Shown piece after piece: positions 1 to 47,706 of a stretch of DNA of 47,706 nt. The notes beneath the pieces are model-generated. The model was not told the origin of the DNA and searched no databases. It saw only the letters and a list, made by a program, of their open reading frames with translations. This DNA is from Gammaproteobacteria bacterium RIFCSPHIGHO2_12_FULL_63_22 (GTDB lineage Bacteria; Pseudomonadota; Gammaproteobacteria; Xanthomonadales; Xanthomonadaceae), in assembly GCA_001801685.1 (NCBI GenBank), contig MGYJ01000083.1:1-47706 (forward strand), read 5' to 3'. Made by a program: the position numbers and the translations under genes. How positions within the stretch are numbered: position 1 is the stretch's first letter; each line of letters starts with the position of its first letter.

Positions 1-1346
1 AATTGTTGCCGGTAGCTGTTCTCGGTCACCAGCAGCAAGCGTCCGCGAAACCAGCCCTGGCCGCCGCGCAGGGGATCTAGCGCGCGGCTGACCAGGGCAT
101 TGATCGTCGCGCTGCCCGACAGCCCTTCGCGCACCGCGCACAGGACTCGAAACGCGCGGGCGCGCTGCAGTGCGGTGGCGACATCGGGCGCATCCAGCAG
201 CGACCGGTAGGCCGGCAGGGCCTGCGCCAGCAATCCCGCGTGCAGGCCGGTGTCGCCCTCGCTTTGCCACGACACGCCCCGGAAGCTGTCCCGCACCAGG
301 CCGTCAATGGCGCGACCGGCATCGCCGTCGCGCACGAGCCGCGCCAGTTGCGGCACGTCCACGTCTTCGCCCTGGCGATGGCTGTGGGTGAGATGCGTGC
401 GACAACCCGACAGCGGAGAGCCTGCGGTTTCGCTCGCCTCGCACAGCGCGGCAAGCACGTCGCCGGTTTCCACCGAAGGCAACTGGTCACGGTCGCCAAC
501 CAGCACCAGCAAGGCGTCGGGCGCAACGGCTTCGACCAGCTTGCACATCATCGGCAGGTCCACCATCGACGCTTCATCCACCACCACCAGGTCGGCCGGC
601 AGCGGGTGGTCGCGATCGTGGCGGAAGCTGCCGCCGCGTTGCCAACCGAGCATGCGGTGCAGCGTGCTGGCCTGGGTCGGAAGGCCGAGTGCGAGCGCGG
701 CATCGAGTTCGCCCGCGTCCACTTGCGCGGCCAGTGATTCGCGTACCGATTCTGAAAGTCTCGATGCGGCCTTGCCGGTGGGCGCGGCCAGCAGGATGCG
801 TGGCGGTTTCGATGATGAAGGCGAATCCGATGTCGCCATCGACGCAGACCGACTGAACTCGACCAGCAGGCGCGCCACCTGCGTGGTCTTGCCGGTGCCC
901 GGACCGCCGGTCAGCAACTGCAACCGCGATGTGCCATTCGCGCGCAGCAGCAGGGCTTGGGCGAGCCGGTATTCGTAGTCGTGGTAGCGGCGCAGCGAAA
1001 TCGCATCGCCCTCCAGCACCAGCACGAAGTCCGATCGCCCGACGGTGGCGCTTGCGCCTGCGGCGCCGGCATTCATTACCCAAGGCGAGACCGCGAGCAT
1101 CGCCAGCCAGTCGTCCAGCGGCGGCAGGTCCCGCGCATCGTGGCTGGCGTCGATCTCGGCAAACAGATCCGCCAGGCGCGCCAGCGGCAGCCGGCTATGG
1201 CCGTTGCCCAGTGCGCGGCTGGCCAGCGCGACGGCGGCCAGCACCCAGTCACTGCTGTCCTCGCGTGCGTGGCGCAGGCTCAGCGCCAAGGCATGGTCCA
1301 CGTTGCGCAGCCAGCCGTCCCGCCACAATGAGGCAAGTACGCTCAT
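1..1346 (-). CDS. recD: Exodeoxyribonuclease V alpha subunit RecD (C-terminus beyond window)
   Basis: RecD is the 5'-3' helicase of the RecBCD complex, which processes double-strand breaks in the cytoplasm. I translated this frame by hand; about 448 codons are present and the gene continues past base 1. Visible motifs are a Walker A GGPGTGKT at about residues 147-154, a following APTGKAA motif, a Walker B-like DEASMVD near residue 263 and GDRDQLPSVE (superfamily 1 motif III), all typical of RecD. The N-terminal 100 residues match the RecB-contacting region only loosely. The ATG at 1346 overlaps the recB stop in an ATGA junction, so recD is translationally coupled to recB. The C-terminal helicase motifs (V, VI) lie outside the window, so completeness cannot be judged. 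Identification is firm. Confidence 0.95.
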   Translation of the reverse strand, partial: MSVLASLWRDGWLRNVDHALALSLRHAREDSSDWVLAAVALASRALGNGHSRLPLARLADLFAEIDASHDARDLPPLDDWLAMLAVSPWVMNAGAAGASATVGRSDFVLVLEGDAISLRRYHDYEYRLAQALLLRANGTSRLQLLTGGPGTGKTTQVARLLVEFSRSASMATSDSPSSSKPPRILLAAPTGKAASRLSESVRESLAAQVDAGELDAALALGLPTQASTLHRMLGWQRGGSFRHDRDHPLPADLVVVDEASMVDLPMMCKLVEAVAPDALLVLVGDRDQLPSVETGDVLAALCEASETAGSPLSGCRTHLTHSHRQGEDVDVPQLARLVRDGDAGRAIDGLVRDSFRGVSWQSEGDTGLHAGLLAQALPAYRSLLDAPDVATALQRARAFRVLCAVREGLSGSATINALVSRALDPLRGGQGWFRGRLLLVTENSYRQQ

Positions 1347-4300
1347 GCCGGCACCGACCCGTGCTGCAGCAACGCATCGATCGCCAGGATCGCGTCACTG
1401 GGCAAGCGCAGCGCATGCACGCCCGGGTGCGACGCATCGTCGCGATCCAGGCCGCGGCAAAACACATAGCGCACGCCGCCGAGGTGATGGTGGATGTCGT
1501 AATCCGCGCCGAGCCGAAAACGCAACCAGCGATGCAGGGCCAGGGTGTAGAGCAGGTATTGCAGGTCGTATTCGCCTTCGCGGATCGCTTGCGCCACGGC
1601 ATCCTGCCCGTAATCGGGTAGCTGGTTGGATTTGTAATCGAGCACGTAGTAGCGGCCGCCGGCTTCATAGACCAGGTCGATGCGTCCGGTCAGCAATCCT
1701 TCCAGTCGGTTTCGAAGGCCGAAGCCCTTTCGATCGGGCAACAGTCCGTGCGCGTGCAACAGGGCCAGCCAGGCGTCGACCGCGAACGGCGCCAGCGCCA
1801 GGTGGAACTCCATTTCGATGCAGCGATGCGCGCCGGGCAGGGAAGCCAGGCGAGTGCCTTCCGGCATCGGTGCATTCAGCGTCTCGCTGACCAGCGCCGT
1901 CAGCAAGGGCAATCCCTCTTCCTGGTCCAGCTCGCTGGCGTAGCCCCAGTTGCGCAGTGCACTGGCGACTGCTTCAAGTTGCCCGGTAGGTGGCAGGGCA
2001 TCGCGCCAATCCAGCCAGGCCGCGAAGTCGACACGCTCCAGCGCCTCATGCAGGGCGTTGCCGAAACGGCTGCCCGAAAAGCGCGAACGCACGAGCGGCG
2101 TCGCTTCGATCTCGTCACCCGCGCCGCGCTCGGCCATGCCACTGTCTTCGCGCGACAGTTGCGAAAAACTGTAGACCCACCAGTCGCGGTCGAGGTGGCG
2201 GCGCGCGACGCGTGCCGGCGCAATGCTACCCGACTCGGTGAACTTGAGCCGCGGCAGGCCGAACAGCGCAGCAGCGTCGATGGGTTCAGCAATGGCGATC
2301 GCGCCGGGCGCAAGCGCCTGCATAGCCTGCAACCGTGCGTATGCGCTGGCATCGTCGAGCGCGGGTAGCTTGGTATGGATTTGTTCGTCTGCGCCCCGAT
2401 GCAACAACCAGCCCAGCGCAGTCTTACGCGCATCCTTGACCGGGCCCCAGCCCACCCATGTACACAGACGCGCACGGGTCAGGCCCACGTAAAGCAGGCG
2501 GATTTTCTCCGCGCGCTCTTCGCGCATATCTTCGTGCTGTGACGGGTCCTTGCTGGTCGCGAACAGCTGGCCCACCCGCGACAGGCCGTCGTGGAACCGG
2601 GCCATGGGTGGCACGGTGGTGTGCGGCTTGCTGCTGATCGTGGCGGCGTAGGGCAAGAACACCACATCCAGCGTCAAGCCCTTGCTGACATGCAAGGTCA
2701 TGATGCGCACGCGTGTCGCATCCGATTCGAGGCGCAGCAATTCGTCATCGTTCCGATCGTCGGCCTCGTCCATCCGCCGCTCGAGTTCGGACAGCAACCC
2801 GCCCAGCCCCATCGCACGGCTGTCGGCGGCCTGCAGCGCCTCGGCCAACTGCAGGTAGTTGCTGAGCCGGCGCTCGCCATCGGGCCAGGCCAGCAGGCGC
2901 GGCGCTTGCTCCGCGCAAATATCGCCCAACAATGCCATCGGCCCCAGTTTGCGCGCACGCAGTTGCCAACCCTGGAAGCGATCTTGCCAACTGCGATGGC
3001 GGGCCAAATCGGTGTCCAGCGCCACGATGTCGGCGGCGTCCAGCCCGAACAGCGGCGATGCCAATACCGTGCGCAGGCGACCATCGTCGGCAGGCGCCAG
3101 CAAGGCCTGCAGCAGCCAGCACATATGGGCGGCTTCGTCGGTCTGGTACAAGCTGTTGCGGCCAGCGGCCACACTGGGAATGCCCAGGACCGCCAGGGCC
3201 TGCTGGATGCGTGCTGCGTCCTTGTTGCGTGGAACCAGCACGGTTATGTCCCGAGGTTCCAGCGCGCGTTGCCTGCCGTCCCGATCCTGCAGCACGGCCC
3301 GTCCGGCCTGGCCTTTGGCCAGCAAGTCGTGGATCGCAAACACGCAAGCCGCGGTTGCCTGGTCGCGTGCGGTTTCGATCGATGCATCACCCGGAGCGGG
3401 TTGCAGCCATTGGAATACCAGCCCGGGCGCGTCCTCGTGGTCGATGCGCAGCGCATTGTCGGGGCAGATTCCGCCCGCGCGCACCCTTTCAAATTCAATC
3501 CCCTGCTGGTCGAATGCGCCACCCCCACCGAGCTCGAACAGCGCTTGCACGGCGGCCAGCGCCAATGGACGCGAACGAAAATTGGTGGGCAGCGGATGTC
3601 TTTGTTCTGCCTCGTCCTGCGCGGCCAGGTAGGTCGCGACGTCGCCGCCGCGGAACCGGTAGATGGCCTGCTTCGGATCGCCGATCAGGAACAGCGCGCG
3701 CGGCACGTCGTCATCGGCGGCCGCGGGTTGCGCAAACAGTCGATGGAAGATGGCCCACTGGCGCGGGTCGGTGTCCTGGAACTCGTCGACCAGCGCAATG
3801 GCGTATTGCGATTGCAAGGCTGCGGCAAAGCGCCCGTCGTTGTCCGTTTCCAGCGCATGCGCGACGCCGCGGATCATGTCGTCGAAGCCGATCACGCCGC
3901 GGTCGTGCTTGAGCGAATCCATCCGGGCCAAGGCGAAATTCCGCGCCGCATGCACGATGGCGATCTTGCCCGACTGCAACGCGGCATCGGCGGCCCGCGA
4001 CGCGTCCACCCAGGCTTCGATGGCATCAAATAGTGGTGACTGTGGCGTGGGCTTGCGCAAGTTGGTCTTTTCGACAAGGACGCTTCGGCTGTAATTGCCC
4101 AACTTGTCGGTGGGCGGGTCGCTGTTTAGTGGGTCGTCCCGCCATTGCCGCAGCGCGTCCCAGACGGGGTCGACCGCGCGGTCGCTGCTGACCCGGGCAT
4201 CCACCTGCTTGGCGGCAGCGGCCTGGCGCAGCAAATCGCGAGCGCTGTCGCCATGGCGGTCGAACGCCGCGGCCAGTAATTCGCGCGCGGTACGTACGGC

Positions 4301-4972
4301 TCGTTCGGCGCCGCCGACATCGGCGTCCACAGGCGCCGGTGTGATCGCATCCAGCGCGAGCAAATCGCGCAAGCTGCCGGCAAGTTTCGCGGGCGATTTC
4401 CACACCGCGAGCAGGGCCTGGGCACTGTGCCTGTCGAGCGAATGCCTGCGCCAGAATTCGAGCGCAACCTCGTGCCGCAATTGCGCCTCGTTCGTCAACA
4501 GCTCGCGCGGTGCGAGGGGTTGACCAGCCTCCAGTGCGTGTTCGTTCAAGGCGCGCTGGCAAAAGGCGTGGATGGTGTGGATGGGCGCGATATCCATTTG
4601 ATGGACCGCATTGCGCAGCCGGATCAGCAGAGGTGACAGGCCTTCGCGTCGCACTGCATCGCGCAACAGCTGCTTGCCCAGCAAGGTCTCGGCCTTGTCA
4701 CCTTCAACTGCTGCCAGGGACAGCGGCGCGGACGGGTCTTCCAGCAACTGCCGTGCCCGCAGCAGGCGCTCGCGCAGTTGCTCGCGCAGTTCCTTGGTTG
4801 CCGCTTCGGTAAACGTGACGGCCAACACGCGCGGCACCGGCAACCCAAATTCGATCACCAGCCGCGCGTACAGCGTCGCCACGGTGAATGTCTTGCCGGT
4901 GCCGGCGCTGGCCTCGATTAGCTGGATGCCGCGCACCGGCAGCGTCAGGCCTAGGTCGATGGGGTCAGTCAT
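1343..4972 (-). CDS. recB: Exodeoxyribonuclease V beta subunit RecB
   Basis: RecB supplies the 3'-5' helicase and the nuclease of RecBCD, for recombinational repair and degradation of linear DNA. At 1209 residues it is close to the E. coli length (about 1180). UvrD-type motifs are in order: Walker A ASAGTGKT (21-28), DEFQDTDPRQW (396-406), GDPKQAIYRFRGGD (431-444), the motif V region LHVSKGLTLDVVF (760-772) and LLYVGLTRAR (826-835). The C-terminal nuclease domain keeps its metal ligands: H975 in GNALHEAL, D1099 in GRIDLVY, and D1112/K1114 in LDYKSN. All catalytic positions that I can check are intact. The start ATG overlaps the end of recC by 8 bases (ATGACTGA), and the stop overlaps recD by 4, so recC-recB-recD is one unit. 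Unlike E. coli there is no ptrA gene between recC and recB. Confidence 0.98.
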   Translation of the reverse strand: MTDPIDLGLTLPVRGIQLIEASAGTGKTFTVATLYARLVIEFGLPVPRVLAVTFTEAATKELREQLRERLLRARQLLEDPSAPLSLAAVEGDKAETLLGKQLLRDAVRREGLSPLLIRLRNAVHQMDIAPIHTIHAFCQRALNEHALEAGQPLAPRELLTNEAQLRHEVALEFWRRHSLDRHSAQALLAVWKSPAKLAGSLRDLLALDAITPAPVDADVGGAERAVRTARELLAAAFDRHGDSARDLLRQAAAAKQVDARVSSDRAVDPVWDALRQWRDDPLNSDPPTDKLGNYSRSVLVEKTNLRKPTPQSPLFDAIEAWVDASRAADAALQSGKIAIVHAARNFALARMDSLKHDRGVIGFDDMIRGVAHALETDNDGRFAAALQSQYAIALVDEFQDTDPRQWAIFHRLFAQPAAADDDVPRALFLIGDPKQAIYRFRGGDVATYLAAQDEAEQRHPLPTNFRSRPLALAAVQALFELGGGGAFDQQGIEFERVRAGGICPDNALRIDHEDAPGLVFQWLQPAPGDASIETARDQATAACVFAIHDLLAKGQAGRAVLQDRDGRQRALEPRDITVLVPRNKDAARIQQALAVLGIPSVAAGRNSLYQTDEAAHMCWLLQALLAPADDGRLRTVLASPLFGLDAADIVALDTDLARHRSWQDRFQGWQLRARKLGPMALLGDICAEQAPRLLAWPDGERRLSNYLQLAEALQAADSRAMGLGGLLSELERRMDEADDRNDDELLRLESDATRVRIMTLHVSKGLTLDVVFLPYAATISSKPHTTVPPMARFHDGLSRVGQLFATSKDPSQHEDMREERAEKIRLLYVGLTRARLCTWVGWGPVKDARKTALGWLLHRGADEQIHTKLPALDDASAYARLQAMQALAPGAIAIAEPIDAAALFGLPRLKFTESGSIAPARVARRHLDRDWWVYSFSQLSREDSGMAERGAGDEIEATPLVRSRFSGSRFGNALHEALERVDFAAWLDWRDALPPTGQLEAVASALRNWGYASELDQEEGLPLLTALVSETLNAPMPEGTRLASLPGAHRCIEMEFHLALAPFAVDAWLALLHAHGLLPDRKGFGLRNRLEGLLTGRIDLVYEAGGRYYVLDYKSNQLPDYGQDAVAQAIREGEYDLQYLLYTLALHRWLRFRLGADYDIHHHLGGVRYVFCRGLDRDDASHPGVHALRLPSDAILAIDALLQHGSVPA

Positions 4973-7900
4973 CGTCGCAGGCCTCGTCGTGCGCGAATGC
5001 GATGCCAGCCACGCCGGGCAGACCTGAAAAAATAGTGTGCGCGATTTCCGAGAATTCCAGCGTTGCCATTTCGTTGGCAGCGAATGGTGTTGCGCCGCGC
5101 AAGGCCAGTTTCACCCAAGCATTGTTGCCCTCACCCCGTTCGCCCCACCACGATTTGGCCGCTGCGGCCAGGCCGTCGTCCGGGTCGGAGACCACCAGAG
5201 CCAGGCCGGCCCGTGGCATGAACGGCAACGCCTGTTCTTGCGCGGACTGTGCAATGTGCAGCAGCTGCGTCAGCTTGGCGCGTGCCTGGTCTGCAGAAAT
5301 TGCGTCGATGCGTTGCAGTGGCGAACCGCTGACGATGCGTTCAATCGGCGCGGATTGACCCGCTGCAAACCAGGCAAGCGCGTCGATTCCCAGCGCGAGC
5401 AAAGTCTTGCCATGGCCTTTGCTCGCGCTGAACTGGCGAAGCCCATCGCCATGCACGCGCGACAGTGCGCCGGTCAATCGGTAGCCATCCAGATCGAGGT
5501 TGTAGGCCAGTTTTCCAGCAACCCCGCCGTGGCCGCGCCATGCCGACAGCGCCGGCGCCAGGCGCTGCAAGGATTGGCGGGTGGCCGCCATGCCGGCCGC
5601 GCCCGGCGCAATGCGGCCTTCCGCCAGCAACCGCATGACCAGCGCCTCGGTCGCCAGCGCAGGATCGTCCAGACAGGCGTCCAGCACGCGCGCGTCCAGG
5701 TGATATCGATCGAGCCCGTCAATGCTGTCGAAGGGCTCTTCCTCGGGCAGCCGGTCTTGCTTCTCGGGCAGGTGCAAGCCAAGGCCGCGGGTCAGGAAGG
5801 CTTGTGGCGGGTGGCTAAGAACGCGCACCAATTGTTCGCGTGTCCACTCCTTGTCCATCGTGTGCGCGCTTTCGCGCAACGGCGTGGCAAACGGCGGCGG
5901 CGGAGATCGTAGCGAGAGGGTCAGCGCCGCGGCCTTCGCCCAGCCCGCCTGGTAGGTGAAGCGCCGCGCATCGCTGCCTTCACCCACATCGCCGCCGACG
6001 GCCGCGATCGAGAAAGGTTGCAGCGGATGCGTGACGACCAGACCCTTGCGGGCATCGTCGGGTGACGCGAAGTACAACGCGGCGACATCGAGCAGTTCCG
6101 ACACCACCACCGAGGGCGGCAGGGACTCGGCGCTGCGTGGATCGCGACCCAGGTAACTCACGTAAAAAACCTGGGTGGCCGCGGCGAACAACTGCAGGAA
6201 CAAGCCGCGGTCGTCGTCGCGCACCGAACGATCGCCCACTTGCCGATGCGGCCCCGACAATTGCGCCGCGAGTCGATTCAGGCTGCCCGGCGGGTCGCGC
6301 CGCGGAAACTCGCCGTCATTCATTCCCAGCAGGCAGATGACCTTGAACGGCACCAGGCGCATCGGCACCATGCGACCGAAGGTGACGCCGCCGGTGAGGA
6401 AAGGCTGGCGACTGTCGCTTTCGGCCAGCGCCGCGGTGAACCAGGCGCGCAGCACGGGCGCGGGGACCGCGTCGGCCACCCGTGCCTGCGCCGCCTGACG
6501 CGCGAAGGCCGCCACCTGCGCGCGCAGGGCTTCGATGGCGTCGCGATCGGTCTCGTCGCGTGCACGCTCGGGAAAGAAGTCGGCGATCAATGCACCCAGT
6601 GCCGCCGCCCAATCGGCCGGTGCGCGGGCGATGGCCAATCCGCGTTGCCAGTGCGCGAGCCGGCGCAGCCCCTGCAACAGGCGGTCGAGCACCAACAGGT
6701 CGCCGCCTTCCAGCGTGGGCAGCGGGGCGACGCCGGCGACCATCTCGTCATCGCCCGTGGCGTGGCCGAGCAGCAGACGGTCCAGCGCCCAGGCCCAGCT
6801 GAAGGCGGCCTCCGGGGGTGCATCGAGTTCGGCGCGGTGTTCGGCATTCAGGCCCCAGCGCGCGCCGGCCGCGCCGAGCCAGTTGCGCAGTGCATCGAAA
6901 TCCGCCGGTTCCAGTTCGAGTCGTTCGGCAATGGCGGCTACCGACAACAGGTCGAGCACGTCGTTGATCGCGAAGCGCGATCCGGGCAAATCCAGCAATC
7001 GCGCGAAGGCTTCGGCTACCGCGTCATTGGCGATGCTGCTGCCATCGCTCAGTGCGTAGGGAATGACCGGGCTCGAGCCCGCCTCGCCGGCGAACACCGC
7101 CTGCACGAACGGCGCGTAGGCATCGATGTCGGGAGTGAGCACGGCAATCTCGCGCGGCTGCAGTTGCGGATCGCGCTCGAGCAACTCCCGCAACTGATCG
7201 TGCAACACCTGCACTTCGCGCAGACGGGTGTGGCAGGCATGCACCCGCAAGCTGCCATCGGCCAGCGCCGCGGCGCCGAAGGGCGGTTGCGATGCAGGGT
7301 CGGCCGGCGGTGCACGCCGCGCCAGCAGGTCGCGCTGCAGGCGATGGAGCAGACCATTGCGGATCGCCGGATCGGGCGGCTCGTACATGGCAAAGTCTTC
7401 GTCCGGGTGTACCACCTCGTAGGAAAAAAGCGTGCGCACGAAATCGCGGCCGGCGGCGCCATTGGCGCGCAGCAGCGGGTTTTCCCCATCGTCGAACACG
7501 GCGTCGGCATTGGCATGCAGTCGTTCGCGTGCACTCACCAGGTCGCCCCACCAGCCGGCGACCGGCGACAGGAAGAAGAAGTGCAGCGTGCCCGCGCGCG
7601 CACTCGATGCGATGACCCGCAGTACATCGGGCGAAACGTTCTGGCAGGCGAAGGCGAACACGCGCGGCGGAAGCCCTGCGGGAACGTGACCGTCGGCGCC
7701 ATCGAAGCGAGACAGGTAGCTGTCGAGCCGGCGGCCGCGATGGACCAGGCCGCGCGTCGCGCGCCGCCACAATTGCGCCTGCCAGTCGTTGCTGTCCGCG
7801 CCCTTGTCCCAGCGGCGCAACCAGTCTCGCCGCCAGGCCTGGTACTTCTCGAACGCCGACGCGAGTTCCCCGGCCAAGGTCCATGGCGCGAGTGCATCAC

Positions 7901-8282
7901 CGGGCCGGCGGAACAAGGGCGCGATGGGCGCGAACACCGGCTCGGCCATCGCTTGCGGATCGCTGAGCACGCGCCAGAGCCGCCAACGCAACACCTCGGC
8001 ATCGCCGACCGCTTCATCACCCGCGCCCGATACGTTGGCATCCAGCGCCTCGCGCACGAATTCGCCCGGCGCCAGGAAGCGCAGGTTGGCGGCGATGCCA
8101 TGGGTTTCCGCCAGCGTCTTCTGCAGCCATCGACGCATCGCCGGCTGAGGAATGAGGATGGTGTCCGGCGCCAACAGGTCGCGACCCGGCAAGGGCCGCG
8201 CCAACTGGGCGGCCAATACCCGGGCAAGCATCTCGAGGTCGTTGCCGTGATAGAGGAGGAATTGGTTCGCCGGCGTTCCCAT
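4965..8282 (-). CDS. recC: Exodeoxyribonuclease V gamma subunit RecC
   Basis: RecC is the scaffold and Chi-recognition subunit of RecBCD; it has an inactive helicase-like fold and an inactive nuclease-like fold. The 1105-residue product is near the usual length (about 1120). Recognisable family segments are the N-terminal FLLYHGNDLEMLARVLA, the central CLLGMNDGEFPRRDPPGSLN (a hallmark of RecC) and VFYVSYLGRDPRSAESLPPS. No intact Walker A is present, as expected. No clear Shine-Dalgarno sequence precedes the ATG at 8282, but CATCAT lies exactly 6 bases upstream, so transcription could start on the ATG itself. The MASE1-type protein gene ends 61 bp upstream on the same strand, so co-transcription with it is possible. 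Identification is firm; the exact start is slightly less so. Confidence 0.96.
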   Translation of the reverse strand: MGTPANQFLLYHGNDLEMLARVLAAQLARPLPGRDLLAPDTILIPQPAMRRWLQKTLAETHGIAANLRFLAPGEFVREALDANVSGAGDEAVGDAEVLRWRLWRVLSDPQAMAEPVFAPIAPLFRRPGDALAPWTLAGELASAFEKYQAWRRDWLRRWDKGADSNDWQAQLWRRATRGLVHRGRRLDSYLSRFDGADGHVPAGLPPRVFAFACQNVSPDVLRVIASSARAGTLHFFFLSPVAGWWGDLVSARERLHANADAVFDDGENPLLRANGAAGRDFVRTLFSYEVVHPDEDFAMYEPPDPAIRNGLLHRLQRDLLARRAPPADPASQPPFGAAALADGSLRVHACHTRLREVQVLHDQLRELLERDPQLQPREIAVLTPDIDAYAPFVQAVFAGEAGSSPVIPYALSDGSSIANDAVAEAFARLLDLPGSRFAINDVLDLLSVAAIAERLELEPADFDALRNWLGAAGARWGLNAEHRAELDAPPEAAFSWAWALDRLLLGHATGDDEMVAGVAPLPTLEGGDLLVLDRLLQGLRRLAHWQRGLAIARAPADWAAALGALIADFFPERARDETDRDAIEALRAQVAAFARQAAQARVADAVPAPVLRAWFTAALAESDSRQPFLTGGVTFGRMVPMRLVPFKVICLLGMNDGEFPRRDPPGSLNRLAAQLSGPHRQVGDRSVRDDDRGLFLQLFAAATQVFYVSYLGRDPRSAESLPPSVVVSELLDVAALYFASPDDARKGLVVTHPLQPFSIAAVGGDVGEGSDARRFTYQAGWAKAAALTLSLRSPPPPFATPLRESAHTMDKEWTREQLVRVLSHPPQAFLTRGLGLHLPEKQDRLPEEEPFDSIDGLDRYHLDARVLDACLDDPALATEALVMRLLAEGRIAPGAAGMAATRQSLQRLAPALSAWRGHGGVAGKLAYNLDLDGYRLTGALSRVHGDGLRQFSASKGHGKTLLALGIDALAWFAAGQSAPIERIVSGSPLQRIDAISADQARAKLTQLLHIAQSAQEQALPFMPRAGLALVVSDPDDGLAAAAKSWWGERGEGNNAWVKLALRGATPFAANEMATLEFSEIAHTIFSGLPGVAGIAFAHDEACDDD

Positions 8283-8343
8283 GTCGGCATGATGCCGGAA
8301 AGCGTGTCGCAGCCGGCGAGACCGGCGCCGAACCTATTTCCGA

Positions 8344-9972
8344 TCAGATCAGGCTTTCGCCGCCTTCCTCGAACTGGATGCGATGGCGCACGCCCGGCGC
8401 CAGGTTCTCGACCCAGTAACTGCCCTGCTGGGCCAACACGCGATCGGTAATCGCCGCGAGTGGGTTGGGTTCGATCGGGAAATCCAGGAAAGGAGTGGCC
8501 TCGATGTCGATCTGCATTTGCACCTGCAGCCGATTGTCGCTGCCCGGCAGCACGTCCACGCGCAGCAGCAGTCGTCGAACCGACTGGCTGCGGCTGGCAT
8601 CGCGCACGGCGGCTTGGCAGATCCGGTACACCGTGGTCTGGGTGTCGTCGTTCAGCGCTTCCACCCGGCCGCCGAACGCGGTTTCGTAGTGGATGCCCGC
8701 GTCCTCGGCCATGTCGCGCAGCGGGCCGAAGGCCATCGCCTCGCGCAGGCCGTGGGTGTCCAGGGCCTGCGGCCGCAGCTGGCGAAGCACGCGACGCAGG
8801 CTGTCCTGCATCTCGCGCACCTGTTCGCGCATCGATTCGAGCAGGCGCAACATGTTTTCGTCGCGCACGTCGCGGAAGGCCAGGCTGATGCGCGTGCTCA
8901 GCGCATGGATCGATCGGCCGATTTCGTAATCGAGTTCACCGGCGAGCTCGCGCTGGCCTTGTTCCTCCAGCCGTACCAGTCGTTGGCTGACATTTCGAAG
9001 TTCGTGGGCGGCGTCGCTGAGGGTTCGGTTCATCGCGCCCAGTTCGCGGTGTCGCTGCGCCAGCCGTTCGTGGCTGCGCCGCAACTCGCTGCTCGCCGCG
9101 CCCAGCACCAAGCCGCCACCGCCAACCACCGCCAGCGCCAACTGCAGCACGCGCATGTCCACCGGCACCATGCCCATCTCGGTCAAGCCCTGGATCAGCA
9201 TGCCGACCAAGGCCACCGAAATTGCGGCGCCTTCCCAGCCCTGCCGGAAGGCGACGAAAAAGATCGGCGCAAATGCGAGCAGCAGCACGTACGGCGCCAG
9301 GTCGTCGCGAGCGCGCACCAGCCAGAACACGGACAGGGACAGCAGCAGCTGCAGTGCTACGTCCACCCAAAGGGCGGCGCGCAGGCGTCGCCGGGAAACT
9401 TCATGGGCCACCAGCACCATCAGGGGCGCCAGCACCAGTTGCCCGATGAAGTCGCCATAAAGAAAGGCGAACAGTCCGGCGACGCCGTCCAGCCGGCCGG
9501 TGTCATCGATCATGAATTGCTGCAGCACCGGCGACACCAGCGCCGCGCCGATCAGGCCGGTACCCAGCAAGGTCAGCATCCCTCGCGGATCATCAATCTG
9601 CGCCGGCGCCTCGCGGCCGCGCACCGCGCGCACCACGAGCGCATAGATCAACCACGGGCAGACGCTCATCGCCAGGAAGTGCGTGTCGAGCACTGCCCAG
9701 TCGTCGCGGCTCGCCATGACGGCCTGGGCGGACCATTCGCCCAGCGCCAGCCAGTGCCATCGCCGGGATGGGGTCAGCCACAGCGCGCCCAGGCGCAGGC
9801 CGGCAGGCAGGAACCAGAGCAGGTGCGAGACCGCCACCAGGCCGGTCCAGGCCAGTGCATAGGCCAAGGCAAGCAGCAGCCCACTATTGCGCAAGACGGT
9901 CCAGTCCCGGGCTGGGGCGGCCGTCAGGCGCGGCGGGTCGATCACGCGATCCGGAGGCGAAGGGGCGGGCAT
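8344..9972 (-). CDS. MASE1-type membrane sensor with degenerate histidine-kinase domain
   Basis: This is a predicted inner-membrane sensor of 542 residues from the ATG at 9972; an in-frame ATG at 10014 would add 14. The N-terminal ~300 residues hold about eight hydrophobic segments in a MASE1-like arrangement, as in UhpB. A helical linker follows, then a region aligning with HisKA_3 kinases, including the LRQLRPQALDTHGLREAM helix typical of NarL/UhpB-type kinases. The phosphoacceptor segment reads AGELDYEIGRS where the family has ARELHDELGQS, so Asp348 replaces the His. The N-box reads VYRICQAAVRDAS, lacking the usual E and N, and I find no DxGxG box in the C-terminal part. I infer that it does not work as a conventional kinase. 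No response regulator gene is nearby. The gene lies directly upstream of recC on the same strand. I chose 9972 because a -35/-10 pair sits just before it. Confidence 0.8.
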   Translation of the reverse strand: MPAPSPPDRVIDPPRLTAAPARDWTVLRNSGLLLALAYALAWTGLVAVSHLLWFLPAGLRLGALWLTPSRRWHWLALGEWSAQAVMASRDDWAVLDTHFLAMSVCPWLIYALVVRAVRGREAPAQIDDPRGMLTLLGTGLIGAALVSPVLQQFMIDDTGRLDGVAGLFAFLYGDFIGQLVLAPLMVLVAHEVSRRRLRAALWVDVALQLLLSLSVFWLVRARDDLAPYVLLLAFAPIFFVAFRQGWEGAAISVALVGMLIQGLTEMGMVPVDMRVLQLALAVVGGGGLVLGAASSELRRSHERLAQRHRELGAMNRTLSDAAHELRNVSQRLVRLEEQGQRELAGELDYEIGRSIHALSTRISLAFRDVRDENMLRLLESMREQVREMQDSLRRVLRQLRPQALDTHGLREAMAFGPLRDMAEDAGIHYETAFGGRVEALNDDTQTTVYRICQAAVRDASRSQSVRRLLLRVDVLPGSDNRLQVQMQIDIEATPFLDFPIEPNPLAAITDRVLAQQGSYWVENLAPGVRHRIQFEEGGESLI

Positions 9973-9978
9973 TCCCGG

Positions 9979-10007
9979 ATTACCCCGCAAGTCCTGCCTG
10001 CGGTCAA
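9979..10007 (-). promoter_or_regulatory. Putative sigma70-type promoter of the MASE1 kinase-like gene
   Basis: Read on the minus strand, TTGACC (10007-10002) and GGTAAT (9984-9979) are separated by exactly 17 bases. The -10 element ends 6 bases before the ATG at 9972, and no Shine-Dalgarno sequence is present, so a leaderless transcript starting at the ATG is plausible. The -10 matches consensus at 4 of 6 positions. This is a prediction from sequence only. Confidence 0.45.
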
Positions 10008-10025
10008 GCGCCAAGCGGCTGGCGC

Positions 10026-10055
10026 TTCCGCTGGGCAGGGCCAGACCGATATAAT
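10026..10055 (+). promoter_or_regulatory. Putative promoter of the cytochrome c5 gene
   Basis: A perfect TATAAT lies at 10050-10055. A poor -35 candidate, TTCCGC, lies at 10026-10031 with an 18-base spacer. The predicted transcript would begin near 10062 and carry a leader of about 38 bases to the GTG start at 10100. The element sits in the divergent gap with the kinase-like gene. Confidence 0.5.
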
Positions 10056-10099
10056 CGCGGCCTTGACTTCATTCGGGCTGCGGCCCGCACCGGACCCAC

Positions 10100-10615
10100 G
10101 TGCGCAACCACGACCTCGTTTTCCTCAAGCACTTCTCCCAGGTCATCGGCATCCTGGTGGGCATCACCATCGCGCTGATCCTGCTGGGCGCCTACATCAA
10201 CGGCATCAAGCCCGCTGAGCCCAATCCCGCTGCGGAAGCCGCCACCTTGGCCCGCATCCAGCCGGCAGGCGCGGTATTCGCCGGCGCCACCGGCGCGGCC
10301 GCGCAGGCTGCCGCCGCACAAGCCGCCGCCGACGCCGCCAAGGGCCAGGTCGCCTACGGCGGTTCGCTGGATGGCGCCACGATTTACGGCGCGCTCTGCA
10401 CCGGCTGCCACACCGCGGGCGTCGCCGGTGCACCGAAGCTTGAAAAAGCCGCCTGGGGCGCTCGCATCGCCCAGGGCGTCGAGACCCTGCACACCCACGC
10501 CATCAACGGCTACACCGGCCCGGCCGGCATGATGCCGGCGCGCGGCGGCAACCCGGCGCTTTCCGACGAACAGGTCAAGGCCACCGTCGACTGGATGCTG
10601 ACCCAACTCAAGTAA
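10100..10615 (+). CDS. Membrane-anchored cytochrome c5 family protein
   Basis: A c-type cytochrome of 171 residues that probably shuttles electrons in the periplasm while anchored in the inner membrane. One N-terminal transmembrane helix spans about residues 13-34, followed by an Ala-rich linker (about 56-82) and a single haem domain. The haem site is CTGCH at 100-104, and the sixth ligand is probably a Met in PAGMMPARGG (141-150), the pattern of the cytochrome c5/CycA group. The start codon is GTG at 10100; there is no upstream ATG in frame and no strong Shine-Dalgarno sequence. The gene stands alone between the divergent kinase-like gene and the nuclease gene. Its redox partner is not evident from the neighbours. 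Confidence 0.9.
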   Translation: MRNHDLVFLKHFSQVIGILVGITIALILLGAYINGIKPAEPNPAAEAATLARIQPAGAVFAGATGAAAQAAAAQAAADAAKGQVAYGGSLDGATIYGALCTGCHTAGVAGAPKLEKAAWGARIAQGVETLHTHAINGYTGPAGMMPARGGNPALSDEQVKATVDWMLTQLK

Positions 10616-10638
10616 GATCTTCGGTTCTTACCTGCCAG

Positions 10639-10656
10639 CGCCGCCTACGGGCGGCG
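10639..10656 (+). terminator. Stem-loop after cytochrome c5 gene, possible terminator
   Basis: CGCCGCC (10639-10645) pairs perfectly with GGCGGCG (10650-10656) around a 4-base loop. The following TTGTCGTCT is only moderately T-rich, so intrinsic termination is uncertain. It lies between the cytochrome stop codon and the Shine-Dalgarno sequence of the next gene. Confidence 0.4.
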
Positions 10657-10679
10657 TTGTCGTCTCTGGAGGTCGTGGA

Positions 10680-12500
10680 ATGGTTTCGAAATCGCCGCAC
10701 ATCCTGCTCGCACTGGCCGCCGCCTGTTCCCTGTCGGCCTGCCAGGCCGCGACCGATCCGGCCGCCACGGACAAGGCCAATGGCGCCGACGGACGCGACG
10801 TGCCCCTGCCCGGACTGGTGACGATGGCCGAAGTACAGGGCCGTGGCGCGACCAGCCCCTTGCTCGACAGGCAGGTCACCGTGAAGGGCGTGGTGGTCGG
10901 CAATTTCGCGAAGGGCCTTCAAGGCGTCTTCGTGCAGTCCGAACGCGACGACGGCGACCCACTCACGGCCGAAGGGTTGTTCATCCAGCACGAGGGCAAC
11001 GCGGAACCGGAGCTGCGCAAGGGTGATCGCGTGCGCGTGTCCGGTCGGGTTGTCGAACTGGGAGACAAGGGCGCGACGCTGACCGCCTTGCGCGATTCGG
11101 TGATCGAAGTGATCGGTCGTGGCCAGGTCGACCCGATCGTGATTTCGGAGCCGCCCGGCCATGCCGATGACTGGGAGCGCTACGAAGGCATGCAGTTGCG
11201 CATCGCCGCACCGCTCACCGTCACCGGCAATGGCGGCGTGGCGAGCTACGGCGAGATCGCGGCAAGTTTCGGCGGCCGTCTGTTCCAGCCCACCGAAATC
11301 GCCTTGCCCGGTTCGCCTGCGCTGGTCGTGAAGCAAGACAACGCGCGTCGCCTGCTGTTGCTCGATGACAACCGCACCAGCAAGGATCCGCGCAACCTGT
11401 GGTTCCTGCCGCAGGTGCTCGACGATGCGCATCCGCTGCGTGTCGGCAGCGTGTTGCGCAGCGTCGCCGGCGTGCTCGACCAGCGTCGCGGCAAGTACCG
11501 CCTGCAACTGACCGACAAGCTGGACATCACGCAGGCGCCGCGCCCGGATGTGCCCACGGTGCCTGGCGACGTGCGCATCGCCAGCCTCAACCTGTTGAAC
11601 CTGTTCAATGGCGATGGCCGCGGCGGCGGTTTTCCGACCGAGCGCGGCGCCGAGACGGCGGCGCAATATGCACAACAGCAACGCAAGCTGGTGGCGGTGG
11701 TGCAGTCCTTGCGCCCCGACATCGTCGCGCTGATGGAAGTCGAGAACGACGGCATCGGCAAGGACTCATCGCTGGCGCAGTTCGTGGCGGCATTGAATGA
11801 TGCCGGGCCCCTTCGTGATTACCGCCTGGTCGATGCCGGTGGTCGATCCGGTGATGACGGCATTCGGGTGGCGATGATCTATCGCAGCAGCAAGGTGAAG
11901 CCGCAGGGCCGCGCCGCACTATTGCGCGGCGGACCGTTCGCCGGACTGTCGCGCGTGCCAATGGCACAGGCTTTCCGTGCCGGCCGTGGACCGGTGTTCG
12001 TGGTCACTGCCAACCATTTCAAATCCAAGGGCTGCGGCCGCGATGAAAAGAAAGCCACGGGTGCGCAGGCCGACCAGGGCGATGGGCAGAGTTGCTGGAA
12101 TCCGGCGCGCGTGGAATCGGCGCGGCTGCTTGACGCGTGGCTTGCCACTGACCCAACCCATAGCGGCAGCAAGCTTGGCCTGCTGGTCGGCGATTTGAAT
12201 GCACATGCACTGGAAGATCCACTGCAGCTGCTGCGCAAGCGTGGATGGCGAGACGCCTTTGCCGATGCGCGCGGCGAACCGCCGTACTCGTTCAACTTCG
12301 ACAACCAGTCCGGGCGCCTCGACCACGCCTTGCTGACGCCGGCGCTGGCGTCGCATTTGCGTGGCGCCGTCGAATGGCACGTCAACGCCGACGAAGTGCC
12401 CGTGTTCGGTTACGAAAGCGACCCCGACGGCGATCCGTATCGCGCCTCCGACCACGACCCGATGTTGCTTGGCTTCGACCTCGCCCGGCCCGGGCTATGA
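10680..12500 (+). CDS. ExeM/NucH family extracellular endonuclease, lipoprotein
   Basis: A predicted secreted nuclease of the ExeM/NucH family, whose members degrade extracellular DNA. The 606-residue product begins with a lipoprotein signal and a lipobox LSAC at 18-21, so it is probably lipidated on Cys21 and held in an envelope membrane. Residues of about 45-290 contain the OB-fold-like region of this family (VTVKGVVVGNFAKG... type sequence). The C-terminal half, from about residue 298, is an endonuclease/exonuclease/phosphatase fold: RIASLNLLNLFN, the catalytic-type MEVEND (352-357), ANHFKSKG, GDLNAH and ASDHDP near the end. A GGAGG Shine-Dalgarno sequence sits before the ATG. Its last codons overlap a -10-like TATGAT for the next gene. 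Family assignment is firm; the natural substrate is inferred. Confidence 0.9.
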   Translation: MVSKSPHILLALAAACSLSACQAATDPAATDKANGADGRDVPLPGLVTMAEVQGRGATSPLLDRQVTVKGVVVGNFAKGLQGVFVQSERDDGDPLTAEGLFIQHEGNAEPELRKGDRVRVSGRVVELGDKGATLTALRDSVIEVIGRGQVDPIVISEPPGHADDWERYEGMQLRIAAPLTVTGNGGVASYGEIAASFGGRLFQPTEIALPGSPALVVKQDNARRLLLLDDNRTSKDPRNLWFLPQVLDDAHPLRVGSVLRSVAGVLDQRRGKYRLQLTDKLDITQAPRPDVPTVPGDVRIASLNLLNLFNGDGRGGGFPTERGAETAAQYAQQQRKLVAVVQSLRPDIVALMEVENDGIGKDSSLAQFVAALNDAGPLRDYRLVDAGGRSGDDGIRVAMIYRSSKVKPQGRAALLRGGPFAGLSRVPMAQAFRAGRGPVFVVTANHFKSKGCGRDEKKATGAQADQGDGQSCWNPARVESARLLDAWLATDPTHSGSKLGLLVGDLNAHALEDPLQLLRKRGWRDAFADARGEPPYSFNFDNQSGRLDHALLTPALASHLRGAVEWHVNADEVPVFGYESDPDGDPYRASDHDPMLLGFDLARPGL

Positions 12501-12501
12501 T
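12496..12501 (+). promoter_or_regulatory. -10-like hexamer six bases before a start codon
   Basis: TATGAT overlaps the stop codon of the nuclease gene and ends exactly 6 bases before the ATG at 12508. There is no Shine-Dalgarno sequence in the gap. It fits a leaderless promoter, a pattern that recurs at several other genes in this window. Confidence 0.45.
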
Positions 12502-12507
12502 CGCGCC

Positions 12508-13188
12508 ATGAGCCCGGTTGCCCCGCCCCCGCCCGCGTTTCCCGACGTCACTGGCAGCCTGCTGTTGCCAGGCCCGGTGGGCCTGCTGGAAGTGGCGGTG
12601 GAATTGCCGGTCCGGTCCGAAGCGCGCCGCGCGATCGCCGTGGTCTGCCACCCCAATCCGCCCGACGGCGGCACCATGCACAACAAGGTCGTGACCATGA
12701 CCTCGCGCGCCCTGGCCGAACTGGGGCTGACCTGCGTGCGCTTCAATTTTCGCGGCACCGGGAATTCCGAGGGCAGCTTCGACGATGGTCGCGGCGAAGT
12801 GCTCGACCTGCTGGCCGTGGCCCGCTGGGCGATGGCCGCGCATCCGAAGCATGCGCTGTGGCTGGGCGGTTTTTCGTTCGGATCGTGGGTCGCATTGCAG
12901 GCGGCCCGCCAGTTGCCCGTGCAGCAGATGATCACCATCGCGCCGCCGGTCGGTCGCCGGGATTTTACCGGCGTGTTGCCGCCAGCCTGCCCGTGGCTGG
13001 TGATCCAGGGCGAGCAGGACGAGATCGTCGATGCGGCCGGCGTATTCGCCTGGGTGGCGAAACAGAATCCAGCGCCGACCCTGGTGCGCATGCCCGACAC
13101 CGGGCATTTCTTCCATCGCCGTTTGCTGGACCTGCGTGGGGCGATCAAGAACGGCGTGCGCAAGAACCTGCCGCCGCTCGAGGGCTGA
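12508..13188 (+). CDS. Alpha/beta hydrolase (COG2945-like)
   Basis: A cytoplasmic alpha/beta hydrolase of 226 residues, resembling the COG2945 group of small proteins often called carboxymethylenebutenolidase-like or dienelactone-hydrolase-like. The nucleophile elbow is GFSFGS (121-126) with Ser123; the probable acid is Asp171 in GEQDEIVD and the His is His200 in DTGHFFH. The segment CHPNPPDGGTMHNKVV near the N-terminus is characteristic of the group. An in-frame upstream ATG would overlap the nuclease by 140 bases with no sequence support, so I place the start at 12508, behind a -10-like TATGAT. The substrate cannot be told from the sequence. Downstream zapE starts after 6 bases, so the two are probably co-transcribed. 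Confidence 0.88.
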   Translation: MSPVAPPPPAFPDVTGSLLLPGPVGLLEVAVELPVRSEARRAIAVVCHPNPPDGGTMHNKVVTMTSRALAELGLTCVRFNFRGTGNSEGSFDDGRGEVLDLLAVARWAMAAHPKHALWLGGFSFGSWVALQAARQLPVQQMITIAPPVGRRDFTGVLPPACPWLVIQGEQDEIVDAAGVFAWVAKQNPAPTLVRMPDTGHFFHRRLLDLRGAIKNGVRKNLPPLEG

Positions 13189-13194
13189 CGGTTC

Positions 13195-14322
13195 GTGGCG
13201 ACCGTCGAAACCATCGCGACCGTCGCCAGCGCCGGCCAGTTGCCGTCCCGCGCTTACGCGCAAGGCGTGGCGCGCGGCGAGTGGCAACACGACGAAGCGC
13301 AATCGGCGGCGCTGGTCGAACTCGATCGAATGCATGCGGCGCTGCAGTCGGCGCAGGACGCGTCCTTGCTGGAAAAACTGGCCTCGCGCTTCCGCGATCC
13401 GGTCGCCGTGCCGGGCCTGTATCTATGGGGACGGGTTGGCCGCGGCAAGACCTTCCTGGTCGACCTGTTGGTCGAAAGCCTGGGCGACGTGCCGCGGCAA
13501 CGCTGGCATTTCCATCGCTTCATGGGCCAGGTGCATGCCCGGCTGCGGGCGCTGCCCGATACCGCTGACACGCTCAGCATCGTCGCGCGCGACCTCGCGA
13601 AGGACATGCGCGTGCTGGTGCTGGATGAATTCTTCGTCGGCGACATCGGCGACGCGATGATCCTCGGCCGCCTGCTGGACCAGTTGATCGGTCGCGGCGT
13701 CACCCTGGTCACCACCTCCAATATCCCGCCGTCCGAGCTGTATCGCGACGGCTTGCAGCGGGCCAGTTTCCTGCCCTGCATCGCGCTGATCGAAAGCCAT
13801 TGCACGGTCTGGCAACTGCAAAGTGCGCAGGACTATCGCCTGCGCGAGCTCAAGCGCGCCGCAACTTATTTGTGTCCGCTCGGGGATGCGTCGGAAGCGG
13901 CGTTGCACGATCACTTCGAGCGGCTCGCCGCACATTCGCCACGCCTGCACGGGCCGCTGCAGATCAACGAGCGCGAAATCGCCGTGCGTGCGCAGGCCGA
14001 CGGCATCGCCTGGTTCGATTTCACCGAGTTGTGCGAAGGTCCGCGCTCGGCGGCCGACTACATCGAGATCGCACGTGGTTTCCACACCGTGCTGCTGTCG
14101 AACGTGCCGCGCCTGGGCCCCGACCGGGAAGATGCCGCGCGCCGCTTCGTGCACCTGGTGGACGAGTTCTACGACCGCCATGTGAACCTGTTGCTGTCGG
14201 CCGCTGCCGATCCACTTTCGCTATACCAGGGCACGCGCCTCGAGCGTGAGTTCGAGCGCACCAGTTCGCGCTTGATCGAGATGCAGAGCAACGACTACCT
14301 GGCCAGCGAACATCGCCCCTGA
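13195..14322 (+). CDS. zapE: Cell division protein ZapE (AFG1-like ATPase)
   Basis: ZapE is a cytoplasmic ATPase that associates with the FtsZ ring and is needed for division under stress in E. coli; the family also includes mitochondrial AFG1. The 375-residue length is typical. Motifs are the Walker A GRVGRGKT (79-86) and Walker B VLVLDEFFVGD (139-149), both in the sequence contexts of this family (YLWGRVGRGKTFLVDLL, DIGDAMILGRLL). The start is GTG at 13195, giving MATVETIATV; there is no ATG nearby in frame. Only 6 bases separate it from the hydrolase stop, so it is likely in one transcript. A segment near the C-terminus (HLVDEFYDRHVNLL) is also diagnostic of ZapE. Confidence 0.95.
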   Translation: MATVETIATVASAGQLPSRAYAQGVARGEWQHDEAQSAALVELDRMHAALQSAQDASLLEKLASRFRDPVAVPGLYLWGRVGRGKTFLVDLLVESLGDVPRQRWHFHRFMGQVHARLRALPDTADTLSIVARDLAKDMRVLVLDEFFVGDIGDAMILGRLLDQLIGRGVTLVTTSNIPPSELYRDGLQRASFLPCIALIESHCTVWQLQSAQDYRLRELKRAATYLCPLGDASEAALHDHFERLAAHSPRLHGPLQINEREIAVRAQADGIAWFDFTELCEGPRSAADYIEIARGFHTVLLSNVPRLGPDREDAARRFVHLVDEFYDRHVNLLLSAAADPLSLYQGTRLEREFERTSSRLIEMQSNDYLASEHRP

Positions 14323-14378
14323 GGCTGCGTGCTAGGCTTTCGCGGCAACTTTCGCCTTCCCGATTACATGGAGTTTCC

Positions 14379-15683
14379 ATGCGCCTGATCCCGCTCGCCC
14401 TTGTACTCGCGCTGTGCCTGCCGGTAGGCGCGCAAGCGCAAGTTCCCGATGCGCAGGCGCTCAGCGAACAGGTCAATGCCCACGTCGTCGCCTGGCGGCG
14501 GCAGATCCACGCCAATCCGGAACTGAGCAACCGCGAATTCAAGACCTCGAAGCTGGTGGCCGATCACCTGCGTTCACTCGGCCTGGAGGTGCGCACCGGC
14601 ATCGCCCACACCGGCGTGGTGGCCATCATCAAGGGCGGCAAGCCCGGTCCGCGCATTGCCCTGCGCGCCGACATGGATGCCTTGCCCGTCACCGAACGGT
14701 CCAGCCTGCCCTTCGCATCGAAAGTGAAGGCCAATTACAACGGCGAGACCGTCGGCGTAATGCACGCCTGCGGCCACGACGCGCACACCAGCATCCTGAT
14801 GGGCGTGGCCGAGGCGCTGGTGTCGGTGCGCAAGGACCTGCCCGGCGATGTGATGCTGATCTTCCAGCCCGCCGAAGAAGGCGCGCCCGAAGGCGAGACC
14901 GGTGGCGCGAAACAGATGCTGGCCGAAGGCCTGTTCGCCGATTTCAAACCCGAAGCCGTATTCGGGCTGCATGTGCACAGCACCGTGCAGGTCGGCCAAG
15001 TGGGTTATCGAAGTGGGGCCTTCATGGCTGCCGCCGACAGCTTCCGCATCGTGGTGAAGGGCAAGCAGACCCACGGGGCGCGGCCGTGGCTGGGCGTCGA
15101 TCCGATCGTCGCCGCCAGCGACCTTGTCGGCACGGCGCAGACCATCGTCAGCCGGCGAATGAACCTGGCCTCGCAGCCGGTCGTGCTCAGCTTCGGCATG
15201 ATCAAGGGCGGCCTGCGCTCCAACATCATTCCCGACCAGGTCGAGTTGATCGGCACCATCCGCACCTTCGACCCGGCGATGCGTGAGCAGGCCTTCACCG
15301 AGTTGCGCCGGGTGGCGGAAAACACCGCGGCGGCGCATGGCGCGACGGTGGAGCTGAAGATTCCCGATGCCGAGGGTTACCCGTCCGTGTACAACAATCC
15401 GGAATTGCTGGCGCGCATCCTGCCCAGTGTGAAAAAAGCCGTCGGCGCGGATAACGTGCGCGAGATTCCCCTGTCCACGGGTGGTGAGGATTTCTCGATG
15501 TACGGCCAGTTGGTGCCGGCCGTGTTCCTGTATGTCGGCGTCACTGCCAAAGGCGTGGAACCGGCCACGGCTGCGCCCAATCATTCACCCCTGTTTAGCG
15601 TTGACGAAGGCGGGCTGGCCGTGGGCACTCGCACCCTGCTGCAAGTCAGCCTGGATTACTTGAGCGCCAGCACGCCCCGCTGA
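14379..15683 (+). CDS. Secreted M20D family amidohydrolase
   Basis: A metal-dependent amidohydrolase of the M20D group (hippurate hydrolase and N-acyl-amino-acid hydrolase relatives), 434 residues. The first 20 residues form a signal peptide ending AQA, so the enzyme is predicted to work in the periplasm or outside the cell. Metal ligands are visible in HACGHDAH (129-136), the glutamates of QPAEEGAP (Glu166/Glu167), GLHVHS, and a late NHSP histidine. The lid/dimerisation domain lies in the middle (about 205-320). An upstream TGGAG acts as Shine-Dalgarno sequence. The acyl-amino acid substrate is not predictable here. Confidence 0.9.
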   Translation: MRLIPLALVLALCLPVGAQAQVPDAQALSEQVNAHVVAWRRQIHANPELSNREFKTSKLVADHLRSLGLEVRTGIAHTGVVAIIKGGKPGPRIALRADMDALPVTERSSLPFASKVKANYNGETVGVMHACGHDAHTSILMGVAEALVSVRKDLPGDVMLIFQPAEEGAPEGETGGAKQMLAEGLFADFKPEAVFGLHVHSTVQVGQVGYRSGAFMAAADSFRIVVKGKQTHGARPWLGVDPIVAASDLVGTAQTIVSRRMNLASQPVVLSFGMIKGGLRSNIIPDQVELIGTIRTFDPAMREQAFTELRRVAENTAAAHGATVELKIPDAEGYPSVYNNPELLARILPSVKKAVGADNVREIPLSTGGEDFSMYGQLVPAVFLYVGVTAKGVEPATAAPNHSPLFSVDEGGLAVGTRTLLQVSLDYLSASTPR

Positions 15684-15696
15684 TCGGGGCCCGTGC

Positions 15697-15702
15697 CAGA
15701 CT
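15697..15702 (+). promoter_or_regulatory. -10-like hexamer six bases before queF
   Basis: CAGACT ends exactly 6 bases before the queF ATG at 15709; the gap (AGACGC) has no Shine-Dalgarno sequence. It matches the TATAAT consensus weakly, but the spacing equals that at 12496, 37553, 42008 and 42063. Confidence 0.35.
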
Positions 15703-15708
15703 AGACGC

Positions 15709-16536
15709 ATGGACCCGATCAACGAATCCAAGCTGGGCAAGCCGGTGGTGTATTCCGGCAGCTACGACCCGGGCCTTCTTTTCCCGATCTCGCGCGCGCT
15801 GCAGCGCGAGGCGCTCGGCATCGGCGATCCGTTGCCCTTCATCGGCGTGGATATCTGGAATGCCTTCGAACTGAGCTGGCTTGATGCGCGTGGCAAGCCG
15901 CGCGTCGCGCTCGCCGAGTTCCGCGTGCCGGCGACATCGCCCAACATCATCGAGTCCAAGAGCTTCAAGCTCTACCTCAACAGCTACATGCAGACCCGCA
16001 TCCCCGACACCGATACCCTGCGCCAGCAGTTGGCCGGGGATTTGTCGGCGGCGGCGGGCGCGCCGGTGTCGGTGGTGCTGGGCACGCCCACCTCGAAGCA
16101 GTCGGCGCTGATAGAAAATCTGGAAGGCGAGGTCATCGACGACCTGCCGATCGAGATCAGCCACTACGGTCCGCCGCAGCCCGATTTCCTGCACGCCAAT
16201 CCCGATGCGGTGGTGGAAGAGAGCCTGGTCTCGCACCTGTTCAAGTCCAATTGCCCGGTGACCGGCCAGCCGGACTGGGCCAGCGTGCAAATCCACTACA
16301 CCGGGCCGCGCCTGGGTCGCGACGGCTTGCTGCGCTACCTGGTGTCGTATCGCGAACACGATGATTTCCACGAGCATTGCGTCGAGCGGATATTTGTTGA
16401 CGTCCTCGCGAAATGCCTGCCCTCCCGCCTGTCGGTGTATGCGCGCTACACTCGACGCGGCGGACTCGACATCAATCCTTTCCGCGCCACTCCGGGCTGG
16501 CTGATGCCCGGCAACACACGGACCTCGCGCCAGTGA
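15709..16536 (+). CDS. queF: NADPH-dependent 7-cyano-7-deazaguanine reductase QueF
   Basis: QueF reduces preQ0 to preQ1, the last free-base step of queuosine tRNA modification, in the cytoplasm. The 275-residue length marks the long (E. coli-like, type II) form with two T-fold halves. The QueF NADPH motif ESKSFKLYLNS is at 82-92. The catalytic nucleophile is Cys182 in FKSNCPVTGQPDW, with the acid Asp189. The stop overlaps the GTG of the following lipoprotein gene (GTGA), so three genes appear translationally coupled. No other queuosine gene is in the window. Confidence 0.96.
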   Translation: MDPINESKLGKPVVYSGSYDPGLLFPISRALQREALGIGDPLPFIGVDIWNAFELSWLDARGKPRVALAEFRVPATSPNIIESKSFKLYLNSYMQTRIPDTDTLRQQLAGDLSAAAGAPVSVVLGTPTSKQSALIENLEGEVIDDLPIEISHYGPPQPDFLHANPDAVVEESLVSHLFKSNCPVTGQPDWASVQIHYTGPRLGRDGLLRYLVSYREHDDFHEHCVERIFVDVLAKCLPSRLSVYARYTRRGGLDINPFRATPGWLMPGNTRTSRQ

Positions 16537-17057
16537 ACATCAACTTGCCTCGCCCGTCGTCTCGCTGGCTTCTTCTGTTGGCCGGCAGCTTGTTCGCACT
16601 GGTGCTGGTGGCCTGCCAGAAGGGCCCGTCCAACAATGCCGACGGCAGCGCTGCGGCTGGCGGCACTGATGCCGACGCGGCCGAGGTCGATGGGTCGGCA
16701 GTAGCGCAAGCACCGCCGCCGGACCTGGGCGATTTCAAGATTGTTTCGGTGCTGCTGGGAACGTCGCTGGATGCCGAGCGGATCGTGCTGGGCGACGCGG
16801 GAACCTTCGCGCCCCAGGACACGATCCATGCCTCGGTGCTGAGCACCGGCGCGCACGACGGCCTGCGCCTGTCTGCCAAATGGCTGGCGCCGGACGGCAG
16901 CGTGGTGGCTGAAACCGAACAGCCTTTGGCGCCCACCACGGCGACTGCCACGACCTTCAGCATCGCCAACCCGACTGGCTGGCCTGCAGGCGAATATCAG
17001 TTGCAGGTCGCGGTGAATGGCAGCACGCTGCAGACGCGAACCTTCAAGGTGGAATGA
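16533..17057 (+). CDS. Predicted lipoprotein of unknown function
   Basis: I do not recognise the family. From the GTG at 16533 the product has 174 residues. The N-terminus has a basic stretch, a hydrophobic helix and a lipobox-like LVAC, so it is probably a lipoprotein. A low-complexity Gly/Ala/Asp linker follows, then a compact beta-rich domain of about 110 residues ending in an extended strand (RTFKVE), reminiscent of an Ig-like or carrier fold with the phrase SAKWLAPDGSVVAETEQ. It overlaps both neighbours by four bases (queF and cytochrome b561). The GTG was chosen because a longer in-frame version would overlap queF by 120 bases. Confidence 0.75.
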   Translation: MNINLPRPSSRWLLLLAGSLFALVLVACQKGPSNNADGSAAAGGTDADAAEVDGSAVAQAPPPDLGDFKIVSVLLGTSLDAERIVLGDAGTFAPQDTIHASVLSTGAHDGLRLSAKWLAPDGSVVAETEQPLAPTTATATTFSIANPTGWPAGEYQLQVAVNGSTLQTRTFKVE

Positions 17058-17593
17058 CCGTGGCAGACGCCAACCGCTACGCCCCCGTCCTGCGCCGCTT
17101 GCACTGGCTGATGGCCTCGTTGATCGCGCTGGGTTACCTGGCGATCGAGCAGCGCGGTTTGTTCGCGCGCGGCTCGACCGCGCGCAACGCGATGGTGCAG
17201 TCGCATTACTGGATTGGCCTGACGATATTCGTGTTGGCCTGGTGGCGCATCGTGCAGCGCCGTCGCTTCGGCGCCCCCGCCATCACGCCGGCGCTGCCGG
17301 TTTGGCAGGCTGGCATCGGCACCTTGATGCACGTGCTGCTGTATGCGTTTTTCATCGCCATGCCGATCATGGGCCTCGCCACCGCCTGGCTCGATGGCAA
17401 ATCGGTATTCCTGCCCTTCACCGATATCGCGCTGCCGGCCCTGCTCGCACCCGACGAGGCCTGGGCCAAGACCATGGAAGACCTGCATGGCCAGGTCGGT
17501 GAAATCTTCTACTGGATCATCGGCTTCCACGTCGTGGCGGCGATTTACCACCACTTCATCCGCCGCGACGACACGCTGCGCCGGATGGGCTGA
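17054..17593 (+). CDS. Cytochrome b561 family protein
   Basis: A four-helix inner-membrane cytochrome b of 179 residues, of the bacterial cytochrome b561 family, which moves electrons between quinol and other carriers; some members act as superoxide:quinone oxidoreductases. Candidate haem-ligand histidines are His17 (RRLHWLM), His51 (QSHYWIG), His93 (LMHVLLY) and His145/His159 (DLHGQVG, GFHVVAA), spaced as in the family. The ATG at 17054 overlaps the lipoprotein stop (ATGA). The electron partner is unknown; the coupled lipoprotein is a candidate accessory protein by position only. Confidence 0.9.
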   Translation: MTVADANRYAPVLRRLHWLMASLIALGYLAIEQRGLFARGSTARNAMVQSHYWIGLTIFVLAWWRIVQRRRFGAPAITPALPVWQAGIGTLMHVLLYAFFIAMPIMGLATAWLDGKSVFLPFTDIALPALLAPDEAWAKTMEDLHGQVGEIFYWIIGFHVVAAIYHHFIRRDDTLRRMG

Positions 17594-17616
17594 GCGGCTT
17601 CGCCCGGCATTTTTAA
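17587..17616 (+). terminator. Weak candidate terminator after cytochrome b561
   Basis: GGGC at 17587-17590 can pair with GCCC at 17602-17605, overlapping the stop codon, and is followed by ATTTTTAA at 17609-17616. The stem is short and the loop large. It lies between convergent genes, so a terminator is expected here, but the support is weak. Confidence 0.3.
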
Positions 17617-17640
17617 TCGCGCGGCATCATTCGCGCCGCA

Positions 17641-18201
17641 TCAATCACGCGCGCCCTGCACGCGTTTCATCAGCGCCGCTTCGGACGCGCGCCAGGCAAT
17701 CACTTCGTCCGTCAGCGGCCGGGCCAACATGCGCTGCAATTCTTCGTGCACCGCCTCGGGGAACGTCGACAGGTATTGCGACGTCGGAATGATGCCATCG
17801 CGGCCGACGGCGCCTCCTTTCATCATGCCGGCGGCATGGACCACGCCATTGCGCACGAATTCCACCGCCATGTAGTTCCAGCGTTCGTCCGAACACAGCC
17901 AGCTGAAGCGCAGCTCGTAGCGCTGGAAGAGGTTCAGCCCGCGCCGGAAGCTCATCACCACGCCGCCCGCCATCGGCCGCCAGCCGTTCTTCACCAGCGC
18001 CTTCAAAAAACCGGTGCGGGTGAAGCATTCGATCAGGGCCAGGTCCACCATCGTCAGGTAGCGGCCATTGTTCATGTGGAAGTTGATGTCGAGGTCGTTG
18101 GGCAGGACGCGCCAGCGCTGCACCAGGGTTTCGCCGAACGCCAGCGCCGGCAGCCAGTGCCCGCGCAACAACACCCACAACAGGCGCAGGTAGAGATTCA
18201 C
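17641..18201 (-). CDS. Acyl-CoA thioesterase-like protein (hot-dog fold, THEM6-like)
   Basis: A 186-residue protein with the 4HBT-like hot-dog fold seen in THEM6-type and FcoT-related thioesterases. The family signature LPNDLDINFHMNNGRYLTMV (about residues 33-52) carries the Asp and His/Asn of the active-site region. The first 20 residues are hydrophobic, as in THEM6 proteins, so peripheral or single-pass membrane association is possible. The start is GTG at 18201, which follows directly on the TGA of the upstream DUF1579-like gene, so both are probably on one transcript. The acyl substrate is unknown. Confidence 0.8.
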   Translation of the reverse strand: MNLYLRLLWVLLRGHWLPALAFGETLVQRWRVLPNDLDINFHMNNGRYLTMVDLALIECFTRTGFLKALVKNGWRPMAGGVVMSFRRGLNLFQRYELRFSWLCSDERWNYMAVEFVRNGVVHAAGMMKGGAVGRDGIIPTSQYLSTFPEAVHEELQRMLARPLTDEVIAWRASEAALMKRVQGARD

Positions 18202-18750
18202 TCAGGGCTTGGCCTTGCGTCGGTACTGGCCGTCGAAGGCAATCGTCCAGGTCTTGCCGTCATCGACCGACGATTCCCACAACTGGCGAACGCTGCCGTC
18301 CGCATTCGGCGTCCAGGTGATGCGCTCGCGCTGGGCGATGCCGGTCTTGGCGTCGGGCTTGGGCTGCTGCCCGGACAGCACCATGCTGCCCGCGGCGAAG
18401 TTGCCATTGAGCACCAGTCGCGTGCCCTGGGCATCCACCCAGAACTGCTCCCACTGCCCGGTCTGGGCGTTGTACAGGTTGAAGCTCTTGCCGTCGCCCG
18501 CGCCGGGCGGATTGCCGCCGCTGGTCCAATGCTCGGCCAGGACGCAGCCATTCAAGACCGATTCGATCCGACTCTGCCCGACGGACTTGCCGGCGGGGTC
18601 GAACACCTGCCACTCCCCCAGCCAGAAGTCGAACTGGCGATGTTCGGCGGCCGAACACGGCACCGGCCGGGTGGGCGGGGTCTTGGGATCGTCGGCGGAG
18701 GCGGGCGTGGTGGACATCAGCAGCACCAGAAGCAGGTTTGCAGAGCGCAT
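18202..18750 (-). CDS. Secreted DUF1579-like protein
   Basis: A 182-residue protein with an N-terminal signal peptide (hydrophobic residues 4-18, then ASA). The mature part starts with a segment HRQFDFWLGEWQVFDPAGK that is typical of DUF1579-like, lipocalin-shaped proteins; the rest is beta-rich with repeated ligand-barrel-like strands. No catalytic motif is visible and the function is unknown. The ATG at 18750 has a GGGAG Shine-Dalgarno sequence; a longer in-frame start at 18834 would put 28 basic residues before the signal and run into the promoter region of icd. Its TGA touches the GTG of the thioesterase gene. Confidence 0.8.
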   Translation of the reverse strand: MRSANLLLVLLMSTTPASADDPKTPPTRPVPCSAAEHRQFDFWLGEWQVFDPAGKSVGQSRIESVLNGCVLAEHWTSGGNPPGAGDGKSFNLYNAQTGQWEQFWVDAQGTRLVLNGNFAAGSMVLSGQQPKPDAKTGIAQRERITWTPNADGSVRQLWESSVDDGKTWTIAFDGQYRRKAKP

Positions 18751-18863
18751 GGACGGCTCCCACCGGGAAAGGGTAGCCCAGCTTAGCCGGTGGCGCCGCC
18801 TGCTGCTTTCCGGCGACCGCCGGAACCGCGACAATGGGCGGTGGCATCATCCTGGAGAACTGC

Positions 18864-20192
<1,329 letters not shown>

Positions 20193-20193
20193 A

Positions 20194-20231
20194 GCGGAAT
20201 CTCCGCGGGTGGCTCCCCAGGAGCTGCCCGC
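20194..20231 (+). terminator. Two alternative stem-loops after icd
   Basis: Directly after the icd stop, GCGGA (20194-20198) can pair with TCCGC (20202-20206). Alternatively, GCGGG (20205-20209) and GCTCC (20212-20216) pair with GGAGC (20220-20224) and CCCGC (20227-20231) in a longer stem. The two structures compete for bases 20205-20206. No T-tract follows, so this may be a processing or Rho-linked end rather than an intrinsic terminator. Confidence 0.35.
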
Positions 20232-20287
20232 AGGAGTAGGCTGGTCGGGTGCGGTCATTGCCTGGCCGGCCTTGGGGAGTTCGGAAC

Positions 20288-21097
20288 ATGCGATTGGCTT
20301 GCCTCCTGCTCGCCGCGACAGCGGCGGTGCTGACCTGTCCTGCCTACGCGCAGACCCCCACCCTGAAGCCCTTGCCCCGCGTGATGCCCGGCAAGCTGGT
20401 GCTCAACATGGCGCAGCCCTACACCGCGCAACTGGGCAATCCGCTTTTCTCCGGACAGGTTTCCGACGGTGCTGTCACCTGGGCTTGCAGCAAGGGTGTT
20501 TGCCGAACCCAGGCGACCTGGCCTGCCCCTGCAGTCGCCGCCTGCGCGGCGCTTGCCGCCAAGGCCGGCCGCCTGACCCGATTCGGCAATGCCCGCGCCA
20601 GCCTCGACGAAGTGCAGCTGGCCGCCTGCAACGGCAACCCGGGCGTATCCACTACCCGCATCCTGGCGCCGACCGTGCTCGCTCCCGCCACCCGCAATCC
20701 GGTTGGCGGCAAGGCGGCGTTGTTCGATGCCTTGCGACGCAAGCGCGAAGCGGCTGACGCGCAAGCCGCGGCGGAGGCGGCAGCACGCCGCGATTCGCAC
20801 GAGGGCATGGTCCGATACGCACAAGGCGATGATTGCAACGACATGCGCCGCGACGTAAATCCGAATGCGTCGGAGACTTGCGATGGTCATGACAACAATT
20901 GCGATGGCGCGATAGATGAAGGCCAGCGCTTGTTGTTTTTCCTGGATGCCGATGGCGACGGCCATGGCGATCCCGCCCAGCGGATGGAAGGCTGTCCCTA
21001 CGAGCAACGCGCTGCGGCCGAATCCGGGCGCTGGTTGGTATTTGTCGGCAATGACTGCAACGACGCCGATCCTTCCCTGTGGACGGGCTGCCCATGA
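20288..21097 (+). CDS. Secreted protein with MopE-type metal-binding motif
   Basis: A 269-residue secreted protein; the signal peptide covers about residues 1-21 (ending AYA). The middle is Ala-rich. Residues 182-212 fit the PF11617-type putative metal-binding (MopE) motif: DCND, then NPNASETCDG, then DNNCDGAIDEG. This is followed by an Asp-rich DADGDGHGD stretch (220-228) and a second DCND (256-259). The MopE motif is associated with copper or calcium binding in methanotroph MopE and is common in myxobacterial surface proteins. The ATG at 20288 has a GGGGAG Shine-Dalgarno sequence; an in-frame ATG at 20249 would precede the signal with 13 extra residues. The gene overlaps the next by four bases. 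The function is unknown. Confidence 0.8.
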   Translation: MRLACLLLAATAAVLTCPAYAQTPTLKPLPRVMPGKLVLNMAQPYTAQLGNPLFSGQVSDGAVTWACSKGVCRTQATWPAPAVAACAALAAKAGRLTRFGNARASLDEVQLAACNGNPGVSTTRILAPTVLAPATRNPVGGKAALFDALRRKREAADAQAAAEAAARRDSHEGMVRYAQGDDCNDMRRDVNPNASETCDGHDNNCDGAIDEGQRLLFFLDADGDGHGDPAQRMEGCPYEQRAAAESGRWLVFVGNDCNDADPSLWTGCP

Positions 21098-22008
21098 ACC
21101 GCCAGGAGCGCAAGCACATGCCAAGGGTTTCCCGGCGCAATCTTCCAATCTTCGCGCTTTGCCTGCTCGCGCTGTCCCTGCTGGGCATCGGTGCGCAGGC
21201 GCAAGCCGACACCGTGGTGCGAATGCGTTTCGTCACCGGTGGCGACGACCTGCGTGGCGGAAATATCAGTGGCACCGGAAACAACGTCTACGTGCGTTTC
21301 CTCAACCGCAGCGGCGTCGTGGTGGAGGAACTCCGCAATGGCAACAAGTCACTGACCTGGGGTGGTGGTTCGGTGAACGATGTCACCTTGCTCGATGTGG
21401 GCAGCGTGGGTGACTTTGCGAGCGTAGAAATAAGCGTCAGCGACCGCATGAAGAACGACGTCTTCGAGCAGGTGGACAACTGGAACCTCGACGCCCTGCG
21501 CATCACGGTAAGCGTGGACGGTGTCGAGCGCACTTTGCTCGACCAGCGCGGCACGCCACTGGCGCGATTGACTGCAGGGGCTGCGCCGACGCGCTTTTCC
21601 CTGTCGCGTGTCGAAGACCGCTGCAGCTCCGACGCCGATTGCGATGACGGCGTGTTTTGCAACGGCGCCGAGCGCTGCCTGCTGCGGGACGACGGCAGTG
21701 CGGTGCTTCGCCAATGCGCACCAGCCAATACGCCAGTAAGCTGCGCCGGCGGCATGAGCTGCAGCGAGGCGGCCGATCGCTGCATGACGACGATGGTGGA
21801 CGCGGACGGGGATGGCGCCCGATCCACGGAAACCGGCGGCACTGACTGCGACGACAACAACCCCCGCCGCTATCCGGGCGCCGCTGAGGTCTGCGATCAC
21901 GACGGCCTCGACGAGGACTGCGACTTGTCCACGGCCGGTTTCCTGGATTCGGACGGCGACGGCCACAATTCCGAACGCTGTTTCAACTGGGGGCCGCCGC
22001 GCACCTGA
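21094..22008 (+). CDS. Secreted protein with Cys-rich and MopE-type motifs
   Basis: A 304-residue protein with a signal peptide (hydrophobic 18-32, ending AQA). Residues 40-170 form a beta-rich domain (VVRMRFVTGGDDLRGGN, then FASVEISVSDRMKN) that resembles a PLAT/LH2-like or galactose-binding sandwich; this is a guess. A Cys-rich segment follows (177-230; CSSDADCDDGVFCNGAERC at 177-195), then DADGDG (236-241), a MopE-like metal-binding motif (251-278) and DSDGDGH (285-291). The same motif family occurs in the upstream partner, and the start codon overlaps its stop (ATGA). Together they look like a tandem pair of related exported calcium- or metal-binding proteins. The function is unknown. Confidence 0.78.
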   Translation: MNRQERKHMPRVSRRNLPIFALCLLALSLLGIGAQAQADTVVRMRFVTGGDDLRGGNISGTGNNVYVRFLNRSGVVVEELRNGNKSLTWGGGSVNDVTLLDVGSVGDFASVEISVSDRMKNDVFEQVDNWNLDALRITVSVDGVERTLLDQRGTPLARLTAGAAPTRFSLSRVEDRCSSDADCDDGVFCNGAERCLLRDDGSAVLRQCAPANTPVSCAGGMSCSEAADRCMTTMVDADGDGARSTETGGTDCDDNNPRRYPGAAEVCDHDGLDEDCDLSTAGFLDSDGDGHNSERCFNWGPPRT

Positions 22009-22009
22009 G

Positions 22010-22336
22010 TCAGCGTCCTCCGGACTGCACCTGCAGCGGCGCGTCGGCCGGATCGGGATCGTCGATCGGCTCGCGCTTGTGTTCGCCGGGTGGAACGTCT
22101 TCGGTGTCGTCTGGATTTTCGTCCTCGCTGGGCTTGCCCGGCAGCGCCGCCTCGACCTGGCTGGCCTCGTTGCCCGCGGCGAGCGGATCAGGCGCGTTGA
22201 CCGCAGTGGCTTCGGAAGGTTTGGTTTCCGCGTAGCCGGACGACTTGGGCTTGCCGGCGCGCGGCGTGATCTGTTCGCGTGCGGGCTCGCCTTCGTGTGG
22301 CAGCGGAACGGTCGCGGGTTTCATCTGGGAAGTCAT
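22010..22336 (-). CDS. Small disordered acidic hypothetical protein
   Basis: A 108-residue product with no recognised domain, rich in Pro, Glu, Asp, Ala and Lys, and without hydrophobic segments; it is probably intrinsically disordered and cytoplasmic. It begins with a Lys-rich head and ends with an acidic stretch (about 70-100). Its ATG at 22336 overlaps the stop of the SDR gene (ATGA), supporting translation as the second gene of that operon. It ends one base from the convergent MopE-type gene. I do not recognise it; coding status is inferred from the overlap and composition. Confidence 0.6.
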   Translation of the reverse strand: MTSQMKPATVPLPHEGEPAREQITPRAGKPKSSGYAETKPSEATAVNAPDPLAAGNEASQVEAALPGKPSEDENPDDTEDVPPGEHKREPIDDPDPADAPLQVQSGGR

Positions 22337-23289
22337 GGGGTCGGTTCCGTCCGGGAATCAGGACCAACACAGTGCGCTGGCGCCGGCGAACGCGCGCTTA
22401 ATGCGGCCACGGCGCGGGGCGGCCGGCCGAGCAGTTCGGGAAGTCGATTGGGCAGGGGCACATTGTCCTTGTGCAGCAACTCCCAATGGCCGAATGACAG
22501 CGGCGAAAAATGCAGCAGGTCGAAGACGTGGCTGGCGACGCGCGCGACCAGTGACGGTATGCGGATTTCGAACGCCGGGGTCCGGGCGTGCAGTTGCCGA
22601 AGTCCTTGCAGGTAGGCAGCAATGTCCGGCGCCTGCAGCCCGCCGAGTTCGAACTCGCGCTGCGCCGCAGCGGCGTCGCGGGGCAACTGCAAGCTGCACA
22701 GGTTCGCCAGCGCCTCGCCCAGGTCGCGCGCGTCCAGCGCCGCGATATTCCCGGTGGCGCCGCGGGCCAGTACGTGCAGCGGCAACCGGGCGAGGGCGCG
22801 GATCCAGCTCGCGCCGAAGCCACCGTCGCCATCCAGCAGCGACGGCCGCACCAGGCAGTAGTCGGCGCCGCTGGCCGCCAGGCGGCGCTCGCCCTCGCGC
22901 TTGCTGCGCAGGAAACGGCTGCGATGCGCATGCTGCAGGCCCAGCGCCGACACATGCACCAGGCGCATCTCGCGCATCGCGCAGGCTCGGGCCAGTGCGC
23001 CCAGTGCCTGCACGTGTACGGCGTCGTAAGTCTCGCGGCCACGCTCGCGCAGGATGCCGACGCAGTTGACCACGGCGTCGCAGTCTTCAATCAGCGGCAG
23101 CCAGTCCGCGTCGGTGACCTCTTCGAAGCGCACCCGCCGCAGTTCACAGGCCTCGGCGCACATTCCCAGGCGTCGCGAAACGCGCCCCGGGCGTCGGCTG
23201 CCGACGATTACGGCCTGGCCCCGCTCCAGCAAGGCCGACACCGCGTGCCGACCAATGAAACCCGCTCCACCCAGCACCAGGATGCGCAC
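22333..23289 (-). CDS. NDUFA9-like atypical short-chain dehydrogenase
   Basis: A 318-residue NAD(P)-binding protein of the atypical SDR group related to NDUFA9 and YfcH-like proteins. The Rossmann signature GGAGFIG is at 7-13 and the typical VVNCVGILRERGRETYDAVH is at 73-92. The catalytic tetrad position reads F126xxxK130 in SRFLRSKREGE, so the usual Tyr is Phe; many NDUFA9-type members are also non-canonical. I placed the start at a GTG (23289) with a GAGGGG Shine-Dalgarno sequence; an ATG at 23313 is possible but lies within the operator. The gene is divergent from the GbsR regulator and coupled to a small disordered protein downstream. Confidence 0.8.
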   Translation of the reverse strand: MRILVLGGAGFIGRHAVSALLERGQAVIVGSRRPGRVSRRLGMCAEACELRRVRFEEVTDADWLPLIEDCDAVVNCVGILRERGRETYDAVHVQALGALARACAMREMRLVHVSALGLQHAHRSRFLRSKREGERRLAASGADYCLVRPSLLDGDGGFGASWIRALARLPLHVLARGATGNIAALDARDLGEALANLCSLQLPRDAAAAQREFELGGLQAPDIAAYLQGLRQLHARTPAFEIRIPSLVARVASHVFDLLHFSPLSFGHWELLHKDNVPLPNRLPELLGRPPRAVAALSARSPAPAHCVGPDSRTEPTP

Positions 23290-23311
23290 CTTCCGCCCCT
23301 CGTTTACAGAC

Positions 23312-23331
23312 ATTTCTGTATTGACAGAAAT
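23312..23331. promoter_or_regulatory. Perfect inverted repeat between SDR and GbsR genes (likely operator)
   Basis: ATTTCTGT (23312-23319) and ACAGAAAT (23324-23331) form a perfect 8-base inverted repeat around a 4-base spacer. It lies between divergent genes and overlaps the -35 hexamer of the GbsR promoter. I infer that it is the autoregulatory site of the adjacent GbsR/MarR protein and also controls the SDR gene. The binder is not proven. Confidence 0.6.
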
Positions 23332-23350
23332 AATAGGATGGAAATAGACT
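23321..23350 (+). promoter_or_regulatory. Putative promoter of the GbsR-DCC-aceK operon
   Basis: A perfect -35 TTGACA at 23321-23326 is followed after 18 bases by TAGACT (23345-23350). The -35 lies inside the inverted repeat at 23312-23331, which is the expected geometry for repression. The transcript would start near 23357, before the ATG at 23374. Confidence 0.55.
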
Positions 23351-23373
23351 GTTGGCAAGCCACCGATACCGCC

Positions 23374-23931
23374 ATGAACACGCCCAGCGAAGTCCTGCCC
23401 GATAGCCTGAGTCCGATCCGCCGTCGCTTCGTCATGCATTGGGGCGAGATGGGTTCGCGCTGGGGCGTGAACCGGACCGTTGCCCAGATACACGCGCTCC
23501 TGTTCCTGTCTGGCCGACCGATGGATGCCGAAGAGATCGCCGAGATACTTTTCGTCGCGCGTTCGAATGTCAGCAACAGCATCCGCGAGCTGCAGAACCT
23601 AAACCTGGTGCGTACCGTGCACCTGATCGGATCACGTCGCGAGCATTTCGAAACCTCGCGCGACGTGTGGGAGCTGATGCGCACCGTGGTGCGCGAACGC
23701 AAGGCGCGCGAATTCGATCCCACGGTAGGCGTCTTGAAGGAATTCATGGCCGACCCGCAATTCGCGGCCGAGGACAAGGAGGTTCGCAAGCGCATCGAGG
23801 ATACGCACGGCCTGATGCAGGCGATGTCGGGCTGGGGCGAAGAAATGCTGCGCCTGGAACCCGCCACCCTGATGAAAGTGATGAAGCTGGGCAATCGCAT
23901 CCAGAAGCTGCTTCGTGAGAATGGCAAGTGA
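23374..23931 (+). CDS. GbsR/MarR family transcriptional regulator
   Basis: A 185-residue DNA-binding protein of the GbsR/MarR family. A winged helix-turn-helix lies at about residues 35-85, with the recognition stretch AEEIAEILFVARSNVSNSIRELQNLNLV; a C-terminal alpha-helical dimerisation region follows. Such proteins commonly bind short palindromes near their own gene, and a perfect inverted repeat lies 43-62 bases upstream. The stop overlaps the GTG of the DCC gene (GTGA). An ATG at 23338 lies in the same frame but would start before the predicted transcription start, so I prefer 23374. The signal that it responds to is unknown. Confidence 0.88.
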   Translation: MNTPSEVLPDSLSPIRRRFVMHWGEMGSRWGVNRTVAQIHALLFLSGRPMDAEEIAEILFVARSNVSNSIRELQNLNLVRTVHLIGSRREHFETSRDVWELMRTVVRERKAREFDPTVGVLKEFMADPQFAAEDKEVRKRIEDTHGLMQAMSGWGEEMLRLEPATLMKVMKLGNRIQKLLRENGK

Positions 23932-24410
23932 CGGTCGCCTGGCCGCTGCGCATCTATTACGACGCGGCTTGCCCGCTGTGCGCGCAGGAAATGCATGCGC
24001 TGGCCGCGCATGATGCTTTCGGCAAGCTGCAGTTGGTCGATTGCTCCACGCCGGATTTCCATGACCCGCACCTGGCCGCCGCTGGCATCAGCCCGAAGCA
24101 GGCCATGGACTTCATCCACGCCCGTGATTCGCAGGGTCGCTGGTTGAAGGGCATCGCTGTATTCGAAGCGGCCTACGCTGCCATTGGCGTGCGTGCAATG
24201 TCGCTTCTGTTGGCGAATCCCTGGCTGCGTCCCGCCTGGGACTGGATATATCCCCATGTGGCGAAAAACCGGATGTTGCTCTCGCGCCTGGGACTAAACC
24301 GCCTATTCGGAAAAGTCGTGGCGAGGGCCGCCAGGCGAGCGGCAACCCGGGCGACGGCTTGCGATGAAAACGGCTGCGATGTCGCCACGCCGAGTCGCCC
24401 GCATGCCTGA
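23928..24410 (+). CDS. DCC family thiol-disulfide oxidoreductase-like protein
   Basis: A 160-residue DUF393 (DCC) protein, a family with a thioredoxin-like fold named for its Asp-Cys-Cys motif. The motif here is DAACPLC near the N-terminus with Cys15 and Cys18, followed by the family pattern of a LVDCSTPDF segment and an [17 protein letters not shown] stretch. A hydrophobic stretch near residues 88-100 may be membrane-associated. It starts with GTG at 23928, overlapping the regulator, and its end overlaps AceK by 8 bases (ATGCCTGA). The reaction it catalyses is not established for the family. Confidence 0.85.
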
Positions 24411-26148
24411 GCGTTCGCGCCAAGCCGCCGCCGAACCGACTCGCGCCAAGGCCTGCGCCCTGGCGATCCGCGATGCCTTCGCCGACTACAACCGCCGCTT
24501 TGGCGAGATCACCCGACGCGCGCGCGGCCATTTCGAAAGCCGCGACTGGCATGCGGCGCGCACCGATGCGGTGGCGCGCATCGAACTCTACGACCGCTGC
24601 ATCCGCGAGATCACCCACGCGCTGGAAGCGCACCTCGGCGACCAGGCGCAGGACCGCGGGCTATGGAATGCCGTGCGCGACCATTACGCGAAGCTGATCG
24701 CGCCGCTGCTCGACCAGGAGCTGTACAAGACCTTCTTCAACACGCTGACGCGTCGCTTCTTCAAGACCCGCGGCGTGGCGCCGGACATCGAGTTCGTCGC
24801 GCTGGACATCGAGCCGACCGACCGCATCACCCATCCGGTCGCGCGCCACAGTTACGCGGTGTCAGGCGACCTGCTTGGCACGGTGCAGCGCCTGCTGGGC
24901 GACTATCGTTTCGCCGTGGGCTATTCGAACCTGGCGTCGGATGCCGCCGCAGTGGCAAAAAAGCTCGAAGCCTGCGTCGCCGGCGACGGCGAGCCGGAAG
25001 TGCTGGCGATCGAACTGCTCGACACCGTCTTCTATCGCGAGCGCCGCGCCTACCTGGTCGGCCGCGTGTTCGGTCGCGACCGTTACTCGCCCTGCGTGAT
25101 TGCCCTGGTCAATGAAGATGCGGGCTTGCGCGTGGACGCCGTGCTGGTCAATCGCCAGCATGTGGCGGTGTTGTTCGGCTACACGCACAGCTACTTCCAC
25201 GCCGACCTCGCCACGGTGGGCGACGCGGTGGTGTTCCTGCGCACCCTGTTGCCGCGCAAGGCGGTGGATGAAATCTATACCGTGCTCGGCCGCGCCAAGC
25301 AGGGCAAGACCGAGCGTTACCGGCATTTCTTCAGCCACCTGGCCCAGCATCCGGAACAATCCCTGGTGCATGCCGAGGGCGAGCGCGGCATGGTGATGGC
25401 GGTGTTCACCCTGCCCTCGTATCCGCTGGTGTTCAAGCTGATCCGCGACCAATTCGGTTACCCGAAGGAAAGCGATCGCGAGTATGTCCGTAACAAGTAC
25501 TCTTTGGTGTTCAAGCACGACCGAGTCGGCCGCCTGATCGATGCCCAGGAGTACCGCCACCTGCGCTTCCCGCGCGCGCAGTTCGATCCCGTGTTGCTGG
25601 ACGAACTGCTCGGCCAGTGCAAGGAATCGGTCAGCGCCGACGGCGATGACATCGTCGTGCACCACTGCTATGTCGAGCGCCGCCTGCGTCCGCTCAACCT
25701 GTACGTGAAGGAAGTCGAGCACGATCTCGCCTTGGCCGCGATCCTCGACTACGGCCAGGCCATCAAGGACCTGGCGCGCAGCAACATTTTCCCGGGCGAC
25801 CTGTTGTTGAAGAATTTCGGCGTGACGCGCCACGGCCGCGCCATCTTCTACGACTACGACGAGTTGTGCCTGGTCAGCGACTGTCATTTCCGCCGCCTGC
25901 CCGAGCCGCGCAACGACGAGGAAGAGATGCACCACGGCGCCTGGTATTACGTGGGCGAAAATGATGTCTTCCCCGAACAGTTCCCGCGCTTCCTCGGCAT
26001 GACGCCGGCACAACGCGAGGCCTTGCTGGCCGCACACGGGGAAATCTTCGACGTGCGCTGGTGGCAGGCCCTGCAGGACCGCTACCGCGCCGGCGGTTTC
26101 GAGGACGTGCCGCCCTATCCCGAGTCGGTGCGCTTGCTGGCTTCCTGA
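24403..26148 (+). CDS. aceK: Isocitrate dehydrogenase kinase/phosphatase AceK
   Basis: AceK phosphorylates and dephosphorylates isocitrate dehydrogenase, switching carbon between the TCA cycle and the glyoxylate bypass. From the ATG at 24403 the product has 581 residues (E. coli 578). The ATP-binding segment [13 protein letters not shown] is at 326-338, with Lys345 matching the conserved Lys of the kinase lobe; Asp466 in [14 protein letters not shown] matches the catalytic Asp, and FYDYDE (482-487) matches the metal-binding region. Upstream in-frame ATGs (24364, 24379) would extend it into the DCC gene without support. It is the third gene of a GbsR-DCC-aceK unit, not next to aceA or aceB, which are absent here. 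Its target icd lies 4.2 kb upstream. Confidence 0.96.
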
Positions 26149-26266
26149 GGCATCCGGCGCGACGCGCGGGAACCACCGCCCGTGCACGAAGTCCAAACAG
26201 GCGCCGTGCTAGCCTCGGTCGCCCTGATTCGAAACAACCCGTCAAACCATCCCCCAGGAGTCACCG

Positions 26267-27196
26267 ATGCGTCTTTCCCTGATTGCCACCGCCCTGTTGC
26301 TGGCCAGCGCCAGCGCGCATGCCCAGGAATCCATGATTCCGGCGATGCCCGCCTTGCCGCCGCCCGCGATGAAACCAGTCGTTGCGCCTGCATCGGCCCC
26401 GCAGCCAAGCGCCACCACGGAAGCAGCCACCAAACAGATCGGCCCCCTCGACAGCGCGCTCGCCGGCGACTGGCGCTCGGAGGCGAACAAGGCGCGCGAT
26501 GTCTATCGGCATCCGCGTGAAACGCTCACCTTCTTTGGCGTGAAGCCCGACCAGACCGTGATCGAGATGTGGCCGGGTGGCGGCTGGTATGCCGAAGTGC
26601 TGGCGCCCTTGCTGCGCGACGCGGGCAATTACACCGGCGTCATCGTCGATCCGGCCAAGCAGCCCGATGCCGACGGCAAGTCGTATGCCGAGCGTACCAA
26701 CAGCAAGCTGCGCGCCTTGCTCGAAAAGCGCCCCGATGTGTTCGGCAAGGCGAAATTGCTCGAGGCCGGCAGCGCCGCGCCAGTCCTGGGCGAAGCCAAC
26801 TCCGCCGACGTGGTGCTGACCTTCCGCAACGCGCACAACTGGGTGATGGACGGCAATGAGAAGGCGATGTTCAAGGCCATGTTCGACGTGCTCAAGCCCG
26901 GCGGCACCCTGGGCGTGGTGGACCATCGCGCCAAGCCCGACCAGCCGGCCGAGGAGATGAAGAAGAGTGGTTACCTGCCCGAGGCCTACGTCATCTCGCT
27001 GGCCGAAGCGGCCGGCTTCAAGCTCGAGGCCAAGAGTGAAGTGAACGCCAATTCGCGCGACACCAAGGATTATCCGGACGGTGTCTGGACCTTGCCGCCG
27101 CGCCTGGCCAAGGGCGATGTGGACCGCGCGAAATACCTGGCCATCGGCGAAAGCGACCGCATGACGCTGCGCTTCACCAAGCCCGCCAAGCCCTGA
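26267..27196 (+). CDS. Exported methyltransferase-like protein (COG4798)
   Basis: A 309-residue protein with a Rossmann-like fold of the SAM-dependent methyltransferase class (COG4798-like). It carries a typical signal peptide ending AHA (about residue 19), followed by a Pro/Ala-rich linker (to about 60). The motif I position reads VIEMWPGGGWYAEVL, a variant of the usual LDLGCGTG, and later segments VVLTFRNAHNW, KPGGTLGVVDHR and EAAGFKLE match the fold. A periplasmic location is unexpected for an SAM enzyme, so a different ligand is possible. The ATG has an AGGAG Shine-Dalgarno sequence. The 118-bp gap before it holds no clear promoter. Its substrate is unknown. Confidence 0.8.
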   Translation: MRLSLIATALLLASASAHAQESMIPAMPALPPPAMKPVVAPASAPQPSATTEAATKQIGPLDSALAGDWRSEANKARDVYRHPRETLTFFGVKPDQTVIEMWPGGGWYAEVLAPLLRDAGNYTGVIVDPAKQPDADGKSYAERTNSKLRALLEKRPDVFGKAKLLEAGSAAPVLGEANSADVVLTFRNAHNWVMDGNEKAMFKAMFDVLKPGGTLGVVDHRAKPDQPAEEMKKSGYLPEAYVISLAEAAGFKLEAKSEVNANSRDTKDYPDGVWTLPPRLAKGDVDRAKYLAIGESDRMTLRFTKPAKP

Positions 27197-27216
27197 CTCA
27201 CAGCAACGAGTCCAAG

Positions 27217-28551
27217 TCAGCGCGCGTCTTTCACCAGCGCGCCGCTCTTGATCACGACCGGGATGTTTTCCAATAGGGAAACATCCATGGTCGGGTCGCC
27301 GGCCACGGCCACCATGTCGGCCCAGCGCCCGGCCTCGATGATGCCGACATCCTTGCTGTCCAGCGCTGCCGCGGCATTCACCGTCGCTGACTGGATCGCC
27401 TGCACCGGCGTCATGCCGTAGCGCACCATCACCGCCAGCTGTCTTGCGTTCTGTCCATGCGGATAGATGCCGGCGTCGGTGCCGTACACCATCTTCGCGC
27501 CGGCCGCGTGCGCGCGCCGGAAGTTCTCACGCTGCAGGTCGCCGATCTCGCGGTCCTTGCGCAGGTTGTCTTCCAGCACGCCGTTCTTCTTGCCTTCCGA
27601 TTGCGTGTAGTCGGTGTTGTAGATGTCCATCGATAGCCAGGCACCGTGCTGTTTGGCCAGCGCGATGCCTTCATCGTCGATCAGGCTGGCGTGTTCGATG
27701 GTGTCCACGCCGGCGCGGATGGCGGCCTTGATGCCGGCGGTGCCGTGCGCATGCGCGGCGACTTTCAGGCCCCACATATGCGCCTCGTCCACGATCGCGC
27801 GCATCTCGGTTTCGCTCAGCTGCTGCTGGCCCGGTTCGGTGTTGCGAGAAAACACGCCGCCGGTGGCGCAGATCTTGATCACCTGCGCGCCGTACTTGCG
27901 CAGCTCGCGTACCCGCTTGCGGCCTTCCTCCGGATTGTCGGCGTTGTAGTCGCTGTGTTGTTCCATTGACGGCGGGAAAAAAGTCGAATCGCAGTGGCCG
28001 CCAGTGGCGCCGAAGGAATACGCGGCAGTCACCACGCGCGGGCCCTGGATCTTGCCCTCGCTGATCGCCTCGCGCAGGCCGACATCGTTGAATGCGCTCG
28101 CGCCGACGTTGCGCACGGTGGTGAATCCCGCCGCCAGGGTGCGCTGCGCGTGCGGCACCATCAGCACCGACCAGAAGCGGTCGCTGAACTGCAGTCGCGT
28201 ATAGCCGCCGTACGACGGGTCCGAGGTCAGGTGCACGTGCATGTCGATCAGGCCGGGCAACAGGCTCATGCCGGCTAGGTCGATGCGGGTGGCGCCCGGG
28301 CCCGCGGCGACCTCGTTGCCGCCGCTGGCGACCTGCACGATGCGCCCGTTTCGAACCAGCACGCTGGGCCGGTCGATCCATTTGCCGGTGCGCACGTCCA
28401 GCAGCCTGGCTGCGGTAACTACCTGATCGGTCGGTTGCGCCGCGGCGACCGGCTGTGCCTGGACGGCGGTACTGACCAGACCGGCGAGTCCCAGTGCGGC
28501 CAGGCCCAGGATGGCGGCCGAAAGGGGGCGGAAAAGGGGCTTCTGGCGCAT
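27217..28551 (-). CDS. Secreted metal-dependent amidohydrolase
   Basis: A 444-residue amidohydrolase-superfamily enzyme, similar to imidazolonepropionase-like and Xaa-Pro/Xaa-Arg dipeptidases. An N-terminal signal peptide ends near residue 32 (VQA). The binuclear centre is complete: His105 and His107 (DMHVHL), Lys226 (VIKICATGG, the usual carboxylated Lys), His267/269 (AAHAHG), His287 (IEHAS) and Asp359 (YGTDAG). I infer periplasmic hydrolysis of an N-acyl or dipeptide substrate, which cannot be specified. The ATG has a GGGAG Shine-Dalgarno sequence and TATAGT lies further upstream as a likely -10. It converges with the methyltransferase-like gene and diverges from the GntR cassette. Confidence 0.88.
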   Translation of the reverse strand: MRQKPLFRPLSAAILGLAALGLAGLVSTAVQAQPVAAAQPTDQVVTAARLLDVRTGKWIDRPSVLVRNGRIVQVASGGNEVAAGPGATRIDLAGMSLLPGLIDMHVHLTSDPSYGGYTRLQFSDRFWSVLMVPHAQRTLAAGFTTVRNVGASAFNDVGLREAISEGKIQGPRVVTAAYSFGATGGHCDSTFFPPSMEQHSDYNADNPEEGRKRVRELRKYGAQVIKICATGGVFSRNTEPGQQQLSETEMRAIVDEAHMWGLKVAAHAHGTAGIKAAIRAGVDTIEHASLIDDEGIALAKQHGAWLSMDIYNTDYTQSEGKKNGVLEDNLRKDREIGDLQRENFRRAHAAGAKMVYGTDAGIYPHGQNARQLAVMVRYGMTPVQAIQSATVNAAAALDSKDVGIIEAGRWADMVAVAGDPTMDVSLLENIPVVIKSGALVKDAR

Positions 28552-28642
28552 GGGTGAGACTCCCGTCGTGGACCCCGACTATACCGGCGGTTCCCGATCC
28601 GACGGGAGCGCGTATTGGGCGACGAAGCGGGTCCAACCGGGG

Positions 28643-28690
28643 TTGACGTGACGCCCCGCTGTGTTTACTGTACTAACACACACAGTACAG
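28643..28690 (+). promoter_or_regulatory. GntR promoter with perfect inverted-repeat operator
   Basis: CTGTACT (28668-28674) and AGTACAG (28684-28690) form a perfect 7-base inverted repeat around a 9-base spacer, just before the GntR ATG at 28703. A -35-like TTGACG (28643-28648) with TACTGT (28666-28671) 17 bases later puts the -10 within the repeat. I infer autoregulation by the adjacent YtrA-type GntR protein. Confidence 0.6.
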
Positions 28691-28702
28691 GCAGGACAGC
28701 CA

Positions 28703-29113
28703 ATGGCTCGCACCCAGGCCCTGATGCTCCAGATCGCCACCGGCGACCCGCGCCCGATCAGCAAGCAGATCGTGGACGGCATCCGCATGAAGGTCGCCAC
28801 CGGCGAGCTCGCCCAGGGCGTGCAACTGCCCAGCGTGCGTGGCCTCGCCCAGCAGCTCGGCATCAACGCCAACACCGTGGCCAAGGCCTACGCGGAACTC
28901 ACCGCCGAGGGCTGGCTGGATTCGCGACAGGGGCTCGGCCTGTACGTGGCCGCGCCGCGCCAGCGACTGAGCACGCATGAACGTGAGAAGCGCATGGACG
29001 AGGCGGTGAACCGTTTCGTGCACGACGTGGTCGCGCTCGACTATCCCGCCGATGAAGTCATCGCACGACTCGATTTCGAACTGCAGGCGCTTGCGCCAAA
29101 AAAAACGGCCTGA
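28703..29113 (+). CDS. GntR family (YtrA subfamily) transcriptional regulator
   Basis: A 136-residue regulator of the short YtrA-type GntR subfamily. The winged helix-turn-helix occupies about residues 12-75 (ISKQIVDGIRMKVATGEL, LPSVRGLAQQLGINANTVAKAYAEL, EGWLDSRQGLGLYV). A short helical C-terminus (about 80-130) provides dimerisation instead of an effector domain. YtrA members usually control adjacent ABC transporter genes, and an ABC ATPase gene begins 27 bp after its stop. The start has an AGGAC Shine-Dalgarno sequence; the earlier in-frame ATG at 28661 would lie within the operator. I infer autoregulation of the whole five-gene unit. Confidence 0.88.
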   Translation: MARTQALMLQIATGDPRPISKQIVDGIRMKVATGELAQGVQLPSVRGLAQQLGINANTVAKAYAELTAEGWLDSRQGLGLYVAAPRQRLSTHEREKRMDEAVNRFVHDVVALDYPADEVIARLDFELQALAPKKTA

Positions 29114-29140
29114 GCCCACCCTCTCCCGAAGACCCGGACC

Positions 29141-30058
29141 ATGACTGACTACGTGATCGAAACCCGCGCGCTGACCAAGCGCTACGGCAAGAAGCTGGCG
29201 CTGAACCACCTGGACCTGCAGATTCCGCGCGGCCGCATCCACGCCATCGTCGGCGCCAATGGCGCGGGCAAGTCCACGCTGTTTCGCATCCTGCTCGGCT
29301 TCCTCGCGCCGACATCCGGTCAGTCCACCATCCTTGGTTGTGATTCGCAGTCGCTGACCCCGGCCTTGCGCAGCCGCATTGGATTCGTCAACGAAGAGCA
29401 CACGCTGCCAGGCTGGATGACCGTGGCTGCCGTGGTGGCGATGCAGCGTCGCCATTATCGGCAATGGAATGAAGACGTTCATCGCGACGTGCTGGGCAAC
29501 TACCACGTGCTGCCGGAACAGAAAGTCAGCCAACTTTCGCGCGGCGAGCGCGCCGGCCTGAATCTTTCCCTGGCGCTGGCGCAAGGCCCCGAGTTGCTGA
29601 TCCTCGACGAGCCTACGCTCGGGCTGGACGTGGTTGCAAAGCGCGCGTTTCTCGAATCGCTGCTCAATTCGAACGCCGCGGAATCGTGCTCGATTATCTA
29701 CTGCTCGCACCAGATGGAAGAGATAGAGCGCGTCGCCGACAACCTGATCATCCTCGAGCAGGGCTCGCTGGTGAACATGTCGCCACCGGATGAATTCTGC
29801 GAGCGCGTGCACTACTGGATCGCCGACATGCCCTTCAAGGGGCCGGACAAGTCGCTCGTGCCCGGGCTGCTGCAGGTACAGCGCATCGAGGGCCTGTTCC
29901 ACTATGTGGTGATAGACCAGGGCGAGGACTTCGCCGACTTCCTGCGCAGCCACGGTGCGCGCAGCGTGCAGGGCATGCCGGTCAGCCTTGACCGCGCGGT
30001 CAACGGCTTCCTGGCAAAGAACCACATCGGCCCCGAAGGGCATGAGCCACGGCCATGA
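29141..30058 (+). CDS. ABC transporter ATP-binding protein with unusual signature
   Basis: A 305-residue ABC ATPase. The Walker A GANGAGKST is at 38-46, Walker B LLILDEP at 152-158, and the switch His in YCSHQMEEIE is present. Two points deviate: the signature reads LSRGE (132-136) instead of LSGGQ, and the Q-loop position reads FVNEE, with Glu85 where Gln is usual. The C-terminal part, about 95 residues after the core, is a small extra domain as in many YtrB/NatA-type proteins. It overlaps the following membrane-protein gene by four bases (ATGA). I infer that it energises the two large membrane proteins encoded next. Confidence 0.9.
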   Translation: MTDYVIETRALTKRYGKKLALNHLDLQIPRGRIHAIVGANGAGKSTLFRILLGFLAPTSGQSTILGCDSQSLTPALRSRIGFVNEEHTLPGWMTVAAVVAMQRRHYRQWNEDVHRDVLGNYHVLPEQKVSQLSRGERAGLNLSLALAQGPELLILDEPTLGLDVVAKRAFLESLLNSNAAESCSIIYCSHQMEEIERVADNLIILEQGSLVNMSPPDEFCERVHYWIADMPFKGPDKSLVPGLLQVQRIEGLFHYVVIDQGEDFADFLRSHGARSVQGMPVSLDRAVNGFLAKNHIGPEGHEPRP

Positions 30059-31836
30059 TCGACCTGTTCAGGAGCGAACTGCTGCGCTTCCGTCACTGGG
30101 CCTTGGCCTACGCGCTCTTGCACCTGGGCATGCTGGGGTTCTTCGCGCGTGTCGTGGATCCCTTGCAGCAACCCGACGTCGTCTACCTGGTTGTCGCTGC
30201 GGTGTATGCACTGAGTGGACTGCTGTTGGCCCTCTACCAGATGGGCACCTATCGGCGCCCCAATACCTGGCTGAATCTCTTGCATCGTCCGCTGCCGCAT
30301 TGGCAAGTCGCCGTCGCGCTGTTGGTGGCTGCCGCCAGCCTGTTGCTGCTGGCCATCGTGGCGCCCTTGTTGTTGATGTTGGCCGGCCAGGCAACGTGGA
30401 CGGCGCGCGTGGTGGATTCGCGTCACTGGCTGCTGCCGCTCGCTGCCTTCCTCGTCACGTCGTGCAGTTATCTCGCCGGCGTTTTCGCGATGCTGGCACC
30501 CAGGCGCTATGCCGCCGCGGGCCTGTTCGGCCTTTTGCTGCTGACAGCAAGCCATGCCGTGGGCGCGTCGGCATTGCTGGTGCAACTAGCGCTGGTGCTG
30601 TGGTTGCTGGCCCTGGTGGCGACTGCTTTCCAGCCCGACCTGACGCGGCCGCCGGTGCGTTGGCCCGGCTTGATGGCGGTGGCGCTGACCGTGCAGATGG
30701 CGGTTTACGTACTGCTGGCCAGTGCCGGCCTTGGCTACCAGTTGTTGTGGATGCTGCAGGGCTCGCATCCGCTCAACAGCACGCCACCTGCCGGAGGCTA
30801 CATCGAGGCAAGCCGCGCTGATGGCGCCGACCTGATGGCTGCCGGACTGGTATCGAGCCGCGTTGCCGAAGCGCCGGTATGGCGCGAGCAGGTGCGTCTG
30901 GCGGAAGTGTTTACCTGGCAACGCCAGTTCGACGCACTGCCGATCCGCAACGAGCTGGGCAACATCGCGCCGATGGAGTTCGACGATGACGCACGCCGAC
31001 TGCGCTGGATATTCAGCCACGACACGATGCGTTTCACCGGCATGTCACTCGGAGACTCGCAGCCTGCCGGCCGCATGGGAATCGGCCCGGCGCAGGCGCC
31101 GTTTCCGAAGCCGCCGCTGCCGATCGGCGGCAAGTTCCTGGCCAGCGCCGATACCGTTTATGGCTATGACACGCAGCATCGCATGGTCTTGCCGCGCATC
31201 ATCCTGCCTGCGGGCGAAACCCTGGCGCTGGCACCGTCTGCCATGGGGGAAGTCGTCCTGGTGATGAGCAATCGCGCTTTGTATGGCTACGACGCGCGCG
31301 CCTTCACCGACGGTGATTCCGTGCTCGCGCCGCGCTTGCGCATTGCCTTACCTGCGCCGATCGGCGATATCGACCGCGTCGACATGATCGAACTGATCGA
31401 CGGCTACCTGGTTTCGTTCGTGACGGGCCTGGGCAGCACCGATGGGCCAGGTTCGCCCCTGCAGGCCATGGTGCATGTGTCGGGTGAGGGCAAGGCAACC
31501 CGGGTCGGCCAGCGTGCGCTGCAGCCGGATTTTCCACTGGCACTGCGCCACTACCCCTGGTGGGTTTCACCGGTGATGCATGACTTGCGCAAGTTGGCGA
31601 TCAATGCGCTGGCCGCGCCCATGCCGCTGAAAGCCCAGGCTCCGCAGCCGATTCCGACGAGCATGAAATGGCTGGCCGCAGCCCTGCTGATGGCGTCGCT
31701 ATTGGCCAGCGCGTACTGGTCGCGTCGCCAGGGACTGCCGAGGGCCAGGCGCGTGGCCTGGGCCTTGGCGTGCGCCGGCATCGGCGTGCCTGCGCTGCTT
31801 GCGCAAGGCTTGATCCATCCCGACAGCGAGGGCTGA
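30055..31836 (+). CDS. Large membrane protein, ABC permease-like with big extracytoplasmic domain (paralogue 1)
   Basis: A 593-residue protein without a family that I recognise. About seven hydrophobic segments occur in residues 14-230 (for example 14-33, 41-62, 84-110, 123-147, 150-172, 173-191, 205-230), followed by a long predicted extracytoplasmic region (231-535), then two more membrane helices (537-553, 565-586). The soluble region has propeller-like repeats TVYGYD and ALYGYDARAF. Its sequence parallels the 608-residue protein at 33916-35742: of the first 80 aligned residues, 56 are identical by my count, including LYQMG.YRRP.TWLNLLHRPL. It follows the ABC ATPase with a four-base overlap, so I infer a permease partner. 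Confidence 0.8.
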   Translation: MIDLFRSELLRFRHWALAYALLHLGMLGFFARVVDPLQQPDVVYLVVAAVYALSGLLLALYQMGTYRRPNTWLNLLHRPLPHWQVAVALLVAAASLLLLAIVAPLLLMLAGQATWTARVVDSRHWLLPLAAFLVTSCSYLAGVFAMLAPRRYAAAGLFGLLLLTASHAVGASALLVQLALVLWLLALVATAFQPDLTRPPVRWPGLMAVALTVQMAVYVLLASAGLGYQLLWMLQGSHPLNSTPPAGGYIEASRADGADLMAAGLVSSRVAEAPVWREQVRLAEVFTWQRQFDALPIRNELGNIAPMEFDDDARRLRWIFSHDTMRFTGMSLGDSQPAGRMGIGPAQAPFPKPPLPIGGKFLASADTVYGYDTQHRMVLPRIILPAGETLALAPSAMGEVVLVMSNRALYGYDARAFTDGDSVLAPRLRIALPAPIGDIDRVDMIELIDGYLVSFVTGLGSTDGPGSPLQAMVHVSGEGKATRVGQRALQPDFPLALRHYPWWVSPVMHDLRKLAINALAAPMPLKAQAPQPIPTSMKWLAAALLMASLLASAYWSRRQGLPRARRVAWALACAGIGVPALLAQGLIHPDSEG

Positions 31837-31840
31837 TTCC

Positions 31841-33895
31841 ATGCTTTTCCTTCTCTCTCGCGTCCACCTTGCCTGGATGGCCTCATTGCTGGTCCTGTGC
31901 GCAGGCCCGGTGCAAGCCGGTGATTTTCGCGATTTGCGCAGCGCTCTTGAGCATGAGCGCAAGCGCGCACCGGCACCGCGCCTCGAGCGTGCCGACTTCC
32001 TGGCCAAGCCGGCCATCGCCGGTGCGCGCCTGTCGCCGCAGGGCCGTCATGTCGCCGTGCTGCGCGAGGGCGAGCGTGGCCGTAGCGTCTGGTTGCTCGA
32101 TACAAAAAGCCTGCAATTGACTCGACTGGTGGCGATGACCGATGCCACGGACCTGTCGTGGTCGCGGGATGGCAAGTGGCTCTTCCTCGAAAGCACGCGC
32201 CAGCTGAGCAAGGTGTCCGTTACCGGCGCGCTTGGTTCAGGCGTGATGCTGCGACTCGACGATGCACGCAAGCTCGAAGTGGCCGGTATCGATCCCACGC
32301 AGCCGGCCGCAGTGCTGTTGTTCGAACAGGAGACGCGGCCCGGGGAGACACTGCCCTCGAAGTACCGCTTATTGCGGCTGGATGTGTCGGGTCGCCGCAC
32401 CGTGCTGCACGAAGACTCGCGCGCGCTGCTCGATTTCGCATTGGCGCCCGACGGTCGCCTGGCCTTCCTCAAGCGCGTCGACGGCAAGTCCGTAAGCATC
32501 GTGGGCCGCGCGCCCGGCCAGCGCTGGCGCGAACTGGTGCGTAGCCACGCGATGGAACGCGCATCCTTGATCGCCACCAGCGACGGTGGTCGCAGCCTGC
32601 TGTTGGCCGGCGACATCGCCAGCGACCGGCGCGCCCTGCTGCGAGTCGACCTGCAAGGCAAGGTCCACAGGCTGCATGAAGACCCCGAGGCCATTGCCGA
32701 TCTTGCCGACGTTGTCATCGATCCAGAAACGCAGCAGCCCCTGCTGGCCAGCTATCGCAGTCTCCGGCCTTCCACCCACGGCCTCACGCCCGCCATCGCC
32801 GCGCGCATGTCCAAGCTGCAAGCGCGGTTTCCCGACCGCATGTTGGACATCTCGATCGCGGCTGGCGTCGATGCGCCCTGGCTGCTGCACGAGCGGGGCG
32901 ATGTCTTGCAACGAGGCCGCTGGTTCTTGTTCAACCCGCGATCCGGCGAATTTCGCATCATCCTGGACAAGATCGAAGACCCATCGAAATCGCTTCCCGC
33001 AGCGGCGCTGGCCCGGCGCATCGCCTTTTCCTGGCGGGCCTCGGATGGCATGCAACTGCATGGGTTCCTCTCGGTTCCACCCGGCATCGATCCCCGCCGG
33101 CTGCCACTGCTGGCGTCCGTGCATGGCGGCCCTTGGGCGCAAGCCAGGCCGGGATTTTCCACCACGACGCAATTCCTGGCCAATCGCGGCTATGTCGTGT
33201 TCGAACCGAACTTTCGCGGCTCCACCGGTTTCGGCCGCAGCTATCTGTTCGCCGCCAAGGGAGATTTCGGAAACGGTCGCGTGCAGCGCGACATCGAGGA
33301 GGGCGTGCGGCAGTTGCTGGCGCAGGGCATTGGCGATCCCAAGCGGGTTGGCATCACAGGCGTTTCCTTTGGCGGCTACGCGACCTTGCTCGGCATCACT
33401 TTCTCGCCGGACTTGTTCCGTGTCGGCGTGGCGGTGGTTCCGCCTTCGGACTTCGGCTGGACCTTGCGCTGGGCAACGACCAATAGCGACATCAGCCTGA
33501 ACGCGGCAATTCCGCTCATCGATACCCTCAAGCTGTTGTCGCTCGACATCAGCGACCCGACGGTGCTGCAGAGGCTCCGTACGCAGTCACCCCTGGCCAA
33601 CGCCGCGCGGCTGCAGCGGCCCCTGCTGATGATGGCGGGCGGCCGCGACCAGCGCGTCGCCATCCGTGGCGTGGTCCACTACGCGGCTACCTTGCGCGCG
33701 CTGGACAAGGACCTGGGCTTGTACATCGACCCCAAGGCGGGCCATGCGCTTGACGAGCCGGGCAGCCGCGAAGCCTACCTGTACCTGATGGAAGACCAGT
33801 TCCATCGCCACCTGCGCGGCGCGCGACCGACGCCGCCGAATGCCGAGCTTCGCGAACAACTGCGTCGCAACCTGCGCCTCGACGCGCGCCACTGA
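31841..33895 (+). CDS. Secreted S9 family prolyl oligopeptidase-like peptidase
   Basis: A 684-residue serine peptidase of family S9 (acylaminoacyl-peptidase/prolyl oligopeptidase type). A signal peptide covers about residues 1-26 (ending VQA), so it is expected in the periplasm or outside. Residues 50-380 form the N-terminal propeller-like domain; the alpha/beta hydrolase domain follows. The catalytic triad is Ser509 in GVSFGGYA, Asp603 in AGGRDQRV and His635 in KAGHAL; the HGGPWAQ oxyanion segment is at 428-434. All three residues are present, so an active enzyme is predicted. It sits only 4 bp after paralogue 1 and 20 bp before paralogue 2. Substrate processing linked to transport is an inference from this position. 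Confidence 0.92.
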   Translation: MLFLLSRVHLAWMASLLVLCAGPVQAGDFRDLRSALEHERKRAPAPRLERADFLAKPAIAGARLSPQGRHVAVLREGERGRSVWLLDTKSLQLTRLVAMTDATDLSWSRDGKWLFLESTRQLSKVSVTGALGSGVMLRLDDARKLEVAGIDPTQPAAVLLFEQETRPGETLPSKYRLLRLDVSGRRTVLHEDSRALLDFALAPDGRLAFLKRVDGKSVSIVGRAPGQRWRELVRSHAMERASLIATSDGGRSLLLAGDIASDRRALLRVDLQGKVHRLHEDPEAIADLADVVIDPETQQPLLASYRSLRPSTHGLTPAIAARMSKLQARFPDRMLDISIAAGVDAPWLLHERGDVLQRGRWFLFNPRSGEFRIILDKIEDPSKSLPAAALARRIAFSWRASDGMQLHGFLSVPPGIDPRRLPLLASVHGGPWAQARPGFSTTTQFLANRGYVVFEPNFRGSTGFGRSYLFAAKGDFGNGRVQRDIEEGVRQLLAQGIGDPKRVGITGVSFGGYATLLGITFSPDLFRVGVAVVPPSDFGWTLRWATTNSDISLNAAIPLIDTLKLLSLDISDPTVLQRLRTQSPLANAARLQRPLLMMAGGRDQRVAIRGVVHYAATLRALDKDLGLYIDPKAGHALDEPGSREAYLYLMEDQFHRHLRGARPTPPNAELREQLRRNLRLDARH

Positions 33896-33915
33896 CTTCA
33901 CCCCAGGACTAACGC

Positions 33916-35742
33916 ATGCGGGATTTCTTCCGGGCCGAGATGCTGCGCTTTCGCAGCTGGACGATTGCCTACGCGCTCATCCACTTGTTCGCCCTGGTGC
34001 TCATGGCGCGGGTGGTGGACCCGGCGCAGCAACCCGATCGCATCTACCAGTTGGTCGGACTGGTCTACGCCATCAGTGGGCTGTTGCTCGGGCTGTACCA
34101 GATGGGCGGCTATCGTCGACCCGGTACTTGGCTGAACCTGTTGCATCGCCCGCTGTCGGCGACGCGTATTGCACTCGCGCTTTTGGCTGCCGGCGCGGCC
34201 TTGCTGGCCATTGCCGTGCTGCTGCCCTTGCTGGCCATCGCGGGCTGGCAGGAGACGATGACGGCGCGCGTGCTCGATACGCGCCACCTGTTCCTGTGCC
34301 TGTCCGCGTTGCTGGTGACGCTGTGCGCGTACCTGGTGGGTTGTTACGCCATGCTCGCCAACAAGCGTTACGCCTTCAGCGGCTTCATCTTCCTGATTGG
34401 CCTGGCCCTCGCAGATGCGGTAGGCATGGGCGCGATCGCCTTGCAGTGCCTGGCGCTCGCCTGGCTGTTGGCCATGGTCTTGTTCGCTTTCAAGCCTGAC
34501 CTGTCCGGTTTGCCGGGGAGCCGATCCGCGCCCGGTACGGCCTTCGCAGGCGTTATTGCCACGGCCTTGCCCTTGCAGATGACGATGTGGTTCGTGCTGC
34601 TGCTCGCTGGCGTGGTCGTTGAGACCGCGTGGATCGCCAGCGGCTCGCATCCCAACAACCTGGCCGTCAATCCGCCCGACAGCGTCAAGGCCGCGAACTA
34701 CGCCGATGCAAAAACCTTGATGGTGATGGGCTTGCAAGCCAGCACTGCGGCCGAGGCCGCGGATTGGCGCGAACAGGCAGGCGTCGCCGAAGTGTTCGAC
34801 ATCGGCCCCAATGCCGCCGAGCTTCCGGTTCGCAATTCCCTGATGAATGTCGCGCCGATCGGATTGCACGATGAACAGCGGCGCATCCGTTGGGAGTTCA
34901 GCCACGACAGCCTGAAGTTTGAAGGCATGCGTGTTGCCGATTCCGGGGCGGCCGGCAGCCTGGGCATCGAGGGTAATGGCGCTTTTCCAGCGCCACCGCT
35001 GCCGGGCCCGGAAGGCATGCTGCTCACCGCGCACACGATCTACCAATACGACCGGCTGGCGAACGTGATCCTGCCTCGCATAAAGGCGCCGGCCGGTGAA
35101 ACGATCACCGGCGGCGACCGCATTGGCGATCGTGTTGCCGTGCTCACTGACCGAGCCTTGTATTTCTTCGACGCACGCGACTTCCGCAATAACACCGGTT
35201 TGGTGTCGCCACGCCAACGCATGCCTCTGCCCGGCAAGACCGGCAACCTGACGCGCATCGTGTTGATGCCGCTTGTCGACGGCAGCTTGGTCAGCTTCCT
35301 TTTCTCGGCCCACCAGCACAATGCCGAGGGCGCACCGGCCTACCAGCTGACCCAGCGCATCGACGAAGGCGGGCGCATCCAGGACATTGCGCGACGGACG
35401 CCCCAGGTTCCTTACGGACCGAGTTGGCGTTACCAGAACTGGTATCCCTCGCCGCTGCTATACGGCGCCAAGAATGCGGTGCTCGACGTATTCTCCGGCT
35501 ACGTGCCGATCCAGGACGACAAGAACCTGGCGCCGGTACCACGCAGCATGAAGCTGCTTGCGGCTGGGCTTATGGGCCTGTCCTTGCTGGCGGCGATCTG
35601 GCGTACCCGACGCGCCGTGCTTTCGCGCAGCGCCCGCGTCGCGTGGTTGCTGGCCTGCGCGCTACTCAGTGTTCCTGCCCTGATGAGTCTGTGGCTGATG
35701 GTTCCGTTGCGTGAGCGCGAACCAACGCCGACCCAGGCTTGA
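33916..35742 (+). CDS. Large membrane protein, ABC permease-like (paralogue 2)
   Basis: A 608-residue protein closely related in layout and sequence to the product of 30055-31836. It has about seven N-terminal membrane segments (through about residue 236), a long extracytoplasmic region (about 237-543) and two C-terminal helices (544-562, 574-596). Shared landmarks are ARVVDP.QQPD, LYQMGGYRRP.TWLNLLHRPL, GSHP.N, the RIRWEFSHDSLKFEGM block (323-338) and LPRI...PAGET. I infer a gene duplication and a heterodimeric partner of paralogue 1 with the shared ATPase. The start has an AGGA sequence ahead of it. It ends 1 bp from the convergent ABC exporter gene. Confidence 0.8.
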   Translation: MRDFFRAEMLRFRSWTIAYALIHLFALVLMARVVDPAQQPDRIYQLVGLVYAISGLLLGLYQMGGYRRPGTWLNLLHRPLSATRIALALLAAGAALLAIAVLLPLLAIAGWQETMTARVLDTRHLFLCLSALLVTLCAYLVGCYAMLANKRYAFSGFIFLIGLALADAVGMGAIALQCLALAWLLAMVLFAFKPDLSGLPGSRSAPGTAFAGVIATALPLQMTMWFVLLLAGVVVETAWIASGSHPNNLAVNPPDSVKAANYADAKTLMVMGLQASTAAEAADWREQAGVAEVFDIGPNAAELPVRNSLMNVAPIGLHDEQRRIRWEFSHDSLKFEGMRVADSGAAGSLGIEGNGAFPAPPLPGPEGMLLTAHTIYQYDRLANVILPRIKAPAGETITGGDRIGDRVAVLTDRALYFFDARDFRNNTGLVSPRQRMPLPGKTGNLTRIVLMPLVDGSLVSFLFSAHQHNAEGAPAYQLTQRIDEGGRIQDIARRTPQVPYGPSWRYQNWYPSPLLYGAKNAVLDVFSGYVPIQDDKNLAPVPRSMKLLAAGLMGLSLLAAIWRTRRAVLSRSARVAWLLACALLSVPALMSLWLMVPLREREPTPTQA

Positions 35743-35743
35743 T

Positions 35744-37507
35744 TCAGGCGATCGCTTCACCGGTCTGTAGTCGCCACAACGCAGCGTAAGCACCGTCGCG
35801 CGCGAGCAACTCATCATGGGTTCCGCTCTCGACGATGCGGCCCGCTTCCAGCACGTGGATCGCATCGGCCTGGCGCACGGTGGACAAGCGGTGCGCCACG
35901 ATCAGCGTGGTTCGCTGGTGCGCGATGCGCGCCAGCGAGCGCTGGATGGCGGCCTCGGTCTCGTTGTCCACCGCCGATGTAGCTTCGTCCAGCACCAAAA
36001 TCGCCGGCTCGCGATACAAGGCGCGGGCCAGCGCGATGCGCTGCCGTTGTCCGCCGGAAAGTTGCGCACCGCGTTCGCCGACGGCGCTCGCATAACCGAG
36101 CGGCATGGCGGAAATGAAATCGTGCGCTTCCGCTGCGCGGGCCGCGGCTTCCACGCGCGCTGCATCCGGTTCGCGTTCGCCATAGGCGATGTTGTCGGCC
36201 ACCGTGCCATCGGTGAGGAAGGGTTCCTGCGCGACGTAGCCGATGGCGTGGCGCAACGCGGCTGGGTCGATGGAGGCGATGTCCACGCCGTCGAACAAGA
36301 TCCTGCCGCTGGCGGGGTCGATGAAGCGCAGCAGCAGTTTCAACAGCGTGCTCTTGCCGCCGCCCGTGCCGCCTACCAACGCAACGGTCTGTCCGGCGGG
36401 CACACGCAGCGACACTGCGTCCACGGCAATGCGACCGTCGTAGGAGAACTGCACATTCTCGAAAGCAAGCGCGCCACGGGCGGGTTGCGCGGGCTGACCA
36501 GCGCCGCGCACGGGCAGTTTCGTTTCCAGCAAGTCCATCACGCGATCCACCGACGCCATCGCGCGCTGGTAGAGGTCGGTCATGTCGGCAAGGCGCGTCA
36601 TCGGCCACAGCAGGCGCTGGGTCAGGTACACCAGCGCCGAATAACTGCCGACGCCCAGTCTGTCGTTCAAGGCCAGCCAGCCGCCATACAACAGCGTGGA
36701 CACGAAACCAAAAAGGATCGCCATGCGGATCACCGGCGTGATCGCTGCCGATACGCGGATGGCATCGCTGTTGCGCGCGCGGAAGGCATCCGACGCGGCG
36801 CGCACCTGCGCGGCCTCGAAGCCTTCAGCGGTGTAGGCCTGGATGGTGGCCATGCCGGCCAGGTTGTTGCTCAGCCGCGACGACACGCTGGCCGCGGCTT
36901 CGCGCGCGGCGGCATAGCGCGGATACAGCCGGCGCTGGAACCAGAAGGCGCCGAACAGGATCAGCGGGATCGGCAACATCGCCAGTACGGCCAGGTCGGC
37001 CGTCAGCACGAAGAACACGCCACCGATCAGCAAGGACGCGCAGAACACCTGGATCAGGTCGTTGGCGCCGGTATTGAGGAAGCGTTCGATCTGGTTGACG
37101 TCCTCATTGAGCAAGGCCATCAGCCGGCCGCTGCGCTCGCGCGCGATGGTGTCCGGCGGCAGGGCCTGCAGGTGTTCGTAGGCGGCGTTGCGCAGCTCGT
37201 GCTGCAGGTTTTGCGCCAGCCCGCGCCACTTCAGGGCATACAGGTATTCGAACAGCGACTCGAACACCCACACGGCGATGGTCAGGCCGACCAGTGCGTA
37301 CAGCTGCTGCATCGGGTCCACCAGGCCCAGCCGGGCCAGGAACGAGGCCTGGCGGTTGACCACCACGTCCACGGCCACGCCGATCAGCAATTCGGGCAGC
37401 ACGTCGAAGAATTTGTTCAACACCGAGTAAATGCTGCCCAGCACCGCATCGCGGCGGTACGGCCGGGCGAAGGCGAACAGGCGGCGAAGGGGATGGGTGT
37501 CCGTCAT
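35744..37507 (-). CDS. ABC exporter, fused membrane and ATPase domains (MsbA-like)
   Basis: A half-transporter of 587 residues: the six-helix exporter domain occupies about residues 1-320, and the ATPase follows with GGTGGGKST (Walker A), LSGGQRQR (signature) and LVLDEATSAVD (Walker B region). It resembles MsbA and other lipid- or drug-exporting half-transporters and probably dimerises in the inner membrane. The exact substrate is not evident. The ATG at 37507 gives MTDTHPLRRLF; an in-frame upstream ATG at 37693 would antisense rluE and is rejected. The gene is divergent from rluE, and its 3' end abuts the cassette of two permease-like proteins, but on the opposite strand. Confidence 0.9.
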   Translation of the reverse strand: MTDTHPLRRLFAFARPYRRDAVLGSIYSVLNKFFDVLPELLIGVAVDVVVNRQASFLARLGLVDPMQQLYALVGLTIAVWVFESLFEYLYALKWRGLAQNLQHELRNAAYEHLQALPPDTIARERSGRLMALLNEDVNQIERFLNTGANDLIQVFCASLLIGGVFFVLTADLAVLAMLPIPLILFGAFWFQRRLYPRYAAAREAAASVSSRLSNNLAGMATIQAYTAEGFEAAQVRAASDAFRARNSDAIRVSAAITPVIRMAILFGFVSTLLYGGWLALNDRLGVGSYSALVYLTQRLLWPMTRLADMTDLYQRAMASVDRVMDLLETKLPVRGAGQPAQPARGALAFENVQFSYDGRIAVDAVSLRVPAGQTVALVGGTGGGKSTLLKLLLRFIDPASGRILFDGVDIASIDPAALRHAIGYVAQEPFLTDGTVADNIAYGEREPDAARVEAAARAAEAHDFISAMPLGYASAVGERGAQLSGGQRQRIALARALYREPAILVLDEATSAVDNETEAAIQRSLARIAHQRTTLIVAHRLSTVRQADAIHVLEAGRIVESGTHDELLARDGAYAALWRLQTGEAIA

Positions 37508-37552
37508 GGGCGGCGTTCGGGCGGGAATCAGGCAGCAATTCTCGCATGGGGC

Positions 37553-37558
37553 TAGACT
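37553..37558 (+). promoter_or_regulatory. -10-like TAGACT six bases before rluE
   Basis: TAGACT ends exactly 6 bases before the ATG at 37565, with no Shine-Dalgarno sequence in the gap (GGGACC). No good -35 is seen 17-18 bases upstream. It fits the leaderless pattern found at other genes in this window. Confidence 0.4.
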
Positions 37559-37564
37559 GGGACC

Positions 37565-38110
37565 ATGATGATCGTCTTCAACAAGCCGTACGGCGTGCTC
37601 AGTCAATTCACCGACAGCGAAACGCCGCAGCGGCCGACGCTGGCCGGTTTCGGATTGCCGCCCGGCATCTATCCGGCCGGGCGCCTTGACCACGATTCGG
37701 AAGGCCTTTTGTTGCTGTCCGACGATGGCGCGCGCATCGCCCAGATCAGTTCGCCGAAATTCAAATGGCCCAAGACCTATTTGGTGCAGGTGGAAGGTCT
37801 GGCCACCGAGGAAAAACTGCAGGAACTGTGCGCAGGCCTGTCCTTGAACGATGGCCCCACGCTGCCGGCCAAGGCGCGTTGCCTGCAGGTCGTGCCGGAC
37901 TGGCTATGGCCGCGCGATCCGCCGATCCGCGCGCGCAAGACCGTGCCCGACAGCTTTATCGAACTGACCATCCGCGAAGGTCGCAACCGCCAGGTGCGCC
38001 GCATGACTGCCGCCGTCGGCCTGCCGACGCTGCGCCTGGTGCGCATCGCCATCGGTCCGTATCGCCTGGATGGGCTTGCGCCGGGACAGTGGCGCGAGGA
38101 AGTCGCTTAA
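37565..38110 (+). CDS. rluE: 23S rRNA pseudouridine synthase RluE
   Basis: RluE converts a specific uridine of 23S rRNA (E. coli U2457) to pseudouridine. The 181-residue product lacks an S4 domain, as is typical of RluE. The active-site motif is GRLDHDSEGLLLL, with the catalytic Asp42; the KTYLVQVEG segment and the C-terminal IREGRNRQVRRM motif are also diagnostic. Two adjacent ATG codons (37565 and 37568) are possible starts. The start lies 6 bases after a -10-like TAGACT. It is followed by a methyltransferase gene after about 10 bp. Confidence 0.94.
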   Translation: MMIVFNKPYGVLSQFTDSETPQRPTLAGFGLPPGIYPAGRLDHDSEGLLLLSDDGARIAQISSPKFKWPKTYLVQVEGLATEEKLQELCAGLSLNDGPTLPAKARCLQVVPDWLWPRDPPIRARKTVPDSFIELTIREGRNRQVRRMTAAVGLPTLRLVRIAIGPYRLDGLAPGQWREEVA

Positions 38111-38120
38111 GGCCTTGCCC

Positions 38121-38864
38121 GTGGCGTTCCAGGACCATTTCTCCGGCCACGCCGCCGCTTATGCCGATGCCCGGCCGGGTTATCCGGACGACTTGTTTGC
38201 CTGGCTGGCGGCACAGTCGCATGGGCACCAGTTGGCTTGGGATGCGGGCTGCGGGAATGGGCAGGCGAGTGTGGCGCTGGCGGGGTATTTCGATTCGGTC
38301 GTGGCGAGTGATCCGAGCGAAGCGCAGATTGCCAGTGCGATGGCGAACGAGCGCGTCCGTTACTTTGTAGCTGCGGCTGAGGAGTCCGGCCTGCCAGGTT
38401 GCTGCGCGGACTTGATTACTGTTGCGCAGGCCTATCATTGGTTCGACACGGCGCGTTTTTGTGCCGAATCTCGGCGCGTGCTGAAACCCGGCGGCTTGAT
38501 CGCGGTCTGGAGTTACGCGCAATCGGAAGTGAGCCCGGACGTGGACCGCGTCTTCAATGAGTTGCACGACGTGCGCCTCGCGCAGGACTGGCCGTCGGGC
38601 CGCGACCATGTGGTCAATCGCTATCGCGACCTGCCGTTTGACGTCGATCGCATTGCGACGCCGGCCTTCGAGATGCGTAGCGAGTGGAACCTGCATCAGT
38701 ACCTGGCATACCTGCGCAGCTGGTCGGCCAGCCAACGCCATCTGGCGCGGACCGGGCGTGATGCCGTGCAGGAAATTTCCGATGAAATGCGCGAAGCCTG
38801 GGGTGAACCCGGGCTTGCGCGCATCGTGCGTTGGCCGCTGCTGGTGCTGGCGGGGCGGCCTTAG
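38121..38864 (+). CDS. Class I SAM-dependent methyltransferase
   Basis: A 247-residue SAM methyltransferase of the UbiE/COG2226-like group. Motif I is WDAGCGNGQAS (40-50), the post-I acid appears in VVASDPS, and the family phrase ITVAQAYHWFD follows, with KPGGLIAVWSY later. The start is probably GTG at 38121; the longer in-frame ATG at 38070 would overlap rluE by 40 bases. A short AAGG lies before the GTG. The C-terminal LRSWSASQRHL segment is common in small-molecule methyltransferases of this group. Substrate unknown. Confidence 0.85.
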   Translation: MAFQDHFSGHAAAYADARPGYPDDLFAWLAAQSHGHQLAWDAGCGNGQASVALAGYFDSVVASDPSEAQIASAMANERVRYFVAAAEESGLPGCCADLITVAQAYHWFDTARFCAESRRVLKPGGLIAVWSYAQSEVSPDVDRVFNELHDVRLAQDWPSGRDHVVNRYRDLPFDVDRIATPAFEMRSEWNLHQYLAYLRSWSASQRHLARTGRDAVQEISDEMREAWGEPGLARIVRWPLLVLAGRP

Positions 38865-38886
38865 GTCTTTAACCCAACGCTTCGAA

Positions 38887-39336
38887 TCAGGTTTCTGCGG
38901 GCTTGCGTACGCGCGGCGTGCGTGGGGCGCTGGGCTTGCGCGCAGCGCGCGGCTTGGCCTTGGTTGCCGCATCGGCCGACTTCGGCTTGGCGGTGCGCAT
39001 GTTGGTCGCCGCCAGTCGCTTGCTGGTGCGCGCGGGCGCCTCGCCATTGATCAATTCGCGGCGACGCTTGGCGGCGGCAACCGCGAGGCCGAGACCCGCC
39101 AAGGCCACTGCGCCGGCAATCGCGGCCACCGGATGGCGACGGATGGCAGTCACTGCCACCTTGCCACCGCGGCGGGCCAGTGCCAGGCCTGCGCCTGCCG
39201 ACAGCCATTCCTTCACGTGCGGATAGCTGCGTACCAGGCTGGTGCTGACGCGGCTGCCGGCTTCACCCACGGTGGCGCCCGCGTCACGTACCAGCTTCCA
39301 TCCGTTGTTGATCAATTCTTCGGTCTGCTTGCTCAT
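38887..39336 (-). CDS. Small membrane protein with basic Ala/Lys/Pro-rich tail
   Basis: A 149-residue hypothetical protein. It has an amphipathic N-terminal helix (residues 1-60, DUF883-like in character), one transmembrane helix near 69-90 and a very basic C-terminal tail rich in Lys, Ala, Pro and Arg (about 95-149), which resembles histone-H1-like tails. The ATG at 39336 has an AGGAC Shine-Dalgarno sequence. The function is unknown. A membrane anchor with a nucleic-acid-binding or ribosome-binding tail is a possibility, not a conclusion. Confidence 0.7.
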   Translation of the reverse strand: MSKQTEELINNGWKLVRDAGATVGEAGSRVSTSLVRSYPHVKEWLSAGAGLALARRGGKVAVTAIRRHPVAAIAGAVALAGLGLAVAAAKRRRELINGEAPARTSKRLAATNMRTAKPKSADAATKAKPRAARKPSAPRTPRVRKPAET

Positions 39337-39436
39337 GGGCCTGCGTCCTGCTTGATTGGGGGTGTTGCGTCTGAACGGTAACGCTAGCGCAACCGGGATG
39401 AACCTTGACTATCCATGCCGTCGGCGGCCGGCCAAT

Positions 39437-42001
39437 TCAAGTGCCGCGCGGCTTGGCGCGATGGGTCGGCAGCGCCGCCCACGGGTCTTCCGGCCAGGGA
39501 TGGCGCGGGTAGCGGCCTTTCATTTCCTTGCGTACCTCCGGGTAGGTGCGGTCCCAGAACCCTTTCAGGTCCTGCGTGACCTGCAGCGGTTTGCCGCCTG
39601 GCGACAGCAGGTGCAAGGTCAGTGGCACGTGGCCGTCGGCAACGCGCGGTGTGTCGGCCAGCCCGAACAGTTCCTGCAACTTCACCGCCAGCACTGGCGC
39701 GGCGTCGTGCTGGTAGTGGATGGCACGGCTCATGCCCGAGGGCACGGTGATGGTAGTGGGTGCCAGCCGGTCGAGCGCCTGGCGCTGGCTCCAGTCCAGA
39801 AGAGAACGCAGGCCTTCGGCCATTGCGTGCGGATCGATGGCGTCGAGCCGCGACTTGCCTTGCAGGGCCGGCAACAGCCAGCCGCGCGAGCCGAGCAAGC
39901 TCTCGTCGGACAGGTCGGGCAGGCCGAGCTCGGGCTGCACCTCGCGCAACCAGCGCACGCGTTCGCGCCATTGCTGCAGCGAATCCGTCCATGGCAGCAC
40001 GTCCAGGCCGAGTTCGGCGACAGCCTCCGACAAGGCTTCCGCCGCAATCGCCGGATCGAGCCGGCCGGCCGGTTTCGATTCGAGCACGATGCGGTCGAAG
40101 CGTCGCTCGCGCCGCGCCTGCAGCGCGCGGGCTTGCGGATCCCAATGGGCGAAATCCCGTTCGACGAAGCGGTCGGGAAAATCGCGTTGGAGGCGCGCCT
40201 CGTCCACCGGCGCGGCGCGTTGCACCAGCGAGTCGCGCGCATCGAAACGCAATTCGCTGGCGACGATCCAGGGTTCGCCAAACAGCGCGCTGTCATCGAA
40301 GATGCGCGCCATCCGCCCGCTCGCCAGCTGGTAGCGGCGCGGGTCGGATGGATGTTGCCGGCCGATACGCTCGGGAAACGCATGCACCAGCACGTCGCCG
40401 ATGCGGTGCGCCGCCAAGGTGGCGGGTGCCGCCGTCGTGCAGCGCACGCGCCGCCGCCACTGTTCGCTTGCGGCATCGATGGCCGCCAATGCGCCGCGAT
40501 TGAAATCGATCGATGCCGCTCGAGTTGCGCCCGCTTCGCGTGCCGCACCCGCTGCGCCCGCCGCAGTCGCGCGATGGCCATGGCGAAACTGGGCGAGCGC
40601 GCGCCAGCGCGAGGCCCAGTCGTCACCCCGATAGCCGCGCAACGGATCGCGCGCTTCCACCAGCGCCGCCATGTCGCAGGCCAAGGCCTGTTCCTCGCCG
40701 CGCGCCGCGCTCAGCAACATCGCGGCCAGGCGCGGATGCGTACCCAAGGCCAGCATGTCGCGACCCAGCGGCGTGATGGAGTGCGCGCCGTCCAGCGCGC
40801 CCAGGCGCTGCAACAACTCACGCGCCGCGGCCAGGGCACCGGCCGGCGGCGTGTCCACGAAGCGAAGTTCGCTGCTGCCCCAGGCGGCCAGTTCCAGCGC
40901 CAGTCCGGCCAGTTCGACTTGCGTGATTTCCGGGCTGCGCGCGGGCTCGAGCCGTTGCGACTGCGGCCACAGGCGATAACACGCGCCCTCGGCGACACGC
41001 CCGGCGCGGCCGGCGCGCTGGTCGGCCGACGCCTGCGAAATAGCGACGGTTTCCAATCGCGAGAAGCCGCTGTTGGGATCGAAGCGCGGCTCGCGCGCCA
41101 GGCCGCCGTCGATCACCACGCGCACGCCGGGCAGGGTGACGCTCGATTCCGCCACGTTGGTTGCCAGTACGATGCGCCGCCGGCCCTGCGGGTCGGGAGA
41201 CAGCGCGAGCGTCTGTTGTTCCAGCGGCAACTCGCCATGCAAGGGCAGCACCTGCACCTGGCCCGATTCGACCTCGGGCAATGACGACAGGATTTTTTGC
41301 GCGTCGCCGATCTCGCGCTGGCCGGGCAGGAAGACCAGCACATCGCCGGGATGCTGCGCGACAGCCGATTCGATGCAGCGCTTGAGCTGGAAGGTCAAAC
41401 CCTCGTCGCGCCGTGCCGGGAAATGCGATACGGCCACGGGAAAACTGCGCCCGGCCGAACTGAGCCGTGGTGCATCGATCAATCGCGCCAGCGACTCGCC
41501 GTCCAGCGTCGCCGACATCACAACGATGCGCAGGTCCGGGCGCAGTTGCGACTGCACGTCCAGCGCCAGCGCCAGGCCGAGGTCGCCGCTGAGGTGGCGT
41601 TCGTGGAACTCGTCGAAGATGATCGCCGCCACGCCATCCAGGCCGGGATCGTCCTGGATCATGCGGGTCAGGATGCCTTCGGTCAGCACTTCGACTCGGG
41701 TCGCGGCGGAGGTCTTGTTCTCGAAACGGATTCGATAGCCCACGCCTTGCCCCACCGCTTCATTGGTTTGCCGGGCCATGAAGCCGGCGGCTGCGCGTGC
41801 CGCGACGCGACGCGGTTCCAGCATCAGGATGCGGCCATCGCCGCGCCACGCGGCCTGCAACATCGCCAGCGGCACCTGCGTGGTCTTGCCGGCGCCGGGT
41901 GGTGCTTCCAGCACCAGGCGGGACGAGCCTTCCAGGCTGCGCAGGATGTCCGGCAGCAGGGGCGTGATCGGGAATTCGGCTGGCGGATTTGCGGCTTTCA
42001 C
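39437..42001 (-). CDS. hrpB: ATP-dependent helicase HrpB
   Basis: HrpB is a DEAH/RHA-type RNA helicase of unknown precise function in proteobacteria. The product has 854 residues, close to the usual 800-850. The Walker A APPGAGKT is at 33-40, the DExH box DEFHERH at 130-136, and the C-terminal HrpB-specific domain is present (for example PEVRKEMKGRYPRHPWPEDPW near the end). The start is GTG at 42001 (MKAANPP). On the minus strand, TAGACT ends exactly 6 bases before this GTG, so a leaderless message is plausible. The gene diverges from tatD and shares the short intergenic region with it. Confidence 0.95.
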   Translation of the reverse strand: MKAANPPAEFPITPLLPDILRSLEGSSRLVLEAPPGAGKTTQVPLAMLQAAWRGDGRILMLEPRRVAARAAAGFMARQTNEAVGQGVGYRIRFENKTSAATRVEVLTEGILTRMIQDDPGLDGVAAIIFDEFHERHLSGDLGLALALDVQSQLRPDLRIVVMSATLDGESLARLIDAPRLSSAGRSFPVAVSHFPARRDEGLTFQLKRCIESAVAQHPGDVLVFLPGQREIGDAQKILSSLPEVESGQVQVLPLHGELPLEQQTLALSPDPQGRRRIVLATNVAESSVTLPGVRVVIDGGLAREPRFDPNSGFSRLETVAISQASADQRAGRAGRVAEGACYRLWPQSQRLEPARSPEITQVELAGLALELAAWGSSELRFVDTPPAGALAAARELLQRLGALDGAHSITPLGRDMLALGTHPRLAAMLLSAARGEEQALACDMAALVEARDPLRGYRGDDWASRWRALAQFRHGHRATAAGAAGAAREAGATRAASIDFNRGALAAIDAASEQWRRRVRCTTAAPATLAAHRIGDVLVHAFPERIGRQHPSDPRRYQLASGRMARIFDDSALFGEPWIVASELRFDARDSLVQRAAPVDEARLQRDFPDRFVERDFAHWDPQARALQARRERRFDRIVLESKPAGRLDPAIAAEALSEAVAELGLDVLPWTDSLQQWRERVRWLREVQPELGLPDLSDESLLGSRGWLLPALQGKSRLDAIDPHAMAEGLRSLLDWSQRQALDRLAPTTITVPSGMSRAIHYQHDAAPVLAVKLQELFGLADTPRVADGHVPLTLHLLSPGGKPLQVTQDLKGFWDRTYPEVRKEMKGRYPRHPWPEDPWAALPTHRAKPRGT

Positions 42002-42007
42002 CCTCGA

Positions 42008-42013
42008 AGTCTA
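42008..42013 (-). promoter_or_regulatory. -10-like TAGACT six bases before hrpB
   Basis: On the minus strand TAGACT occupies 42013-42008 and the GTG start of hrpB follows after 6 bases (TCGAGG, a weak Shine-Dalgarno-like GAGG). It has the same spacing as the -10-like elements at 12496, 37553 and 42063. Confidence 0.4.
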
Positions 42014-42062
42014 GGCCATCGCGCGCACCCGACCGAAATCTTATGGCCGCGATGGCATCGGA

Positions 42063-42068
42063 TAGAAT
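42063..42068 (+). promoter_or_regulatory. -10-like TAGAAT six bases before tatD
   Basis: TAGAAT ends exactly 6 bases before the ATG at 42075; the gap TCCACC is not a Shine-Dalgarno sequence. This is the strongest hexamer of the group apart from TATGAT at 12496. Confidence 0.45.
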
Positions 42069-42074
42069 TCCACC

Positions 42075-42875
42075 ATGGAACTCATCGACATCGGCGCCAA
42101 CCTGGGCCATGAAAGTTTTGCCCACGACCTGGACGATGTGCTGGCGCGCGCGCGCGTCGCCGACATCGTGCAGATGATGGTGACGGGTGCGAGCCGCCAA
42201 GGATCGAGGGACGCGCTACGGATCGCCCGCGCACACCCGGGCTTCCTGTTCGCCACGGCGGGCGTGCATCCGCACCACGCCGTCGAATACACCGACGAAT
42301 GCGATGCCGAGATGCGCGAGCTGCACCAGGCGCCCGAGATGCTGGCGGTGGGTGAATGCGGCCTCGATTACTTCCGCGACCTGGCGCCGCGACCGGCGCA
42401 ACGACGGGCATTTGAGCGCCAGCTGCAATTGGCGGCGGACCTCGGCAAGCCCCTGTTCCTGCACCAGCGTGACGCGCACGTTGATTTCCTTGCCCAGCTG
42501 CGTAATTTCGACGGCAAGCTGGGCCCGGTGGTCGTCCATTGTTTTACCGGCACCCGCGAGGAAATGTTCGAGTGCCTCGATGCCGGCTACTACATCGGCA
42601 TCACCGGCTGGCTCTGCGACGAACGCCGCGGCTTGCACCTGCGCGAAATCGTCAAGCACATTCCCGCCGATCGCCTGCTGGTGGAAACCGACGCGCCGTA
42701 TCTGTTGCCACGCAGCGTCCGGCCGATGCCCTCGCACCGGCGCAATGAACCGATGTACCTGCCGCACATCGTCGAGGAGCTCGCGCGCGACCGCGGCGAA
42801 TCGTTCGAAACCACGGCGGCAGCGACCACAGCCAATGCCCGGGCATTTTTTGGCATGCCTGCGACCCGCGCGTAG
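42075..42875 (+). CDS. tatD: TatD family 3'-5' deoxyribonuclease
   Basis: A metal-dependent DNase of the TatD family, implicated in DNA repair and DNA fragment turnover in the cytoplasm. The 266-residue product matches E. coli TatD itself rather than the YcfH or YjjV paralogues: DIGANL near the start (5-10), GVHPHH (63-68), GECGLD with Glu94, His130 (LFLHQRDAH), His155 (VVHCFTG) and Asp206 (ETDAPYLLP). The phrase CDERRGL is also typical. It lies 6 bases after a -10-like TAGAAT and is followed by arfB, whose own -10-like element overlaps the tatD stop codon. Confidence 0.95.
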   Translation: MELIDIGANLGHESFAHDLDDVLARARVADIVQMMVTGASRQGSRDALRIARAHPGFLFATAGVHPHHAVEYTDECDAEMRELHQAPEMLAVGECGLDYFRDLAPRPAQRRAFERQLQLAADLGKPLFLHQRDAHVDFLAQLRNFDGKLGPVVVHCFTGTREEMFECLDAGYYIGITGWLCDERRGLHLREIVKHIPADRLLVETDAPYLLPRSVRPMPSHRRNEPMYLPHIVEELARDRGESFETTAAATTANARAFFGMPATRA

Positions 42876-42878
42876 ACT
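42873..42878 (+). promoter_or_regulatory. -10-like TAGACT before arfB
   Basis: TAGACT overlaps the tatD stop codon and ends 7 bases before the arfB ATG at 42886. No Shine-Dalgarno sequence is visible in the gap (CCCCGAC). Confidence 0.35.
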
Positions 42879-42885
42879 CCCCGAC

Positions 42886-43311
42886 ATGCTTGAAATCAGC
42901 CCCGCCATCGCCATCGCCGACGACGAACTGATCGAACGCTTCGTTCGATCCAGCGGCCCCGGCGGCCAGAACGTCAACAAGGTCGCCACGGCGGTTGAGC
43001 TGCGTTTTGATGCCGCCAACTCACCGAGCCTGCCCGACGACGTGCGCGCGCGCCTGCTGGCGCGGCGCGACCGGCGCATCACCAGCGACGGCGTGATCGT
43101 GATCAACGCGCAGCGTTTCCGCACCCAGGATCGCAACCGCGAGGACGCGCGCGAGCGGCTCGCTGCGCTGGTGCAGGCGGCGTTGAAGGCGCCGGTGAAG
43201 CGCGTGCCGACCAAGCCTACGCGCGCCTCCAAGGAGCGCCGCCTTACGGGCAAGCGCGAGCGCTCGCAGGTCAAGAGCACCCGCGCCACGCGTACCTGGG
43301 ACCGCGAATGA
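42886..43311 (+). CDS. arfB: Alternative ribosome-rescue factor ArfB (YaeJ)
   Basis: ArfB rescues ribosomes stalled on truncated mRNA by hydrolysing the peptidyl-tRNA. The 141-residue product has the release-factor GGQ motif in SSGPGGQNVNK (22-32, GGQ at 26-28) and a strongly basic C-terminal tail that inserts into the mRNA channel, both diagnostic. An in-frame ORF extends far upstream but runs antisense-free through tatD in another frame, so the ATG at 42886 is the start. The stop overlaps the acyltransferase ATG (ATGA). Confidence 0.95.
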   Translation: MLEISPAIAIADDELIERFVRSSGPGGQNVNKVATAVELRFDAANSPSLPDDVRARLLARRDRRITSDGVIVINAQRFRTQDRNREDARERLAALVQAALKAPVKRVPTKPTRASKERRLTGKRERSQVKSTRATRTWDRE

Positions 43312-43898
43312 GACCGGTCGTGCCCGAGCTGCCCGCACATGCGCCGCGCAGCGGCGGCAATGCGCTCAGTCGCGCCTTCGGTCGCGCGGTGCTGCGCTTG
43401 GGTGGCTGGCGCATGGTTGGCAACTGGCCCTCGGTGGACAAGGTGGTGGTGATCGTCGCGCCCCATTCGTCCGCCTGGGACGCGATCTGGGGCATCGCCG
43501 CCAAGGTCGGCATGGGCCTGGGCATCGTCTTCATCGGCAAGAAGGAAGCGTTCTGGGGCCCGGTGGGTTGGCTGTTGAAGAAGTTCGGCGGCGTGCCGGT
43601 GGACCGCAGCGCGCCCGGCGGCATCGTCGACCAGGTCGCCACGCAGATCCGCGAGGCTGACCGCATGTGGTTCGTACTGGCGCCCGAAGGCACCCGGCGC
43701 AAGGTCGAGAACTGGAAGACCGGCTTCTGGAAGATCGCCCGTCGCGCCGACGTGCCGGTCTTTTGCGTGGGCTTCAATTATCCCGACAAGACCATCCGCC
43801 TCGCCGAGCTGGTGACGCTGACCGACGACATGGACGCCGACCTGAAACGGATCCGGGCCTTGTTTTCCCGCTACCAGGGAAAGCACCGCAACGCCTGA
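43308..43898 (+). CDS. PlsC-like 1-acyl-glycerol-phosphate acyltransferase family protein
   Basis: A 196-residue member of the lysophospholipid acyltransferase family, likely acylating a lipid at the inner membrane. The HX4D motif is HSSAWD (His53, Asp58) and the phosphate-binding motif is EGTR at 127-130 within APEGTRRKVENWKTGFW. The segment GKKEAFWGPVGWLLKKFGGVPVDR is typical of the short subgroup often annotated as plsC-like glycerol acyltransferases. The ATG overlaps the arfB stop. The exact acyl acceptor is unknown. Confidence 0.88.
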   Translation: MRPVVPELPAHAPRSGGNALSRAFGRAVLRLGGWRMVGNWPSVDKVVVIVAPHSSAWDAIWGIAAKVGMGLGIVFIGKKEAFWGPVGWLLKKFGGVPVDRSAPGGIVDQVATQIREADRMWFVLAPEGTRRKVENWKTGFWKIARRADVPVFCVGFNYPDKTIRLAELVTLTDDMDADLKRIRALFSRYQGKHRNA

Positions 43899-44123
43899 TC
43901 GCGGCGCAAGGCCGACGCAGCGCCGCGTGAAGAAAGGCGTTGCGCATCACAGTTCCGCACTCTGCTGCTGCAAAAGCGTCCTGAGACCCTGCAAAACGCC
44001 CGTTTTTCACGGGCATTTCGTGGCGATCGCATTTCACTCATGTTAAGTTTTTGTTTCATCGCTACAGATGACAGGCCTTCAGTGGCCGAGAAGATACTTA
44101 AACCATTTTCAGGGGAAAATCCG
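43899..44123. other. 225-bp intergenic region before the TonB-dependent receptor gene
   Basis: The region holds a 6-bp stem, GCCCGT (43998-44003) with ACGGGC (44009-44014), around a 5-base loop; the downstream bases ATTTCG are not a clear T-tract, so this is only a possible terminator. The stretch from 44030 to 44120 is AT-richer than its surroundings and should contain the receptor promoter, but I cannot place convincing -35 and -10 elements. No ORF of note is seen. Confidence 0.4.
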
Positions 44124-47036
44124 ATGTCGAACCGTAACCTGCTGCCTCAGCGCAGCCGGCTCACCGTTGCACTCATCGCCGCGTTGACGCTGCCGATGGG
44201 CGCCGCACTGGCGCAAGAAACTGCGCCCGCTGCCGCCACCACTGCCGAAGCTGAAGCCGCTGCCAAGAAGCAGCTTGAAAAAGTCACCGTCACGGGCTCG
44301 CGCATCGCGCGCGCAGAAATCGAAGGCCCCGCGCCGATCACCGTCATCTCCGCGGCAGACATCGAGCGTTCCGGTTACCAGACTGTCGGTGAAATCCTCC
44401 AGGTGCTGACCCAGAACACCACCTCCAGCTTCACCGGCGACCTCGCCGTCACCGGCTTTACGCCCAATGCGCTGGTGGTGAACCTGCGCAACATCGGTCC
44501 GGGCTACACGCTCACGCTCATCAACGGTCGCCGGCCTGCGCAGTATCCGCAGCCCTACAACCGCGACAACAGCGTGGTCAACATCAAGGCGATTCCCTCC
44601 GCGATCATCGAACGCATCGAAATCCTGACTGGCGGCGCATCGGCCATCTATGGTTCGGACGCGGTCGCTGGCGTGGTCAACATCGTCACCAAGACCAACT
44701 TCGACGGCAACTCCATCAAGGCCAAGATCGGCACCACCGAAGAAGGTGGCGGCGACAGCAGGTCGTTTGAATACACCGGTGGCAAGACCGGCGACAACTG
44801 GAGTGGCGTTTGGGCCCTGCAGTGGGGCGAGACCGATCCGGTGTTCGCTTCGCAGCGCGAGCTGCTGTCCAGCACCCTCGCAGGTCCGCGCGGCTACATC
44901 GCGGGCGTAACCAATCCGGCCCTGTCCATGATCGCGATTCGCGCGTCAGGCGCGAATCTCAACCAGAACGCCTACTATCCCGGCCAGGCCGCATGTGACG
45001 CGTTCGGCTACACCACGGTCACCACGGCGGCTCGCGGTACCTACTGCGGTGCGTTCGACCAGGCCGCGTCGCGCTCCATCGCGAACTACAACAAGTTCTA
45101 TAGCGTGTATGGCTACGGAACCTTCAACCTGAGCGACAACACCGAGTTGTTTGCCAGTGCCACCTATTACGCCACCGACGGCAAGTCGAGCGGCGGAACG
45201 GAGTTCTGGGGCACGTCGGGCGACCAGTTCATGCGCAGCCAAAGCGGCGCGACGCGCTCGACCTACTTCGATCCGCAGTTCAACGCCAACATCCAGCTGC
45301 AGCGCATCTTCAACCCGTTCGAACTCGGCGGCGCCGAAGCGGCCACCACCCTGTTCGACGAGAAGACCTGGGATTTGCTGGTGGGCGCGAAGGGCACCTT
45401 CGCCGATCGCTTCGATTGGGAAGCCAGCGCTTCGACCTCCAAGTACGACTACACCGCGGATCGTCCGCGCTTGCTCGCCCAGGCAGTGCACGACTACTTC
45501 CTCGGCCCGCAGCAGGGCTTCACCAGCGGTGGCGTGCCGATCTACAGCCTGAACCTGGCGCGCTGGTCCACGCCGATCACCCCGGATATCTACGAGAGCT
45601 TCTCAACCCGCGCGGTCAACACCGGCACCAGCACGTCGTCGAACCTGAGCTTCTTCATTCGCGGCGACCTCTGGGAACTGCCGGCCGGCAGCATCGCGTT
45701 CGCCGCTGGTGCCGAGGCCGGACGCCAGGAGCTCGACCTCCTCAGCGACCCGCGCACCAACCCGCTGCGTCCGCGTGATGCCGGAACGATCTACAACCTG
45801 GTCAGCTCCGGCGAGACCCACGGCAAGCGTGACCGCTACGCCGTATTCAGCGAGTTCCGGGTGCCCTTGTTCTCGACCCTGACTGCACAGATTGCCGGTC
45901 GCTACGACAAATACGACGACATCACGGCAGTGGATGATGCGATCACTTACAACCTGGGCCTGGAATATCGCCCGTTCAAGACGCTGTTGCTGCGTAGCAG
46001 CTACGCCACCAGCTTCCGCGCCCCCGACATGCAATTGGTCTTCGCCGAGGGCGCCGCGTCGTTCTCGACGATCCTCGACGAGTACGCCTGCCGCAGCGGC
46101 ACCGGCGTCGGCGCACCCACGCCACCCGTGCCGCGCAGCTTCGGGCAGTGCAATGTGACGGGTGATCGCACGATCTACCAGACGCAGACGCTTGTCGCGG
46201 GCAATCCGGGCCTGAAGGAAGAGGAAGGCAAGACCTTCAGCGCTGGTTTCGTCTGGGACATCGCCAGCGGCATGAGTGTCACCGTGGACTACTGGCGCAT
46301 CAAGTTGACCGACCGCGCTGCGCAGTTCCCGGTCGCCACCATCCTGCGCAACGAGGCCGACTGCCGCCTTGGCGTTGACCGCAATGGCAATCCGTCGCAG
46401 TACACCCTGGACTCGGCATTCTGCCAAAACATCCTGGGCCTGATCACCCGCCTGCCGGCTGAGCCGGGCACGATCAACGACCTGCGCCTCCAGCGCGTCA
46501 ACTCCGCTTACATCAATCTTGCGCTTACCGACACCAGCGGTATCGACAGCAGCTACCGCTATTCGTGGCAGATGGGTGGCCTGGGCAAGTTCAGCCTCGA
46601 CCTGTCGCATTCGCTGATCATCACCAACCGTCGCCGCACCTTTGAAACCGATCCGATCGTCGACTTCCGCGACGACCCGTTCGTCAATGACCAGCGCAGC
46701 CGCATGAAGGGTTCGCTGACCTGGATGACCGGCGCATGGTCCAGCACCCTTACCGGTACCCGCTACGGCACGGCAGGCAACCAGGTAGGCCTGGACTACA
46801 CCGATCCGGTCACGGGTGCCTTCCAGGGCAGGCGCCTGTCGCCGTACTTCCTGTGGAACCTGAGCGTTGGTCGCACGTTTGGCGAGAAGGTCAACGCGAT
46901 CTTTACGGTCAACAACCTGGCCAACAACCAGTTCCGCGAAGATGCGAGCAGCATCACCTATCCGTTCTTCGACAATTTCATCGGTGCCGATCCGCTGGGT
47001 CGCCGTTACTACCTGAGCGTCGGTTACAAGTTCTGA
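44124..47036 (+). CDS. TonB-dependent outer-membrane receptor
   Basis: An outer-membrane receptor of 970 residues that imports a large or scarce substrate using TonB energy. A signal peptide ends at about residue 30 (ALA|Q). A TonB-box-like KVTVTGSR lies at 53-60; the plug spans about 60-190 (PITVISAADIERSG, LINGRRPAQ, SDAVAGVVNIVTK). The long beta-barrel follows and ends in YKF, with the terminal Phe usual for outer-membrane proteins. Several Cys pairs occur in predicted outer loops. This architecture matches the large TonB-dependent receptors that Xanthomonadales use for plant or peptide substrates, but the ligand cannot be told. The ATG at 44124 has an AGGGG Shine-Dalgarno sequence; the earlier ATG at 44040 would add 28 residues before the signal. 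Confidence 0.93.
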   Translation: MSNRNLLPQRSRLTVALIAALTLPMGAALAQETAPAAATTAEAEAAAKKQLEKVTVTGSRIARAEIEGPAPITVISAADIERSGYQTVGEILQVLTQNTTSSFTGDLAVTGFTPNALVVNLRNIGPGYTLTLINGRRPAQYPQPYNRDNSVVNIKAIPSAIIERIEILTGGASAIYGSDAVAGVVNIVTKTNFDGNSIKAKIGTTEEGGGDSRSFEYTGGKTGDNWSGVWALQWGETDPVFASQRELLSSTLAGPRGYIAGVTNPALSMIAIRASGANLNQNAYYPGQAACDAFGYTTVTTAARGTYCGAFDQAASRSIANYNKFYSVYGYGTFNLSDNTELFASATYYATDGKSSGGTEFWGTSGDQFMRSQSGATRSTYFDPQFNANIQLQRIFNPFELGGAEAATTLFDEKTWDLLVGAKGTFADRFDWEASASTSKYDYTADRPRLLAQAVHDYFLGPQQGFTSGGVPIYSLNLARWSTPITPDIYESFSTRAVNTGTSTSSNLSFFIRGDLWELPAGSIAFAAGAEAGRQELDLLSDPRTNPLRPRDAGTIYNLVSSGETHGKRDRYAVFSEFRVPLFSTLTAQIAGRYDKYDDITAVDDAITYNLGLEYRPFKTLLLRSSYATSFRAPDMQLVFAEGAASFSTILDEYACRSGTGVGAPTPPVPRSFGQCNVTGDRTIYQTQTLVAGNPGLKEEEGKTFSAGFVWDIASGMSVTVDYWRIKLTDRAAQFPVATILRNEADCRLGVDRNGNPSQYTLDSAFCQNILGLITRLPAEPGTINDLRLQRVNSAYINLALTDTSGIDSSYRYSWQMGGLGKFSLDLSHSLIITNRRRTFETDPIVDFRDDPFVNDQRSRMKGSLTWMTGAWSSTLTGTRYGTAGNQVGLDYTDPVTGAFQGRRLSPYFLWNLSVGRTFGEKVNAIFTVNNLANNQFREDASSITYPFFDNFIGADPLGRRYYLSVGYKF

Positions 47037-47062
47037 TTCATCAGGTGGTGGCAACAAATGAG

Positions 47063-47090
47063 AAGCCCGGCGAAAGCCGGGCTTTTTATT
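47063..47090. terminator. Strong intrinsic terminator between receptor and LysR genes
   Basis: AAGCCCGGC (47063-47071) pairs with GCCGGGCTT (47076-47084) around a GAAA tetraloop, and T-rich TTTATTT follows on the plus strand. On the minus strand the bases AATAAAAAGCC precede the hairpin, so it may work for both convergent genes, though best for the receptor gene. Confidence 0.92.
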
Positions 47091-47108
47091 TGCGTGGCGC
47101 CAGCGTGC

Positions 47109-47706
47109 TCAGCGCTCGGAATGCCCCGATTCAAAATAATCGCGCCGCTCGAACAATCCAGGCTTCACCAGGTCGGCAAATGCGCGCGCCTGCGGCGACA
47201 GGAACTTTCCCTTGCGCACCACCACGCCATAACTGCGTGGCGGGAAATATTCGCTGAGGTTGCGCACTTCCAATCGCTCGCGATCGGCCTCGGTCAGGCA
47301 GATGCCGGTAACGATCGAGATGCCCAGGTCCATCGCCACGTATTGCTTGATGATTTCCCAGCCGCCCACTTCCAGCGCCACGGTGTAGGGCACGCGCCGT
47401 TGCTGGAACACCAGGTCCACCATGCGCCAGGTGGTGAGGCGCTTGGGCGGCAGGATCAGCCCGTACGGTGAAAGATCCTCCAGCCTGATTTGCGAGCGCG
47501 ACGCCAGCGGATGGCCCTTGGCCATGATCAGCATCGGGTCAAAGGAATACACCGGCGCGTAGCTCAGGTCGGTGGGCACGTCCAGCATCGATCCGACCGC
47601 CAGGTCCACGGTGTCCGAGCGCAACAGGCTCAGGCCGTCCTTGCCGGTCACGTTGTGCAGCACCAGCTGCACTGCCGGATGTGCGGCGCGGAAGGCCTGC
47701 ACCAGG
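47109..47706 (-). CDS. LysR family regulator, CysB-like (N-terminus beyond window)
   Basis: The C-terminal effector-binding part of a LysR-type regulator; about 197 residues are visible and the gene starts past base 47706, so the DNA-binding domain is not seen. The segments GLILPPKRLTTWRMVDL and GWEIIKQYVAMDLGISIV, followed by a C-terminal tail after YGVVVRKGKFLSP, resemble the CysB/Cbl group that governs sulfur assimilation. I therefore suggest a CysB-like regulator responding to a sulfur metabolite, but the assignment is tentative without the N-terminus and without sulfur genes in the window. It converges with the TonB-dependent receptor. Confidence 0.8.
   Translation of the reverse strand, partial: LVQAFRAAHPAVQLVLHNVTGKDGLSLLRSDTVDLAVGSMLDVPTDLSYAPVYSFDPMLIMAKGHPLASRSQIRLEDLSPYGLILPPKRLTTWRMVDLVFQQRRVPYTVALEVGGWEIIKQYVAMDLGISIVTGICLTEADRERLEVRNLSEYFPPRSYGVVVRKGKFLSPQARAFADLVKPGLFERRDYFESGHSER

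What the first reader, a model, noticed from the sequence alone, without database searches (positions are those of the whole stretch)
28643..35742. GntR-ABC ATPase-membrane protein-S9 peptidase-membrane protein cassette with duplicated permease-like genes
Seen: five co-directional genes with short or overlapping junctions, a single ABC ATPase, and two large membrane proteins (593 and 608 aa) of the same layout that share 56 of their first 80 residues by my count, flanking a secreted S9 peptidase with an intact Ser-Asp-His triad. Known: YtrA-type GntR regulators usually control adjacent ABC genes; S9 enzymes cleave oligopeptides. Inferred: the two membrane proteins, each with a ~300-residue extracytoplasmic domain, form a heterodimeric ABC assembly coupled to a periplasmic peptidase. 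This could be a peptide sensing, uptake, detoxification or maturation system; I know of no described system with this composition.
Basis: partly seen in the sequence, partly recalled or inferred. Interest (0 to 1): 0.8.

Follow-up and report, generated by a model that had tools for sequence, protein, structure and literature searches.

The report
Conserved peptidase-coupled ABC transporter operon
A four-gene, probably self-regulated bacterial module that pairs an ATP-driven membrane protein of a kind not found in the family libraries searched with a secreted peptide-cutting enzyme is kept together across many relatives, and this genome carries an unusual version with two different membrane proteins.

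Summary
In detail: five intact co-directional genes lie at 28703-35742. The core unit is four genes, GntR-ABC-MP-S9. It recurs in 75 other operons, mostly of the same order, with one in another family of the class and one in another class; S9 is present in 71 of the 74 that can be judged. The MP family has no credible Pfam, NCBIfam or PDB sequence match: about nine predicted helices and a ~300-residue outer domain. All 74 upstream regions examined carry TGTACT-N9-AGTACA at 10 or more of 12 positions, usually at -10 spacing; exact sites elsewhere are rare. This suggests a dedicated autorepressor. One relative has MP and S9 in a single reading frame. The 'duplicated' MPs are not sisters (p-AU 0.00017). 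Two-MP versions also occur in two other families. Best reading, modest confidence: an ABC-2-like exporter or extractor hands a peptide to a dedicated periplasmic S9 peptidase; closest regulatory analogue PmtR/Pmt.

The parts
28643..28648 (+). -35-like hexamer TTGACG of the operon promoter (candidate)
   Evidence: TTGA[CT] lies within 32 nt upstream of the palindrome in 70 of 74 regions, at a 16-18 nt spacer in 50 of 74. In the window the spacer to TGTACT is 20 nt and to TACTGT (28666-28671) 17 nt (read). The generic promoter scan found no site here.
28668..28690 (+). operator-like palindrome CTGTACT-N9-AGTACAG overlapping the -10 position
   Evidence: the only exact site in this 4.26 Mb genome; 55 of 69 genomes have one.: 63 of 74 upstream regions match 12 of 12 core positions, 6 match 11 and 5 match 10.
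28703..29113 (+). GntR-family, YtrA-like regulator, 136 aa
   Evidence: PF00392 E 2.5e-16; relative present in 74 of 75 other operons, the remaining one being cut by its contig end
29141..30058 (+). ABC ATPase, 305 aa
   Evidence: PF00005 E 2.4e-26; Walker A, LSRGE signature, Walker B, D- and H-loop kept in 52 of 52 aligned; best PDB sequences ABCA3/ABCA1
30055..31836 (+). MP1, membrane protein 593 aa, unnamed family; placed beside locus L107 of another family
   Evidence: no family match; tree and test; departs from 2 of 72 conserved columns
31841..33895 (+). S9 peptidase with signal-like N-terminus, 684 aa
   Evidence: PF00326 E 3.2e-34; S509/D603/H635 invariant in 23 of 23; signal-like N-terminus in 45 of 48 relatives by a crude rule
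33916..35742 (+). MP2, membrane protein 608 aa, same family, in the branch that holds 3 of the 4 other Arenimonas loci and Lysobacter
   Evidence: departs from 4 of 72 conserved columns; about 9 helices plus outer domain 238-545
34630..35538 (+). extracytoplasmic domain of MP2 (residues 239-541), possibly a beta-propeller

Best explanation
A self-contained transport-and-cleavage module. Shown by sequence: a YtrA-like regulator gene; a conserved palindrome at the -10 position before it, almost unique in each genome; one ABC ATPase; one membrane protein (MP) with about nine predicted helices, a conserved loop between helices 2 and 3 and a large outer domain; and one S9 peptidase with a signal-like N-terminus. 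Inferred: GntR represses its own operon through the palindrome. Inferred: the ATPase works as a homodimer on an MP dimer (homodimer in most species; MP1-MP2 heterodimer or two alternative homodimers here). Inferred: it moves or extracts a peptide from the cell or inner membrane to the periplasmic face, where the MP outer domain passes it to the dedicated S9 peptidase, which cuts it. Inferred: the substrate, or the damage it causes, lifts repression, as phenol-soluble modulins do for PmtR. In the window the operon looks like a mosaic in which two MPs from different branches share one ATPase and one peptidase.
For: Gene order: GntR-ABC-MP-S9 in 75 other operons; S9 present in 71 of 74 judgeable. 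Compactness: 148 junctions in 50 family loci run from -4 to 231 nt, which leaves no room for a further sizeable gene. MP-S9 overlaps of 4 nt in L027, L032, L041, L046, L049, L050 and L052 and of 1 nt in L053. Fusion: L051 has MP and S9 in one 1250-aa open frame, on the side predicted periplasmic by charge. Co-variation: MP-S9 distance correlation 0.957, partial 0.80 given ABC and GntR; MP-ABC partial 0.04 given S9 and GntR (47 loci). Regulation. Exporter-class ATPase: best PDB sequences are ABCA proteins; NCBIfam DrrA and PmtA lead, below cut-offs. PmtR analogy: passages of PMC5080381.
Against: Three operons lack S9 (L071, L123, L125; no S9 of this type elsewhere in the genomes of the last two), so MP can be kept without it. 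ABC-2 homology of MP is not demonstrated (hhalign 10% probability). The partial correlations are confounded by the faster evolution and greater length of MP and S9; with only GntR held, ABC-MP partials are 0.53-0.55. The L051 fusion is a single case from an 89%-complete assembly, and a signal-peptide-like stretch remains at the joint. PmtR is only ninth among NCBIfam matches of the GntR protein (44.8 against 200 bits), behind MocR-type and other regulators. No substrate, direction of transport, DNA binding or enzyme activity is known.
Confidence: 0.42

Rival explanations
1. Mechanotransmission: the ATPase and MP do not move a substrate but, like FtsEX (recalled), use ATP to switch the outer domain, which activates or positions the S9 peptidase in the periplasm.
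For: MP-S9 linkage (order; one fused frame; co-variation), large outer domain, junctions too short for a further sizeable gene in 50 family loci.
Against: Three operons keep MP without S9. No FtsX or MacB family match for MP at E up to 1. S9 enzymes are generally active alone (recalled).
Confidence: 0.22
2. Envelope or antibiotic stress module of the Ytr type: the system responds to disturbed cell-wall precursors, and the peptidase is an accessory.
For: YtrA-like regulator next to ABC genes; B. subtilis ytrGABCDEF is induced by lipid II cycle inhibitors and stimulates wall synthesis (abstract of PMC12772383).
Against: The Ytr operon as described in that abstract holds an ABC transporter, YtrA and YtrG, with no S9 peptidase named; a role in antibiotic survival was not confirmed there. 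S9 enzymes cut oligopeptides, not known for peptidoglycan (recalled).
Confidence: 0.18
3. Peptide uptake: the S9 peptidase trims external peptides and the ABC system imports the products.
For: Predicted periplasmic peptidase plus ABC genes.
Against: The junctions of 50 family loci leave no room for a binding-protein gene; binding proteins elsewhere in the genomes were not searched for. ATPase closest to exporter-class ABCA/DrrA/PmtA.
Confidence: 0.08
4. Loose neighbours without joint function.
For: Patchy presence: 51 of 247 family genomes; 5 of the 13 own-genus genomes listed.
Against: Same order across families and one other class, overlaps, one fusion, a nearly single palindrome. The two own-genus genomes without MP that were tested (G076, G147) also lack this S9 type, best about 200 bits against about 1000.
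Confidence: 0.03

Closest known systems
PmtR-PmtABCD of Staphylococcus aureus (passages of PMC5080381)
   Same: YtrA-type GntR repressor heading an ABC operon, binding site at the promoter, regulon limited to its own operon plus one read-through gene; ATPase similar to PmtA (below cut-off)
   Different: Pmt has several ATPase and membrane genes and no S9 peptidase (recalled in part); PmtR is only ninth among matches of the GntR protein; the MP family here has no NCBIfam match; inducer here unknown
ytrGABCDEF of Bacillus subtilis (abstract of PMC12772383)
   Same: YtrA-type repressor encoded with an ABC transporter
   Different: Different gene set, no S9 peptidase named in the abstract
Atxe2-family lasso peptide isopeptidase (NF033523)
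   Same: Top NCBIfam match of the window S9 (E 2.8e-19) and a match in 21 of 23 relatives
   Different: 69 bits against a cut-off of 400, best stretch mainly the catalytic half; dipeptidyl-peptidase Dpp5 also matches 23 of 23, likewise below its cut-off in the window protein; linkage to lasso genes not tested
ABC2_membrane_4 permeases (PF12730)
   Same: Best hhalign stretch is the loop between helices 2 and 3, W-x-x-LL-x-x-P, at the place of the ABC-2 coupling helix (the placing is recalled)
   Different: Probability only 10%; MP adds about three helices and a ~300-residue outer domain
Peptidase-containing ABC transporters with C39 domain (recalled)
   Same: Transport combined with peptide cleavage
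   Different: C39 cysteine peptidase on the cytoplasmic side of the same chain; here a serine peptidase predicted outside

Membership tests
YtrA subfamily of GntR regulators | Very small protein: N-terminal HTH plus one short C-terminal helical region | tested here: met
   136 aa, PF00392 at residues 20-82; definition from a passage of PMC5080381. The C-terminal helix was not modelled.
YtrA subfamily of GntR regulators | Represses an adjacent ABC operon through an operator at its promoter | tested here: inconclusive
   Placement and palindrome met; repression not measured
ABC transporter ATPase | Walker A, signature, Walker B, D-loop, H-loop | tested here: met
   Kept in 52 of 52 aligned
ABC-2 type permease | Recognisable by a curated ABC-2 profile | tested here: not met
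   No ABC2_membrane match in any of 27 members at E up to 1
ABC-2 type permease | Fold with coupling helix between helices 2 and 3 | tested here: inconclusive
   Right place and motif, hhalign 10%; AF2 pLDDT 52.8
Peptidase family S9 | PF00326 domain and Ser-Asp-His triad | tested here: met
   118.7 bits against 22.6; PF00326 in 23 of 23; S509, D603, H635 invariant in 23 of 23
Peptidase family S9 | N-terminal beta-propeller | tested here: inconclusive
   Only 3 of 23 members match PD40; not modelled
Lasso peptide isopeptidase NF033523 | Score above curated cut-off 400 | tested here: not met
   69.3 bits
Lasso peptide isopeptidase NF033523 | Linked to lasso peptide genes | not tested
   No lasso-specific search was run
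Pmt exporter | PmtR and PmtA equivalog scores | tested here: not met
   PmtR 44.8 against 200 bits, PmtA 135.3 against 350

The most novel reading that the evidence does not exclude
An ATP-switched periplasmic peptidase: the ABC ATPase and the new membrane-protein family form a mechanotransmitter whose outer domain docks and gates a dedicated S9 serine peptidase, a peptidase counterpart of FtsEX. Here one peptidase would be served by two non-identical membrane subunits.
Probability: 0.2. Interest if true: 0.75.

Novelty: new variant of a known kind. Interest (0 to 1): 0.5.

Why it matters
It defines a compact, recurrent operon whose central membrane protein is unrecognised by the Pfam, NCBIfam and PDB sequence searches, and ties it to a dedicated S9 peptidase predicted to be exported and to a candidate one-site repressor. 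If the coupling is real, it is a route by which ATP in the cytoplasm drives or feeds proteolysis in the periplasm. The nearly single palindrome makes it practical to look for the inducer and hence the substrate. The paper searches run here listed no description of this operon by title or abstract, but they were keyword searches of open papers only.

Tried and rejected

Dropped rows: L048 (MP frame-broken) was in the alignment but left out of A2 and the MP tree; L051 cut at residue 610 for MP alignments; L029, L048, L051 and L071 not in the distance correlations (47 of 51 family loci used). A2 used both window MPs and 25 of 51 others then held; A3 the window S9 and 22 of 49 others. G007 (weak fragment) was not fetched; G369 (L128) held no operon gene. 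L167 was not in the upstream-region counts.

Full report
1. What is in the window. Five intact co-directional genes occupy 28703-35742: GntR (136 aa), ABC ATPase (305), MP1 (593), S9 peptidase (684) and MP2 (608). A search of the own genome with MP2 finds only these two copies.

2. What the parts are. GntR has PF00392 as its only Pfam match above cut-off; the ATPase is led by PF00005; S9 has PF00326 with 118.7 bits. MP1 and MP2 have no match above cut-off in Pfam or NCBIfam. None of 27 family members matches an ABC-2 permease model at E up to 1, and a profile of the 27 finds nothing credible in the PDB sequences (best E 0.8). Averaged hydropathy and a low-confidence AF2 model suggest about nine helices: TM1-6, TM7, an outer domain of about 238-545, then TM8-9. 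The loop between helices 8 and 9 is rich in Lys/Arg, which would put the outer domain and the C-terminus outside. A highly conserved loop, YRRPnxWLxLLHRPL, lies between helices 2 and 3, where ABC-2 permeases have the coupling helix (recalled). hhalign against ORFs from PF12730 loci aligns exactly this stretch, but with only 10% probability. The outer domain modelled alone reaches pLDDT 60.0; many of its PDB matches are beta-propellers, at weak scores.

3. Conservation. MP2 finds a match in 51 of 247 family genomes, the own genome and one weak fragment (G007) included, in 16 of 54 genera; of the own-genus genomes listed, 5 of 13 match. The 27-member profile finds 35 of 299 genomes of the order, one of them a weak match without operon genes; 2 of 369 of the class (the own genome and G651); and 4 of 398 of the phylum (the own genome, one of the family, one of the order, and G1117 of another class). 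These samples overlap. Neighbourhoods were read for 51 loci, 25 loci of which 24 held operon genes, and G1117. L112 and L113 are two halves of one operon, so there are 75 operons besides the window. GntR and ABC precede MP in 74 of 75; the exception, L108, is cut by its contig end. S9 follows in 71 of 74 that can be judged. It is absent in L071, L123 and L125 (downstream ORFs of the last two listed). G448 and G456 have no S9 of this type elsewhere; G091 has one, with its other operon copy. L029 ends at the contig edge; the S9 of that genome lies at the very end of another contig (L168). Flank clustering showed no other gene in more than 7 of 76 loci; the three larger clusters have representatives that overlap the operon, but this test is weak.

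4. Signs of coupling. Overlaps at MP-S9 occur in 8 family loci, 4 nt in seven and 1 nt in L053. In L051 the MP and S9 reading frames are one 1250-aa ORF. A signal-peptide-like stretch remains at the joint, so the product may still be cut in two, and a lost stop in a draft assembly cannot be excluded. Pairwise distances of MP and S9 correlate at 0.957 (partial 0.80 given ABC and GntR; 0 of 500 label shuffles reach it), while MP-ABC falls to 0.04 given S9 and GntR (47 loci). Domain-wise, MP outer domain versus S9 catalytic domain (partial 0.744) is as high as the two halves of S9 with each other (0.740). MP and S9 evolve faster and are longer than the two control proteins, so part of this is a better-measured shared history, and the shuffles do not correct for shared descent.

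5. Regulation. A palindrome CTGTACT-N9-AGTACAG lies at 28668-28690, just before the GntR start. In 74 upstream regions (window included) the core TGTACT-N9-AGTACA scores 12 of 12 in 63, 11 in 6 and 10 in 5. Of 1460 random 150-nt windows of the same loci, 1397 score 6-8; 12 score 12, presumably because they hold the palindrome itself. TTGA[CT] stands within 32 nt upstream in 70 of 74, and at 16-18 nt in 50 of 74. A scan of 69 operon-bearing genomes finds the exact 14-base palindrome in 55. In 53 of them it stands before the operon; in G310 it is on an unread contig with an MP fragment; in G444 it is elsewhere; G082 and G452 have one extra site each. The reversed control pattern is found in 2 of 69. 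This fits a repressor dedicated to its own operon, as shown experimentally for PmtR, whose microarray changes were limited to pmt and one read-through gene (passages of PMC5080381). Repression itself was not tested.

6. The two membrane genes. In the MP tree (79 sequences, quick method) MP2 falls in a 22-row clade (SH-aLRT 100) with Lysobacter and three of the four other Arenimonas loci, and MP1 pairs with L107 of another family (98). Holding MP1 and MP2 together is rejected (p-AU 0.00017). The window ATPase is closest to A. oryziterrae (84%), the 23-bp palindrome is identical to that of G196, and the convergent ABC exporter downstream is shared (81%). So the locus looks native and one MP is extra. 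S9 also sits outside the Lysobacter-type clade, which would suit MP1 and S9 having come in together, but this is not significant (p-AU 0.109). Both MPs look constrained: they depart from 2 (MP1) and 4 (MP2) of 72 conserved columns. Families f7 and f8 have GntR-ABC-MP-MP-S9 (L110, L115, L118, and L112/L113 split). In f8 the two MPs form two orthologous series, while in f7 they are each other's sisters. On this tree a second MP has thus been added at least three times, which favours, without proving, a working two-subunit state.

7. Mechanism. The likeliest reading is an exporter or extractor with a periplasmic peptidase at its mouth, induced by its peptide substrate. Shown: composition, order, palindrome, catalytic residues; predicted: topology and export of S9. 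Inferred: repression, direction, substrate, dimer state, docking of S9 to the MP outer domain, induction. The nearest rival is ATP-driven gating of the peptidase without transport. Import is unlikely, since the operon has no room for a binding-protein gene (none was searched for elsewhere) and the ATPase resembles exporter-class proteins.

8. Novelty. The components' general kinds are known (YtrA-like regulator, ABC ATPase, S9 peptidase), while the MP family and the fixed four-gene combination were not found in the libraries and paper searches used. Of the papers, passages of PMC5080381 and the abstract of PMC12772383 were read; the others were seen only as search listings.

Noticed in passing
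L051:7295-11044: MP and S9 form one 1250-aa open frame with a signal-peptide-like stretch at the joint; a possible natural fusion in G126.
   Followed up: partly
L071, L123, L125: GntR-ABC-MP operons without the S9 gene; L123 and L125 are sister, long-branch lineages, L071 is a second copy in G091.
   Followed up: partly
L048 (G065): MP reading frame broken near residue 91 while the rest of the operon matches: pseudogene or assembly error.
   Followed up: no
window:35744-37693: Convergent ABC exporter directly after MP2, also next to the operon in L004 (81%) and L072 (75%).
   Followed up: partly
L110, L115, L118: Tandem MP pairs before S9 in families f7 and f8; in f8 the two copies form two orthologous series.
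   Followed up: yes
G082:C1:111593, G444:C1:17209, G452:C48:104615: Exact operator-like palindromes away from the operon; the last two share the same spacer.
   Followed up: no
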